64,000 nucleotides of DNA from Diphasiastrum complanatum (lineage: Eukaryota > Streptophyta > Lycopodiopsida > Lycopodiales > Lycopodiaceae), in NCBI GenBank assembly GCA_029204225.1, contig CM055109.1, forward strand, positions 3,114,147 through 3,178,146, read 5' to 3'. The stretch's first letter is position 1. Each line of letters opens with the position of its first letter. The notes under the pieces were generated by a model. That model had not been told where the DNA came from, searched no databases, and saw nothing but the letters and a program-made list of their open reading frames with translations. Shown here in pieces: positions 1 to 64,000 of this stretch. A program made the translations under genes and the position numbers.

Positions 1-1559
1 AGAAATTGGAAATTTAGCACTGGGATTCACAAAATCAGTTCGAAATGGACCAACTGTGAAAATCGATTGTGAAGATCGATTTATCAAGTTCACAGGCACT
101 GTCACATATCCAAACTTGACATGCACTGATTTTTCTGAAAAAAACAAAAAAAAAATTCCATAATTAGCCTAGGCACTAGGAAATCTACTTTCTGATCTAG
201 AATTGCCAAAAATAGCTTCATGCAAGAAATCTTCTGATCAATCTACTGATCAGGTCCATCCATACATTTTCATCAACAGACAAGCACTACACTGAGTTAC
301 AAGCATGCATGCATCAGAACATTTCGAAAATTTTGCAAATTTTAATTCAAAAATTGCCAAACTTCCAACATGCATAACTTTCTCTACATGACACCAAATT
401 GGTCACTATAAGGCATAGTATGGAGAGAGAGTGGGTCTACAAGGCACTTGCCACATCACCCTACATCCCTAGCTTCACACGTGTGAGCAATAAATGCATG
501 AAAAATAGGTAGGAGGGCGCACTTTTGGAGAGAGAAATCATCAAAAATTCAACTCCAGCCCAAAAAGCCTTGGATCAGAGGTTGCAAGAACTCTATTAAG
601 GTTCATTAGAGAGGCATAGAAGCTTCTAATAGGTCCAGCAAGCAATCATAAGCTCAGATTGTGCAAAAAATGCATTTTTGGCCTCCTTCAATAAGCAAAA
701 CTTCAACATGATGGTGTCTAATGCTCACCTATCCAAATTGGATGCATGATGGCTCAAAACAGATGCAATCCATCATATCTTTAAGCTTGTAACAAGAACC
801 AATGGGTTTAGACCCCCAATTCAGAGGTATTCATGCTCAAAAGTCATAAGAAAATACACTAATTTTTGGTGTTTTGAGCCTCCTAATGGTGTCTAAACCC
901 ATCCAAACTTCATGACAGCTCAGGGACAGCTTCATTACATCTTTGAAAACGTTCACACCAACTCTTGGCTGAGAATCTTAAGATCTACCCCAAAATTAGT
1001 CCCAAAAACATCAAAAAAGCCTTGGTTTTTGACCAATTTTGACCAAAAGTTGTGAAAAAAGTCCACAAATTCGTGCAATCAGATCCTAATTTCTGTATAT
1101 CCATTGCGTGCAAGCACCAAAAGTTTTGATTCTAGTCAAACAAAGTTTCTATAGTCCATTTATGGTCCACAAACCCCAATTTTTGGTCCAAAATCACTAT
1201 CTAATCCACCTTTTTGACTATTCCAACATCACACAATCATTAGATCCAATCAATAACGACTGCAAACAGCAAGTACAATCTGAAAAATGTACTACACCAG
1301 TACCTATGATCAATTTCAAGCAAAAAACTTCAATTCTAGGTGAAAAATTCACTAAAACCATAAAAAAACCTTTGATTTCCACCAAAAACTATGGAGAAGC
1401 CCCATAATTATGATCTTTAGGCTAAAAGTACACCAAATTCAGAGAAGCTACCTACTTGGAGATCAATTCCACCACCTAGAAGTAACATGCAAGGAGAAAT
1501 CCACAAAAATTGAGAAAATACAAGAAGTAGCTCCACCTTCTGATTGATGCAAATCCATA
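1..1559 (-). mobile_element. Untranslated leader or internal region of a minus-strand LTR retroelement
   Basis: This 1.5-kb stretch lies directly inside the minus-strand primer binding site at 1560-1571, so it is the internal 5' region of an element running off the left edge of the window. It is A/T-rich with many short A runs. It has short open frames (the longest about 99 codons, 1108-1407 +), but none resembles a known domain and none has coding-like composition. I see no host gene here. Confidence 0.5.
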
Positions 1560-1571
1560 GCTCTGATACCA
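1560..1571 (-). promoter_or_regulatory. Primer binding site (initiator-Met tRNA) of a minus-strand LTR retroelement
   Basis: The plus strand reads GCTCTGATACCA, the reverse complement of the standard TGGTATCAGAGC site that pairs with the 3' end of initiator-Met tRNA. One base further right a sequence starting TGTAAGGATC would be the plus-strand face of the LTR end (TG...CA rule). The element therefore points left and its leader fills bases 1-1559. I see no gag or pol domain in that leader. Confidence 0.75.
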
Positions 1572-1572
1572 C

Positions 1573-2173
1573 TGTAAGGATCACGATATGACATTAGAGA
1601 AAATTTGAACACAAAAGGGGCCTTTCAAGAAGATACCTTTTTTTTTTTTTTTTTTTCTGAAAAGTTTCTTCCACATGGTCCAATCGAAACACTCAAATTT
1701 GAAATCTACGTAACGTAGCTCCTTCAAATTGATTTTCTTTTCTTTTTAAAAGAACTATAATTTTGCGTCGAAGGTAGCCCGTAAATAAGCCATTTTATTT
1801 GTAGTATAGTATCAAACTGGTCAACTGCGCTTGAAAGAGATATCGGGTTGACAAAGTGTTGACCGACCAAAACTTTGACTGGCCATAACTTCTTCACCGT
1901 AGCTCAGAATTGGGTCATTTGCTGTCATTGAAAAGCTCTCATTGAGGGCTTTTCAATGGCACCGTAATCGTCTCAATCCGAGTTGTCGTTCAAAAGTTAT
2001 GATTTTTTTCAGTCACAGACTTTACTACCCACATTATAGCTAATCATTGAAAACTGTGTAGGCAGGATTGTGGGCAGAAAAAAAATTTATTTTAGTATTT
2101 TACATTGCCAAAAAATTGTCATCCTACGTGGCAATGCTTATAGGGCCCTTTCCAAGGCCAAATTTTCTCTAAT
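1573..2173 (-). mobile_element. LTR or short element with terminal inverted repeats
   Basis: The interval begins with TG beside the primer binding site, as an LTR should. It also contains an inverted pair: ATTAGAGAAAATTTG at 1592-1606 and its exact complement at 2159-2173, followed inward by related GGGCC/AAAGG blocks on both sides. Between them is a motif rich in 'CATAACTTC...CTCAGAATTGGGTCATTTG' and a small hairpin around 1930-1965 (GAAAAGCTCTCATTGAGGGCTTTTC). It may be an LTR, or an LTR with a small inverted-repeat element inside it. No coding region is visible. Confidence 0.45.
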
Positions 2174-2616
2174 GAGATCTAACTAGATCTTGTTGCAAAA
2201 ACCAAAAGGTATGGAGCAAAACCACCCATTGAAACCTAGATCCCTCTTGGAGTTTCCTCCTGGACCTAGCCCCCAAGCCATAGTAAAGAATCCAAGAGAG
2301 AGGAGGAGAAACAGGCTCAAGAAACTAAATTTCCAATAAGAAGATGGGCGAGTTTCCCATGGACATATTCTTCTCATGAGAGAGAATATTCCTCCTAGGA
2401 TCCCCATGCAACCTATATTGAGCTATTAACCTCCTATTCTTGCATTAAAGCAGTCATTCACTATGCATGTGCTCCTATGTCCAATTATAGGTCTGGGCAC
2501 TCATATGATTATTAATTACTTTACAAGCCAAGCCTGGAATGACGAGGCATAACCAATAACCATATACACCTGGAGTGACCGGCTATCCACATCAAAAATT
2601 ATTCCGATTCCCATCT
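2174..2616 (-). mobile_element. LTR fragment, inverted copy of the LTR at 57839
   Basis: Read on the minus strand, this interval matches 57870-58320 on the plus strand over most of its length, including the block GGTCACTCCAGGTGTATATGG and the stretch around CATGGCTTGGGGGCTAGG. Both copies hold the same spurious open frame (MRRICP...), which is LTR sequence and not a gene. The match ends at about 2616 on the right and near 2174 on the left. Confidence 0.7.
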
Positions 2617-3068
2617 AAAGAGACCAATACCACCCAGATCACCATTCGCACGATGAACTGGCCAAATATTCGGACTTGTAAATAAAATAATAGATAAATT
2701 CCAAATTCTAAGCTATAAAGTTTTGAGTTATAGTCAAAGTCAAAATGGTAGTTGGTGAGATGTGCTATTTTGTGCACCTTAGGATCATTTGTGCTTTCTC
2801 TGAAGGGCTTGGATTTCAATCCTTCTCTCAATGAAGTAGCCAATAGTAGCCAAGGGACAAGGGTCTCCCTAAGAATAGAAAGACACCTCTTGTATTCATT
2901 TTGCATGCTAATAGAGTGGAGGAGACTCTACCATTTTGTGATCAAGCATCCTCATGTGCTTTGCTTTCATTTCTAATGCTCTTGTGCTTTCTAGTTCTTA
3001 CCACTTTTGCTATGTTTATTGATTTATGTTTTTAATGCTTCTCATTAGAATTATGTGTAGCACATGAG

Positions 3069-3071
<3 letters not shown>

Positions 3072-3131
<60 letters not shown>
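3072..3131. repeat. (CT)n microsatellite
   Basis: About 30 uninterrupted CT units. Similar GA/CT tracts occur at 11520, 15291 and 20960. Confidence 0.97.
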
Positions 3132-3136
<5 letters not shown>

Positions 3137-3239
3137 AGGAAAACTAGGTTAGAAGGGAGTGAAGTAGTGTTAAAATAGGAAAACAACTAAGTTGCAACTA
3201 GATTTGAGTTAGAGCTCTATCTTTTGATCTAACTCCTTA

Positions 3240-4040
3240 TTGACAAGCGGAGGGGCTGCTCATCACGAAATCTACACCCAGCAGTATAAGACTAAAAAAA
3301 TTCCATATGATTGGTTATGTGTTGAGTAGCTCCTGAATCAAAGAACCAAGAATTGTCAACTTGCACTTTTTGATGGCTGATCATAAAAGCTTCTTCATCT
3401 AAGCTTCGAATAGAGATTGTGATGTCTTTGCAACTACATTCGTCTGATGATCTAATTGCTTCTTGTTGGCATTCTTTTCTCTCAATACTCTACAATCTTG
3501 GATCTCATGATTAGTACATTTGCAATACTTACAGAACATCTTCTTCTTCGGTTGTGGACTCGATAGTTGCCCTTGATACATGTCCAGCCTTAACTATGGC
3601 CCTTACTACAAGTAAGGCCTATAGCTAGCACTAAACTTGACACACCTGCTCTTTCATCTCTTTGGCCATGGACTATGCAATCATACTGGATCAAAAACTG
3701 CAACTTGTATTTATACACTTCAAATATTTGAGACTTTGTTTGCATATAGAGCCTGTGATAGTGGACTTGAAGAAATGTCTTCGCCTCTTCAATTATCTTC
3801 ATGTAGCAACATAGTGATTACTCTGGAAAGATTTAACTCTGAGTGTGTCGATATGATCGTCACCCAGTTTTCGTATATAGTTGGCAAGCTTGATAGCAAT
3901 GTCATGATTGCATCTTGATCATCGATATTTGATCTGACAACTACCAACTGTTACAAGAGATTCTTGAACAGGTTGATGTGATTCTACAACGAATCACTGT
4001 TAGACATCTTGAGTGAGAAGAATTTCCTTCTGAGATGAAG
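3240..4040 (-). pseudogene. Copia gag - protease fragment
   Basis: On the minus strand the 3590-4040 part reads as decayed UBN2-type gag. The frame at 3399-3581 then contains a zinc knuckle of the CX2CX4HX4C type (CKYCKCTNHEIQDC). Immediately downstream (3260-3390) an interrupted frame gives the retropepsin signature DSGATQH preceded by DNSWFF. In a Copia polyprotein gag is followed by protease, so the order is right. Several frameshifts and stops separate the pieces, and integrase, RT and RNase H are absent. The (CT)n tract at 3072-3131 lies just beyond its 3' end. Confidence 0.7.
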
Positions 4041-4522
4041 CTACGCCGCAATCCCTGACACTGTCACCACCCCTCTCAACGTCTTTTTCTCCGTCCACTT
4101 TCCTAGACCTTTCTCCAGGACCCTAGCCCTACTGAATCTGATCAATGTCATCGTTCCTCCTCTCTCCCCTCCCAACATCTTGGACCAAACCCTCAAATTC
4201 TCCATTCCCCCTTCGTTTGGGCTGTTGAATTCACACGTGCGGGACACCCTACACATGTATTTTTGATCTCCTAAGCCCAATAATACTATAAAGATTAGAC
4301 TAGCATTGGTTGTCAATAGGAAAGCTGATCATACAAGAAATATTATTGTGTTACAAGCAAGATCTGTCAACAAAACATAAGACTTGTTAAAAATTCACAA
4401 TTCTAGCTTGACTAGTTTTGGTCATATGACTTGTAAATAGTTAGATGGTCATGATGTGGCTTGTCACACTTGCCAAATAGCATAGGATTCCATTCATAAG
4501 GATGTTCTCAAGTAGACCTAAG
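4041..4522. other. Intergenic DNA without recognisable coding content
   Basis: Between the minus-strand gag scrap and the LTR at 4523. It contains only short open frames on either strand. I recognise neither domains nor repeats apart from general retroelement-like composition. Confidence 0.5.
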
Positions 4523-5066
4523 TGTTAGAACCTTTGGAATGAGTCCAAATTATGCTTAGATACAAGGGAGAAAAAATAGGAGCTATTTTTGGTAATTTTT
4601 GCATTGTTGAGGGATCTCCAAGATTCCAACCCTAACTTGGTAGGGATGAAAGATCCACCAAAATTAGCATTAGGGAAAGTTTTAGGGCTACTCATACCTG
4701 CCCAAAACCGTGATGGATCATGTATATATAGGTGATGATATCTCACCAAAATCAATCAAGCAATTTCATGTTTTTCCTCTCATAATGGTGCAATTGCTCT
4801 CTATGTTCATAATTGTTTGAGTACTTGTGATTACTAATGATTATAGGATTGAATGTAGGTCTGGTGTACAGTACTCAGACTGTGGGAGGCCGTACTTTCA
4901 CACGTGTGAAGCCTTCTTCAAGGATTTGGGCCATTTAGTGAGGTTCAAGCATAGATTTTTGATGGATTTTGATGGTTCAACTTGTGCTAATCTTATGAAA
5001 TCATAATCTATTGTTTCCCTCATCATTTCAAGTGTTTTAGGATCCTTATTTACTGTAATTTTCACA
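4523..5066 (+). mobile_element. 5' LTR of a Copia element
   Basis: The right boundary is fixed by the primer binding site at 5067: the LTR ends in TTCACA, obeying the CA rule. The best left boundary is TGTTAGAACC at 4523, giving 544 bp that start TG and end CA. I find no matching 3' LTR downstream, which fits the truncation of this element at about 7020. Confidence 0.6.
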
Positions 5067-5079
5067 TGGTATCAGAGCC
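5067..5079 (+). promoter_or_regulatory. Primer binding site, initiator-Met tRNA
   Basis: TGGTATCAGAGCC directly abuts the LTR end. It matches the canonical plant Copia primer binding site complementary to the 3' end of initiator-Met tRNA. Confidence 0.9.
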
Positions 5080-5878
5080 TAAAGGCTGAAATGAGCTAAA
5101 TCCTTGGTTTTCATTCAATTTGATCACAATTTTTGATCTAAATCTTGTGTAGATTGGATCTTAGCATCTAGTATTGATTCTAGAACTCAAAGTGAGTCAA
5201 ATACATTGGAGATTGGTGTTGTGTGACTTCATTTGCAGGTGTTTAGGTGTCTAAAACCAGAGGCAAAGTTGAATTCAATTCACATTACCAAGATAGCAAG
5301 TTTTTGCTTGCTCCAAGCATTGATTTCTAAGCGAGTTTTGGAGGTGATTTCATAGAGGAGGCTTTCTAGCATTCAAGGAGAGGGAAGATCAGAGTTTTGG
5401 GGACTCTTCAAGGCTGTTCTAAGGTCTAGTAGGCACCTCCTAAAGTGATTTAGGTTCAGTCCAACCATTGCTTGACTTATGCACCAAATTAGATCAATTT
5501 TTCATCAATTTTGATCATTTTTTGCTTGTGATTGGATAGTAGATTGTGTTGCATCCTCATTAAGTTCCATTTAGATCTTTTACAAGTGATTTTGGAAGTA
5601 TATTAGGTTGCTGAAATTCACTCTTGATCAGATCATTTGGAAGCTTTAATGTTCTTTATAGAAAGAGGGGCAATTCTACTAGTATTGTCTACTTCAATCA
5701 TGCAAGTGCATTGTTTCTAGTATTCTATGATTTGATTTTGTTAGAGATCATTCTTAGATCTTTATAGGAAGTCTATTACTGATCTTTTCAGGTCCCTAAG
5801 AAGTGGGATAAGGTAGACCTTCAATCAAATCAATAGAAGTAACCTTCATATGTGTCAAGTCCTTGATTAGGAGACTAG

Positions 5879-7201
5879 ATGGCATCTATAAATGCATATC
5901 TTTTGGATACTAATGAGAGGCTCAACAAAACTAACTATTCCATATGGAGAGTTAGAATGGAATCCATCGTGATCATGCAAGATCTGATGGAAATTGTACA
6001 TGGTAAGGAGGGTGAACCTATTCATCCTCAAGAAAAAGCCAAATACATCAAGAGGTGCAATGTTGCACTACATTGCATAAATATGAATGTTGCAAATGAA
6101 CTCTTAAGAGAGGTAGGAGATTGCACTTCAGCTCAAGATGCTTGGGAGACTTTGCAAAAGGTCTATGAATCCAAGAACCAAACTAGAATGTTAGCTTTGA
6201 AGAATCAAATCTATAGAAGCTATCAAAAGAAAGGAGAGAGTGCACATACTTTTGTCCTAAGAGTAAAGGAATTGAACAAAGAGCTAGCCTTTATAGGTGA
6301 CCCTATCAAGGATGAAGAGCTTGTTCAACTCATATTGAATGGACTAAGCTTTGAATCTGACAATTTGGTTCAGGGATATGCAATTATGGGTAAGCTACCC
6401 ATACTTGAAGAACTCCAAGGCACACTCATGGCCGAGGAATCAAGAAGGAGCCAAATGCAAGAGAGGATGGATAGGCTTTCCATCCAAGGTGGAGATGACC
6501 AGGCTCTCTTCACCAAAGGCAAAGGCAAGTCCAAAGGCAAAGGATCAACATTCAAGAAGTCTACAAAGCTTGGGGATCAAGAAGGACCCTCAAAGGCATC
6601 TCCATCAACCACCAAAGTCAAGAAGGACAAATCAAAGGTGAAGTGCTACTATTGTAGCAAGATGGGGCATTATGCCTCGGAATGCTTCAAGAGGAAGCAA
6701 GATCAAAGCCAAGCCAACATGAGCACAGAGGAGGAGGAGGAGAGTTCACATGAGGACTCTCTCATGATGTCCATATTTTCTTCAACAAGCTTCAAAGGAG
6801 AAGATCCTTGGTGGATTGACTCGGGTGCTAGTTCACACATGACTAGTAAAAGGGAGTTTTTCTCTTCTCTCTTATCTTATGATGGACCTATAAAGTCTAT
6901 CTATACAGCAAATGATGAAGCTTGTAAGATTGAAGGAGTTGGTAGCATTCCCCTTTGCTTAGGATCTTCCAAAAAGATCAACATAGAAGGTGTTTTGTAC
7001 ATTCCTACAATAACAAAGAATCTCCTTCTCTTCGTTGATTTTCGGACCATCTTCGTTTGTCAGAATCGTTCCTGCAAGCATTTGGGGTGTTGGACCCTTT
7101 GCAATCTATCATCCCGAAATCATCTAGGATTTTTTGGATGTACCTGGACTAATGAAAATATAGCTTTCTTCATCATAGTTGTGGTCGATTTGCAAGCATA
7201 G
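5879..7201 (+). CDS. Copia gag and N-terminal protease, truncated and fused to antisense Copia sequence
   Basis: The frame starts at a true ATG 0.8 kb after the primer binding site and runs 440 codons. Residues 1-200 are a Copia capsid of the DUF4219/UBN2 type (NYSIWRVRMES near the start, ELVQLILNGL around residue 145). A Lys/Gly-rich basic stretch follows, then a CCHC zinc knuckle starting at residue 256 (CYYCSKMGHYASEC), and the retropepsin active site DSGASSHM with Asp 314. The reading frame is intact to about residue 381. There, at about 7020, the sequence switches abruptly to the antisense of a different Copia element, so the last 60 residues are meaningless. Protease is incomplete and integrase, RT and RNase H are missing. 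Gag resembles those at 51197 and 52734 in motif order. Confidence 0.88.
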   Translation: MASINAYLLDTNERLNKTNYSIWRVRMESIVIMQDLMEIVHGKEGEPIHPQEKAKYIKRCNVALHCINMNVANELLREVGDCTSAQDAWETLQKVYESKNQTRMLALKNQIYRSYQKKGESAHTFVLRVKELNKELAFIGDPIKDEELVQLILNGLSFESDNLVQGYAIMGKLPILEELQGTLMAEESRRSQMQERMDRLSIQGGDDQALFTKGKGKSKGKGSTFKKSTKLGDQEGPSKASPSTTKVKKDKSKVKCYYCSKMGHYASECFKRKQDQSQANMSTEEEEESSHEDSLMMSIFSSTSFKGEDPWWIDSGASSHMTSKREFFSSLLSYDGPIKSIYTANDEACKIEGVGSIPLCLGSSKKINIEGVLYIPTITKNLLLFVDFRTIFVCQNRSCKHLGCWTLCNLSSRNHLGFFGCTWTNENIAFFIIVVVDLQA

Positions 7202-8040
7202 GTAGCATTTGGCTTGTTCTAGGTCTGTTATCTCGAAATGTTTTGAAATGTCGCTCTTCACTTGCGCAATCAGCTCTTCACCTCTACATAGAATCAGTGT
7301 GTCGTCCATGTAGACAACAACGATTATAATCTCCCCATCTGTGACCTTTACATCTACATTGAAATCGGCCATCATTGGTTGGAAACCCCAGGATTGTAGA
7401 GCATGATCCTTCTTCTTGTACCACTGTTGCACGGATTGCTTCAAACCGTAGATGCTCTTGTGCATTCGATAGGCGTAGGTGGCAAGTGATGTCGTGCAAA
7501 TGTAACTGGGAGGTTGGTCCATGTAGACTTCTTCGTATAATTTGTCATGTGAGAATGCGGGTTTTTCATCCACTACGTAGATCCTGAGGTCATAATGGCT
7601 GCATATGCAAATAGTAAGTGTAGGGACGCATGCTTGACTACTAGAGATAAGGTCTCAGTGTAATCGATACCGTATTTCTGAGAAAAATCCTTTGCTACAA
7701 GTCTGTCCTTGTATCTAGACACATTTCCATTCGGTCTGTACTTCAATTTGTATACCCATTTGTATTGCACGCGTTTTCATTTGTCTGGTACTGGTTACAG
7801 GATCCATACCTCGTTCTTCTTCATGGATTCGATCTCCTCGTTCATGGCTTGCACTCATTTGTCCTTGTCTAGACTGTCGATGGCTTCCTCGTAGGTTTGT
7901 GGTTCGCAACTGAATCCACAGAACTCTTCAGATGTCGAAGTCAAGCTGCTTGGCATGAATCTGGATGGCACTCTTCTATCATAAAACGTGGGGATGACCG
8001 GCAGAGGAAGCTCGAGGCTTTGAGCGCAGGCATGTAGGAA
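7020..8040 (-). pseudogene. Copia reverse-transcriptase fragment (nested, antisense)
   Basis: Read leftward, the frames give the start of Copia RT in pieces: a frameshifted N-terminus at 7715-7909, then the KWVYKLKYRPNG block (7573-7770), the MHKSIYGLKQS block and the catalytic YMDD at 7301-7312 (7124-7573). Frameshifts at about 7710 and 7573 and a stop near 7124 break it. The sequence is close to the element at 47280-50740, with the same residues around IYGLKQS and the same 3' continuation, so both belong to one family. It sits inside the plus-strand Copia begun at 4523 and marks the point where that element is cut. Confidence 0.8.
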
Positions 8041-8402
8041 CGGAAACGCAACAGTTAGCAGCAGAAATATTCAAGTATAATTATTCATACAAAATGCACA
8101 AATGAACAATGCGGTAGTGAGACAAAAAATGCACTCTGATTAATATTACAGTGAGTACAATGACTTGAAGTAATAACTTCAGTTTGTTGAGCGTGATAAC
8201 ACTAACTATAGATAATTCTTATTGAAAGAGGAACTCAATTAGCACCTATATAGCTTGATTCAGCTAGTATATATATTTACAAGTGTCGAGAGAAAAATAT
8301 CTTATGCCTTACCTGCCATTTACTCCAGTTTTGTATATGTACAAAGTTCGTAACCACCCTCAGAATATTTGTTATGTCCATGACCAGTAAGTAGGATTTA
8401 GT

Positions 8403-8668
8403 TATAAAGACCTCAATCCGAGGATCCTATTCTAAGCATGCCAGTCACAAGCAACACAGGGGAACCTAATGGTGGACAAACCAACCCAACCAAACCTAGA
8501 TCGATCGGATCTAGCTCCCAAGCTATGGATCAATCACAAAGAGGAGTATGACATCACACCAGCAGCATCCTGCCACCGGTCATGCTATCAAGCATACACT
8601 AGTGAGAGCCCAATAGGCATACTTATACCCTCCAAGGCCCATGCACCACTAGTAGTGCACTGTGACAC
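8403..8668 (-). repeat. 266-bp direct repeat, left copy (probable 3' LTR part)
   Basis: Bases 8403-8668 match 12748-13013 with few differences, starting at TATAAAGACCTCAATCC and ending at CACTGTGACAC. The right copy is flanked by a minus-strand primer binding site, so this left copy should be the 3' LTR, or part of it, of the same leftward-pointing element. Confidence 0.75.
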
Positions 8669-11517
8669 AAAAGTTTTCGTGTATTCTATGCACACCCATC
8701 TGTAAATGAATCCAAAAATGACTCATAAATGTTGTGACTTGTAAGCAATACAACTCGAAGAATAATATTCATAAGTGAGATTACTATTGTTGATTTTCCA
8801 CAACTAACTCAGAAGTAACGCTTCTGACTTGATTAGTTGTATCAGATTTAGAAAATATTTAAATGTCTAGGTGTGGTACCAAAAGACCACATTTAATCTG
8901 ATTCTAAATCAATCCTAGGTCAATAAGCAATTCTCAATGAGAAATAACCCAGCGAGAAATTGTCTTAAACACAATTATCATTGATATGCCTATGTACCAA
9001 CAACTAGTTTATGCATGCAAATAAACTTAGTTCATGGAATACTCTGTAGATCCACAAGATTAAAAGTTTGTACAAAAGGTTTCAATGATCCCTCAAAGAT
9101 TCACTACATAGAATATCTCTACACATAACTCATGCTATGTACACAACACTTTCATAACCGAGAATCCTGCAACTTGGTTATCCTCTAAGAGAATATATTT
9201 CTCAAAGAGTGCTATTTCACATCCAAAATCTCAACCGGAGATTAACTCAAAAGAATATATTGCTAGCATGAATTTCCTCCCTTGCATCAACCCACGGATC
9301 TCAGTCCAAAGTAAGATCAAGTTGAATGTTTCCAGCAAGGAACAGGTTTCAACAAACCCCCATATTGCAATAGAATTACCAAGTTCTGACACAAATCAAT
9401 CGGACTTGTTATCAGCCACTTTTCTACTGCAAGAGTACTTTCTAAATTTCCTCCCTTTAAAATTTCAAACCAGATATCTACTATAATCCATAAAGGATTT
9501 TTGTAATATCGAAATATCCTATCATTTCCGATTATAAAAATAGGTCCATCATCAATATAATAGATTCCTCTTGGAATCATTGACCGATGTTCCTCCTTGA
9601 TAATTTTCTGCTCTTCTTACTTCTCCCCCTTTTTAAGAAGAAACAGCACAAGTTTCCAAGGGGCACATATCATTCAAGATTTTCCCAGAAGAAGTTTCAA
9701 AGAAAAGATCCAAGAAAATCGAGAAAGTCAAAGAAGTGTTGCATCTAATACAGATAATGTCTCAACACGATGACTTAACCAAAGATCTTCTTCGTGACCA
9801 ACTTGAGAATTGACCCGTAAATTAGAAAATGATTTTTTAAAGATTTAAGCAAGGAAAACAATTTTTAGAAAACAGTTCCATTAACCATTTCTGTGATATC
9901 GTCCATGGTCAACGGGTAATCAAAATTACCTTCCAAGGAATCACAAAGAATCGGGTTAATTAATGTGTTCATAAATTCAGCAATGTATCCTTTATAAAAA
10001 AATAACATGTCGGGCTTCCGGTTTTGTAAATTTGAGATATCCAAAAAAGGGGTCATGACCAATATCTCAAATTTCCGACAAAACACTCGTTTTATGACCG
10101 ATAGTATTTGGCATCACAAAGACTTACGACCATACTATGGTCAACTGATCCAGTTAGTTTTAGATCTTCATTTTGGAATTGCCTGCGTCCCATACCACAG
10201 GTTCTTCCTCCATGAAGGCCCTCCACTTCTTGATCAAAGTGTCAGAAATATAATATAAGTATATGAAGTTCTCAAGAATTTATTAGAAAATTCCAATTTC
10301 AACTAAATCAAAACATTCCTTCGCTCTTTTTCATAATCTTTACGGTCACTCATGTTAGGCATGAGTGACAAATTATAGAAATGGAGAAGAACGAGCTGAC
10401 TTTTTCTTGTTCTTAACAACAACCAGTGATGGTACGCCCCAACTTCAAGTATATAAAAAAAAAAACAACTTTTTTGTTTCATTTTAGTCTTTCCATCTTA
10501 TGCTTTTGGGCCTTTTTTAGCCCCGTCTGTTTCCAAAAAAATGACACCTTGGTAAAAAAAAATCCAAAAACTCCTGTTCTCAGTTGCCTATAGCAGTAAA
10601 AAAAGCGAATATAATTCGTCAATTGTGAAAAAAGCCTTACGAAATTCCTCCAGGAATTCAGCCCAATCATAGTTCTATGATTTGCATCCTCCACCACGAG
10701 GAGGCCTTACCCAAAGCAAAAAACCGACGAAATTCACTTTTTTATTCTGGGACATTGCTTGGCCAACGATTTATCCAGTTATCAACAACTTCGGGGCTTT
10801 CAATTGCCAGAAAAATTTTCGGTTGTTAGTCCAAGCTGTGTAACATAATGACTAATAATTGAATAGATTTTGCATTCGGTTTTTTCTATTTATTGCCCTA
10901 ATGAAATTCCTACACATCGTGGTCCAGAATTTGCCACCATGTGTTTTAATATTACAAGGGGTCATTACGGTCGAGTGATGTCGGGCGAATTTTCATTTGC
11001 CTCCCCTTCTCTAGAATTTCATTCAATCCATTTGCATAGTAAAAAATTCGTTGGGTTAAATCATTACGAGTATACTTTCCTAATCGAACAATATCCACAA
11101 AAAATATAGCGTTTAATGGACAATAACATGCTCATAGAATTTTTATCAATGATTTTGCAAAATGGAACCAATGCAACAAATACACGGAAAAAACCAAGGT
11201 ATGCATCCGGAATCTAATTCACGCAATTTTTAAGCCATTACGATTTCACTATCACTTTAACTGCATTGAAAAAAACATAGTTCGGAATGACTATAAGTAG
11301 CCCATGGAAACTGAAAAACAAAATGAAACAAAATGTGAGAGAATATTGACTAACCTCCACCTCCACCCAAAATTCCAACCCGACTATACAACTCACCAAA
11401 TTAACAACAATAAAACTTGTTCTTAAACTAAGAGTTTCACCTACCCACCTACCCACCCCCCCCTACCTCTTCTCCACAAACTCACACTAAGTGTACTCGA
11501 GTTTCAACATTCAGATC

Positions 11518-11585
<68 letters not shown>

Positions 11586-12733
11586 GGCCGAGAGCAATGG
11601 AGGCGCCACCCCTCCACCATTTACCATGCAGATAATCCTTGTAGGTAGCCATCAGAAGGACGCTCTACAGCATGCAGGAGGCACGCAGCACTGAAGGCTG
11701 CCCACAGCCATTTTCTACATTGTCATTTGAGGAAACTTTTGTTTGAAGCAAATCACATCAACTTTCTACTGTTTTTGCGGATTTCAGTTGATAATAGGGC
11801 GTCTTTACAACTATTCCATTCTCCTAAAGTCATAGCCCTGTTTTTTTTTTTTGTAAAAAACAAAAGTTCAACAATGCATTTTCAATGCAGAAGTCTCTTT
11901 CTACTGTAGTTTGAAGTAAGAAAAACTTTAGATTGCTGTAAAGTTTGCTTAATCTTCAGTTTATGTCTCACAAATGCATAAGCAATTATACATTTACAGT
12001 TTAATAGGCCTAGATTGCATTATGTCTGAGATACAGGGTAGATGCTGCCCAAATTTCCTTTGAACTAAGAATTTGCAGGTTTGGCCATTCTTCACACAGA
12101 ATAGGCTTCTCAATGACCCAAACCATCACAATAATGGCTTTACTGGCTCATTAACCTGCAAACCACCGTTAGTTTGCTGAGAAACGCCACAAAGCCCTAC
12201 AGCTCCATAAAGAATCGTCATGCAAAACCTATAAATAAACCACAAACACTCACAACAACCAGTGATTAGTCTTTTTTGTGCTTCTATTCCAACTTTTCCT
12301 CAGATTCAAGCCAAAACTAGCTCAAAAAAAAACAAAAGACAGCCAATAAAACCACTTGAATCACTGCTTAAAGAACAAAAAGCCGTAAAAACCAGCATTC
12401 ACTCTAATTGATCCTGTTGCTGATGGAAAAGTGTCCCTAATGAAGTAAACGACAACACAAGTGAATTGAAAACCGGAAATTTACTTCCTGAAAACCAATA
12501 TGAAGTGTCTAAAAATCGAACCGATTGTATACTTGGTAGTGCACTTACCACACAACCGATTACACTTCAAACAAGAAAATCTACAAGAAGAATAATCCGC
12601 ACTTTCACCACTTCGTTGCATACTCCATTGAATTCTTGAAAAAGTATCAAGTTCCATATTATACAATAGAAAAATCACCACAATTTGAGATTTCTTCATG
12701 AACACAAATCAATGGCAAAACGAGCTTAGAATT
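8669..12733 (-). mobile_element. Internal region of a non-autonomous minus-strand LTR element
   Basis: Four kilobases bounded by the 266-bp direct repeats and, on the right, by a minus-strand primer binding site. Open frames are all under 90 codons and none shows gag, protease, integrase or RT motifs. A (GA)n tract lies at 11520-11581. The structure (LTR-like ends, primer site, no coding capacity) fits a large retrotransposon derivative (LARD). An alternative is an autonomous element decayed beyond recognition. Confidence 0.5.
11520..11581. repeat. (GA)n microsatellite
   Basis: About 30 GA units. The open frame encoding alternating Arg-Glu across it is an artefact of the repeat. Confidence 0.97.
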
Positions 12734-12746
12734 GGCTCTGATACCA
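12734..12746 (-). promoter_or_regulatory. Primer binding site, initiator-Met tRNA (minus strand)
   Basis: The plus strand reads GGCTCTGATACCA, the exact reverse complement of TGGTATCAGAGCC. It stands one or two bases from the right copy of the 266-bp repeat, giving the order LTR - primer site - internal region when read leftward. Confidence 0.8.
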
Positions 12747-12747
12747 A

Positions 12748-13013
12748 TATAAAGACCTCAATCCAAGGATCCTATTCTAAGCATGCCAGTCACAAGCAAC
12801 ACGAGAGAACCTCATGGTGGACAAACCAACCTAACCAAACCTAGATCGATCGGATGTAGCCTCCAAGCTATGGATCAATCACAAAGAGGAGTATGGCATC
12901 ACACCAGCAGCATCCTGCCACGGGTCATGCTATCAAGCATACACTAGTGAGAGCCCACTAGGTATACTTATACCCTCCAAGGCCCATGCACCACTAGTAG
13001 TGCACTGTGACAC
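12748..13013 (-). repeat. 266-bp direct repeat, right copy (probable 5' LTR part)
   Basis: Matches 8403-8668. The LTR probably continues to the right (toward about 13190), since the right copy has no obvious break at 13013 whereas the left copy switches to unrelated sequence at 8669. The LTR end does not show a clean CA, so one or two bases have mutated. Confidence 0.7.
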
Positions 13014-13789
13014 CTCACTGGACACCTCTGCAGCCTATCTGGGCCACGTCACCAGTTTTTCAATGACTCACTGATAGACCATACCAATCCACCATCAAGT
13101 ATTTAGGCCTACAACCATTAATTATGACCACGTACACATAAGGGCCCCAATTCCCTTATAGTCACAATCAACTTACGGGTTGTTGGGGGGTGAAGTGGTG
13201 GGATAAATTTCTATTTGGGAATATGTGTTTGCATAATTTTCGGAAACGAACCAGCTGTGGTATAGAAATGAGATTTTTTCTGGAAGTAATTTCGGATAGA
13301 TTCAGAATAAGATGCTTAGTTGGCACTTTTTGAATAAGAAGAATTATCTAGGAATTGTGTGGACAATCTGGAACTAGAACATATTTGGTATTTGAATCAT
13401 TATCTATAAGTAGTATTGTAAAAGATCAAAGGTTACTAATTCCATTTTGATTGAAATAGAAGTAAGTTTGACCAAAATTTAAGTCTAAGAGTTTTGTATT
13501 GGGTCAGTCTAATCTTAGTTTAGTACTAGGATCAGTGAGGGGTTGATTGAGTGGAAGAAATTATGTACTTAGAGGTAAGTTGGATGGAAAACTGCTAAGA
13601 GTGAATGTTATTCATCTTAGAGATTTTTCTGATATGTCATTTACTCATGAGAAATAGAAAATCTTTTGTAGCTGAGTTGCAAGATCTTAGTGAAATATGT
13701 GAGTAACATATGTGGGTTCTGGAGGAATCTACCAGATAAGAATGTATTTATGTACTGGGTCATAGTGAGATTATTCACATATGTGCACG

Positions 13790-14815
13790 ATTAATCTTGT
13801 ATGAATCTACTGTGTATTCTTGGTTACTAGGATTATTTGGTGCACTTAACCTAGTCGGTGAGCATGAACATATGATTAAGTATTGTTTTGACAGATACTT
13901 GCAGAATTAACGAATCTTTCTATGGAAGATTTATGAGTTAACTAATAAATGATTTGGATAAGGATCTAAATGGGGTGCTATGCTAGTATAATTAAGATTT
14001 GCACCTAGACATTTGAGATTTCTGAATCATTGGCAATTAACTTGAGTAGTTGATTACTCCAGAGTGAAGTTAATTGGTACAAACGATCAGTGTGATGTGG
14101 ATCACCATAATTTTGATTTTTATTGCTTGTAAGACGCATGGTTAGTGAATCATTTAGGTTCATCAGTTAAAATTATGTGCATTGGATATACAGTATTCTT
14201 GAGATAGAGTATTTCTTAGTTAAAGAATAGACTCAGCTCATTAGTGATTGTATCCCAGAGCGCTCAATTGGATAACAAATCATAATAAATCCAAGAATAA
14301 TAACTGAATTGATTTTTAGCAGGACTTTGGGTATCTAGATGTGATTCTGGATTGTAATCTTAAGTTTTTTTTTTGTAGTTGAAGGTGATTGTCATTTTGG
14401 TATGCGTTCAGTCTTAAATTACCAATTATTTATAGAACTTGAATCTTGCACTTCAGTTAAAGAATCATGTTTTGGAAGGATTCCTAAATCCAGTATGCTC
14501 TTAATGGAAAGATGTTGGAATAACTCTTACTTTTTCTAAGTTATGTTGGACATATACTCCAGTATCCTGTAAATGATTAAGTAGAATTTTGAATTCCAAA
14601 AAATATAATTGACGAATCATACGACTCTAAATATTTATGATTGACGGATCATAAATAGATAATCATTGTCAGAGGATTATTCGAAATTGTGATGATTCTT
14701 AAGTGTGATGATTAATTCTTGATCTATTATTTGAGTAAGAATTAAAATCAGTGTTTTGAATCTCTCTACTCCAGTATTTTATTTGAGAATCTATGGATCT
14801 CACAAACATTCTCAC
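13790..14815 (+). repeat. AT-rich retroelement body, copy A
   Basis: This noncoding interval is a diverged direct repeat of about 55840-56880. Shared landmarks include a block around GCACCTAGACATTT (14010 and 56070) and TTTAT-GATTGACGGATCATAA (14635 and 56707). Each copy carries the GATTGACNNAT-ATAA motif twice about 50 bp apart. In copy B this DNA leads to a polypurine tract and an LTR, so the repeat is the 3' part of an LTR retroelement. No open frame is conserved between the copies. Confidence 0.65.
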
Positions 14816-15288
14816 AAGATAAGTATTTTATTTGTGGAAATTTTATGTTTGCGGAGAAAGACCCCTTTTTTCAAGTTATTTTTGATGGAAAATCATCGCC
14901 ACACGCTATTACACCGATGTGGAACTGTTAAAAAACGACGTGTAAATGGCCCATAATGGCTGGTTGCACTGCTATTAAAATACTGTTCATTTGCTAATTT
15001 ATGTTGTATGAAAATTCCATTTATGCGGCCTATGCCACTAGTTTCCAGATTTATCGAGACTAGGAGGTGCCAAGTATTTTCATAATACAGTTTCAGTAAT
15101 TAAAAACTTGGTCGTGAGCCCATAAGGTGTAAAAAACGAATTTGGGCCAGTGCCCTATTTTTAGAGGCAGTTTTTGAAAAGTCATAAGAAGGTGTCCCAT
15201 TTTTTGAAGGGGTGCACCTCTAGCCCATTGAGCCCCTACGTATAGGGAGGGGTGTGGGACAACATTCTCATTCTCATTGTCATTTTCT

Positions 15289-15290
<2 letters not shown>

Positions 15291-15346
<56 letters not shown>
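15291..15346. repeat. (GA)n microsatellite
   Basis: About 28 GA units. The (LS)n and (RE)n open frames over it on the two strands are artefacts. Confidence 0.97.
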
Positions 15347-15348
<2 letters not shown>

Positions 15349-15683
15349 TTGTGTGGAGAAGCTTGGAGAGAAAGGGAAGGAGTAGAAGCTGTTTTGCTTG
15401 GTGCCTCCCATCTCCTCCACTTCCAATTTGTGCTCAATCCCACAAAGACAAGGAGGAGGAAAGGAGAAGAGACAGATGATTGCCGGATGCCTTCCACTCT
15501 AAACTCTATTCATTTTTATTGCTATTGATCTGCTTTTCAGTCTTTAGCATTGTGTTTATTTCTTGGATCATTGTTTGTGGAATCAGATTTGGTGTTGTTT
15601 GTTTTTGCAGTCTCTTATCTTGTGATTGTAGACCCTGATATTGTGGAACTTCAATTTGCATATCTCTACTATCTCTAACATTG

Positions 15684-16781
15684 TTAACCTACGATCTGAT
15701 ATCCTCGTGGTTTGCACCTTACATCTACGGATCTGCCCCATGGGTTTGCATCTGCCCTGCATGTGGGCTCGTGCCCACCCTACCTACAACTCGCTGACCC
15801 TCATTACCTTACCTGTCCATCGCCCTTCCTCTACCTTGTAAGCAGCCTATTCTGTGCTTGTCCGCTCCCCTCCTACCAGCGACCCTTGCTGCCAACGGAT
15901 ATGCCTGTGACCTCCTTTTATGGCCACGATCCCTGCCTATGTGCCTGGCCCCTCGCTGCCTTGCCTGGCCACGCTTCCTACCTAAACCTGCTATCTGACC
16001 CCGCCTGTGGGTTTGCCCATCTGCTAGCGTGCCCTTTTTCCTACCTGCGGCCCAATTTCTAATTCTGCTCTGCGGCCCATTACTTGCTGTCTGTGGGTTT
16101 GTTATGTGCGCCCACCTCACACATTGCCTTGACCTTTTCATCTACGGCTCACCTCTACTTGTAGCCGTACTGCTAAGTGCTTCCCTTGCCCCTGTTTTAA
16201 ACCATCTCCTGTATTCATCATTGTAAATTTTCAGGTAAATATGTCCTTATTGAGTCACTATTAAAAATGGCATCCCTAGGGTGTGGTTTGATCAATCTCT
16301 CATGTTCACTTTCATGACTCTTGGTGATTTATTCACAACAATCTCATTGGTTGACTAATGAGCTATTCTTTTGAAGCCTTCGGGAATTAACCGTTTGCCA
16401 CAGGTTTAGCATTTGTTTGACGAGTTAAAAAATGCCCGCCAACTTTGCTGCATGTGGGGAGGTCGTTGAATCTGTATCTCTTCTCGAAATGCACTAGTAG
16501 CAAGTATTCCCGAAGTCTATGCAAATGGTTCAAATGAAGATTAGGCGCTTATTCAAAATCTAACTTTGTTTTACCTCACTCAGTTCCGTAGGCTATTTGA
16601 AAATTGCCTGTTGACCGTTTGAAATTTGCCTTGCCGATTGTCATTAAAAGTGTCTGTGATCATGAACGGCCTTATTTTTTACTCCATACCCAATGGAGCT
16701 TGAGCTGTAATTGTGGTATAGACCAACTTCCGTTAGCATTTCCTTAGATTGGCAGTCTATTTGGGGGTTTATAAGCCTTCA
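15684..16781 (+). repeat. 1.1-kb dispersed repeat, copy 1
   Basis: A direct repeat of 62536-63684, nearly identical in many stretches, for example around CCTGTCCATCGCCCTTCC and GGCATCCCTAGGGTGTGG. The first 500 bp are C/T-rich and unlike the surrounding DNA; the rest is average. Open frames across it (15712-16062 and others) are not maintained between the copies, so I treat it as noncoding repeat, perhaps part of a non-autonomous retroelement. Copy 2 has an extra block of about 75 bp near 63160-63235 that is missing here. Confidence 0.8.
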
Positions 16782-17117
16782 GTGGTGCATCTGCCAGGAG
16801 GAGCATAAGCTCTTTTCGAATTCTTGTTTATTGTTTTAAAGTAACTCAAACGGTTCTGTTGAATGGACCAATAACTTGCACAGCCAAAAGCTCATTTGAT
16901 CCAAATTGTCTGTGAAGGTTTGAATGCCTTGCAGCGATTGGAGCCTATTTTGTACCAATTTTATGAGTGACCCTCGAGGTCTTTTTGGATAAGGCTTGAG
17001 CACCGAAAATTGTGAGGTTTGTTTGGAGCAGTGGTTTGTGCAAGTAGAGTCAGCGGGCGTTGTACTGAGAACTAGACCAATACTGGACGTGTTGGAAGTT
17101 CCTTTAAAAAAAAAATT

Positions 17118-17918
17118 GATTGATTGAAAAAAATATAATCATGAGTCTCACGCGCTTAGTGCGACGAGGATTTTTATTCTATAATGAGAATGATTCTCAA
17201 GCCATAGAAAATCTATATAGAAATTTATTTCTTGGAGAATCACCCATAGGTGAAATTTTCAATGACTGTATAAAATTTTATAATTCAATTGATGAATCAG
17301 AGTTATTAGTAGAACCCACGAAAAATCTACCATTTCTTCATAAAGAAGAATGAGATTTAGTGGTGTGCGACTTTTTTGAAAATTTGAGTGAAGAATCTTT
17401 TGAAATATCACCCTTTCACACCGATCCTAAAACAGATGATTTAAATCAATGTGATCCGATCTATGTAGAGCACGGAGGAGACTTCACTTATGAAGTTAAA
17501 GAGAATGCAACATTATAAATCAATTATTTTGTGACTATTAACCATAGTCCAATTGTGATTCAAAATTCAATTTTTGAAGTTGATGAAAAACTAGCAAAAT
17601 TTGGTATTGTATCAAATGGCAATCAGGAACAATCCATTACCAAGGATGTGAGTGTCAATACACTCATTGATATGGTGGACAGCTCTACCCAAAGTCCTGA
17701 AATGGACAATCAAAAACTTGTTGAAGATGTGTCAGAATTGGGCCATCAATCCCCTAACGAACATCTTGATCACGTTGAAAGTGTTCCTAACTTTGATACG
17801 AAAATTCATAAACTTCCCTTTCCTAGATGGTTTCTCACAACCTAAAGATTGGAAATTTTTATTTCCATTATATCTGACCAACAAAGCTCGAGATTGGTAT
17901 GACAATATTGAAATTTAA
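17118..17918 (+). pseudogene. Gypsy-like gag pseudogene
   Basis: A single frame (17120-17845) is open except for stops at about 17351 and 17516, and then shifts into the frame ending at 17918. The acidic N-terminal part is unfamiliar. The end, with INFPFLDGF, QPKDWKFLF and KARDWYD, has the Phe-Pro-x-Phe-Asp-Gly ... Asp-Trp ... Ala-x-x-Trp-Tyr spacing seen at the start of Ty3/Gypsy capsid domains. No protease or RT follows. The assignment rests on this short block only. Confidence 0.45.
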
Positions 17919-19205
17919 CCAACATTCATGTTGGTTTTGCAAATTTAGCACCTGGTGCTTCTGAACCCCATATGATATGTGAAAATTTGAAACCCTATGA
18001 TGATAACTGAAAAGAAACTAAGCTGCTAATTGTAATATGATTGTGTTAAAGTATTATCAAGCCTTGTATGCAAGACCTGAGATGCTGTCCTTCATGAAGA
18101 TCTGATGTTGATTGGAACCCTTTTGGGTCGGCCTAGGATGCTATTGGTCGGTCCAGGGAAGTAATATGTTGCTGCTTAATTTGAAGACATGTTGCTGTAT
18201 GGATTTTGGGTTAGCCTGTGTGAAAAAAGCACAAAAAGAACCAAGAGTGGATTCTAATTTGATCCTCATGAGCGATTGGTTGTCAGATTACTTGATCTAT
18301 CAATCTACTTGAGATTAAGATCAATCTAGATCAATTCTAGACACAAAATCCTAACAAGAACAATCATTAATTGAAGGTAGGTGTACTTTCTAGTTTCACA
18401 TGTGTGAAACACTGTCTGAGTATGGACTCCAACTTGAAAATCAAATACACATTGATAGACCCTCAAAACAATCAAAACAAATGTAGACAAATGGAGAGAA
18501 TCACTCAAAATTGCTTCCAAAACCAAGATTGGTGTCTCACAATGATTATGGCCAAATGTGGCTCTATATATATAATAAGTGGGAGCTCGTGGTACTGATC
18601 ATCCCTCTAATCCCACATGTGTGAAGGTGCTTTGTCATATGATGATTCATCATGCAAATCTGACACTTGGACAAAACCTTCTATTTTGAGCACTTTTGGT
18701 ACATTTTCCTTCTAGATGGAGATCTACTTGGAAATCTTCTAGAAGTCAAAATTTGCCTACTTCAGCTTATTCCACACATGTGAGATGTCCTCTATACATG
18801 GGATATGACACCTAACCAAAGGATGTGGCTCATGCAATCAATAGATTGATGCCATGTGTCATATCTAGAAAACTAGTTTTTGGCCTTTTTAGCCACATAT
18901 GATTATGGTACATGACAAGTACACTATTTTTACACGTGGAAACAGGCTCCACACGTGTAATCATCCTATATACATGATTTTTGGCCTCTATCAAGCTTAT
19001 TTTTGCATTTTCACACTCCTCAAAAATCTAGCTTGATGGAAAACATGATGATCTTGAACTTGACTCCATGGGTTGAATTGGTTTTTGCTGGTTCAAAAGG
19101 TGTGAAGATCAGCCAATGAGCTTGATGTTGATCTGAAATCACATATCCATGATAGTGCTTCTTTGATGTTGACATCTTTGATGAACTTGAGAGCTTTGCA
19201 CCATC
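17919..19205. other. Repeat-like DNA without recognised genes
   Basis: Contains several near-palindromic CACATGTG/CACACGTGTG-like words (18399, 18618, 18776, 18950) recalling those in the LTR near 4900. No coding region is recognised. Confidence 0.4.
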
Positions 19206-19736
19206 CTAAAACCTCCAAAATTGATCCCTTCCAAATTTCATGTAGATGCTTGACCTTGAGGCTTGCTCCTTCTCATGTGCATGATCCTCCATGAGGAAAT
19301 AAAGATTCTTTCTTGTCTTATTAGGATCACAAAGATCTAGCATCATGTTACCACGATCTAGAGAATTAGACTCATCTAGGTTGGCAAGACTATGCATGCT
19401 ATAATAACAAAGTGTTTGCATCATATCTTCATGCTTGTTTACCATGCTAATCTCAGATCCAATGAGGCTAAATACTTCATTATGGAGATAAGTGTCTTTA
19501 GAAGATGATTCACTTACTCTCATAAAGAGTTTACAATTTGCCTCAATACAGATTTTCAAACTATGAGTGAACAAATCACTTTTGCTCTTGAATGACTCAA
19601 GATCATACATTTGATAAAATAACCATTTGCTTTCTAATTGATTTAAAAACAATTTCAAACTTTTAAGAACATCATCTGTGTTCTCAAGAGAGACTTCATA
19701 CTCAACTAGTATGGCTCTACTCTCACAACAACACAT
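19206..19736 (-). CDS. Hypothetical protein, unrecognised
   Basis: A 176-codon open frame on the minus strand, longer than chance in this A/T-rich DNA. It starts MCCCESRAILVEYEVS and is rich in Leu, Ser and Lys, with predicted helical stretches and no membrane segment, signal peptide or familiar motif. It has no recognised neighbour. It could be a leftover retroelement reading frame or a chance frame; I cannot assign a role. Confidence 0.25.
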   Translation of the reverse strand: MCCCESRAILVEYEVSLENTDDVLKSLKLFLNQLESKWLFYQMYDLESFKSKSDLFTHSLKICIEANCKLFMRVSESSSKDTYLHNEVFSLIGSEISMVNKHEDMMQTLCYYSMHSLANLDESNSLDRGNMMLDLCDPNKTRKNLYFLMEDHAHEKEQASRSSIYMKFGRDQFWRF

Positions 19737-20375
19737 TAAAACTAACTAGACATGAACAACAAACGATTGTGACCCACAAACACATCATCACTTGTTGTAA
19801 TGGCATGCAGCCTTGGCCATGTGGCCAAAAATAATTGGTTGAGGGGCATATGTTCACACACCTTAGCTGTTACATTTGGAGCATAACAATTTACAAACAA
19901 TTACAAAGTAACCATCAAAACGTCTTTTCTTGAAACCTTGCTAAGTAATACAAGCTAAAATCGGGATCTCAAAGAAAACATTCATACAACATGGATGGTT
20001 GAACTATCTCAATTACATTTACCACCATAGTTTGAGCTTCAAATGAATATAACATGGATTTGATCACACTATCTCAAATTACATCTATAACATGTTATTT
20101 CTTGAGACACCAAGAAGATGAATCTGTGACTTCCATTGAAGGCAACACAAACAAGTGACTTCATATCTGAAGTTTGTTGAGAAAAGGTTTAGGGGTTTTT
20201 GAGCAAAAGAGGGACATTTTACAAATATATATGTTGGAATTAATCTTACTCTTACTCACCTTAATCGCCCTCCAATCTCTCAAGGAAATCACTCTCTAAC
20301 ATAATCTGCAAAAAATGAACTAGTTTCACAATAGTCTACAGATTTACACGCAGTTCGCAATAGTCCAAATGTGTG

Positions 20376-20530
20376 AAATCAGATTTTTTTGGGTATCGAA
20401 TTTTTTGGAATTGGATTTTTTTGGGAATCAAAATTTTTTTTGGTATCAAATTTTTTTTGGAATAAAAAATTTCGGGTATCAAATTTCGGGTATTAAATTT
20501 CAGGTATTGAAAATTTTGGAATCGAAAATT
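20376..20530 (+). repeat. Short tandem array of GG-TATC-AA-TTTT units (left arm)
   Basis: Imperfect repeats of about 13-18 bp around the core GGGTATCGAATTTTTT (for example 20391, 20437, 20476, 20524). The same motif appears in reverse complement at 21055-21450, so the two arrays could pair across about 500 bp. Confidence 0.8.
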
Positions 20531-20959
20531 TTGGGTTTATGCTTATGGTAATCTAGAGAATTAAGATTATATATTGGCAAGAAAAATAATTATGGTAAGC
20601 CAGAAGAACAGATTATTATCTGGAGTCGGAAGCAAAAACGAAAGATGAGGAGATGTCCATATGTCGATGATATGGTGGTGGAAGACTAAATTATTATTGG
20701 TAAAAACTTAGGAGTCATAGTTTGTTCATTCATACTTTGTTTAGACTTTCCTACTTTAATTCTATGAATATTCAGTATTACCCCAACTATGAATCTTCCA
20801 GTTTGTGGTGTACTTCATGAACTTTGAGTATTGAATTAGATCCAAATTTTTGTCATGTATCCTTTTATATTCGACAAGGTTTATTCTTATGTGTGTTCTT
20901 TTGTGAGTTTCTGATTAGTGCCCATATTGTCTTCAATGTACATGAAAAAATTAGTTGAG

Positions 20960-20982
20960 CGAGAGAGAGAGAGAGAGAGAGA
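20960..20982. repeat. (GA)n microsatellite
   Basis: About 11 GA units between the two inverted arrays. Confidence 0.95.
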
Positions 20983-21054
20983 CAAACATGTATATATAAA
21001 TTTAATTAGACATTTATTTATCATACATCTATCATGTTGTTGATTGTGTGATGT

Positions 21055-21450
21055 CCCAAAATTTTCTACGCTCCCCATTACCATAAGCAAAATTTTCAAT
21101 ACACAAAATTTTCGATTCCAAAACTTTCGATACCCAAAATTCGATATCGAAAAAAATTCGATACCCAAAAATTTCGAGACCTAAAAAATTTCGAAACCCA
21201 ATTTTCGATTTCAAAATTTTTTATACTCGAAATTTAATACTTGAAAAATTCGATACCTAAAAAATCCAAATCCCAAAAATTCAATACCCAAAAAAATTCG
21301 AATCCAAAAAATTCGATACCTAAAATTCGATACCATAAGAAAGGTTATTATAATACCATAATACTTTGAAAAATCCGAATCCCAAAATTCGATTCCCAAA
21401 AAATCTAAATCCCAAAAATTCGATACTTGAAAATTCGATACCCAAAATAT
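21055..21450 (-). repeat. Short tandem array, right arm (inverted)
   Basis: About 25 imperfect units of the type AAAATTCGATACCC, the reverse complement of the units at 20376-20530. Read leftward, it gives an open frame of Phe/Ile/Trp-rich peptides (GIEF, YRIF) which is an artefact of the repeat. Confidence 0.8.
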
Positions 21451-22436
21451 CATAAGAAAGGTCATCTCTTATGGCATGAAATAATACATGTCTTTTTTTA
21501 GCTATGCTTCCGAAACACTCTCTCTAGAATGGGACTGGTACGTGGGAGATGGCGGTGTATTGGAAGTTTTACAATAGAAGGTTTGTGTCAAAAATAGGGG
21601 GAGCTATGACTCCTATTTCTCCCAAGTGGTTGCTTTTGTCGCGCCAAGCGAGTTGAAACAGAACGGTTGAGCGACACCACCCTGCCGCCTCTAATTATAA
21701 ACTCCTGCATAATTACAAAACAATAGAGCTTGTGTTAGTTTACCAACGTGTTTAGAAAAGGTAGATAGAGAAAAGGGATACAACGATAAATGATTTAGGG
21801 GAGAAAAATGGTGGAGAGAGAAAAGGTACAATACCTCCTCCTCACTCTCTTCGTGCTCCGACTGCAAAAACAGAAGATAGTATGAGTTTTTTTTTACTAA
21901 TTGACACCTCAGTGAGGACATTACATGTGAAAAACAGAATACAAATATATGCACACAATATATGATTTATCAAGAGGGAAATCAAATGAAAGATAATGTC
22001 CAGGCCTGTGTGGGCTCGTCCTCCTACCCCTCCTCTTGCCTCTGATGCTCTTCCCTAGGACTCTCGTGTGCCTCCTACAAAAGAGAGTAAGAAGATTAAT
22101 AAATATCAATTTCAACATTATTGTATTATACGTGAACTATTCTTTCTTGTTGAAAGTTGACATAGCAAAAAACATTTATCATAATTACCCGAGCTGCCTC
22201 CCAATTCATAAAAACATCTGGATTTTGGGCAAGGAGCTCAAAAAGTTCACGAGAACCATGTACGTATGCATATCTATACTCCAAACGAGTATACTCACAA
22301 CACACACATGATAACTACACAAGTAGCAACTCGCAAGTTTAGTAACATTCACAAATTCACACAAAATACTTTTTTCAATAATTTTATTTCTTTAATGTAT
22401 TTTTTAATGTAATCTGATTTTTTTGAAAATGTATGC

Positions 22437-23409
22437 TCAAAAATAAAAACTTGCAAAGTATTGATGGAAGGACTTTGCCCCCCCGCTGCCAAGATGTGAG
22501 GCCCCTGACTTTGACAGACGCCTTTGGGATGTAGTCTCCTGCGACCAAAATTTCTCTGGAAAATCTCGACGTTGTGAGACTGCTTGCTCCCACACCTCCT
22601 CAAGTATCCATGCGGGTCTACTCCTCCTGTCCTTTATGGCCTCTCTGACAAGAGGTCGCCTATGGGACATGAGCATGCGCATCTTATCTATCATTACTTT
22701 ATCATTGAAGGTGTGCTCAGGGGGATTAGGGAATTGTCTCTTTAAATCATTTATGACTCGACACTTCTTAGTGATAGGGACATCCCTCCAGTCTCTAAAC
22801 ATATCCCTATCAAACGCCGCATGACAGAGCTCTCTCATATAAGCTAGGACCTCCTTCCCCTTAATATCCTCAACGATAGCCCCTAACGTATCAATGTCAT
22901 AGTATAATATCGGATCAGCTCTAGCAGATGGGGCGTCGTAACCAGGTGAGGTGTCATCAAGTGGTGGTGCGTCCTCGAAATCATCGTCACTTCCACAAAC
23001 AAAAAAACAACCACCTAAATGACTCTTACGTGGTGTTGACCTAGCAACGTGAGGTGTGGAGGTCTGAGGAATGGACCTATGTGGTGAGGGCCTCTGTGAT
23101 GGTAAGGGTGAATGTGCACTAGTGGGGAGCCTCTGAGGACTACCCTGCTGTGAGGCCGCTGGAGAGTTTAACATGGACCGTTTTTTGTTGGAGAACTACA
23201 TCCATTTGTTCTCTCTGCCTAGCAGACGCACTACTTAACCAGTTCATATACTCTTCATGAGACAGAAAAAGACCAGACCCAAGAGATGGAGGGTCCAGAC
23301 ATCTGCATATTAAAAATGAACTATGATTAAGATAACAATGATAAACATAAAACATAAAATTAACTATAACCACAAATCTAAACATAAACTTTATCCTCTT
23401 TTTATTCAA
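22437..23409 (-). pseudogene. Plant Ptta/En/Spm (CACTA) transposase fragment, Transposase_24 type
   Basis: The main frame (23174-22437, 245 codons from an ATG) has a Ser/Pro/Gln-rich N-terminus and then a domain with RVINDLKRQFPNPP, a helix with RPAWILEEVWEQAV and a C-terminal basic block KFWSQETTSQRRLSKSGASH followed by Gly-Gly-Ala-Lys-Ser-Phe. The spacing matches the plant Ptta/En/Spm protein family (PF03004), where a Lys/Arg-rich block precedes a Gly-x-x-Ser-Phe motif. Upstream, the frame at 23409-23140 (HEEYMNWLSS...REQMDVVLQQ) overlaps in another phase, suggesting a frameshift or a spliced exon; a TATGCAG acceptor lies at about 23300. Transposase_21 and element ends were not found. Probably a remnant. 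Confidence 0.65.
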
Positions 23410-23725
23410 TTTCTTTCTAATAATCCTTACCTCTGATCCACTGTTTCTAAATCTTAAATTAAAATTTTTACCCTGAATCTCTTGATATCATGTCCTCATG
23501 TATACCCTTTCTATAAATCCTTTAATCTAAACTCTAAACACTAAAGCCCTTTTCAACTATCTTACTTGTTTTCATGATTTTAAAACGTTTATCTTTATCA
23601 AGTTGTAGCATATGCTCTTCACATCCATAGAGAGCAGCACCACCGCTAGGCGCAATAATATCCTCCTCCTCGCGCTCAAAAACTGAAAATAGAAATGAGA
23701 AGAAACCACGACCCACCACTCCATT

Positions 23726-23849
23726 AAGTTCTGGAGACCGACTACATGCTCGACGCTAGCAGCGTCAAACATATAGTCGAATAGGTTCTGGAAATCAATT
23801 TTATGGTTGACGCTGCTAGCGTCGAGCATATAGTCAGTCTCCACAACTT
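23726..23849. repeat. Long hairpin with 47-bp arms
   Basis: Arms 23726-23772 and 23803-23849 are inverted copies with about four mismatches. The core of 23 bp (23746-23768 with 23807-23829, centred on CGACGCTAGCAGCGTC) is perfect. The loop is about 30 bases. Read on either strand the arms encode the same short peptide (DAASVEH), which explains small open frames here. Confidence 0.9.
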
Positions 23850-23999
23850 AATAGACGTGGGCGGTCTAAAAAATAACTGGGTCGCGCAGCGTAGGTATTC
23901 TCAAAATGTTGTGGCAAATCGACTTTTCTTGAATTGTTATTTCAAATCAAAGAGGTGTTATCACAATTTGGGCGGAGATTCTACATTTCAAAAGAACGC

Positions 24000-25289
24000 A
24001 CGTGTCGGTGGAATGGAAGAATGAGAAAAGGAAAAAGTTGAAGATATATCAGGTACTTACATATCTCTATAATGATTTTCTCACATCTAGCAATTTCACA
24101 CAAAATTTTATGAGATAGGGTTTTCCTTACAGACATCGGATCAACATAAAGAAGAGGCTGGTCAACATGAAAAAAAAAAAGAGGATAATGCAAGGGTATT
24201 ATACTAAACTATGCATTATTAATGTACTAGAAACATGGTATGTTGTTGATTTTAGAATGCTTCACCTTCAGACCAACCTCCATGTGCTTCCCCTTCATGC
24301 ACACATCATGAAGCTCATCATGATGTTGCAGATTTCTTGATTGTTTCCTTTGGCAAGGTCGTGCCATACTGTCCGTCCCATCTTCGCCACCATGTCTCTT
24401 CCTCTCTTTCAGTTTTTCAGGTTTCACAGTCTTCCTCTCCTCACCTCCGTGTTCCATGTGTGGGTTGTGGTCGCCTTTATGTGGAAGATGCCAGTCTTTC
24501 TCATGCTTTTCGTCAACAGTTCACCTTTACCAATGTCAACCTTGCACCTTACCCTACTCCCAATTTGCCACTGGACTCCCCCTGGACCTAGATTCGGTCC
24601 CTTGATATTCTAGCCACTTTCTACTTAATTTTCTCGTCCTCGTCTTTATGCACACATACCCTTTTCCTTGCACTCAAACATCTAGAGAGCTTTTTCCTTA
24701 CCTTTGTCTCATTTGGCTTCCAATCCTTTTGATACCGCAACTTGACATGCCTTTTTGTTTTTTTCTCTCTGGTATTTGCCTTTGCCTCCTCGGGGTGGTG
24801 ATGCTGGTCACCGGAATCTCGCAACAAGATTCGTCGCTTTATGTCAAGAGATTGAAAAAATTTGCAAGACGAGCATTTCCTTCAGTGTCATGCACTTGCT
24901 GCTCATCGGGATTCTACTTCGGATGGTGTTTCTATATCTTTTGTTTATCGTCGATTGTGTGTTGTGTCTTATTTGTGCAAGTGAGTGAGTATTCTCGTGC
25001 AACTCGAGCTCTAGCTCCTATGAGTCCAACAACTCATTTTTCTGCCACCATTCAGGCATTGGAGATTGTTCATCCACCGATAAATGATAGTCTTTCTTCT
25101 TTTGTTGAGGACTTCGAATCTAATTCTGATTGTAGCTCTCAAAATCCCATTTTCTTGATGATTTTCTGTGTAGTCCTCATCTGTCAATTGGGGGTCCTTC
25201 TGGAATGATTTTCGAGTATCTTTGCGACTGTTTCTCTCTTGATGATTATGCTAGTAGTTTTGGTTTGTTCTTTCAAGTTTGCTCTTCAG
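24000..25289. other. Decayed retroelement DNA without an intact gene
   Basis: Several overlapping open frames exist (24341-25208) but they alternate frames, lack conserved domains and are interrupted. The stretch leads directly into the non-LTR RT remnant at 25290, so it is probably the upstream part of the same element. Confidence 0.4.
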
Positions 25290-25683
25290 TAGTGTGTGGG
25301 CGTCTTTCTTTCCTATTGCTCATATTCTTGGTGCTGCTCGTTTGATATAGCTATGGAAAAGCCTAGCGGCGGCGCGTGTTCGATTGCTATTAGATTGGTT
25401 TTTCGGGCTCTTGGTTTTCAGCTTCGTGATAGTTTTCATGACCACCTTTCTCCTCATCAGTTTGGTTGTGCTACTCTTGGTGATTGCAAGACAGTCGTGA
25501 ATGCTTTGCATGCTACCTTGGATCTTCATCTACATTGGATCGCCTTTTAAGTGGATGTTTTAAACGCTTTCAATTTTGTTTCCTGTGGGACCATTTTCCA
25601 AGAACTTCGCACAGCTTATGGTCCACTCGCTCGGCTCATCTCGTTTGTTCGCTCTTTTTATGTTGGAAAGATAACTCGAAAAG
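25290..25683 (+). pseudogene. Non-LTR (LINE-like) reverse-transcriptase fragment
   Basis: Three blocks of an RVT_1 domain are visible in two frames. First comes PIAHILGAARL, just before a frameshift. Then EKPSGG followed by SIAIRLVFRALGFQL, corresponding to the RPI-x-x-x-x-x-YRL region of RT motif 1-2. Then QFGCATLGDCKTVVNAL, and after an in-frame TAA at about 25548 the block VDVLNAFN, corresponding to the A motif (usually D-x-x-x-A-F-N). The fragment stops near SFVRSFYVGK; the YxDD box is absent. This RT class is common in mosses, ferns and charophyte genomes as a dispersed element. At least one stop and one frameshift make it non-functional. Confidence 0.65.
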
Positions 25684-25860
25684 AAACAAACACGAAAAGA
25701 AACGAACTCGAATGAACAATGTTCGTGCGCAACGGAATAAGCTATCTCACTCTTTCCTCAAGCATAACTATGCCCATCAATCTCGAACAGAACATTAGTG
25801 ATAGAAATCATGTTCGATTTGATTAGTAGCCAAACATTAAGTATCGAAATATCAGAAAGA

Positions 25861-25985
25861 TAATTTGTCGCGAACAGCTAGACAAATTATTAGTCGCGAA
25901 GAGCTAGACTAATAATCAGTCGTGAAAAGCAAAACTAAATATTAGTCACGAACAACTAGACTAATAATAATTCACGAAGAGTAGA
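25861..25985. repeat. Short tandem repeat, about 31-bp units, four copies
   Basis: Four imperfect units built on ATTAGTCGCGAAGAGCTAGA (with CGCGAACAGCTAG, CGTGAAAAGC and CACGAACAACTAG variants). C-to-T and G-to-A changes at CpG sites account for much of the difference between units, as expected from cytosine methylation decay. Confidence 0.8.
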
Positions 25986-26148
25986 CAACTAGATCAAGTA
26001 ATTAGAAAGCCAGACAGAATGTAGAAAAGCATTGTAATATTGACACAAATATGAACACAGAACAAACAGAGTTGTAATCAGATTAAGTATAACGAAATAT
26101 TCAGGTCAATAATGCAGGTGAGCACAAAACAATAGCGGACGTAACCGC

Positions 26149-26469
26149 GTGCTACACAAAGCTAATCACACAATGTGTAAAGGTGATGAACCTATTACTG
26201 ACAATTATTTGGAAGAAAAGAATCAATGCACAAAAGTATCTACAATGTCTATCTCTGATTATCAGTCATGTTTCATTTTAGATACCCCTTCTGATGTCGT
26301 TCTGATACATGCTATTGCTTCTTATTTGAATATGCAGATGGTATTCAATATATACATAATTTTTTACAGGTTTATAGATGAAGAAGGTACAAAAGTGGAT
26401 GTGTTGTCTGTGGGAGATCGTGGGTGGCTGCTGTCATTGTCAAATTTGATTACACAGTGCATGGGATGA
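26149..26469 (+). CDS. Hypothetical short open frame
   Basis: 106 codons, no recognised motif, no clear neighbour and average composition. A hydrophobic stretch (about residues 57-78) could be a membrane segment. It may be chance. Confidence 0.15.
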   Translation: MLHKANHTMCKGDEPITDNYLEEKNQCTKVSTMSISDYQSCFILDTPSDVVLIHAIASYLNMQMVFNIYIIFYRFIDEEGTKVDVLSVGDRGWLLSLSNLITQCMG

Positions 26470-27088
26470 GCGTGAGAAGGCCGCGACGTTGACCTTCGCT
26501 AAAATTAATGTTGATGAAAATGTGAAAAACGCGACACTATGACAAATGCCTTGAAAATTGATTTACAAGGTACCTTCGCTTTTCTAGAAGGGCACCTTTG
26601 GCATTTGTAGGGCAGTGTCGTCTTTTTTGCCTGTCACAAATCACGTGTAAAAACACAGTGTCGTCTTTTTCGCTTGTCTTATTTTACATGTAAATATGCA
26701 GACTGTGCGACAACACAAGTAAAATACAACAACATAAATAGAGGTAGATTAACATAGAATTCAGGAGAGTAAAGGAAATAAATCCAACATTTTATTCCAC
26801 GGACGGTTTTGCATAATATTTTAGCATACTTTAACCTACAACCAAAGTTAGGCACTTAAAACTTTGGGCAAATACCACAAGTTGATTTTTAATATTAACT
26901 TTTTTCAAAAACTCCATTGATCTACCTCAACACATAGTCTTGCCTTGAGGCCCAAAAAGAGGAACTATATTTCAAAGGTAAGCTAATAACTCAAATCAAA
27001 TATGCCTTTGATGGTTTTACTCCATGCTCATCCATATTTGGTTGGCGTAGGACACATTAGAAGTTCCCCCAATTGATTTCTGAGAATG

Positions 27089-27097
27089 AAAACCCTA
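27089..27097 (+). promoter_or_regulatory. Telo-box-like AAAACCCTA upstream of the PPR gene
   Basis: AAAACCCTA about 710 bp upstream of the PPR start. AAACCCTA boxes are common near transcription starts of plant genes for translation and organelle functions. A single occurrence is weak evidence. Confidence 0.3.
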
Positions 27098-27810
27098 GTG
27101 CTGCCTCCGAAACTGATCAGTATGTCTTATCTCTCTTGCAACCGGTCTCTTTCGATTATTTATGTGATAGCTTGATTTCTCGTTTGTTTTAGGCTCGTAA
27201 GAACAGTGTGGTGCAATAGCGCAGCAGAGATGCCTCTTGGATCTATGACTTCGTCGCTACATGAATTGGGTTACCGGGTTGAGGATTATCACTTGTCTGT
27301 AACTTATTGAAGAAGAAACAGGAGCAAAATGATTTGCTCTTGCATATTTTTCCTGAATGGCGCGCAAGATGTGCAGGTATTGCTTGTTGGAATCTGACAC
27401 ATTCTTTTTGCAAGTTGATGTGTAATGGGGCAATGCCAGGGAGATCCGCTGCAGATGTACACGGCTTCCCAAAAGACTTTAGTAGCACTGCTGTGATAAT
27501 TATTGTCTTTTCGGTGGGCTAAGAAATTGCGTTTTGTTCATAAGGTTTCTTTTGTATGATCCCTTTTCTTGCATCTTGAATGTGATACTCCTTCGCCTTG
27601 AGTTCCAAAACTGGAATTCGAAAATGGTTCTGTTTAGTGAGTTTAAGTTAGATTCCGGCTTGGTGCGCGGGTCCATTAAAGGAAATACTTCACAGACTGC
27701 TGTTCATGAAGGGGCGAAAAGCTTGGACTTTCCTTTAATTGCGGCATATTCAGCGTGGATTCAGAGAAAGCGAAGGCACAGGAGAAGACATACAAGAACT
27801 AGATTTCAAC

Positions 27811-30800
27811 ATGAGCACTGGTCGTTTCATGTTATATTGTGGGAAGTATCGTATACGCATGTTTTCGATCCAAAGAGCGAGGTTCGAAGAGAATCAAGCA
27901 TTCCACAAACCCCCAAAAAAGGATCTTCGTGCATGGACCTCCCTTATCGCCTTACATTCTAAGCAAGGACATCACAAAGAGGCAATAAGGCTGTATTTTG
28001 AAATGAAAGAAACGGGCATCAGACCAAATGGTTACGTGTACGTTGCCACCCTCAAGGCGTGTGCCAGCGCAGCAGCTCTGGAACAAGGTAGGCAGATCCA
28101 TTCTGACATTATTGCAAATGGATTCGAGTTAAATACGTTCGTTTGCAGTACACTCATTAATATGTATGCCAAATGCAACTGCCTAGAAGAAGCCCGCCAC
28201 TGTTTTGACAATGTATGTCAAAGAGATTTAGTGTCTTGGAATGTTATGATTGGAGGTTATTCTCGGCATGGGCTTGGAAAGCAGGCTTTAGAGTTATTTG
28301 AAACAATGCAGCAAGAGGGCATCAGGCCAGACACTGTCACATTTGTTAACATTTTGAAAGCATGCAGCAGCAAAGCATTTATAAGAGAGGGCAGACTGAT
28401 TCATGCCAAGATTGTCTCGCATAACCTGGGATCTGATGTAAGGATAGGGAATAGCTTGATTGATATGTATGCAAAATGTGGAAGCATAGCTGAAGCATGT
28501 CAAGTATTTGAAAAATTGCAAGGAAGGGATGTTATTTCATGGAATTCAATGATTGGAGCATACACCCAGCATGGACAGGGCCAAGAGGCACTTCAACTTT
28601 ATGCTGAGATGAATCGTCAGGGCATGAAGCCCAATAACATCACATTCAGGAGCGTATTAAAAGCGTGTGCAAGCAGAGGTGCTTTAGATGAGGGAAAGAA
28701 GATCCATACTCAGATGATAAACAATGGACTTCATCTTGATTTGCTGATAGGAAGCTCCCTCGTGGACATGTATGTTAATTGCCAGAGCTTTGATCTTGCA
28801 CTCAAGGTGTTCTATAGTTTACCAGTAAGGGATTTGGTGTTATGGAACACCATCATTACTGGATATGCCCAACATGGACATGGCAAACATGCACTTGAAC
28901 TATTCAGGCAGATGCAAAAGGAGGGAGTAAACCCAGATGGAATAACCTATGTAAGCATCTTGAAGGCCTGTGGAAGTATAGCAGCCTTAGAATTGGGCAG
29001 ATCAGTCCACGATCAACTTTCTGAAGAGGAACTCCAGGCTGATCTTATACTGGCCAATGCTCTCATCGACATGTATGCTAAAAGTGGGACTTTAGATGAG
29101 GCACGCAAGGTATTTGATAAGTTGCAGCACAGAGACGTAGTCTCCTACAACGTACTGATTGTTGGTTACGCACAGCATGGATTAGGTGAACAGGCTGTTG
29201 AAGTCTTTGAAAATATGAAGGAGGAAGGGATTTCGCCTAATGTTGTCACCTTTGTGAGTGTTCTGAAAGTATGTGGTTGTATAGGATGCCTGAACCAGGG
29301 CGAGTTAATCCACGCTCAGATCATTGAACAAGGATACGAGGAAGATTTGCATGTTAGCAAAAGCCTTATTGATATGTATTTTAAATGTGGCAGTTTAGAT
29401 GAAGCATGCAAAGTATTCACTAAATTACCAGTACGGAATGTTCTTTTGTGGAATACATTCACTGCTGGATATGTCCAACATGGGCTGAATTTGGAGGCCC
29501 TTCAAATTTTTCATCAGATGCAATGGTCAGGGACAAGGCCAGATTGTGGCACATTTGCCGTTGTTCTGAAAGCATGTAGCAACCTACAAGCCATAGAAAA
29601 AGGAAAGGCCATCCATGCTCAAATAATAGACATGGGGCTTGAATCAGATGTATCTATAGGCAATATTCTCATTGAGATGTATGGAAAATGTGGTAGATTA
29701 AATGAGGCCTGGGAAGTATTTGACAGGTTGCCAGTGAATGATATGTTGTCATGGAATGTTCTAATTACAGGGTACGTTGAGAATGGATTCTATGAACAGG
29801 CTTTAAAACTTTTTGACATACTGCTATCGAAAGGGATGGCTCCAAATGAAATCATGTGTCTTAGCATTCTGCGGGCATGTGGCAACATGGTCAATAAAAA
29901 GTATGGTCAATCAGTTCATAATTTGATCATTCAAAGTGACTATGCAACAGACAAGTTCCTAGGGAGTGCTCTTGTTGACATGTACATCAAATGTGACAGT
30001 TTAAATGAGGCCCATGAAGTGTTTGAGAGTTATTCAGACAGAGACGTTGTACTGTGGAATGTAATGATAGCAGGATATGTCCATCGTGGGCTTGGGCATC
30101 GGGTGTTTGATTTGTTCAAGCGCATGCTACAGGAAGGCGTAAGGCCCACTTGCATAACATTTTTGAGCATCTTAAAAGCCTGTGGGAATGCAGCAATACT
30201 GAACGAAGGGAAATTTATCCATAGTGAGATTGTTAAGAATGGATTTCAGCTAAATTTATCTGTGGGCAATGCTCTTATTGATATGTACTGCAACTGTGGA
30301 AGCCTAGATGATGCGCAACACCTATTTGATAGTTTTCCAGAACGAGATCCTATTTCCTGGAATGCAATGATTGCTGGATATGCACAACATGGACTTGCCG
30401 AGCAAGCACTTCAATGCTTTGGTAAAATGCTTCAAGAAGGTGTGAAGCCAAATGAGGCCACTTTCGTATCTGTGCTTTCTGCCTGCAGCCATGGAAGTCT
30501 ACTGGAGGATGGCTTCCTCTTTTTCCACGCTATTTCGAATCATATGAGTAGCGTTTTATCAAGGCAGCATTATGCATGTATGGTAGATCTTCTTTGTCGG
30601 GCTGGGAAACTACTTGAGGTGGAAAAATTCATCAATATGATTCCTATACAGCCTGAGGCTGTTATGTGGATGTCTGTTCTTGGGGCATGCCAAAGTCACA
30701 GGGACGTGGAGCTTGGAAGACGTTGCTTTGAGTGCATCATGAAGTTGGATCCTAGAAATACTGCAGCATATGTCCTTATGTCAAATATATATGCTGCATC

Positions 30801-30900
30801 AGGTAGGTGGGAGGAGAAAGCAGAGCTAAGAACAAAAATGGAAATTGCAGGTGCGATGAAAACCATACCCGGTTGCACTTGGATTGGATCCAATGAGTAG
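27811..30900 (+). CDS. PLS-class pentatricopeptide-repeat protein with E1-E2 domains
   Basis: An uninterrupted frame of 1029 codons from the first in-frame ATG. The frame is open 75 bases further up, but only from a stop at 27736, with no other ATG. From about residue 40 I count nine P-L-S triplets (27 motifs) without gaps: P motifs begin with W-N and end RPD/KPN, L motifs carry LKAC...IH, and S motifs carry GNALIDMY-KCG. The end (about residues 950-1029) is an E1-E2 pair finishing IPGCTWIGSNE. No E+ or DYW deaminase domain follows. Such proteins bind organelle RNA in sequence-specific fashion and usually act in C-to-U editing in chloroplasts or mitochondria, recruiting a DYW partner in trans when they lack it. 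Absence of introns is usual for the family. The N-terminus (MSTGRFMLYCGKYRIRMF) is short, basic and compatible with an organelle presequence but not diagnostic. No internal stop or frameshift: likely the one functional host gene here. Confidence 0.94.
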   Translation: MSTGRFMLYCGKYRIRMFSIQRARFEENQAFHKPPKKDLRAWTSLIALHSKQGHHKEAIRLYFEMKETGIRPNGYVYVATLKACASAAALEQGRQIHSDIIANGFELNTFVCSTLINMYAKCNCLEEARHCFDNVCQRDLVSWNVMIGGYSRHGLGKQALELFETMQQEGIRPDTVTFVNILKACSSKAFIREGRLIHAKIVSHNLGSDVRIGNSLIDMYAKCGSIAEACQVFEKLQGRDVISWNSMIGAYTQHGQGQEALQLYAEMNRQGMKPNNITFRSVLKACASRGALDEGKKIHTQMINNGLHLDLLIGSSLVDMYVNCQSFDLALKVFYSLPVRDLVLWNTIITGYAQHGHGKHALELFRQMQKEGVNPDGITYVSILKACGSIAALELGRSVHDQLSEEELQADLILANALIDMYAKSGTLDEARKVFDKLQHRDVVSYNVLIVGYAQHGLGEQAVEVFENMKEEGISPNVVTFVSVLKVCGCIGCLNQGELIHAQIIEQGYEEDLHVSKSLIDMYFKCGSLDEACKVFTKLPVRNVLLWNTFTAGYVQHGLNLEALQIFHQMQWSGTRPDCGTFAVVLKACSNLQAIEKGKAIHAQIIDMGLESDVSIGNILIEMYGKCGRLNEAWEVFDRLPVNDMLSWNVLITGYVENGFYEQALKLFDILLSKGMAPNEIMCLSILRACGNMVNKKYGQSVHNLIIQSDYATDKFLGSALVDMYIKCDSLNEAHEVFESYSDRDVVLWNVMIAGYVHRGLGHRVFDLFKRMLQEGVRPTCITFLSILKACGNAAILNEGKFIHSEIVKNGFQLNLSVGNALIDMYCNCGSLDDAQHLFDSFPERDPISWNAMIAGYAQHGLAEQALQCFGKMLQEGVKPNEATFVSVLSACSHGSLLEDGFLFFHAISNHMSSVLSRQHYACMVDLLCRAGKLLEVEKFINMIPIQPEAVMWMSVLGACQSHRDVELGRRCFECIMKLDPRNTAAYVLMSNIYAASGRWEEKAELRTKMEIAGAMKTIPGCTWIGSNE

Positions 30901-32339
30901 ACTAATAATTTTGAATGACTAGCTTCAGAGGTCAGTGGAAACTATCGTAATCAGGTGCACTTCGATCAGATGAAATGAGCCCCATGCATACAAATAGATG
31001 ACTAGCTTGAGAGGCAAATGGAGATCAAATGTGCCATTAAAAAAGATATGGTGTAATATTTGAATTGGCTGCAATAATGGCCATATATTGAAACAGAGGA
31101 TAGATAATACACCTGCAATCAAGTTCTAGCACAAGCAATAGCTGGGACAAGGTGTTGTACTTTCAAGGTTTGCAATTTAGATTCCAGACACGGTGTTTCT
31201 TGCCTCCATGATTGTTCGGGGATGAATAAGAGGGATGGTGACAACACGTCAGAAATTCTGCCATGATTTGTCTTCCATAGCCACACAAAACTCTCTCCTT
31301 AAGGGCTTGGGAAAGTACTTTTGGAAGGTAGTTTCTCCCTGTTAGTTTACAATTGAGCATTTTATGGAATACCAACATAAATTGTTTGCCATATAGGAGA
31401 GTAACGTAATCCTTTACAAAGTGCATGCAACTCTTTTCTTTGTCCAAATCATATGTATTTCGTGCTAAAATAGTCCTGCCAAAATGTCAGCAGCCTTGTG
31501 GTTGTGTTACTATGTATCCAGCTAATTGAATTTTAGAATTTTACAACACTTCAGTGCTATGTATTAGCTTCAGAAAATCTGCTTCTCTTAGTTTTAGAGC
31601 TGATCTTCGAAAGTTATTTTTGTTCTAAATAGAACTTGAAAATCAAATCTCACTGTTTTGTTTGAAATAAGTTCACATTTAATTTTGAATATGGCGTCTA
31701 CGAGTCATTTCTTTCCCTAGAAGCACTGGGCCAGTTGTATGCAGGTTATAGATGAATCCCAATATGAAATAGTGTCCAATGTTTGTGCATTTTATTTGAT
31801 TTCAGGCCTCCTTTGAATATTCCATGTCCGTCTCAATAGCTTATTTTTTTGATCTTCTATACTAAATCTTAATATCATTGAAATACTAGCTGAACATTTC
31901 AATCATTGGCAACTCTTGTGGTTTTATATAAAAAGAATTTGATGCATCAATAGCGTGGTCTAAATTGGCCATGCATTTAACCACCTCACTGTATCTATTA
32001 TTTGTGTTGGTCGCGTCTCTGCCATATCTTTTGCTTGAATTTCAATCGAAGGCTATGAATTTTCAAAACTCTCTTTCAGAAATATGGATCTTTTTGACTT
32101 CACAATGTTGGATCGAACGGACTGTTAGATTTCAATGCTAAGCCTTAACAATCGTTCAAGTAATGAGCATCTTGAAAACAGTCGAAGGCTGACTACATAT
32201 TTAGGACCTTCGCATTTTTCGCAATCTTCGTTTTTGCCTTAAAATATTGTTAAGGCACCTTCGCCTTTTTCGCTTTTTTTGCACCTTTGGGAAAAATGCG
32301 ACACAGTAACCAAAATGCCTTGAAATCCATTTCAAGCAT
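30901..32339. other. 3' flank of the PPR gene
   Basis: No recognisable coding region. It should contain the 3' untranslated region. Bases 32215-32345 carry a repeat related to 26520-26600 on the other side of the gene (see findings). I see no confident poly(A) signal. Confidence 0.4.
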
Positions 32340-34640
32340 AGTAAGAGGACTGGCCATGAAATCAAGGACTACCGAGCTTTGAAATAAAACAACGAAAAGA
32401 AGAAGCAGTTCCAACAAGCACACAGTGCAACAGCCAGTCACTCAATCCAGTCACAAAAGCTGCGTTTATGACCAAAGTTGGAGAACAAGAAGATATCGAT
32501 TCCTAGCATCTATATTCCGGAGCAATTCAACACATGACTCACCATTGCGACTGGTTCAAAGACTATAAGTCATTCACCCACTCTCGAGTTGTACAACTTA
32601 GAGACAACTCATCACATATAATCGAAGGTGAAGGAACAATCAGAGTTGAATTTCAGAAAGGTGAAGCCAACGTTCTCCACGTTTTAAATCAGACCAAGAA
32701 TCTGCTCTTAATTAGCAGAATCACTGATTCAAGTCAGAGGGTCGAATTCGATACAGAAGGCTACACAATTCTTGACAAATCCCGAAAGGTTCTAGCCTTC
32801 AGAAGAAGAAGCGACTATCTTTATAAACTCAGCCACTGCTACTCTTTTAATAGTCAAGCTCTTCACACAGCCACTTCTGAATCAAATGATATGTTGTGGC
32901 ATTTCAGACTAGGCCACCTCAATTTTAATAGTATCCAGCAAATGTCTGCTTAGAGACTAGTACAAGATCTGCCTTCTGTCAACAAGCCAACTTCTCCATG
33001 TGAAAGTTGTATTATCAACAAACATGCAAGAAGCCCTTTTATTTCAGACTCAGTTCATACTTCCAAAGACTTGCTTGACCTTGTATACAGTGACATTTGT
33101 GGTCCAATGCAGACTGCTTTCACAGGAGGAGCTCTCTATTTTCTAACCTTCATCGACGACTTCTCTCGAAGGACTGCTACCTACTTTATGAAGAACAAAT
33201 CCGAAGCGTCTAAGTTCTTCAAGCAGTTTAAGGAGTCTGCAGAAAACCAGACCCAGAGGAAGATCAAGGCTCTACGCATAGATGGAGGGGAAGAGTATAT
33301 CTCCAAAGAATTCAAGGAGTTCTGCAAGGCCGACGAGATGCATCAACAATTTACAACTAGCTACTCACCTCAGTCCAATAGTGTAGCTATGAACGGAAGA
33401 ATCGGACACTCATCGAAAGTGCCAAGAGCATACTGGCCCATGTCTCTCTTCCAAAGAAATTCTGGGCAAAAGCTGTTACTACAGTTGCCTATTTGGAGAA
33501 TCGATCCATCACCAAAGCCTTGAATGGCAAGACACCGTATGAGGTGTGGAAATCGAAACCATCACTCAAATATATTCGAGTGTTTGGATGCATCGCTTTC
33601 GTTCAGATCCCTGAAGATCTAAGAAGAAAGCTTGATGACAAAAGCAGAAAAATGATTTTCATCGGCTACTCCCCAGACCACAAGGCATACAAGCTCTACA
33701 ATCTGGATACCAAGAAGGCATTCACCAGTAGAGATGTCGTTTTTGTGGAAGACCAGTTCATCAACCACAAGGGAAAAACTGCTGACAAATCCGACCTAGG
33801 AATCGAGCACCCAAATTCCGATCCAGGGATTCAACTGCATAATAGTGACACTGACTCAAACAATGAGTCAGAACCTCAACGAGTCAACCCACATCAGAGG
33901 ACCGAAGTTCAATCCAGAAGGTCGAACAGGTCCAGACAGCCTCCATCCAGATTTATGAATGATCCGGCCTGCTACTTTGTGCAGGAACAGACCACCGTTT
34001 CTAAGACTATGTCTACTCTTGATGCTGACCAGTGGAAAGCAACGATGGACACCGAATTCGATACTCTGATTGAGAATCAAACATGGACAATCACGTAGCT
34101 ACTAAAGGATCGAAATTCGATTCCATGTAAATGGATATTCAAGGCGAATTATGATGCTGAAGGAAGGCTCGCTACAAGGTCAGGCTAGTCGCCAAAGGCT
34201 ACTCCCAGATTCCAGATCTGGACTATTCTGAAACCTTCAGCCCAGTTGTCAATTTGAATATGATTAAAAAAACGAAAAACATACTGGCCCAGGAATACAA
34301 GATGACTGACATGGGTCACGGGTCCAATCCACTATTGTTTCGAAATCCAGATCCAACGAGATCGACCCAGCAAACTGATTTTCATCAGTCAGCAACGATA
34401 TCTCGACAACGTGCTGGAAAAGTATGGAATGGTCAACTGCAAACCAAGTCACTTTCCGCTCAACTCTGGACTAAAATTATCAAAGGAACAGTCTCCTCAA
34501 ACTAAGGCAGAAAAGGAGAAAATGAAGCGATATCCATTTCAATTCATCATCGGCTCATTGATGTACACAATGATCTGCACGCGACCAGACTTGCATATTG
34601 AAAGTACACTGTTAGCCGATTTTTTATCATAAAAAATCGG
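32340..34640 (+). pseudogene. Copia polyprotein pseudogene (protease to truncated RT)
   Basis: In order: traces of a zinc-knuckle region (32340-32450); the end of protease (32534-32953, THHCDWFKDY) with its catalytic Asp-Ser-Gly segment lost to a frameshift; a pre-integrase block (MLWHFRLGHLN); and an integrase core (33071-33523) with DICGP and RIDGGEEY. The position of the third catalytic acidic residue, normally Ala-Glu-Arg, reads Ala-Met-Asn. The integrase C-terminus and linker follow (33493-34098, TPYEVWKS, VRVFGC-like). RT starts with KWIFKANYD and then has a large deletion removing the YxDD region; it resumes at ILAQEYKMTDMG (34260) and ends at MICTRPDLHI (34600). RNase H and LTRs are gone. 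Stops lie at 32951 and 34096. Confidence 0.85.
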
Positions 34641-34954
34641 ACTTGAATTATGACAATTTTTAAATTTTTATGATAGAATCAAGTTAAAATGGTTGATTAT
34701 TGTAAATTATTGTATGTTGTATTTACAGTCTGGCTTGCTTCAGTCCAAAAAGGGCCTCTTCACTAATTAAAATTAGTGTTAATGACGACATGTGTACCAA
34801 TAAAAGAGTGACAAGTGAGATGGAATGGTCCATATGACATGGCACATTCAATGGCCTAGATGAAATCTCCAAAATCTAACTCACCCACTAACCACACTCT
34901 AACTATACTCTCCTAGCCCCTTATAATGACAATGTCACACTCATAAGCAAGACT

Positions 34955-35695
34955 CGAATTCAAATTTTGAATTTATGAAAGTCGAATTGTTTTTACACTT
35001 CATAGGTCCTTTTTTTTAGTTTTATTTTGGTGAGAAGATATGTTGCAAATTTTTTTTAATTTTTCATTTTGAAATGTAAAAGAAACAGTACAAAGGGAGG
35101 GGCCCCCCCCCCCTTTGTACCTAAGAAATTTTCTTTTGTGAAAATGTAAAGGGGGTTGTACACTCCCCCCCCCCCCACTCTCCCGACGCTCCACCTTGCA
35201 CGGCCTATTGGCGCACACACACCCCGGGCCAGCACACTCCGGGCCACTGGCCCGTCTCAATGCCCAAGGCCCTAGTCGCGAACATTTGCTGAATCCGAGG
35301 CGCTGAATCCGAGGCGAAATCCGGGGCGCTGAATCTTGGGCTGGCTGAATCCGGGGCGCTGGGCATTGAGCTGGGCCAGCGGCCCGGGGTGTGTGTGCGC
35401 CAGGGAACCACAAGAGCAAGTACAGGGTGGCTCCCTTGACGGCGGCCGTGTAGCGTGCAGCGAGAGAGAGGGGGGGGGGGGGGGGGGGTGGGTACCACCC
35501 CCCTTACATTTTCAATTTTTTTTTTCTTAGGTACAAAGGGGGGCCTCCCCCTTTGTACCGTTTCTTTTAAGTTTCAAAATGAAAAATAAAAAAATTTGCA
35601 ACATATTTTCTCACGAAAATAGAGCTTGAAAAAAGACCTATGAAGTGTGAAAAAATTTTCAATCTTCACAAATTCAAAATTATATCTATCTTTTT
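34955..35695. mobile_element. Foldback element (near-complete hairpin, about 740 bp)
   Basis: The left half is the inverted complement of the right half. Outer arms run from ACACTTCATAGG (34996) to the C-tracts (35165-35180), and on the right from the G-tract (35470-35489) to CCTATGAAGTGT (35637-35648). Matching inner landmarks are AGTACAAAGGGAGGGGCC (35087) with GGGGCCTCCCCCTTTGTAC (35540), and GCGCACACACACCCCGGGCC (35211) with its complement at 35383-35402. The centre, about 35280-35350, holds GCTGAATCCGAGGCG-type short repeats. Arms are interrupted only by small indels. The central 250 bp are very G/C-rich in an A/T-rich neighbourhood. No coding region. It follows closely after the Copia remnant. 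Confidence 0.85.
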
Positions 35696-35984
35696 AAAAG
35701 TATTAAATAAAGTTTTAACTCAAGTTTAAACCCAAGGTGAACTGCCACATAGGATTATTAGCAAGTTAATCAATCCAGATTATCAAACATGTTTAGGCAA
35801 GGAAGAGGCCCTTTTTGAGTTCAAAAAGGGCCCTAATGCAATAATGGCCAAAATAGAATTTTGAAATTTCTGGGAATAATTTTCCAGTAAATTAGAAGCA
35901 TGTAAACAACACTTTTAATGTACTTATGACATTCAGTTAATAAAAGACCACAGTGCATTTTGATCCCACCAGCCGATCAGGAAA

Positions 35985-36205
35985 ATCTCAGTCACGAGGC
36001 ATAGCATCAACAGCAGCATTACTATCAAACAGTTCAAATACATCGACAAGGGGAATAAGACCAACAATATGAGTAGAACCATCAACAAGCTGTTTTAGAC
36101 ATGTTGTTTTTTACCAACATCGGTCATCGACAGAGTACACACATAGGAAATTTGGACAGTGACCGTCAAAAATTTCATCTCCATCAATAACACTGGGTAT
36201 CGAGT
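35985..36205 (-). pseudogene. Unrecognised minus-strand coding fragment
   Basis: Read leftward from about 36205, one frame gives about 70 codons with a single stop, beginning SIPSVIDGDEIFDGHC and including HIVGLIPLVDVFELFD. The length, the hydrophobic-acidic pattern and only one stop suggest an old gene piece. I do not recognise the family. It lies at the left edge of the unusual gene cluster and may be one of its members. Confidence 0.3.
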
Positions 36206-36965
36206 GTCTACCTAGACATCAAGCAAAACCCTAGTTCTCAAAGCCAAAAATACTGAGTTTTACTGAGGTAAAAATATGCTCGATGATTATGGAAAAAAGG
36301 GCTAATTTGAAGAGGAATCTATGAAGATCTTGAGGAGTTACTAGGTGTGTCAAAGTGCGTCGAAAATGAAAAAATTCATGAAATTTCGCAAGGGTCATGA
36401 TGACGTCGCACATATTCCACCGACAGGATAAGAACAAGGCCCATGAGAAAAAAACAGACTGGAGAATGGGAATGTCATTAAACACTTGGAGTAATGCCAA
36501 GAAGCATAGAGACGGATGTTGTTGGGGAAGATACTCTTGACGGAATCCTATAAAGACAGATTCCTAGGTCAAAGGTGCTCTTCATTCACTTTTGGATACT
36601 CCACATGTAAAACAAGAAGACAAAATATTCCAACAGGTCCAGTTTAGCTTAACCTTACTAGTAATGTGTAGTTAACATGACACGATTATGACGCATGCAA
36701 CTGCGACTTCAAGAACCTATGACGCTCATTAACTAACTTTTTTAAATTTGAAAATGAGATTGTGTCCCTCGTTTTAACTAGTGAGAGATTAAACATAGAA
36801 TCTCAGGTACGCCATGGATGAAGAATAGTGTCTATTTTCTTTTTGGTTTGTGAGCTGATGTTTGCGGAGATGTCTCAGTTTCATTTACACATTGTTCTCC
36901 CTACCGAGAATGCTCCGATAGCTAAAAGATGAGTAGTGAAAGAATCCACAGTTTCTCCACTTGAT

Positions 36966-39650
36966 ATGATCGCTCATAGAATCAACCAAAGAAAGAATCA
37001 CAATTCGTGGATTGACGAAAGTTTGTATCCATTGGATCCGAGCTCGATGCAAGTTCCACAATTCCAATCCATCACACAATTAATAAAGTTTTTGTGTGAC
37101 GGAGAAAACGGTTTACTGGGTTATTGTGAAAGATTGACGACTTATGGTGTTGCAAACTCGGTTCAGAAAATACAGAGTTTAGAATGTATGTTAAATAGTT
37201 TGCTTGCTGACTCTAGAGAAAAAGAGACCGCATTATTACAAACAAAAGAAGATAATGCACGTTTACATAATATTATGTTAAATTTGAATGCAAGTAATGA
37301 TCAATTCCGACAAGTTGTTCAGACATTACGTATATCAAATGACCAGTTAAAAGAAGAAACTCGCATACTAGATAAGAAATTAAAAAGAAACAAGCGAAAA
37401 AGAATTTTGAAGGACATTGATGAGCTTTCGCTAAATGGAGGCCAACGGAGAAAAAAGATTCAAGCATTCAAGTAAGGATTTGATTTGAATCAGTTTTATT
37501 TTAGTTTTGTGAAGTAGCATGACATTTACTATGTGTCCTATGGGTTTCTTGATTTTCATAATCATTTGTAGATTAGCATTGGTTGCAAATGAGCATCTGA
37601 AGGACAATGACCTGATCGGAAAATCATTGAGTTCGGTATTGACAACCAAGTCCACAAAGTCTTTATTGGACAATAATCGATATTCTCGAATCAAGTCCAA
37701 GGTCATTGAGGCTTTGATGAACGAGGTCAGTAAGGTATTCGACCGAACGTTAATTCAAGGAGCATGTGATTTCTCAAGTATTATCAGGGAGGCATATGCC
37801 AGTATATTTAAAATTATTAAAGAGGCTTTTGGACAATTGCATTTACGAAAATTTCCCATTCCTTGCCCTTTTCAGATAAGATTGGAGAGAGATGTATTGA
37901 ATAAGGGTATGCAAAACGTCATTGGAATCCCTTTTCACATCAATGAGATTTACAATTCAAAGTCTGGCAATTTGTCATATAATTCTACCAACAACTTATT
38001 TGTGGATTTGAATCATTTATTGAGATTTATAGTGAAATTCTAAAATATTACAAGTGTTAGTATGAGCAAACTTACTTTGGTGGTCAAGCTAGATGAATCG
38101 GAAGTTATAAAAGGACAAAAGTTGGAAAGAGTAAGTATTATTCTCGTGAATGGAGCATTGAGCAATGCAACAAATTCAAGGGATCTCAACTTCAGTGTGC
38201 AATCAGAAAACAACATATGGTGGCTAGCATGTTTTCTAGTAAAAAATGGCTGTTATTTATGTGCAATTTCTTTTGGTAATTGTTTTGAATATATAAAAAC
38301 TTGTGATTCCATATGTTGAACAGGTTATCAAGGAGGATCACGATGTTCTTTCCTGGATTTGTAGCAGAACAAGTTATTCAGATATCATAAAGGATCATAT
38401 GAATGACAAAGTACTTAGTGTTCTTGAAAGAGGTGAATTTTTTGTGGAATGGCATTTAGCTGGAGACTTGAAGTCATTGAAATGTATGTTCAATGTATCT
38501 CATGGAGCAAATGCGAAACATCCATGTCTATATTGTATGAAATCATCAAATGACATTTCAAGGAACATAAGAGTTTCAAGAGATATTGAAGATCCCAACT
38601 GGAAACCAGTACTACCAATTCCTTTACAAAATGTGCATATTTGCACACTTCATGGAGAGGTGAGGATCATAGAGAAATTAATATATCTTCATATCTTGTT
38701 TGCATGTAATACTAAGCCAGAGTCAGCATCAAAACAAGCAATCGCTCGATTGGAGGAAGTGTTGTCAAAAGCGGGCCTTCATAAAGGCCATGTTAAAATA
38801 CAAAAAGATGAAAATCTTTCGGGAAAAACAGGAAACGTACCCAGTAAACCTAGCATAGGAGTCAAAGCTCATCAATTTTTATCAAATCATTCTAAAGAGT
38901 CGTCTAAGATCCAATACTCGGTTTGGAAAGATGTTATTTCTACAACAGAAGACTTTGAAGATAAAGGAACAACAAGGGTAAAGAAGGTTGAAGTTTGGAA
39001 AAAGTTTGATTATATGGTTGAAGTGCTTAGAAAAGACACAATTTCATATGCAGATGCACTCCTATTGGAGAAAACAACAATAGAGTTTGTAAATGGAGTT
39101 CGGGTGGCTTGGGGATCAGATCACATCACCCACTACATGGTAAGATACATTTGAACAATATCTTATAATTTTATAATTTTAGTATAACTTGCTTGATAGA
39201 TTCTAACCAATGCATATTTTTCTAACCAATGCATAAATCTTTGATATTGCAGCACATACTAAGGCATCATGTATCACTTTTTGCAAAAAAGTATGGCACA
39301 CAATAACATATCGCGCAAATTTCGATGTCCGCGTCCGACATATAATCGAAAATTTCATAATCCGTCGCAATCCGACACGTCGAGTTCCGACGTCCTAGTA
39401 AAAAATCCAAAATTCACAGTCTGGCAATCGGAAAATATGGGCGACGTGTTTTTTCGACGTCCGCGACGAATTAAAAAAAAATTAAACCCGCGATTCACGT
39501 CGCAAAACACGTCGCAAATCACGGCGGGTGTTGTTGTGGCAGTTTGAGTATATGGTCCTCACAAGGAATGGAGAAATCACATTGGCAGGCAAGAGCAGCA
39601 TTTCATCGAAATACACAACATGGTGGAACATCCTCAAAAAATAGTTACAT
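36966..39650 (+). pseudogene. Candidate DDE transposase with introns, RAG1/Transib-like motif order
   Basis: Exons fit GT-AG rules in frame: to 37471; 37572-38238; 38324-39139; 39253-39303. The introns of 100, 85 and 113 nt restore continuous frames. The first in-frame ATG is 36966, but an upstream exon is possible. The N-terminal part has a coiled coil (about 37180-37400) ending in a basic run (KKLKRNKRKR). The middle carries KLDESEVIKGQK (Asp codon 38092), then WHLAGDLKSL (Asp codon 38465), a CxxC pair HPCLYC (38525, 38534), IPLQNVHICTLHGEV (His 38651), and near the C-terminus HILRHHVSLFAKKYG. A first Asp, then Gly-Asp-x-Lys, then CxxC, then IPL-x-x-V...LH is the layout I know from a large uncharacterised animal family, and it resembles RAG1/Transib cores. 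Defects: an in-frame TAA at 38041, a CpG-rich insertion at 39303-39545, and a stop in the exon after it (39546-39650, QGMEKSHWQARAAFHRN). Confidence 0.6.
39303..39545. other. CpG-rich insertion inside the transposase gene
   Basis: About 240 bp with more than 20 CG dinucleotides and words such as CACGTCGCAAAACACGTCGC, in a region where CG is otherwise rare. It separates KKYGT from the continuation QGMEKSHW, and ends in a possible acceptor TTGTGGCAG. It is either an insertion or a retained intron of different origin. Confidence 0.6.
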
Positions 39651-39840
39651 TATTTAGCTATTCCAATGGTTTTATAGACGAGCTCAAGTTTGATACACAA
39701 CAAGATCAACTGAATATCAAAAATTCAAAAAAGCATGAAAATTCATAAGCCAAAATTAGATTGATGGCATTCAATAAAGATCAAACACGTGTCATAAATT
39801 TTTTTTAAATTTCACATACATTAAATGGAAAAGAGTACAA

Positions 39841-41285
39841 TCATTTTTTTTCATTGTCTCTAAGGACAATTTTTGCTGTGTGGTCATGAAAAAACTTTTT
39901 CCTATCATACGGATCCAAAAATCGAGTGGATCGCCTTTTGCTCAGATCTATATATCCTGATAGAATCGCTAGAGCAGATGATCTCATAGGAACATTTTCT
40001 GGCACGTAATTGAACACTTTAAGAGCAACATCTCTTTTGACAAAAATGATTCTATATGTATTTTTTGGATATTTATGCCCTTGGGCAAAATAAGATAGGG
40101 CCTTGATGGCCATGATTAAGGTTCTCGCATTAAAAAAAGCCTTTCATGAATAATACAAATTTCGTTATTTACAAAATGTCAACGATTTCCTACAACACAT
40201 AATCAAGTGTTAGTCAAACTAGCAGATCAATCATCAGTTACACGTTAAATAGTAAATGATTTTTGTGAGGAGGTGTACTTACCAAATCCTCCTTGTCAGC
40301 TTGGATCACACCAACAGCTTCTAAATTGTGACTAACAATAATAGTCGATTGCTAGTCAGCTGGAATAGTATATATATGAGAGGTGGCAAATACTTTTTTT
40401 GAAAAGCCAAAAGCTCTTCCTCACTCGGCATATTAGTCTCATATGCCCTGCTCTCAGATAGCATCCTTTGAAGGGCATTTGTGCCACTTGCCCATTCTAC
40501 CTGGTCCTCATAGACGATGCCCTCTATGAGGTCGTCATCATCAAAGTCAATAAAATCATTAAATTCAGAAATCATCCTTGACATAAGAGATAATATCTCA
40601 TCTTCTTTGAGATCCATTACATCTCCGATGTCGCTAATGGACAAGAATGCAATATCGTCCATATGGTACACAAGGAGGTCCATCAGGGTTCTGCTCTGAT
40701 CAATCTCGCTCACGGTAGATAAGGGAGAGATAGACAGAGAACGAGCCTTGGTAGGATTATACTGTTGTGCTTGTCTGACCTCTTCTACATCAACTAAAAC
40801 CTCATCAGTAATGGAAACATCTGAAGCCACACGAGTAGTAGGGGCAGGCAAACCAATCATGGACGACCCAGAAGATTTTGCCTCATTAGGGATAAGAGCA
40901 GATAAGAAAAACACGAAGGCCATACCCTCCTGAACGAAGCGACATACTCGATTGTATTCCTGACAAGGTATGACACGTTTAAACAGATCGATAGGTTTGG
41001 TAAACTTACGATCATGCCTTTGCTTGGCACTAGGTTGAGCACAAGTCAAATTTGTGAAATGCACAAATCTTAGGCCGTCCATCAGAAGGGTACCCTATTG
41101 CAAGCACTCATAAAGATCCTTGTACAGTTTGGGAAAACTTTCCTGTGCTCAATAACAAATCTCTCTATGTCAAACTGAAAATCGAAATAGGACAAAAAAT
41201 GGGCCTGTCTGTCGCTAACCCCAGCATCAACAAGGAAAGAACTAAGAGCTCTATCATAGATCGAACTAGTAGAAGAGGAGGCCAT
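39841..41285 (-). pseudogene. Unrecognised minus-strand gene of the cluster
   Basis: Starts at ATG 41285 (MASSSTSSIYDRALSSF). It is interrupted near 41090, where the continuation DLYECLQ-stop-GTLLMDGLRFVHF lies in another frame, then is open for 253 codons to 40321 with an acidic block (DDDDLIEGIVYED). The frame ...HNLEAVGVIQADKEDL then runs into a splice donor at 40282/40283 (GTAAGT). A matching acceptor lies at 40190, and a last open exon (40113-39841) ends KKFFHDHTAKIVLRDNEKK. Introns of about 90 nt match those of the neighbouring transposase gene. No known domain is seen. It is convergent with the transposase and divergent from the histone-like gene, so it and the histone-like gene may share the promoter region at 41560-41900. 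Confidence 0.45.
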
Positions 41286-41589
41286 ATTGATATGAGGCGC
41301 CGATTAGCAGCGGGACATAAACGGTGTAATCCTGGACACGTGATGGCAATATACACTGTACACGATTCCGGATATCGAAACTACGCGCCAGGGGAGCAGT
41401 GCGACTATGGAACCGTCTGTTGGGTGCGTGGTAGTGATATTGTATGTACTGATTTTGGAGTAGGTCGGTTTCCTGGATTCAATATGCGAAACTGATTTTC
41501 GAAAACGACACTCATATATATAGTCTAATTTAGAGCATCTGAACCATACACACGTTTTGAAAACGTGCGGTCAAAATTGCCACACATGT

Positions 41590-41860
41590 AGAAACGATGG
41601 CCAAATCATTGCATGACATGTGTACACTTCAGATCCTGACACGTGTCCTCGCACGTGCATGCCAACTATACGATCGTACGAGTCAGTCGTCCCCTGACAC
41701 GTGTGTGGCCCAGATCGTGACACGTGTCCTCGCACGTGCATGCCAACCATATGGTCGTACAGACCGGTGATGTCTGACACGTGACAGGTCTGTGTGATGA
41801 CACGTGTGACCACATGTGCGGGTTTTGGAGGTGTCACATCACACGTGTGATAATGATGGG
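41590..41860. promoter_or_regulatory. Array of CACGTG boxes in a tandem repeat
   Basis: At least seven ACACGTGT/GCACGTGC/ACACGTGA words in 270 bp. An 81-bp unit (containing GACACGTGTCCTCGCACGTG) is repeated twice, at 41638 and 41719. CACGTG is the G-box recognised by plant bZIP and bHLH factors. The array sits between the minus-strand gene start at 41285 and the TATA box at 41874. Confidence 0.7.
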
Positions 41861-41873
41861 ACATTCTGCAGGT

Positions 41874-41880
41874 ATAAAAG
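41874..41880 (+). promoter_or_regulatory. TATA box of the histone H3-like gene
   Basis: TATAAAA in the context GCAGGTATAAAAGGACG, 256 bp upstream of the H3-like ATG. Two copies of CTCAGATTTCTTCGTTC follow at about 41905-41950 in the presumed leader. This is the best core-promoter match in the cluster. Confidence 0.6.
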
Positions 41881-42129
41881 GACGTTTTGGGCTCATACTT
41901 TCATTTCAGATTTCTTCGTTCCCTAGTGCTCCTCAGATTTCTTCGTTCACTTGCGTCCCTCGCTATCAGCATATTGCTACCACGGGCTCAGAGAGTCAAA
42001 TACAAGTATAGCTTCCCCCTCCGTGCGTCGTAGCGATACGCCATCTTCCATATCGCCATCACGCACCTCCCCTATCCGATATGCACTGTTCTTTCTCATT
42101 GGCGCGTCATAACGATACTTTAACTCGAA

Positions 42130-42520
42130 ATGGCCCGTACCAAGCAGACAGTATGTCTTACCACATTTGCCCTGCCTCCTCGTCCTCTTGTACAAAGGGT
42201 AGTGGGCACTAGTAAGAGAGTAGGTCGGCCTAGAAGACCATGGTTAAGGGATATTAGGAGACTACAGAGAACAACGAATCTTCTGATTCCCCGTGCTCCG
42301 TTCTACAGGTCTGTGAGATTAGTGACAAGGTCACTCTCACATGATGTTCGCTGGAACATAACACCCCATAGAAGCCCTCCATATTGCCTATGAGGACTTT
42401 CAAGTTAAACTCTATGAGGACTCTACGCTTTGCACAATGCACGCCAAGAGAGTTACCCTCATGCCTCAGGACATGCATCTTGTCATGAGACTGATGAGTA
42501 CATTACAATTAGGTCTTTAA
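42130..42520 (+). pseudogene. Histone H3-like gene with one frameshift
   Basis: From a true ATG the product starts MARTKQT, identical to the first seven residues of H3 including Lys4. The rest of the tail is unlike H3. The histone fold returns with LRDIRRLQRTTNLLIPRAPF, matching the H3 alphaN/alpha1 region, and VRW before alpha2. At a run of four C (42364-42367) the frame shifts by one. In the next frame alpha2 to alpha3 follow: IEALHIAYEDFQVKLYED and LCTMHAKRVTLMPQD, the most conserved part of H3, ending at TAA 42518. Allowing for the one base, the length is 129 codons against 135-136 for H3. H3 packages DNA in nucleosomes; Trp in VRW and the AYEDF segment recall centromeric H3, but loop 1 is not longer. 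It lies between unknown transposon-like genes and has its own TATA box. Base changes are far beyond a recent H3 copy. Confidence 0.75.
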
Positions 42521-42524
42521 GAGT

Positions 42525-42838
42525 GGCTTCACCTCTAGGCCACCACCTATAGAGAGAGGGCATGTTCTTCAACGAAGAAGGAGAAAGCAGACCAAGCCCA
42601 CCAGGCCTGCCAGGCATAGGGTAGTACTCAGCGAATCACCATCCCCCCCTCATATATCTTGTCCTTTGGTTGGACCATCACACCAGTTTGCAATGCGTTC
42701 TTCTCCTCTCACCACCCCTAACTATTCAAGTAGTTCCTCTTCCATTCCCTCCATTCCATCCCACAATAACGAGGATATGACCTCTAATGTAGATAAAATA
42801 ATATTGGATCCAGATATAAGTTTAGTAGGTGATTTTTA
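42525..42838 (+). other. Open basic/Ser-Pro linker frame between the H3-like and peptidase-like parts
   Basis: About 100 codons open in one frame, with a basic start (QRRRRKQTKPTRPARHR) and then Ser/Pro-rich sequence, ending DISLVGDF-stop directly before the peptidase frame. It lacks an ATG at its start. It could be the C-terminal extension of the H3-like protein or the N-terminus of the peptidase, joined by frameshifts. Confidence 0.45.
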
Positions 42839-42844
42839 AAAGGA

Positions 42845-43880
42845 TCTTTGTGTAAGATTCTTGTTGATCTGAAAGATTCATTTTTGGATTCTGAGAGGTA
42901 TATAGTTTTTGATGAATATGTTGCCAAAGAGGTTGATAAGCTAGGAGGTCAATTTTCTTTTTGTCTAAGTTTAATTAATTATGTAAATCACATAAATAAA
43001 GACTTTTGTGATGCCCTGAAGGAGAAGACAGCAGATATATTAGATCCAGTTGTGGAGGCTGGTTTGATGTATTTTGTAAATAGATGTAAATGTGATGATA
43101 CTAAGAATATTGGAGTTGTGCTGTCCTTTTTTGCACACAACCTTCATAGTCCAACTCAGGCGACACAATATCTTCTCCATACAACCTCGGAGACCAAAGT
43201 CTTTATTATTCCATACTGCCAAAAGTAAGTGATTACATAGAATATATTCAAGTAATATTTTTAATAGGTATTGTAATTCCTTCAGTTTAACTAATTATCT
43301 CTTGTTTGCAGTAAGCATTGGAGTATGCATATAATCTCCCTTAGGGAAGATTCAGATGAGATCATTAATTCCATCTATTTAAAGATGAATTCCTTGAGCT
43401 CTACCCATGCCGAAATGGACGTGATGTACATCAAAATGTTGTCATTTCTGCCAAGGCCAGATGGGGCCACTGTAAATAGCCACCTGGAGATTGTTGATGC
43501 AGAAGTAAATATTTCTCATCAAGTATCTGATAGGTAATATGATTTGTTTCTTCAGAGTGCACAACTAACCTATTATGCGTTTTGTGATTGAAGTCAGTTC
43601 AGCAAAATGATGGACGTAGCTGTGGATGGTTCTCCATCCGCAATATACAGGACTTCTTAGAGTGGTATATCATGCAATGCGGGGCTCCAGATATACGAAA
43701 GGTAAATAGACTAGTTAATGGCCTAACTAAGTTATCTTTGATTTGGTTCTTGATAAGTCAATTGACTCGGTTATTTTGGATTTGCAAGATAAATGTCGAG
43801 CATTTACAATGAATGAGATATATGAGTTTCGTCAACAAAGAACTTATTATCTCATGCAACACCCAGTCCAGCTACGGAAA
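42845..43880 (+). pseudogene. ULP1/C48-like cysteine peptidase with introns
   Basis: The first frame (to 43224) is open without an ATG at its start and joins, across a GT-AG intron 43225-43311 (87 nt), to the frame 43313-43533. The joint reads IPYCQNKHWSMHIISL, where His-Trp is the first catalytic signature of ULP1/SENP peptidases. After another gap comes QQNDGRSCGWFSIRNIQDF (43600-43655), matching the Gln...Asp-x-x-x-Cys-Gly signature with the nucleophile Cys. The catalytic Asp, expected shortly after the His, is not obvious. C48 enzymes remove SUMO or related proteins, and relatives are carried as extra genes by plant Mutator-like and CACTA elements. I could not fit the second intron in phase, so this copy is probably broken. 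It stands 330 bp after the H3-like gene on the same strand. Confidence 0.6.
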
Positions 43881-44275
43881 CGGGAGGCCAATCAAGTCCA
43901 CAACTGACACTAGTGCAGGGTGGAGATAATCCATATTACTTTGAGTTGTAAATAATAGATTAAATAAAGATATACATTTTTTATGTAATGCCTTGTGAAT
44001 AATTATGGGCATATAGAAAGATAGAGACAATGGGGTAAAAGCATCCATTGTTAAATACAGGACGCACATGTACATTCTCAAAAAATGAGAAATATATTGA
44101 TATTTATGAGAGCTTTTACAAATCTTGTATCATGATTGCTCTATTATCTGAACAATTCCGTCCAAATCTTTGCATTTGATTTTCTCTTCATGTCTTTTAC
44201 GTATCTGCACAAACATACATTAATCAAATCATAGTTAGTGATCCGAATATTGACAAAAAGGATAATGAGTACAAA

Positions 44276-45380
44276 TCAATATACAAATTCATAGATTTCA
44301 CATACCAATTTTTCATCTAATATAAAGCTGAAATATTCGGGGATATCTTGCTGTAAAAGTGTCAGTTCCGTTCTAATGTAGAATAAGGTCCAGTCTTGCT
44401 CAACCTCAATAGTAATAAGTAAATCCCCATTTGTCATGATATCAATGCATATACGATCAGCGTGTCCAATGCTGTCTAGATCTTGATCTAATGGGGCCCA
44501 AGTACCATTGTGTTCTTTCCATCTCTGATAATGAAATACCATACTAAGCATTTGCTTTTCTATACCGTATCTAAATGATATGGATGAATGTTTGATTATA
44601 CAAGCAATATCTACAGTGGATCTTATATCCCAACCTTTGTCCATGAATTTGAATAAAAAATCATCTGATAGATTTTTGCAAACAAATAAGGTGGGAGTTC
44701 GATGCACCTCCGTGTTTGAAAAAGAGCTGACAAACAATGACATTGGAACAAACCAGCTTGAGTGCACATTTCTTGATCCAGTACTATTTTTGAGTGGCTT
44801 TTGTACATCATTATATAGCTTGGAACGAAAACATTTTATTATATTGTCGTTGACTGCAATCCACCACACGTTATCTTGAAAATTAGGTAGATGTATACAC
44901 TCTAGTTTTTTCATTCATCCATTTGTGTCTAGAATATACATAGCATCATAAAAAAATATTCTAGAATCTGCAAGTTCTTTTGCCGTTCGTCCTGTGTATT
45001 GCAATTTGCCAATTTATGAATGGATGACATCTATAATACTTGAAAGATACGCCACATATTCCCATTCATGTATATTTGAAGGATATAGATCTGCAATACA
45101 AAATCATAATAAGTTCCGATTCATAAATACGATTACGTTTTAAAAATGACAAGCAATCCAAAAAATTAAGATACTTACAATTACACTTTCGAAAATCATG
45201 TGGATTTACAGCCTCCACATTAAGTTCTGAATGCATATAAACATGTTGAATAAGCACCTCTGAAATGGTTTGTCCTCCTTGAGAAACTTTGAAATCAATA
45301 ATCTGCCCTTTCCAATAAGATCTATATGTATACTTGGCCTTTTTCTTTTGGCAAAAAGCCCCTCTCGCCGATGAATGCAT
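44276..45380 (-). pseudogene. Unrecognised minus-strand gene of the cluster (two or more exons)
   Basis: Exon 1 begins MHSSARGAFCQKKKAKYTYR (45380) and ends at a donor GTAAGTATC near 45180. The acceptor TTGTATTGCAG lies at about 45092, and the next exon reads YPSNIHEWEYVAYLS. This frame continues, with two stops, through LADSRIFFYDAMYILDTNG into the 212-codon frame 44914-44276 (KKLECIHLPNFQDNVWWIAV ... DGDLL-like acidic end). Trp-rich and acidic, with no domain that I know. It is convergent with the peptidase gene. Short introns and scattered stops are shared with the other cluster genes. Confidence 0.4.
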
Positions 45381-45479
45381 TAGTACTTAAGAAGCCTTAT
45401 GATATTCACGAGCAATCCATGTGCCATCGTCTTCCCTCATTATAAAAAATTGTAGAGCATATCAAGGATCTCGGTCTCG

Positions 45480-47100
45480 TTCTCATCGCCATAGCTTGAA
45501 GAGTTCACGTTTGAACTTGTCAATATGAGAGTCCAGAGTATAATAGGCACCAAACCTATTGTCAAGCTTCTTGTACCAAGCTCGTGATGTCTGCTTCATA
45601 CCATAAATGCATCTCTGCAACCAACAGACATATTGTCGATTGTCGGGGTCTTCAAATCCTTCAGGCTGCTTCATGAAAATTTCTTTCTCTAGTTCTTCGT
45701 GGAGAAAGGTTGTCTTCACATCTATCTGGTGAATTTCCAGATTGTGTTGTGTAACATAAGTAAGGAGTAGTCGTATGCTTGTCATCTTAATGGCCAACAG
45801 TGCCATCTAATTTCATTTTCTTCTTGTACACCCACTTGCAGTCGACGATCTTTTTGTTTTCTGACAGTGGCTCTAGCGTCCATACCTCGTTTCGCCTCAT
45901 CAACTCGATCTCTTCTTATATTGCCTGCTTCAAGAATTCTCTCTCTGGACTCTAGACAGCTTCTTGATATGTCGTTGGCTCTTCAGTGAAGCTGCAGTAT
46001 TTGAATTGCATGTCTTCGCTCCACTGAAGATTGTCAACGTAACGGTCTGGAGGTCTTCTTTGTCTTGTTGACCTTCTGGGTTGGTTTTGCCACTGCTCGA
46101 ACGTTTCTTGTTCGTGAGGTTGATCTTCTACTTCCTGCTGCTTTTGAGTCTGTGGCTCACCATTCTGATTTGACGTCTGTCCTCGATCTCCCTCTTGGAT
46201 TGGCAAGTGCGAAGATCTCATGGCCTTTTTCATCTTTTAGTCCAGGGAATGTGGACTCATCAAACTTCACGTCTCTACTTGAAACAATTTTTTCGTGGTT
46301 GGATTGTAGAGTCTGTACACTTGTGATCCGTTCGAGTACCCGACCATGATTATTTGATCTGATTTATCATCGAGCTTGTTCTTTTCTTCTTTTGGAATGT
46401 GCTTGTATGTTGCACATTCAAACACACGTACGTATGATAGATCAGGTTTTCTACCTGTCCACATCTCGTACGGTGTCTTATTTTTCAGCGCTATCATTGT
46501 TGATCTGTTCTGCAGGTGTACTACTGTAGCTATTGCCTCAATCCAAAATTGACTTGGCAATCGAGCCTGTACTATCATGCATCTGGCTCCTTCAACTAGC
46601 GTCTTGTTTTTTCTTTCTACAACACCATTATATTCTGGTGTGTACGCAAGAGTGAACTGATGCTCAATCCCTTATTCTTGGCAGAATTTTGAAAATTCTT
46701 TGCTCTTGTACTCACCTCCATTGTCAGATCTGATGATCTAAATATTCTTTGAGTTGTGTTGCTTTGCAAATGCCATAAACTTCTTGAAGGAATCAAACAC
46801 TTCAGATTTCTTCTTTAGGTAGTAGATCATAGTCATCCGGCTATAATCATCTATGAACGTCAGGAAATACCTCGATCCTGAAAGTGAATCCATTTTCACC
46901 GGTCCACAGACATCTGAGTGGACAAGCTCAAGAACTTCTTTGGCTCTTCTTCCCTCATGTGTGAATGCATTCCGATGTTGTTTGCCTCTCTAACAAGCTT
47001 CGCAGAACTCAGTATCTGAAGAAGATGAGATTTTGTAGTCGCAAAGCTTTCACGAAGCAACCGCGACTCTCTTGCGCTTCGGATGGAGTTCAGATGCGAT
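45480..47100 (-). pseudogene. Copia fragment: integrase to start of RT
   Basis: Leftward order: integrase core traces (47100-46600), integrase C-terminus (46578-46267, SQFWIEAIATVVHLQNRS, TPYEMWTGRKPD), a Gln/Glu-rich linker with RRSTRQRRPPDRYVD (46233-45952), and the RT start (45806-45483, with EIHQIDVKTTFLHEELEKEIFMKQPEGF and CIYGMKQTSRAWY). Stops and frameshifts separate each piece. The RT catalytic box, RNase H and LTRs are missing. Its left end abuts the unusual gene cluster. Confidence 0.8.
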
Positions 47101-47276
47101 CGCTAGACACTGCCAGTTGAATCACTCCTACAATCCTCTAGAATGTAGTCAGGCACTCCTGATTTATGTTTATAAAATTAATGCAGCATTCAACATAGTT
47201 TCAACCAAGGTGCGAAATTCAAATGAACAAGAAAATTCATACATACGAATAACAGTAAAAGCATTTGCATTCGAGA

Positions 47277-50200
47277 TCAGACACAACAAGAAAATTGACA
47301 TGAGTCTATTGATTTTTCTTCTCTGAGTCTATCCCTGATCAAGTGGTACTTGATCGCAATGTGCTTCATTCTGGAATCGAACACGACATCTTTTGTCAGG
47401 TGTATTGCAGACGTGTTGTCCATCTGCAAGACCAGGGGCTCGTTTCTTGTTTCGCCCAATTCGTCCATGAACTGTCTTAGCCAGATTATCTCGTTGGCCA
47501 TCTTTGTTGCTACAACATATTCTGCTTCATAATATGACTGAGCTACAATGGTCTGCTTCTTGTTGACCCAGAGAACTGCTGCTCTTGATGTGATGGTGCA
47601 CCCTTCTGAGACGCTTTTACAATTGTCCTTGAGAGATGCCCAGCTAGCATCGCTGTAGGAAAGCATCATAAAACTTGTATCACGACAATAGCACAAGCCG
47701 TAATCCCTCGTTAATTGAAGATATTGCAAAATTTGTTTTGCAATCTTTCAATGTGTCAAGCCTGGATTCGTGCAGAATTGGCTCATCCTGAATACTGCAT
47801 AAGCCATATCAGGACGCGTGTTGTCTGCAAGGTACATCAGTGATCCTATTAGCTTCTTGTAAGGTGTGAGCTACATCAGTTCTCTCTCTTCCTCAGTCTT
47901 CGGACAATCATTGTTTGTCAGCACCGTCCCTGCGAGCATTGGAGTGTTCGCTCCTTTGCAGTTAAGCATCCCAAAGTCCTCTAGGATCTTCTGGGTGTAT
48001 CTGGACTGGTGAAGATATAACTTACCTCTCTAGTAGTCCCTTTCAATTTGTAAGCCTAGGTAACATCTGGCTTCTCCCAGATCCATGATCTCGAAGTGTT
48101 TCAAGATGTATGTCTTCACTTCATCAATTAGTTGCTCACTCCTGCAAAGTATCAGAGTGTTGTCCACATACACAGCCACAATGATGATCTGCCCATCTGT
48201 AACTCTGACATATACATTAGAATCAACCAACAAAGGCTTGAATTCTAGTGATTTCAGGGCTTGATCTTTCTTCTTGTACCATTGTCGGGCTGATTGTTTC
48301 AGACCATAGATGCTTCTATGCATTCTGCATGCATAGTCAAGAAGTGAATTCGAGACATATCATAGGGGTTGATCCATGTAGACCTCTTCGTCTAGCTCGC
48401 CATGCAAGAAGGCTGTCTTCTCGTCCACAATGTGGATCCTGAGGTCATAAGCTGCCGCATATGCAAATAACAAACGTAGGGACGAATGTTTGACGACAAG
48501 AGAGAAGGTTTCAAAGTGCCCTTGTCTGCTCTGCTCAGTCCGGAACCATCTTGGTTTACAAGAACTACGACGACAAGTTGCCTCTCGAATCTTTCTTCAT
48601 CAGATTCATCGCTCAAATGGGAGACGACTCAAAAATCTTCGTTTTGTTCGTCCTCTGCTCCCTCTATCATTGGCGGCAGGTCATAGTACTGTCTCTCCAG
48701 AACTTCGTAGCTGACAGGGTCGTCATTAGCCATTGTCATGCTCTCATCAAATCTGACATCTCTCACTGTTTTCACAGTGTTCGTGTCTGGCATGTAGATT
48801 CTGTAGTATGACAAATTTTTGTCATAACCTACCAGAAATCCCTGTTCGACTTTCTCATCAAGCTTCTTTGGAAGCTTATCAAGAATATGTTCATAAGCTG
48901 CACAACCAAAGATTCTGATGTGAGACAGGTTGGGCTTTCTACCTCACCATAGCTCATGTGGTATCGTGTGAGGAACACCAAACTTGCTTGTCCTATTCTG
49001 GATGTATGCAGCTGTAGCTACTGCTTCAACTCATAGGCCCTTGGGGCCTTTGAATAGGCCATCATGCATCTGGCTGCTTCCATCAAGGTCCTATTCTTTC
49101 GCTCAGCAACACCATTGTGCTGCGGTGTGTAGGCTGCAGTTCTTCTGTGAATGATGCCACAATCATTCAGAAGTTAGTGAAGCGATTTGAGATGTATTCG
49201 CCACCTCGATCTGTTCTGATCTGCTTCATTTTGTTGCCTGTACATCTCTCAGTCTAATTCACATATTCTGTGAATTTATCAAGTGCTTCAGATTTATTCT
49301 GAATAAAATACACTTTGGCAAATTTGCTATAATCATCAATGAAGGTTATATAATACTTTGAACCTCCTACTGAGATCACGTTGAATGGTCCGTAGATGTC
49401 AGAATGCACTAGCTCTAGAATCTTTGTCGTTCTGTAGGAGTCTTTGATGAATGGAGTGCGTGACATCTTGTCTTTCAAACATGCATCACAGGTGGTCGAG
49501 CTGGTTGCATTCGAGATGCTGACCCCTATTATCGTTCCATGATGGCTTGCTTGATAAAGTGCCATTGAGTTCATGTGGCAGAGTCTTCTATGTCACAGAC
49601 TGTCTAGTTGGTCATCATGAGTCTGATGCATCTGATCTTTAGGTAGGTGTACCTTTAGATGATATTGGTTTCCTTTCCTTCTACCTTGAGCGATCAGAGT
49701 ACTGGTACGGGCGCCAATCACGTTGCATGCTTCGTTAGAAAACGTCACACGCATCTATGCATCTACTATTCTTGTTACAGAAAGCAAGTCTTGTTGCAAA
49801 GTAGGCACGAATAGAACGTCTTTGAGTCGTCTGTCTTTGTCGTTAGTGTTGAGCCATAGTGAACCATTACCATTCACTTGATGTCTAGATCCATCTCCAA
49901 GAACTATGAATCTTGAAGGATCTGCACTTTTGAAATCAGACATAATTCGTCTTGATGTCACAAAGTGTAAGGTGGCTCCTGAATTTAGAATCACCTCATG
50001 TGTGTCAGATGTTGATGCTGCATACACGTCTTCATAGATGTAGGCGGTCGAACAATTTTTGTTTGTTCTTTCTTCGCCCATCTTTGAGCTCTCGGACTCC
50101 TCGACATAGGATAAACTATTGTTGTTCTCCTGTCTAACCTATGCTGATTTGTTTCTCGGGTTCTGGCAGCAATCCATGGTTGCATGACCCTTCTTATGGC

Positions 50201-50740
50201 AATGGATACACTCAATCTTGGGATTGAGCTAGCATGTATCTACTGTATGCATGTCTCTTCTGTATCTCACGCAATTTTTCTTGTCTACACCTTGTTGTTT
50301 CGACCTCCCTTTGGTCTTCCAATTGCTCTTGTTGGTCCCCTCTGCTTGCTGGTCACGATCCTGCCTCTGATTCAACTCCCTATTAGGCTTAAATTATTTC
50401 TTGGATTTTTCTTTGTTGCCATAGAGGGCCTGGTCAGAACCATCTTTGTGATCAAGATGTTCTCTGGCCTCGACTTCCTCTCGAATATCGACAATCGCCT
50501 TTTCGAGGTTCATGGTAGGATCTTTTGCGAGTAGGATTTTTGTTGTCTGGAATGATCTGGGTAAGGCTCTCAACAGGTATGTGAGCTGTTTCTCAGCTGA
50601 CACAACGTTCTCTGCTCCAGAGTTATGTAGTGATAGAAACAGAAGCTTTATCTTTCTTACGAAAGAAGTGAGGTCCTTTCCATCCCACTGTAGATTCGTC
50701 ATCTGATCTGTACTATTTATAGAAGTTGAAACCAAATCAA
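47277..50740 (-). pseudogene. Copia polyprotein pseudogene, nearly full length (gag to RNase H)
   Basis: Leftward order: gag (50735-50394, DLTSFVRKIKLLFLSL, LLRALPRSFQTT); zinc knuckle CIHCHKKGHATMDC (50210-50169); protease (50081-49755) with Asn-Ser-Gly-Ala instead of Asp-Ser-Gly-Ala at 49974-49985; pre-integrase and core (49574-49254, LVHSDIYGPF, YITFIDDYSKF); integrase C-terminus (about 49000-48629); RT (about 48470-48030) with IYGLKQSARQWY and the catalytic box Tyr-Val-Asp-Asn at 48159-48170; and RNase H (47729-47277, YSDASWASL, YYEAEY). Both Asp-to-Asn changes hit active sites and several frameshifts are present. The gag start, primer site and LTRs are missing; its right end meets the next Copia at about 50750. 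The antisense piece at 7020-8040 is from the same family. Confidence 0.88.
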
Positions 50741-50810
50741 TCTGATGTGTCTAGCCAGAGTTAGAAGTTCTTAAAGAGGATATGGATAGGTCCAAAATCC
50801 GAGTGACAAC

Positions 50811-52350
50811 ATTTTGATTTGATTCAATCTTGCTTTGTTCTGAATTCATTGTTTTGAGCATCCTACACAAGAAACTGAAGATCAAGACTGAGTTTGAAGT
50901 AATAAACACCTTTTGAGCCTTCTGAGAGTCAATTGTGTTTTCTTTTGAAGCATTTCACACGTGCCAAAAGTAGGATTCAAACTAGCCAAAGTGTCTCAAT
51001 CCACTTTGTGTGTCTGATCTACATAACTTGTTTTGTGGAATATTTGAGAGTCATCTCAAATACAGCTGCAAGTATTTCACATAGGAAGGTAGTACATCCT
51101 TGAAAATACCTATAGTGAAAGAGAGCATTAACTTTAAGTCTAATTGGAACAATCTCAAACATATCTCAATCCAATAACTAAGAAGTCTTCATTAAAATGG
51201 CATCTCAGGGAGGATATCTTCTAGAAGCCAGTGAAAGACTAAACACTTCTAATTACTCAATTTGGAAGTTCAGAATGGAGTCTATTTTGACACTCCGAGA
51301 TGTTATGGATATTGTGCTTGGTGTTGAGGAGGAGCCTCAAGCACAGGCTGAAATTCTTAAGTACAAGAAAAGAGCTAGAATGGCTCTACATTTCATTAAG
51401 ATGAATGTGTCTAATGAAATTTTGAGAGAGATAGGACCTTGCACTACAGCCAAAGAAGCTTGGGATGCACTAAAGGCCATCTATGAAGCAAAAAATACTT
51501 CTAGAATACTCACTATTAGGAATCAGATTTTCCAAAGTTTCCAAAGAAGTGAAGAGAGTGCATCTAACTATGTTATGAGAGTTAAAAATTTATATAGAGA
51601 GCTTTCATGTGTTGGTGTTACTATTAACCAAGATGAGCTAGTTCAAGTCATACTGAATGGCTTGAGAAATGACTATGATAATCTTATTCAGTCTTTTGCT
51701 ATTAAGGAGGAGTTGCCTAATCTAGAAACTCTCCAAGGAATTTTTATTTTTGAAGAATCTAGACAAAGCTATAAACTCTTCAGGATGAACAAACTCGAGC
51801 ATGGTGGAAGTGACAAAGCCCTCTTTGTCAAAGGCAAGTAGAAAGGAAGGAGTAAGAACTAGTTCTCTCAAGCATCCAACAAAGACAAAGCCAAAGGTCG
51901 AGACAAAGATAGTGAAGAGGATGATACATCTCATCCTTCTAACTCAAAGACCAAGAAGAAGAAAGTGAAGTGTTTCTTCTGTGGCAAGAAGGGGCACTGT
52001 GCCTCTAATTTCTTCAAGAAGAAAAACCAACTCAAGCAAGCTAATCTCTCCAAGGCTTGTGCCATTGCAAAGTCACACATAAAGCCATATCAGAAGTCTT
52101 GTGTAAAAACTACTCATCCTTTGAAGCTTATACACTCAGATGTACATTTTTTCTCTTCTAAAAGTATTGGTGGTGCAACATGTTTTGTCACCTTTATTGA
52201 TGACTTTACTAGATATACTTGGATGTATCTACTTTCTTCAAAGGCTATGGTTTTTTATCACTTCCTAATCTTCAAAGCTTATGTTGAGAAACAGTTTTCT
52301 TTCACAGTTAAAGCTTTAAGATGTGATGGAGGAGGTGAATACATCTCAGC
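50811..52350 (+). repeat. Copia tandem unit 1: leader, gag, deletion, integrase start
   Basis: First of two direct repeats offset by about 1540 bp. It contains the leader (50811-51196), gag and a zinc-knuckle/integrase fusion, and ends within integrase at the codons for GGGEYIS. There the leader of unit 2 begins (ATTTTGATTTGATTCAATC at 50811 and 52351). Confidence 0.9.
51197..51841 (+). CDS. Copia gag (unit 1)
   Basis: 214 codons from a true ATG. MASQGGYLLEASERLNTSNY and the NYSIWKFRMES block mark a Copia capsid of the DUF4219/UBN2 type, with LVQVILNGL near residue 155. The stop at 51839 cuts it just before the basic linker. The coding sequence continues beyond in the same general layout (zinc knuckle at 51971), so the stop is probably a point mutation or frameshift. 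Very similar to the copy at 52734, and related to the gag at 5879. Confidence 0.85.
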   Translation: MASQGGYLLEASERLNTSNYSIWKFRMESILTLRDVMDIVLGVEEEPQAQAEILKYKKRARMALHFIKMNVSNEILREIGPCTTAKEAWDALKAIYEAKNTSRILTIRNQIFQSFQRSEESASNYVMRVKNLYRELSCVGVTINQDELVQVILNGLRNDYDNLIQSFAIKEELPNLETLQGIFIFEESRQSYKLFRMNKLEHGGSDKALFVKGK

Positions 52351-52357
52351 ATTTTGA
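51965..52357 (+). pseudogene. Copia zinc knuckle fused to integrase core (internal deletion)
   Basis: The frame has CFFCGKKGHCASNF, a zinc knuckle whose last Cys is Phe. About 25 codons later it enters the integrase core (LKLIHSDVHFFSSKS, CFVTFIDDFTRY, LRCDGGGEYIS). Protease and most of the pre-integrase domain have been deleted in frame. It ends where unit 2 begins. Confidence 0.8.
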
Positions 52358-52733
52358 TTTGATTCAATCTTGCTTTGTTCTGAATCCATTCTTTTGAGCA
52401 TCCTACACAAGAAACTGAAGATCAGACTGAGTTTGAAGTAATAAACACCTTTTGAGCCTTCTGAGAGTCAATTGTGTTTTCTTTTGAAGCATTTCACATG
52501 TGCCAAAAGTAGGATTTAAACTAGCCAAATGTCTGAATCCACTTTGTGTGTCTGATCTAGATAACTTGTTTTGTGGAATATTTGAGAGTCATCTCAGATA
52601 CAGTTGCAAGTGTTTCACATAGGAAGGTAGTACATCCTTGAAATACCTATAGTGAAAGAGAGCAACAACTTTAAGTCTAATCGGAACAAGCTCAAACATA
52701 TATCAATCCAATAACTAAGAAGTCTTCATTAAA

Positions 52734-53297
52734 ATGGCATCTCAGGGAGGATATCTTCTAGAATCCAGTGAAAGACTAAACACTTCTAATTACTCAATTT
52801 GGAAGTTCAGAATGGAGTCTATTTTGACACTCCAAGATGTTATGAATATTGTGCTTGGTGTTGAGGAGGAGCCTCAAGCACAGGCTGAAATTCTTAAGTA
52901 CAAGAAAAGAGCTAGAATGGCTCTACATTTCATTAAGATGAATGTGTCTAATGAAATTCTGAGAGAGATAGGACTTTGCACTATAGCCAAAGAAGCTTGG
53001 GATGCACTAAAGACCATCAATGAAGCAAAAAATACTTCTAGAATACTCACTCTTAGGAATCAAATTTTTCAAAGTTTTCAAAGAAGTGAAGAGAGTGCAT
53101 CTAACTATGTTCTGAGAGTTAAAGATTTACGTAGAGAGCTTTCCTGTGTTGGTGTTACTATTAACCAAGATGAGCTAGTTCAAGTCATACTGAATGGCTT
53201 GAGAAATGACTATGATAATCTTGTTCAGTCTTTTGCTATTAAGGAGGAGTTTCCTGATCTAGAAACTCTCCTTCCCAATTTTCAAAGCTTATGTTGA
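52734..53297 (+). pseudogene. Copia gag (unit 2), C-terminally truncated
   Basis: 187 codons, nearly identical to the first 180 residues of the gag at 51197. It breaks off at LETLL, where the sequence jumps into integrase (PNFQSLC is out-of-frame integrase). Unit 2 therefore carries a larger internal deletion than unit 1. Confidence 0.82.
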
Positions 53298-54636
53298 GAA
53301 ACAATTTTCTTTCAAAGTTAAAGCTTTAAGATGTGATAGAGGAGGTGAATACATCTCCAACAAGTTTCATGAATACTGTGAAGGTGAAGGAATAAAGAAA
53401 GAGTTTTCTTGTGCTTATTCTCCATCTCAAAATGGAGTAGCTGAGAGGAAAAATAGATCTTTATGTGAATGTGCTAAAGCAATTCAAGTAGCAGTTTCTT
53501 TTCCTATTGAATATTGGGGTGAAGCTATAAATTGTGCAAACTATTTGTGTAATAGATTACCTCACAATGCACTTGTTGGAAAATCACCTTTTGAAGTCTT
53601 GTTTAAGAAGAAACCTAAGGTAGATCACCTTAGAGTTTTTGGTTGTGCTTGCTTTGTTAATATGCCCTTAGAAACAAGGAAAAAAGATGATCCTAATTCT
53701 ATTAAAGGGATCATGGTTGGATATGCATCCAACAAGAAAGCTTACAGAATCTATGTTCCCTCTACCTCAACTATAATTCAGAGTAGAGATGTTATATTCC
53801 ATGAAGATCATGTTGAGGAGGCCGAGTTCAAAGATTCTCACAAAGATACTCCAATAATCACCCTTGAAGACTATCATGGAGAGATGGGGCCGAGAATTGA
53901 GGAGGAGTCACCTCGAATCTTTTCACCAAGGAGATCTCAAAGAAAAAGATCCGAGCCTAGAAGGCTTACCTATGAAGATAGAGGCAAGCAAGTGAAAATC
54001 AACTCCACTAATTGTGCTTATTTTATTTCTCATGAGGAGCCGAAAGATGCATATGATGCACTCAACTTGAAGGAATGGTACCTTGCCATGAAGGAGGAAT
54101 ATGATGCTTTGATGACCAATAAGACATGGGAGATTGTGGATCTTCCATCCAACAAGCACACCATTGGTTGCAAGTGGGTTTTCGAATTAAATATAATCAA
54201 GATGGCACAATCAACAAACAAGTACAAGGCTAGGCTTTGTGCTAAAGGTTTTGCTCAAGTTTATGGACTTGATTATGAGGAGACCTTTGCCCCAGTTGCA
54301 AAGATGGTATCAATTAGAATCATAATTTTTCTTGCTTGTTTTTCCAATTGGAAAGTTCTTCAACTAGATGTCTCTAATGCATTTCTAAATGGGTATCTAG
54401 AAGAAGAGATTTATATGGATCAGCCTATTGGATTCATCCATGACAAAGAAAAAGTTTGCTTGCTCTTCAAAAGTTTATATGGATTGAAACAAGCTCCAAG
54501 GTCATGGTATTCTCGACTTAACACCTTTCTTGAGTCACTAGAATTTAATCTTAGTAACTATGATCCTTCCTTATATGTCAAGTCTTTGATAAAGATATTG
54601 TCATTCTTCTTATTTATGTTGATGATATCGTTCTGA
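53281..54636 (+). pseudogene. Copia integrase C-terminal part and RT N-terminal part
   Basis: Open from 53281 without an ATG: integrase with CDRGGEY (second Asp) and GVAERKNR (catalytic Glu), missing the first Asp through the deletion. Then the integrase C-terminus (PFEVLFKKKPK, VFGCACF), a basic linker and RT (CKWVFELN, ETFAPVAKM, QLDVSNAFLNGYLEEEIYM, SLYGLKQAPRSWY). A frameshift near 54588 throws off the frame just before the catalytic box; the next frame contains Tyr-Val-Asp-Asp (about 54617), so the box itself is intact. Confidence 0.85.
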
Positions 54637-55345
54637 CAGGAAGTAGTATCAAGTTAGTTGAGGAAACCAAGATTGCACTTGGAAAAGAGTTCAAGATGCA
54701 AGATCTTGAAAAAATTCACTATATTCTACGATTAGAGATTGACTTTCTTAAAGATAAAGCTTTTGTATGTCAATCCAAGTATGCTCTTTCAATGTTAAAG
54801 AAGTTCAATATGTTGAATTGTAAGAGTATAGAAACACCTATGGAGCAAAATGTAAAGGACTCTAACAAAGGTGATGAAAGATCCTTCGTGGACATCACAC
54901 TTTTTAGAAGTCTTATAGGCTTCTTAATTTCGCTCACAATAACTAGACCTGACATAAGCTTTAGTGTTCATAAGCTGAGCCAGGATATGCAAAAGCCTAC
55001 TATCTATCATTGGAAAATGGCCAAGAGAGTGCTTAGATATATACCTTCAACTTTTGATTTTGGTTTATTGTATAAAAGTGAAGATCTTTCTATTATTGGT
55101 TATTCTGACTCGAATTTTGCAAGTGACAGAGCAAATCGAAAATCTACAAGTGCTTATGTCATATATCTTGGAGGAAACTTGATATCTTGGCTTTTCAAAA
55201 AGCAAGATATTGTACCACTCTCATCATGTGAAACTGAGTACAAGGCACTCACTACAACAACAAAGGAAGTGATTTGGATCAAGAGGTTACTAGTGGAACT
55301 AAAGATAATCTTGGAAGAGGATATACCTATGATCATGTATATCTA
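54590..55345 (+). pseudogene. Copia RT C-terminal part and truncated RNase H
   Basis: Frame 54696-55346 with flanking codons: DDIVLTGSS, the RT thumb (KEFKMQDLEKIHYILRLEI), TRPDISFSVHKLSQ, and RNase H with GYSDSNFASDRANRKSTS and SSCETEYKALTTTTKE. It ends IPMIMYI before the conserved D-N-x-x-A motif, so RNase H lacks its last active-site region. Polypurine tract and 3' LTR are absent. Confidence 0.85.
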
Positions 55346-55689
55346 ATTGCAAGTGAGAATAAAATTGAGAATTATTTAAGAAGACTACCTTTGGGAATTT
55401 GGATTCCTTTTCCCCAGTGTGAATTAGGATTTGAGGATTCTAAGGGAAAAGTAGTGGCAAGACTAATAATTCATTTATGGAACCATCTCTGTTTTGCAAT
55501 TAGATTTGGATCTTGCAAAGTAAAGCAGATGGAAGGTATTCCATACAGGAATCTAGTAATTTGGATTCTTTTCAGTTATAGAGTAATTCTCTATAATGAT
55601 TGTAACAACCAAGAGAGTTCTAACTTGTTAAAAGAATTAAGTTCTTTTTATCGATTTTGAAATAGATATTGGATATCTAGGACAATATG
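55346..55689. other. Junction DNA, unrecognised
   Basis: Between the truncated RNase H and the AT-rich retroelement body. An open frame of 128 codons (55274-55660) crosses it but begins as antiphase RNase H and has no recognised domain. Confidence 0.35.
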
Positions 55690-57838
55690 TATTCGGTTTT
55701 GTTGAAATCTATATTTTTTTGGGGTTAGTGAATACTTTTATGGCATTTCGACTGTACTTGGATGATACATTTTGTTTTGTCCATGTTGAATATCTATCAG
55801 TTTATAGCCTATGTTTGTGTATAGGAACATAGTTCGATAAATTGCTTATGTACATCTTAATCTTGTGGACCTACTACGTGTTTCCTATGTACTGAGTTCA
55901 TATCGAATACTTAAACTAGTCAGAGTGCATAGACATATGAACAAGTAATGTGAGGAATAGTTACTTGCAGGTTAATGTCTCTTTCTGTTGAAAGGATAAC
56001 TCATTAACTTATTTATGGTTTGGAAGAAGATCTAAATGTGGTGTTACACATGTATAATTGAGATCTGCACCTAGACATTTAAGATTTTTGAATCATTTAC
56101 AATTGACTTGAATAATTGGATTGCTCCTGGTTAGAAGTTAATTGGATAAATAAGTAGTGTGAAGAGAATTTACCGAAACTGTTTATTTGGATCTATATTG
56201 CTTATAAGACACATGATTAGTGAGTCATCTGATTCATTTATGAGAACTGTGCATAGAATATAGAAGATTCTTGATATAAAATATTTCTTGAAGGAGAAAT
56301 ATTCAAAGTTATTGACTTTATCCCAGTGAGCTCATACATACATATTGGATGACAGAGTCTAACTAATATGAAGGATAACCACTGAATTCAGTTGGAATTC
56401 AGCAGAACTTAATAATCTCTTGATGTGGTGCCAGGTAATTGTATAAAGTTTATATTTGTTAAAGACAAATGTTATACTGGTCTTTAATCACTAGGTTGAT
56501 TGTAGAACTTGGAACTCCTAATCTGGTTAAGAATCGGATTGAAAGAATATTCTTAGAATCCAGTAATTTTTCTTGTGAAAAAGATTTCAGAATGTTTCTT
56601 ATATTTCCTGAGTGGTATGATGTGCATATATTCTAGTATCTCTAAACGATTATGGGTTTAGAATCCGATAAATTATGATTGACAAATAATAAGATTCTAA
56701 ATGTTTATGATTGACGGATCATAAGTTGATACTTAAAGGTCATTAGATAATTATATGGAAATATGATAATTCTTAAAATGGTGAGTAATTCTTGATCAAT
56801 TGGTGGAGTTAAAATTTAGATCTATTATTTGAACTCTAAATTTATGTACAAACTTGATATTGTTTGGATCTCACAAGCATTTTCTTTAAGTAAATGTTTA
56901 CTTATGAGGAATTTGCTTACCTTTACAGATTATAGTCAAGGAATGCTTGGAACTGTTTTTCAGCCTAAATTCTTCGGTTTATTAGGAGTAGTTAAGTTTA
57001 TCAAGATTGAATGGTTGCTATTTTTTGGCATGTGATGCTAGGGATAGAGTACTTAACTCAAGAGAGTATCTGGGGTACTCAGGACTGAGGAAAAGTCATT
57101 TTTATCTTGATGAATCTCCTAGAGATTTGGTTGGATGAGTTTTGTACCTTAGTTTTTGAAAAAAATCTAAGTGTATTTGTACCAAGAAGCATTTATGACA
57201 AATCTACAAGTAATTGTGGATACTCTTGGACTATAATTGTTTCGAATCTTTAACTTTTGAATATTGATCTCTAATGTAAGGTGAGAACTCACCCAGTGAT
57301 TCATGTAAATTGAGATTAAATGAAGGTGATGTTATTAGATTGGAGTGAATCAAACTCGTTAGGGAAATTAATCTCTTAGTGTACTTCTAAAGGTCGATAT
57401 AGTACTAGTGTAGAGACAGATAATTTGAGAATTATTTTATCTCTAAGTACTAATTTGGTATTGAAGCCAGACTAAAGATTGATTTTCAGGATAAAAGTGA
57501 AAGTTAAATGATTGATTTGTTAGCTTTTAAACTTAATCTTCAGGTTTGGTCGACTATTATCCAGTGTATCATGTAAATTTGCTTTATATGATGATGACAA
57601 TTTGATGTATCGAAGATTTGACCCATTTGGAAGATTTATCGCTTATTGTATCATTGGACCCTGAATCAGTATTCAGGATCAGAGATAAACAATTGAGAAA
57701 TTGTTTTGTCTTTGTTTGCTTGTTTAGGTGGGTTGATCAAATTGAGGATAATGATTCATGGGAGAAATTAAAAGCATACAAATTTGATCTTTCCTTGTTA
57801 CTCGTTCTGAGGACAAAACTGATCTAAGAGAGGAAGAA
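55690..57838 (+). repeat. AT-rich retroelement body, copy B, ending in a polypurine tract
   Basis: Two kilobases without sustained coding capacity. Its middle (55840-56880) matches 13790-14815, and its 57000-57230 part matches the end of the window (63700-64000). It finishes with AAGAGAGGAAGAA (57826-57838), a typical LTR-element polypurine tract, directly before an LTR starting TGTTATGTCC. Confidence 0.65.
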
Positions 57839-58335
57839 TGTTATGTCCATGTCCTATATAAGGGAATCGGATTAATTTCTGACATGGATAGCCGGTCACT
57901 CCAGGTGTATATGGTTATTGGTTATGCCTCGTGATTCTGGGCTTGGCCTGTTAAGTAATTAATAATCATATGAGGACCCAGACCTATAATTGGACATAGG
58001 AGCACATGCATGGTGAAGATTGCTTTAATGCAAGAATAGGAGGTCAATAGCTCAATATAGGTTACATGGGAATCCTAGGGAGAATATTCTCTCTCTCTTG
58101 AGGAGAATATGTCCATTGGAAACTCACCCATCTACCTATTGTGAATTCAGATTCTTGAGCCAGTTTCTCCTCCTCTCTCTTGTGTTCTTCACTATGGCTT
58201 GGGGGCTAGGTCCAAGAAGAAACTCCAAGAGGGATCTAGGTTTGGATGAGTGGTTTTGCTCCACAGGTGTCCTTTTGGTTGTTTTGCAACAGGATCTAGT
58301 CAGATCTTCATAAGGCGATCATAATACTTATTCAC
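57839..58335 (+). mobile_element. 3' LTR following a polypurine tract
   Basis: Starts TGTTATGTCC right after the polypurine tract and matches the inverted copy at 2174-2616 over about 440 bp. The right end is uncertain; ATTCACA at 58335 is a candidate. The open frame MRRICP... inside is LTR sequence. Confidence 0.65.
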
Positions 58336-58904
58336 AGAGGGAGATTGTCTATGAGATGTTTAGACCAAATTTACCACTTGGTCGAATTATTCCCTATGCA
58401 CAATCACCGTACTTGAGTATTACAATACTTATTCGGCGGAAAATTACTTACATTCAACAGATTGTGTCAATTCTTGGTGCTGAACGTCTAGGGGAGATCC
58501 TTAGATATCGAGAACCGCTTATTTTACCTATTTTCGACTATGAACGAGAGATGTAACCATTTTAGTACTCTTCTGAGCCATTACCTGTCAATGTCTAAAG
58601 GTTCAGTTAGTACTTGGTTCCAAGGATGTTTTATATTCTACCGACCTCATAGAATGACGGGAAGTCATTTTCTCTTTCTACCACATTCAGAAGAACTTTG
58701 AGGACTCAATAATCGATCTCCTTGCAATTATACTACTGAGAGCCTGGAAAAATCTCATTGATTGGGGAGTACGAGGTGATTAGGATGACCCCCAGGATTG
58801 GAAGTGGTAATAGACCCTAGTCACTCGCGTAAGGGCAATGTGGGCCCTTTAACTCGCTAGGGCTTTTTGGCAGGACCAATCCCTTGTCGAAAAAATCCCT
58901 AACA

Positions 58905-58920
58905 TTGGTGAACCTGACGT
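58905..58920 (+). promoter_or_regulatory. Possible primer binding site of the Gypsy element
   Basis: TTGGTGAACCTGACGT follows CCCTAACA, which has an LTR-like CA end. The TGGTGA-CC-GACGTG pattern is used as primer site by some plant Gypsy elements. The LTR itself would lie within about 58340-58904, but I found no second copy to confirm it. Confidence 0.4.
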
Positions 58921-59397
58921 GAAACTTTGTTGGATGCAACCTTATGATCTGGACTCAAGATATGTATGTCTTTATTATCTGAACTTGATTGAGTAGACTA
59001 CCCATACTTCAAATGTAGTCGACTCTTGTGACTATTTCCAGTGTGCAAAATGTTTATTATCCATGAGGTTCTAGTATGGTTTGAGTAGAACTCTTCATGA
59101 TAAATGACCACCGAACTTTTCCAGAACTACCAACATAGGTCCTCCATTGCGACAACGAGTTGAGAAGGTGACACTCTCACCAAAATATTCACTCAGAAGT
59201 AGAACTTCGATTACCACCAAAAACATATCTAAGACGTTGCCTTGATCCCAAAAGAGTACTAGCAGTGAAAGTCCATCAGAAACTAAAACGCCGCCTAGTC
59301 CAAAAGAACAATTTGAGTACTGCGAGATTACTCCAGAACGAGACATATTTCAAATACTTGATATCATAATTATCCCCGAGTATTCACAATCAGAGCA

Positions 59398-60308
59398 ATG
59401 GATGCTCGAGTTACTGAACCTATAGTAATTCCAGCCGATATAGAACCCCTACCAAAGTTGAGAAGCACGACACCTGAGTTTCATGGAGCTCCTTACGAGA
59501 GTGTTGAAGATCACATCAATGCATTTTGGACCGCTTGTCTGATAAACCGTATAACAAATCCACACCATATTATAATGTACTTTACCATTACCTTGACTGA
59601 AATTGCAAGGAAATGGTACTATAGTCTACCTAGAGAATCCATCGAAGATATAGAGACCTTAGATTATTCCCGACTGAATTTGCTCCACATAGAACTACTG
59701 ATGGGTTGTTGTTCACTTTGACATCCCTCAACAAGAGGGGATATGAGAGTACTAGATCTAGCTCAAGGATTGATGATGTAAAAGCCATGTTGAAAGGGTA
59801 CATGGATGTGATGAATGAGAATATATCTACCCTAGCTTCGGACATCAATTTTCTTAAACGACAGCATAATATGATTGGACAAAGGCGTAATACATAGATA
59901 CTCCCACCGCTAGTATGCCGACATTGTCAAGGCAATCACCTCAATAGGAACTATCCAAATATGGTTTGTATGTATTGTAAGAAAACAAGACATCTAGAAG
60001 ATAGATGTTGGAGTCGTAGGGAGGCATTGAACACTGGAAACCATATACTAGGCCCTATCAATCACAGACCTTTTGAAAACAATGGAGCAAGACTTTCAAG
60101 ACCAGTGGTATTTCTTCAGAGAGACACTACAAAAGAAGAAGTGCTGGTATTGACCCGTAGCGGACAAGAGAAGAATATATTAGACAAAATCAGAAAAACA
60201 CAAAAACAATCGTGGAAAATTTCTTTAAAGGAACCCTCGAAGAAGTTAGAAACATCACTATCTAAAACACCTGAGAAAATTCCTCATCAAAAAAATTGCC
60301 AAAACTAG
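59398..60308 (+). pseudogene. Gypsy gag pseudogene
   Basis: Frame 59398-59721 carries a Ty3/Gypsy capsid start (LRSTTPEFHGAPYESVEDHI, RKWYYSLPRESI). After a frameshift the frame at 59706-59897 continues, and 59961-60308 has a degenerate zinc knuckle CMYCKKTRHLEDRC (CX2CX4HX4C with the Gly replaced) followed by a Lys-rich stretch. Distances suit a Gypsy gag of about 300 residues. Stops at 59719 and 59895 break it. Confidence 0.75.
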
Positions 60309-60381
60309 ATCATTACCTAGATCCATAAAGAACAGAGCTAGAACGCACCGTATCAAAAAGGAAATAGATCTAGGGAAGAGT

Positions 60382-60876
60382 ATGGAAAACCAAGACCTGC
60401 AAGAAGCATTAAATAACCTAAGTGTGGAAGTCAACTTATTGCAACTCCTTAGGTTATTGCCATTAGTAAGAAGAAAAGAAAAGCATATGATGAAACCATC
60501 TGCACTACGGACATTAGATCCGCCTATTATTGGACATATAAGTGCAGGTACCTTAGATCGAGCCTGTCCGAAAGTGGATGTGACCATTGATGGATTAGTC
60601 ATTGTAGGAGCAATAGTAGATGTTGGATCCGCAGTCAACATCCTTAGTTCAGAACTAGTCGATCGCTTAGGTTTTGAACTTGAACCTGTCACTCTAACAA
60701 CATTGAAGTTGGCCAATAACTCGGTTACAAAACTTGATGGGGAATTGAAACATACTCCTATTACCGTAGCAGGAAAGACTACCTACATTGATTTCTATGT
60801 TATAAAAATGCATCCCGGTAGTAGGGGATATTCTATCCTGCTAATAGACAAGATTGTATGCTGCCTATTGAAATAG
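60382..60876 (+). pseudogene. Gypsy retropepsin domain with altered active site
   Basis: 164 codons. VDVTIDGLVIVGAIVDVGSAVNILS is a Gypsy aspartic protease active-site segment with Asp-Val-Gly-Ser where Asp-Ser/Thr-Gly-Ser/Ala is usual; the following LGFELEPV and the hydrophobic flap region (VAGKTTYIDFYVI) fit. The Asp is kept. The frame ends DKIVCCLLK and switches without RT into the integrase tail below. Confidence 0.72.
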
Positions 60877-61247
60877 AATTACCATCCTTAAGACTGGCTA
60901 TGTCCCACAATCTAGGCAGGAAAGAATCCATCCAACAACGTATCAATATATTACAAGAATTGGATGAACAACGATTGACCTCCTTGGTGCATCAAGAAAC
61001 CCACAAAAAAATCATGAAAATAATGCATGATAGAAAAATTCCTAATTACAAGTTTAGCCAAGGACAACTAGTCTTGTGTTACGATACTTGGCATGAACTA
61101 ATGCCTCAAAAATTTGATATGCATTGGACTGGACCATATGTGATCAAAAAGTTGTATGACAACAATACAATTAAGTTAGCTGAAATAAGAGGAGGCTCAT
61201 TCAAAGCTCACGTAAATATTGATAAAATCAAACCAACCTATGTATAA
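60858..61247 (+). pseudogene. Gypsy integrase C-terminal tail
   Basis: 129 codons. FSQGQLVLCYDTWHELMPQK, HWTGPYVIKKLYDNNTIKL and the final FKAHVNIDKIKPTYV are the usual C-terminal domain of Gypsy integrase (GPY/F module). RT, RNase H and the catalytic integrase core, normally about 3 kb between protease and this tail, are missing. The element is an internally deleted derivative that depends on another copy. Confidence 0.78.
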
Positions 61248-61249
61248 GA

Positions 61250-62535
61250 AGAGTTGTATGATGTACAAGGTATAATACCAATTTCCTTTTCTTTTTCTTT
61301 TGCAGAATGTTTGAACTTTCTACCATGGCCATTGAAAGTATGGACTTCAGTGTTTGAGAACAAGAATTGCTCCAACCACTCTCAGAGATCATAAATTCCA
61401 ACGTGTATAGCTTTGTATTGAATGATACCAGTTTGGATTGTACATTCGATTCCAAGCAGCTCTGGGAATGAGATAACAAAGACAAACTTTCGTTCTTAAA
61501 ATTCTTATATAAACAAAAATTAATCCAAAAAATATACATAGATTTTGAATACGAGGGATGTAGATCTTACTATGAGATAGGAAGTCCATTCATGGATGTG
61601 AACATCATTGATGAACACATCCTAGATGAACTAGCCATAGTAGTACAAGTAAAAAAAATTGTATATATGTACTATAACCCTGCAAAACGAAGTGTGCCTA
61701 GGCAAATGAGACCATTAATAACAAATTTCTTTGGTGGATTGTATTGGAGTAAGCAATTGGCTTGGGGATAAGCACACCCAGCCGACCGATTACCTACTAC
61801 CAATCTATTTAAACAAAAAAAAACTTCTCTTTGTGTATATACAATGCGAAAAAAAAAGAAAAAAAAATATGCATGCCTTCCTGAAGGCTGATCTTCCAGA
61901 CTTGCAGATCATTGGTCTGAAGACCTTCTTCTTGGTTATCTGCCTGTGTGGGCTTTGATCCCTGTCTATTACCAGCTTGCAGCAAGACAGAAGCCATTTA
62001 ATAGTTTTGAAGAACAACTAGCCCTCCATCGCTGATTAGACACCATCTTGGAAACTCTATAGACCACTTGTTTGTGTGAACCTCTCCCTAGTTCTGCCTA
62101 CGACACATTTTGGCTCATCCTTGTGCTTGTGGGTTTGCTCATCTACTTGATAAGCCAGCAGCCCATTTCTATCATTCGAATCCCTACATGTGGCTGCATC
62201 ACATCGCCTGTCTGTGTGGAAAAAGCTTGAAATCCGCCGCTTTGTGGGCCGTGTCATCTGCCTGCAGATCGCTGCTTCAGAGGCCATTTTCTGTGCCTGG
62301 GTTGCTGCGGCTAGTTCCTGCACACTTGATATTTGCAACTACCTACTCTACGGTCATCTTTTGTCTCCGACCCCTGCCTAACGCTCCCTCTCCGCTCCTC
62401 CTTATCTCCCTGCCGTGGTCTCTCCTACCTCTGTCTGCGACCTCCTTTTCCTTGCCAGCGACCCGCTCCCTCCTTCTGCCTGGCTCTGCCCCTCTCTCCT
62501 TCCAATGTCCACGCTCCTCTACCTGCGACCTCTTT
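61250..62535. other. Noncoding DNA downstream of the Gypsy element
   Basis: A pyrimidine-rich stretch with TTTTGCAG at about 61305 resembles a splice acceptor. Otherwise there are no conserved frames; the C/T-rich part from about 62330 leads into the dispersed repeat. No 3' LTR was identified. Confidence 0.4.
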
Positions 62536-63684
62536 GCTAACCTGCGATCTGATATCACCTGGTTTGCGCCCTACATCTGCGGATTTGCCCGTGGGTTTGC
62601 ATCTGCCCTGCCTGTGGGTTCGTGCCCACCCTACCTACAGCTCGCTGACCCTCGCTACCTTACCTGTCCATCGCCCTTCCTCTACCTTGTAAGCAGCGTA
62701 TTCTGTGCTTGTCCGCTCCCCTCCTACCAGCGACCCTTGCTGCCAACAGATATGCCTGTGACCTCCTTTTCTGGCCACGATCCCTACCTGTCTGCCTGGC
62801 TATTCGCTGCCTTGCCTGGCCACGCTTCCTACCTAAACCTGCTATCTGACCGTGCCTGCGGGTTTGCCCATCTGCTGGCGTGCCCTTTTTCCTACCTGCG
62901 GCCCATTTTCTAATTCTGATCTGTGGCCCATTACTTGTTGTTTGTGGGTTTGTTATGTGCGCCCACCTCGCACATTGCCTTGACCTCTACTTGTAGCCTT
63001 ACTGCTAAGCGCTTCCCTTGCCCCTGCTTTAAACCATATCCTGTATTCATCGTTGTCAAATTTCACGTAAATCTGTCCTTATTGAGTCACTATTTAAAAT
63101 GGCATCCCTAGGGTGTGGTTTGATCAATCTCTCACGTTCACTTTCATGACTCTAGTGATTTCGAGAGGCAGATTGAAGGCCTTTGTATGTTTGATTGTGT
63201 TTAGACGTCGGTTGCTTAAAAGTTTTAGTGTATTCACAACAATCTCATTGGTTGACTAATGAGCTATTCTTCTGAAGCCTCCGAGAATTAACCGTTTGCC
63301 ACAGGTTTAGCTTTGTTTGACGAGTTAAAAATGCCCGCCAACTTTGCTGCATGTGGGGAGGTCGTTGAATCTGTATCTCTTCTCGAAATGCACTAGTAGC
63401 AAGTATTCCCGAAGCCTATGCAAATGGTTCAGATGAAGATTAGGTGCTTATTCAAAATCTAACTCTGTTTTACCTCACTCAGTTCCGTAGGCTATTTGAA
63501 AATTGCCTGTTGACCGTTTGAAATCTGCCTTGCCGATTGCCATTAAAAGTGCTTGTGATCATGAACGGCCGTATTTTTTACTCCATACCCAATGGAGCTT
63601 GAGCTGTAATTGTGGTATAGACCAACTTCCATTAGCATTTCCTTAGATTGGCAGTCTATTTGGGGGTCGTTTCATAAGCCTTCA
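62536..63684 (+). repeat. 1.1-kb dispersed repeat, copy 2
   Basis: Same orientation as 15684-16781 with high similarity from CTGATATC to ATAAGCCTTCA. It includes an additional block of about 75 bp near 63160-63235. The 267-codon frame starting at 62110 runs across its C/T-rich part but is not conserved in copy 1. Confidence 0.8.
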
Positions 63685-63689
63685 ATTTA

Positions 63690-64000
63690 ATTTATCTAAT
63701 GGATATTATTTTACTATAGTTTATGGTCTGCAAATGCTTGAGTACAGTTATTCATTTGGATGAATTTTCAATTATCATAGGAGACAGACAAGTCTATTAA
63801 GATGAATGAATGTTATTTTCTTGCATTTGGTGCTAGAATCAGGAGCATTCAACTCAAAAGAGTATCTGGGATACTCAGAGTTGAGTTTTAATCATTCTAT
63901 ATCTTAATGATTCTCCTAGAGATTCTAATTGAATGAATTATCATGTCTTAGAATTTTGATTCTAAGGATATTTGTACTTAAAAGCTTATGAATTATCTGT
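63690..64000 (+). repeat. AT-rich retroelement body, copy C (cut by window end)
   Basis: Matches about 57000-57230 of copy B: the blocks AGAGTATCTGGG-TACTCAG and GATTCTCCTAGAGATT occur in both. The LTR should lie beyond the window. Confidence 0.6.

Follow-up and report, generated by a model that had tools for sequence, protein, structure and literature searches.

Structure and copies of the element

The window analyzed here is a stretch of 64,000 nucleotides from Diphasiastrum complanatum, and its segment 36634-45560 is one copy of a single DNA transposon of a family that we call fam1. The element carries four genes, in the order transposase (+), M (-), H3-ULP1 fusion (+) and N (-), with exon-intron structure, and many copies of it are present in the same genome (Table 1). 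An earlier note on this DNA had proposed one large DNA transposon with five or six genes and borders at 35985-45380. The genes are real, but there are four of them: the H3-like and ULP1-like genes listed separately are one gene, and at 44279-45504 the minus-strand gene and the minus-strand fragment both belong, as exons, to a single gene, N. What recurs between copies is 36634-45560 rather than the interval first given.

Table 1. Features of the window copy of the transposon
Feature	Position	Strand	Description and basis
fam1 transposon copy	36634..45560	+	clipped 92 bp left, ~268 bp right; copy comparison
Transposase gene	36825..39742	+	several exons, decayed; tblastn of C10 exons; conserved in four families
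Transposase, apparent coiled-coil N part	36825-37301	+	tblastn of C10 exons
Transposase, catalytic part	37690-39742	+	tblastn of C10 exons
Private insertion in transposase gene	39299..39537	.	239 bp; absent from other copies compared
Gene M	39925..41357	-	relatives in five families; no Pfam match
Region between divergent M and H3-ULP1	41614..41849	.	imperfect repeats with CACGTG cores (D1, D5, D7)
H3-ULP1 fusion gene	42130..43812	+	H3 tail and fold ~42130-42510, linker, ULP1 in three exons to 43812
Gene N	44279..45504	-	at least two exons; tblastn of C10 exons

Sequence common to the copies begins at 36634 in five others (C1, C10, C2, C5 and C8) and reaches 45560 in five (C1, C10, C2, C4 and C5). 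Both positions were considered as true element ends and rejected, copy comparison identifying them as truncation points: the window copy is clipped, because complete copies extend 92 bp farther to the left and ~268 bp farther to the right. One complete fam1 copy measures 9,063 bp, and alignment of the copies revealed the inverted terminal repeats that had been sought, which are imperfect, ~33 bp long and of the form CATTA...TAATG. In copy C10 all four genes lie between such ends. The single-transposon proposal is thus borne out by a gene set that recurs (fam2-fam5) with definable ends (C10). Copia fragments had been described as bounding the cluster on both sides; copia does adjoin it on the right, where the common sequence gives way at 45560 to copia coding sequence, but only as a neighbor and not as part of the element.

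All 40 scored candidates matched the transposase piece of the window, the 39 other than the window itself at 91-96%, and all 40 likewise matched the H3 piece, 39 of them at 90-93%. The genome-wide recurrence of both pieces in 40/40 scored candidates is more than chance. That independent pseudogenes came together by chance between copia remnants is hardly credible: the window copy is decayed and clipped, as such a reading would have it, but the same unit is found elsewhere in fam1 and in other families. Relative to other copies, the window copy lacks ~90 bp at 40179. A GGCA repeat, read by eye, flanks the 239-bp private insertion. Copy C8 has an altered left end and no right end.

Insertion without target-site duplication

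Insertion of fam1 neither duplicates nor loses target bases. A target-site duplication, the other signature that the earlier note had suggested looking for, was absent (0 bp) in six of six fam1 copies in which the two ends of a single insertion could be read; in one set of nine end pairs, two were readable at both ends. Six joined sites were queried together, and every one of the 40 matches listed belonged to the C10 site and spanned its junction. The joined flanks of C10 were an exact match to five aligned empty sites, and those of C2 likewise agreed exactly, in a comparison by eye, with a neighboring stretch of similar sequence. Copy C5 has both ends present, with its right part inverted and displaced, and for that reason its flanks were left out of the flank comparison. 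No common target motif was seen by eye in 15 left and 11 right fam1 flanks.

Motif and inverted-repeat scans for the ends of fam2-fam5 gave a plausible left end for fam3, TATTAGAGGGGTTCTCAA, with two mismatches, and did not find the right end of fam3; for fam4, motif scans of the same type gave left-end matches only with five mismatches. Because these scans yielded no full end pair, ends and duplication status are established for fam1 only.

A transposase with a RAG1-like layout

By motif position in hand-joined exons, the transposase has a D, D, E core in which C(2)C and also H(3-4)H lie after the second D and before the E. The motif row is complete in fam1; fam2 lacks a stretch of it, in fam3 neither the second D nor C(2)C is present, and fam4 lacks an intact C(2)C. 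The spacing in fam1 is D-96-D-20-C(2)C-204-H(4)H-20-E, which resembles the numbering of RAG1 (D600, D708, C727, C730, H937, H942 and E962). A Pfam search with the transposases of four families returned no transposase match, only two chance-level DUF rows, and a PDB profile search returned just three FMR1 chains (E ~0.4-0.5).

As judged from these motifs, the layout resembles that of EnSpm/Transib/RAG1 enzymes, while the ends and the duplication status differ. The CMCT group (EnSpm/CACTA-Mirage-Chapaev-Transib, including Plavaka and the RAG1 core) shares C(2)C and H(3-4)H before the last E, a motif described for Plavaka, EnSpm and Transib in the part of the source available (PMC12730594). The fam1 ends start with CA as CMCT ends do, but CMCT ends read CAC...GTG and those of fam1 CATTA...TAATG; EnSpm makes a 3 bp target-site duplication (PMC12730594), compared to 0 bp in fam1; and where a CMCT element would be expected to match a known transposase profile, the four families here gave no Pfam transposase match. 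Spy, of the PHIS superfamily, is described as lacking a target-site duplication in the available part of its report (PMC4482050) and in this respect is like fam1, but its target AAATTT was not present in the fam1 sites read, and the fam1-fam4 transposases matched no PHIS-type Pfam transposase. The combination of a RAG1/EnSpm-like layout with duplication-free insertion bears on the placement of the two strand transfers.

Genes M and N and the intergenic region

Pfam gave no match for M of fam2, fam3 and fam4, nor for the joined N of fam1 and fam4. M of fam5 was assigned by position and by a shared DxFxxRRGG motif read by eye. A hit of PF03307 on the N-exon piece 45069-45386 (E=0.003; its 18.1 bits fell short of the cut-off, 35) was taken as chance. 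The repeats between the divergent M and H3-ULP1 genes make 41614-41849 a possible shared promoter of the two.

Some giant viruses carry histones, and a large multigene unit with a histone and two genes of unknown fold, M and N, could be taken for a viral fragment that became endogenous, with a giant virus as one possible source. We consider this highly improbable: the unit has inverted ends, precise insertion, exon-intron genes and many copies, none of its four genes matched a capsid, polymerase or packaging Pfam family above cut-off, and the transposase and the fam3 H3-ULP1 exon had no IMG/VR relative in a weak comparison based on a few short peptide patterns.

Histone H3 and ULP1 form a single gene

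In the window, the fusion gene is frameshifted near 42363-42368. Copy C4 has an open first exon of 364 aa that starts with MARTKQ, covers the H3 fold and a linker, and continues into the ULP1 domain, and in fam3 most of the 119 places listed keep the fusion exon in frame (331-343 aa), 26 of these 119 being without a stop by hand count. The H3 and ULP1 reading frames are thus a single gene, and H3 is fused to ULP1 in four families.

The histone fold (PF00125) was found in all five families, with E=4.5e-6 in the window itself and E ~1e-20 to 1e-24 in copies of four families, and in PDB searches with the fam1 and fam3 H3 all 60 matches listed for each were histone H3. A few of these listed matches were H3/CENP-A chimeras. 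ULP1 (PF02902, peptidase C48; cut-off 20.7 bits) was matched in the three families whose ULP1 exons were scanned, above the cut-off in fam3 (29.6 bits) and fam4 (25.3) and just under it in fam1 copy C4 (20.5); a PDB search with the fam4 ULP1 part gave no match. The ULP1 HW, QQ and SCGW motifs are kept in fam1, fam3 and fam4, and in the same families the position that we take, reading by eye against the expected motif, to be that of the catalytic Asp seems to be Asn (NSL/NSA).

Most lysines of the H3 tail are gone and the H3 fold is retained. Lysine 4 is kept in five of five families (26/26 readable fam1 copies and 20/21 fam3 copies), and lysine 9 in none of the five: position 9 is L or I in 25/25 fam1 copies and D, N or A in 21/21 fam3 copies.

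The gene set recurs in five families

Other loci with the same gene combination were found, both as fam1 copies and as four further families. As the earlier note had supposed, the genes travelled together: fam2, fam3 and fam4 keep the gene order and strands of fam1, with the one exception that no N was found in fam3, and their protein pieces are ~25-84% identical to those of fam1. In fam5, for which the whole set was seen at one locus, the gene neighbors and their order are unchanged, and M and H3 are encoded on the opposite strand. CENH3-like repeats belonging to fam5 were at one point regarded as unrelated, which was rejected once the same gene neighbors were seen. No ULP1 was found near the fam5 H3 gene, and therefore the H3 module can do without the protease. 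The H3 gene stands alongside the transposase in all five families, and the five H3 folds share 41-62% mutual identity.

The histone fold was under purifying selection in two families

We compared shared with singleton variants among copies, using a crude, tree-free dN/dS with the majority codon as yardstick and transitions weighted 3. From the fam1 sample, the duplicates L046 and L052 and rows with <80% identity or less than half coverage were dropped; the fam3 sample comprised 20 copies out of 119 listed, with few-stop copies preferred (17/20 stop-free) and any duplicates retained. In the fam1 H3 fold (27 copies), shared variants were S41/N31 and singletons S20/N72 (p=4.5e-6), with dN/dS of ~0.28 and 1.34 respectively; out-of-frame controls, run for this fold only, gave 0.92 and 1.31 for shared variants in the two other readings. 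The fam3 H3 fold (21 copies) behaved similarly, with shared S56/N35 against singleton S22/N50 (p=1.4e-4) and dN/dS of ~0.22 and 0.81. The H3 fold was thus under purifying selection while fam1 and fam3 spread, and it is the most constrained part measured.

Outside the fold, the N-part of fam3 ULP1 had a shared w of 0.37 vs 1.02 (p=0.006), and the fam1 ULP1 exons showed no significant selection (shared w 0.62-1.01). The fam1 H3 tail as a whole showed no constraint (shared w 1.43), and K4 nevertheless hardly varies; singleton and shared variants of the fam3 tail did not differ (0.63 and 0.60), and the fam5 H3 fold gave no significant result in 12 copies (p=0.48). The fam1 transposase, M and N, for which 6-11 copies were available, offered too few shared variants. 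A nominally lower value was seen only in the N-terminal part of the transposase (p=0.013); a catalytic piece gave a higher one (S1, N7), and no other piece reached significance.

The link between a transposase and a histone H3 suggested in the earlier note is therefore upheld, and it is closer than the note supposed, since four families have H3 and ULP1 in one fusion and the H3 fold was under purifying selection in the two families tested with enough copies. Plant transposons often carry pieces of host genes, as noted in the available part of PMC13317346, and most copies are decayed (the 130 H3 codons are free of stops and frameshifts in 8/27 fam1 copies, and 26/119 listed fam3 places are stop-free), as expected if H3-ULP1 were a functionless passenger captured from the host. 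We regard this as very unlikely given the purifying selection on shared variants in fam1 and fam3 and the keeping of H3 in five families whose folds are only 41-62% identical.

A proposed anti-silencing factor

For an element with inverted-repeat ends, no duplication on insertion, recurrence as a unit and an H3 fold selected during spread, all of which the copies display, the best explanation in our judgment, although we consider its chances about even, is a decayed autonomous-type four-gene transposon whose H3-ULP1 fusion is an anti-silencing factor. The transposase, with a DDE core laid out like that of EnSpm/Transib/RAG1, would cut and paste the element, and we assume that M and N contribute to DNA binding or to regulation. 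The H3 module would pair with host histone H4 and be built into, or dock on, nucleosomes, and would thereby carry the SUMO protease to chromatin, where it could strip SUMO from silencing factors. An H3 tail that retains K4 and is unable to receive the K9 mark may in addition favor an open state. The fusion would thus act against silencing and allow the element to escape it. It is a tentative further suggestion that this lineage built its own nucleosome part, a K4-keeping, K9-unmarkable H3 joined to a SUMO protease, and with it chromatin that both resists and dismantles silencing.

Alternatively, the H3 module might be a docking or targeting tool for transposition, with ULP1 processing element or host proteins and silencing not being the target. 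The constraint on the H3 fold, the company of H3 and transposase in all five families, and a duplication-free insertion that suggests an unusual strand-transfer complex are all in keeping with such a role, but H3 is encoded separately from the transposase rather than fused to it and the flanks read share no target motif visible by eye; we hold this role possible though rather doubtful. Less probable still, and in our view unlikely, is that the protein poisons host H3 or CENH3 or serves as a decoy for either, as a dominant-negative histone rather than a protease carrier. A fold kept while most tail lysines are gone, and the fam5 module without detected ULP1, would suit a decoy, but four families keep the fused protease, its N part is constrained in fam3, and damage to the host would set back the element as well.

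Transposons carry enzymes that change chromatin marks. For anti-silencing factors on plant transposons there are earlier examples, namely VANC of Vandal and KIU with its Ulp1 domain, as far as described in the available part of PMC13317346. Like the present element, KIU/Kaonashi and Vandal non-TIR MULEs are plant DNA transposons with a Ulp1 domain and accessory genes; they differ in having a MULE transposase, none of which was matched here in Pfam, in being non-TIR where fam1 has inverted ends, and in that Ulp1 is here fused to histone H3. HarbingerS and MuDR families with a SET methyltransferase likewise code for a protein that acts on marks of chromatin or DNA (PMC12730594, available part), but their cargo is a mark-changing enzyme, whereas the present element carries an actual histone fused with a SUMO protease. 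Judged by titles and the openings of abstracts in the largely open-access literature searched, we found no report of a transposon carrying a histone H3 gene or any core histone, let alone one in fusion with a SUMO protease and maintained by selection; one listed paper, PMC3538342, contains the words 'encodes a histone'. Should the module enter nucleosomes, it would offer a direct test of whether a selfish element alters its own chromatin, and a natural H3 without K9 with which the dependence of silencing on that residue could be tested.

Copies of the element and its ends

Comparison with copies elsewhere in the genome shows that the cluster is a mobile unit that inserts precisely and carries a fused and selected histone H3 module. 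The earlier note had proposed that its genes travelled together as one large transposon, and this was borne out: a 9.6-kb query across the cluster gave long collinear matches at many places in the 1.74-Gb host genome. Comparison with six fetched copies set the common span at window 36634-45560. The window copy is clipped, since the copies have a further 92 bp in common at the left end and about 268 bp at the right. A 9,063-bp copy of the same family (fam1) is complete; the inverted repeats at its two ends are imperfect and read CATTAGAGGAGTTACAAACATCAAAAGGGCCGT and, for the opposite strand, CATTACAAGGGTTCTCAAACTTAGAAGGGCCGT. A first look gave candidate counts of 875 (left end), 682 (right end), 467 (H3 piece) and 4,340 (a transposase piece), and 40 of 40 scored candidates matched for each query. 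These counts point to a likely fam1 copy number in the hundreds, with 40 per query confirmed, the query's own locus included. The numbers may be inflated: an unplaced contig and a chromosomal copy score identically as matches, a sign that some sequence in the assembly is probably present twice, as second-haplotype or duplicate pieces.

Coordinates of the elements and associated features
Feature	Location	Description
Window copy, common span	window 36634-45560	fam1
Complete copy	C10:34714371-34723433	fam1, minus strand
Identically scoring pair	G000, C3639:26340-34404 and C8:20494739-20502803	unplaced contig; chromosomal copy
fam5 locus	L084+L069+L085, C10:47283506-47294506	N, H3 protein ~400 aa, M, transposase
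fam4 repeat	L078/L070/L077 joined locus, positions 1375, 2585, 2770	upstream of transposase
Repeats between M and H3-ULP1	window 41614-41849	imperfect, ~80 bp apart, CACGTG cores
Insert in transposase gene	window 39299-39537	~235 bp, flanked by GGCA repeat
Fold-back	window 34963-35681	arms 57 nt (89%) and 48 nt (88%)

Insertion without target-site duplication

No target repeat flanked the element in any of the six copies with both ends readable at one insertion (C1, C10, C2, C8b, C7:16.04M and C16:23.5M). The complete C10 copy is nested within an element of a related family of the same lineage, fam2, and its joined flanks matched across the junction in 40 of the 40 genomic places listed; five of these empty sites were fetched and aligned, and their junction bases were identical, with none gained or lost. 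The C2 insertion site reads as copia reverse-transcriptase sequence, and the joined C2 flanks, compared by eye with a similar adjoining stretch, read straight through (aligned part 81% over 54 nt). Such duplication-free insertion is rare among DDE transposons. One described case is Spy (PMC4482050).

Gene content and related families

Four genes were seen in fam1: a transposase (+), M (-), H3-ULP1 (+) and N (-); Pfam searches of M and N gave no match. In the C4 copy the third gene has an open first exon of 364 aa; beginning with MARTKQ, it spans the whole H3 fold and a linker and then enters the ULP1 domain. The exon-joined proteins matched the Pfam histone and Peptidase_C48 profiles in fam1 (C4; E=1.1e-20 and 4.7e-4, the latter at 20.5 bits vs a cut-off of 20.7) and in two further families, fam3 (1.3e-24 and 7.8e-7) and fam4 (5.1e-22 and 1.5e-5). 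PDB searches with the fam3 and fam1 proteins returned histone H3 in the 60 rows listed, a few being H3/CENP-A chimeras.

Among the matches listed by tblastn with a plant H3 query (150 of 6,060 candidates scored), 13 H3 genes reached 97-99% identity; below them came some partial matches of 79-93% and a long tail of about 44-57%. Fifteen tail loci were fetched as 2-kb pieces; two were the H3-ULP1 fusions of fam3 (L068) and fam4 (L070), and the other 13 contained an H3 fold, with no ULP1 seen in the reading frames of these pieces. In fam2, which adjoins or encloses the C10 copy, transposase pieces are about 31-84% and the H3-ULP1 exon ~35% identical to fam1; N was not found in this element, in which copia sequence truncates the right part. 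All four genes are present, in the order and strands of fam1, in fam4 and in fam2 at C14, as are the first three in fam3, where N was not detected in the fetched surroundings. The first fam3 H3-ULP1 exon is encoded at at least 119 places (119 of 119 scored, of 9,623 candidates), and is stop-free in 26 of the 119 listed. A repeat beginning TTAGAGCACC occurs three times upstream of the transposase at the fam4 locus and could possibly represent subterminal binding sites or ends.

One of the 13 fold-only loci, L069, was extended to 11 kb and defines fam5. Its gene order is TP-M-H3-N (TP, transposase), and its M and H3 genes have the opposite orientation to those of the other families; M was recognised here from its place and motif, not from a tblastn match, and no ULP1 was detected with the H3 gene in the 11-kb locus. 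The H3 protein is CENH3-like, with MAWTKQTARD followed by glutamine- and proline-rich stretches and then the H3 fold. When the other 12 fold-only loci were compared with this locus by blastn, 11 matched and L072 did not; the matched stretch extends from H3 into M in 11 fetched fam5 loci, L069 included. The family is very abundant (related loci L059-L067, L071 and L073).

Selection on the H3 fold, and residues of the H3 tail

Singletons were taken as mostly post-insertion decay, and shared variants as mostly arisen during element spread. For the fam1 H3 fold (27 copies), dN/dS was about 1.34 for singletons vs 0.28 for shared variants (p=4.5e-6), and shared variants gave 0.92 and 1.31 in the two wrong frames; for fam3 (21 copies) the values were 0.81 vs 0.22 (p=1.4e-4). 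The N-part of the fam3 ULP1 (21 copies) gave 1.02 vs 0.37 (p=0.006), the fam3 linker a weaker difference (p=0.056) and the fam3 tail none; in the fam1 tail, linker and ULP1 exons the difference was not significant. For the remaining genes of fam1, and for the H3 fold of fam5, shared variants were too few. The H3 fold thus benefited fam1 and fam3 during their spread, as did part of the protease in fam3.

Lysine 4 was present in 26 of 26 readable fam1 copies and 20 of 21 fam3 copies, while position 9 was Leu or Ile (25 of 25 readable) and Asp, Asn or Ala (21 of 21), respectively. The tail reads ARTKSTARA in one fam2 copy and AWTKSTARA in another, ARTKQIARPKS with Lys at 10 in one fam4 copy, and AWTKQTARD in one fam5 copy. 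By these readings all five families retain lysine 4, and none of them has lysine 9. The H3 module would pair with H4, the protease would act on SUMO in chromatin, and a tail without K9 but with K4 would resist silencing. The closest parallel in purpose comes from Vandal elements with their VANC/KIU system, whose proteins remove silencing and in some cases have a Ulp1 domain (PMC13317346); in fungi and oomycetes, TET/JBP or SET enzymes are encoded by elements (PMC12730594). No report of a histone-bearing transposon was found in the literature searched, which took in few subscription journals and not Repbase, so one may have been described elsewhere.

Transposase layout

Transposase exons were joined by hand and spacings compared where the rows allow. 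The fam1 row runs D, D 96 residues on, C(2)C 20 on, H 204 on, H(4)H, and E 20 after the second H. The D-D spacing is 97 in fam4 and 95 in fam5, the D-to-C spacing 20 in fam2 and fam5, the C-to-H spacing 205 in fam2, and the H(4)H-to-E spacing identical in four of four alignment rows. These spacings are close to those of RAG1. A C(2)C and an H(3-4)H between the second D and the last E are features of Plavaka, EnSpm and Transib, as described in section 15 of PMC12730594. Pfam and PDB profile searches of the transposase gave no match supporting RAG1 or EnSpm kinship, and the element differs from EnSpm in its ends and duplication status, which is why the transposase is classed as RAG1/EnSpm-like in layout rather than as a member.

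Features of the window copy

The CACGTG repeats separate M from H3-ULP1, two divergent genes, and are perhaps a two-way promoter or binding array. The insert within the transposase gene occurs only in the window copy and looks like a small non-autonomous element. A short way to the left of the element lies a long imperfect fold-back with a GC-rich centre, which resembles a hairpin transposon.
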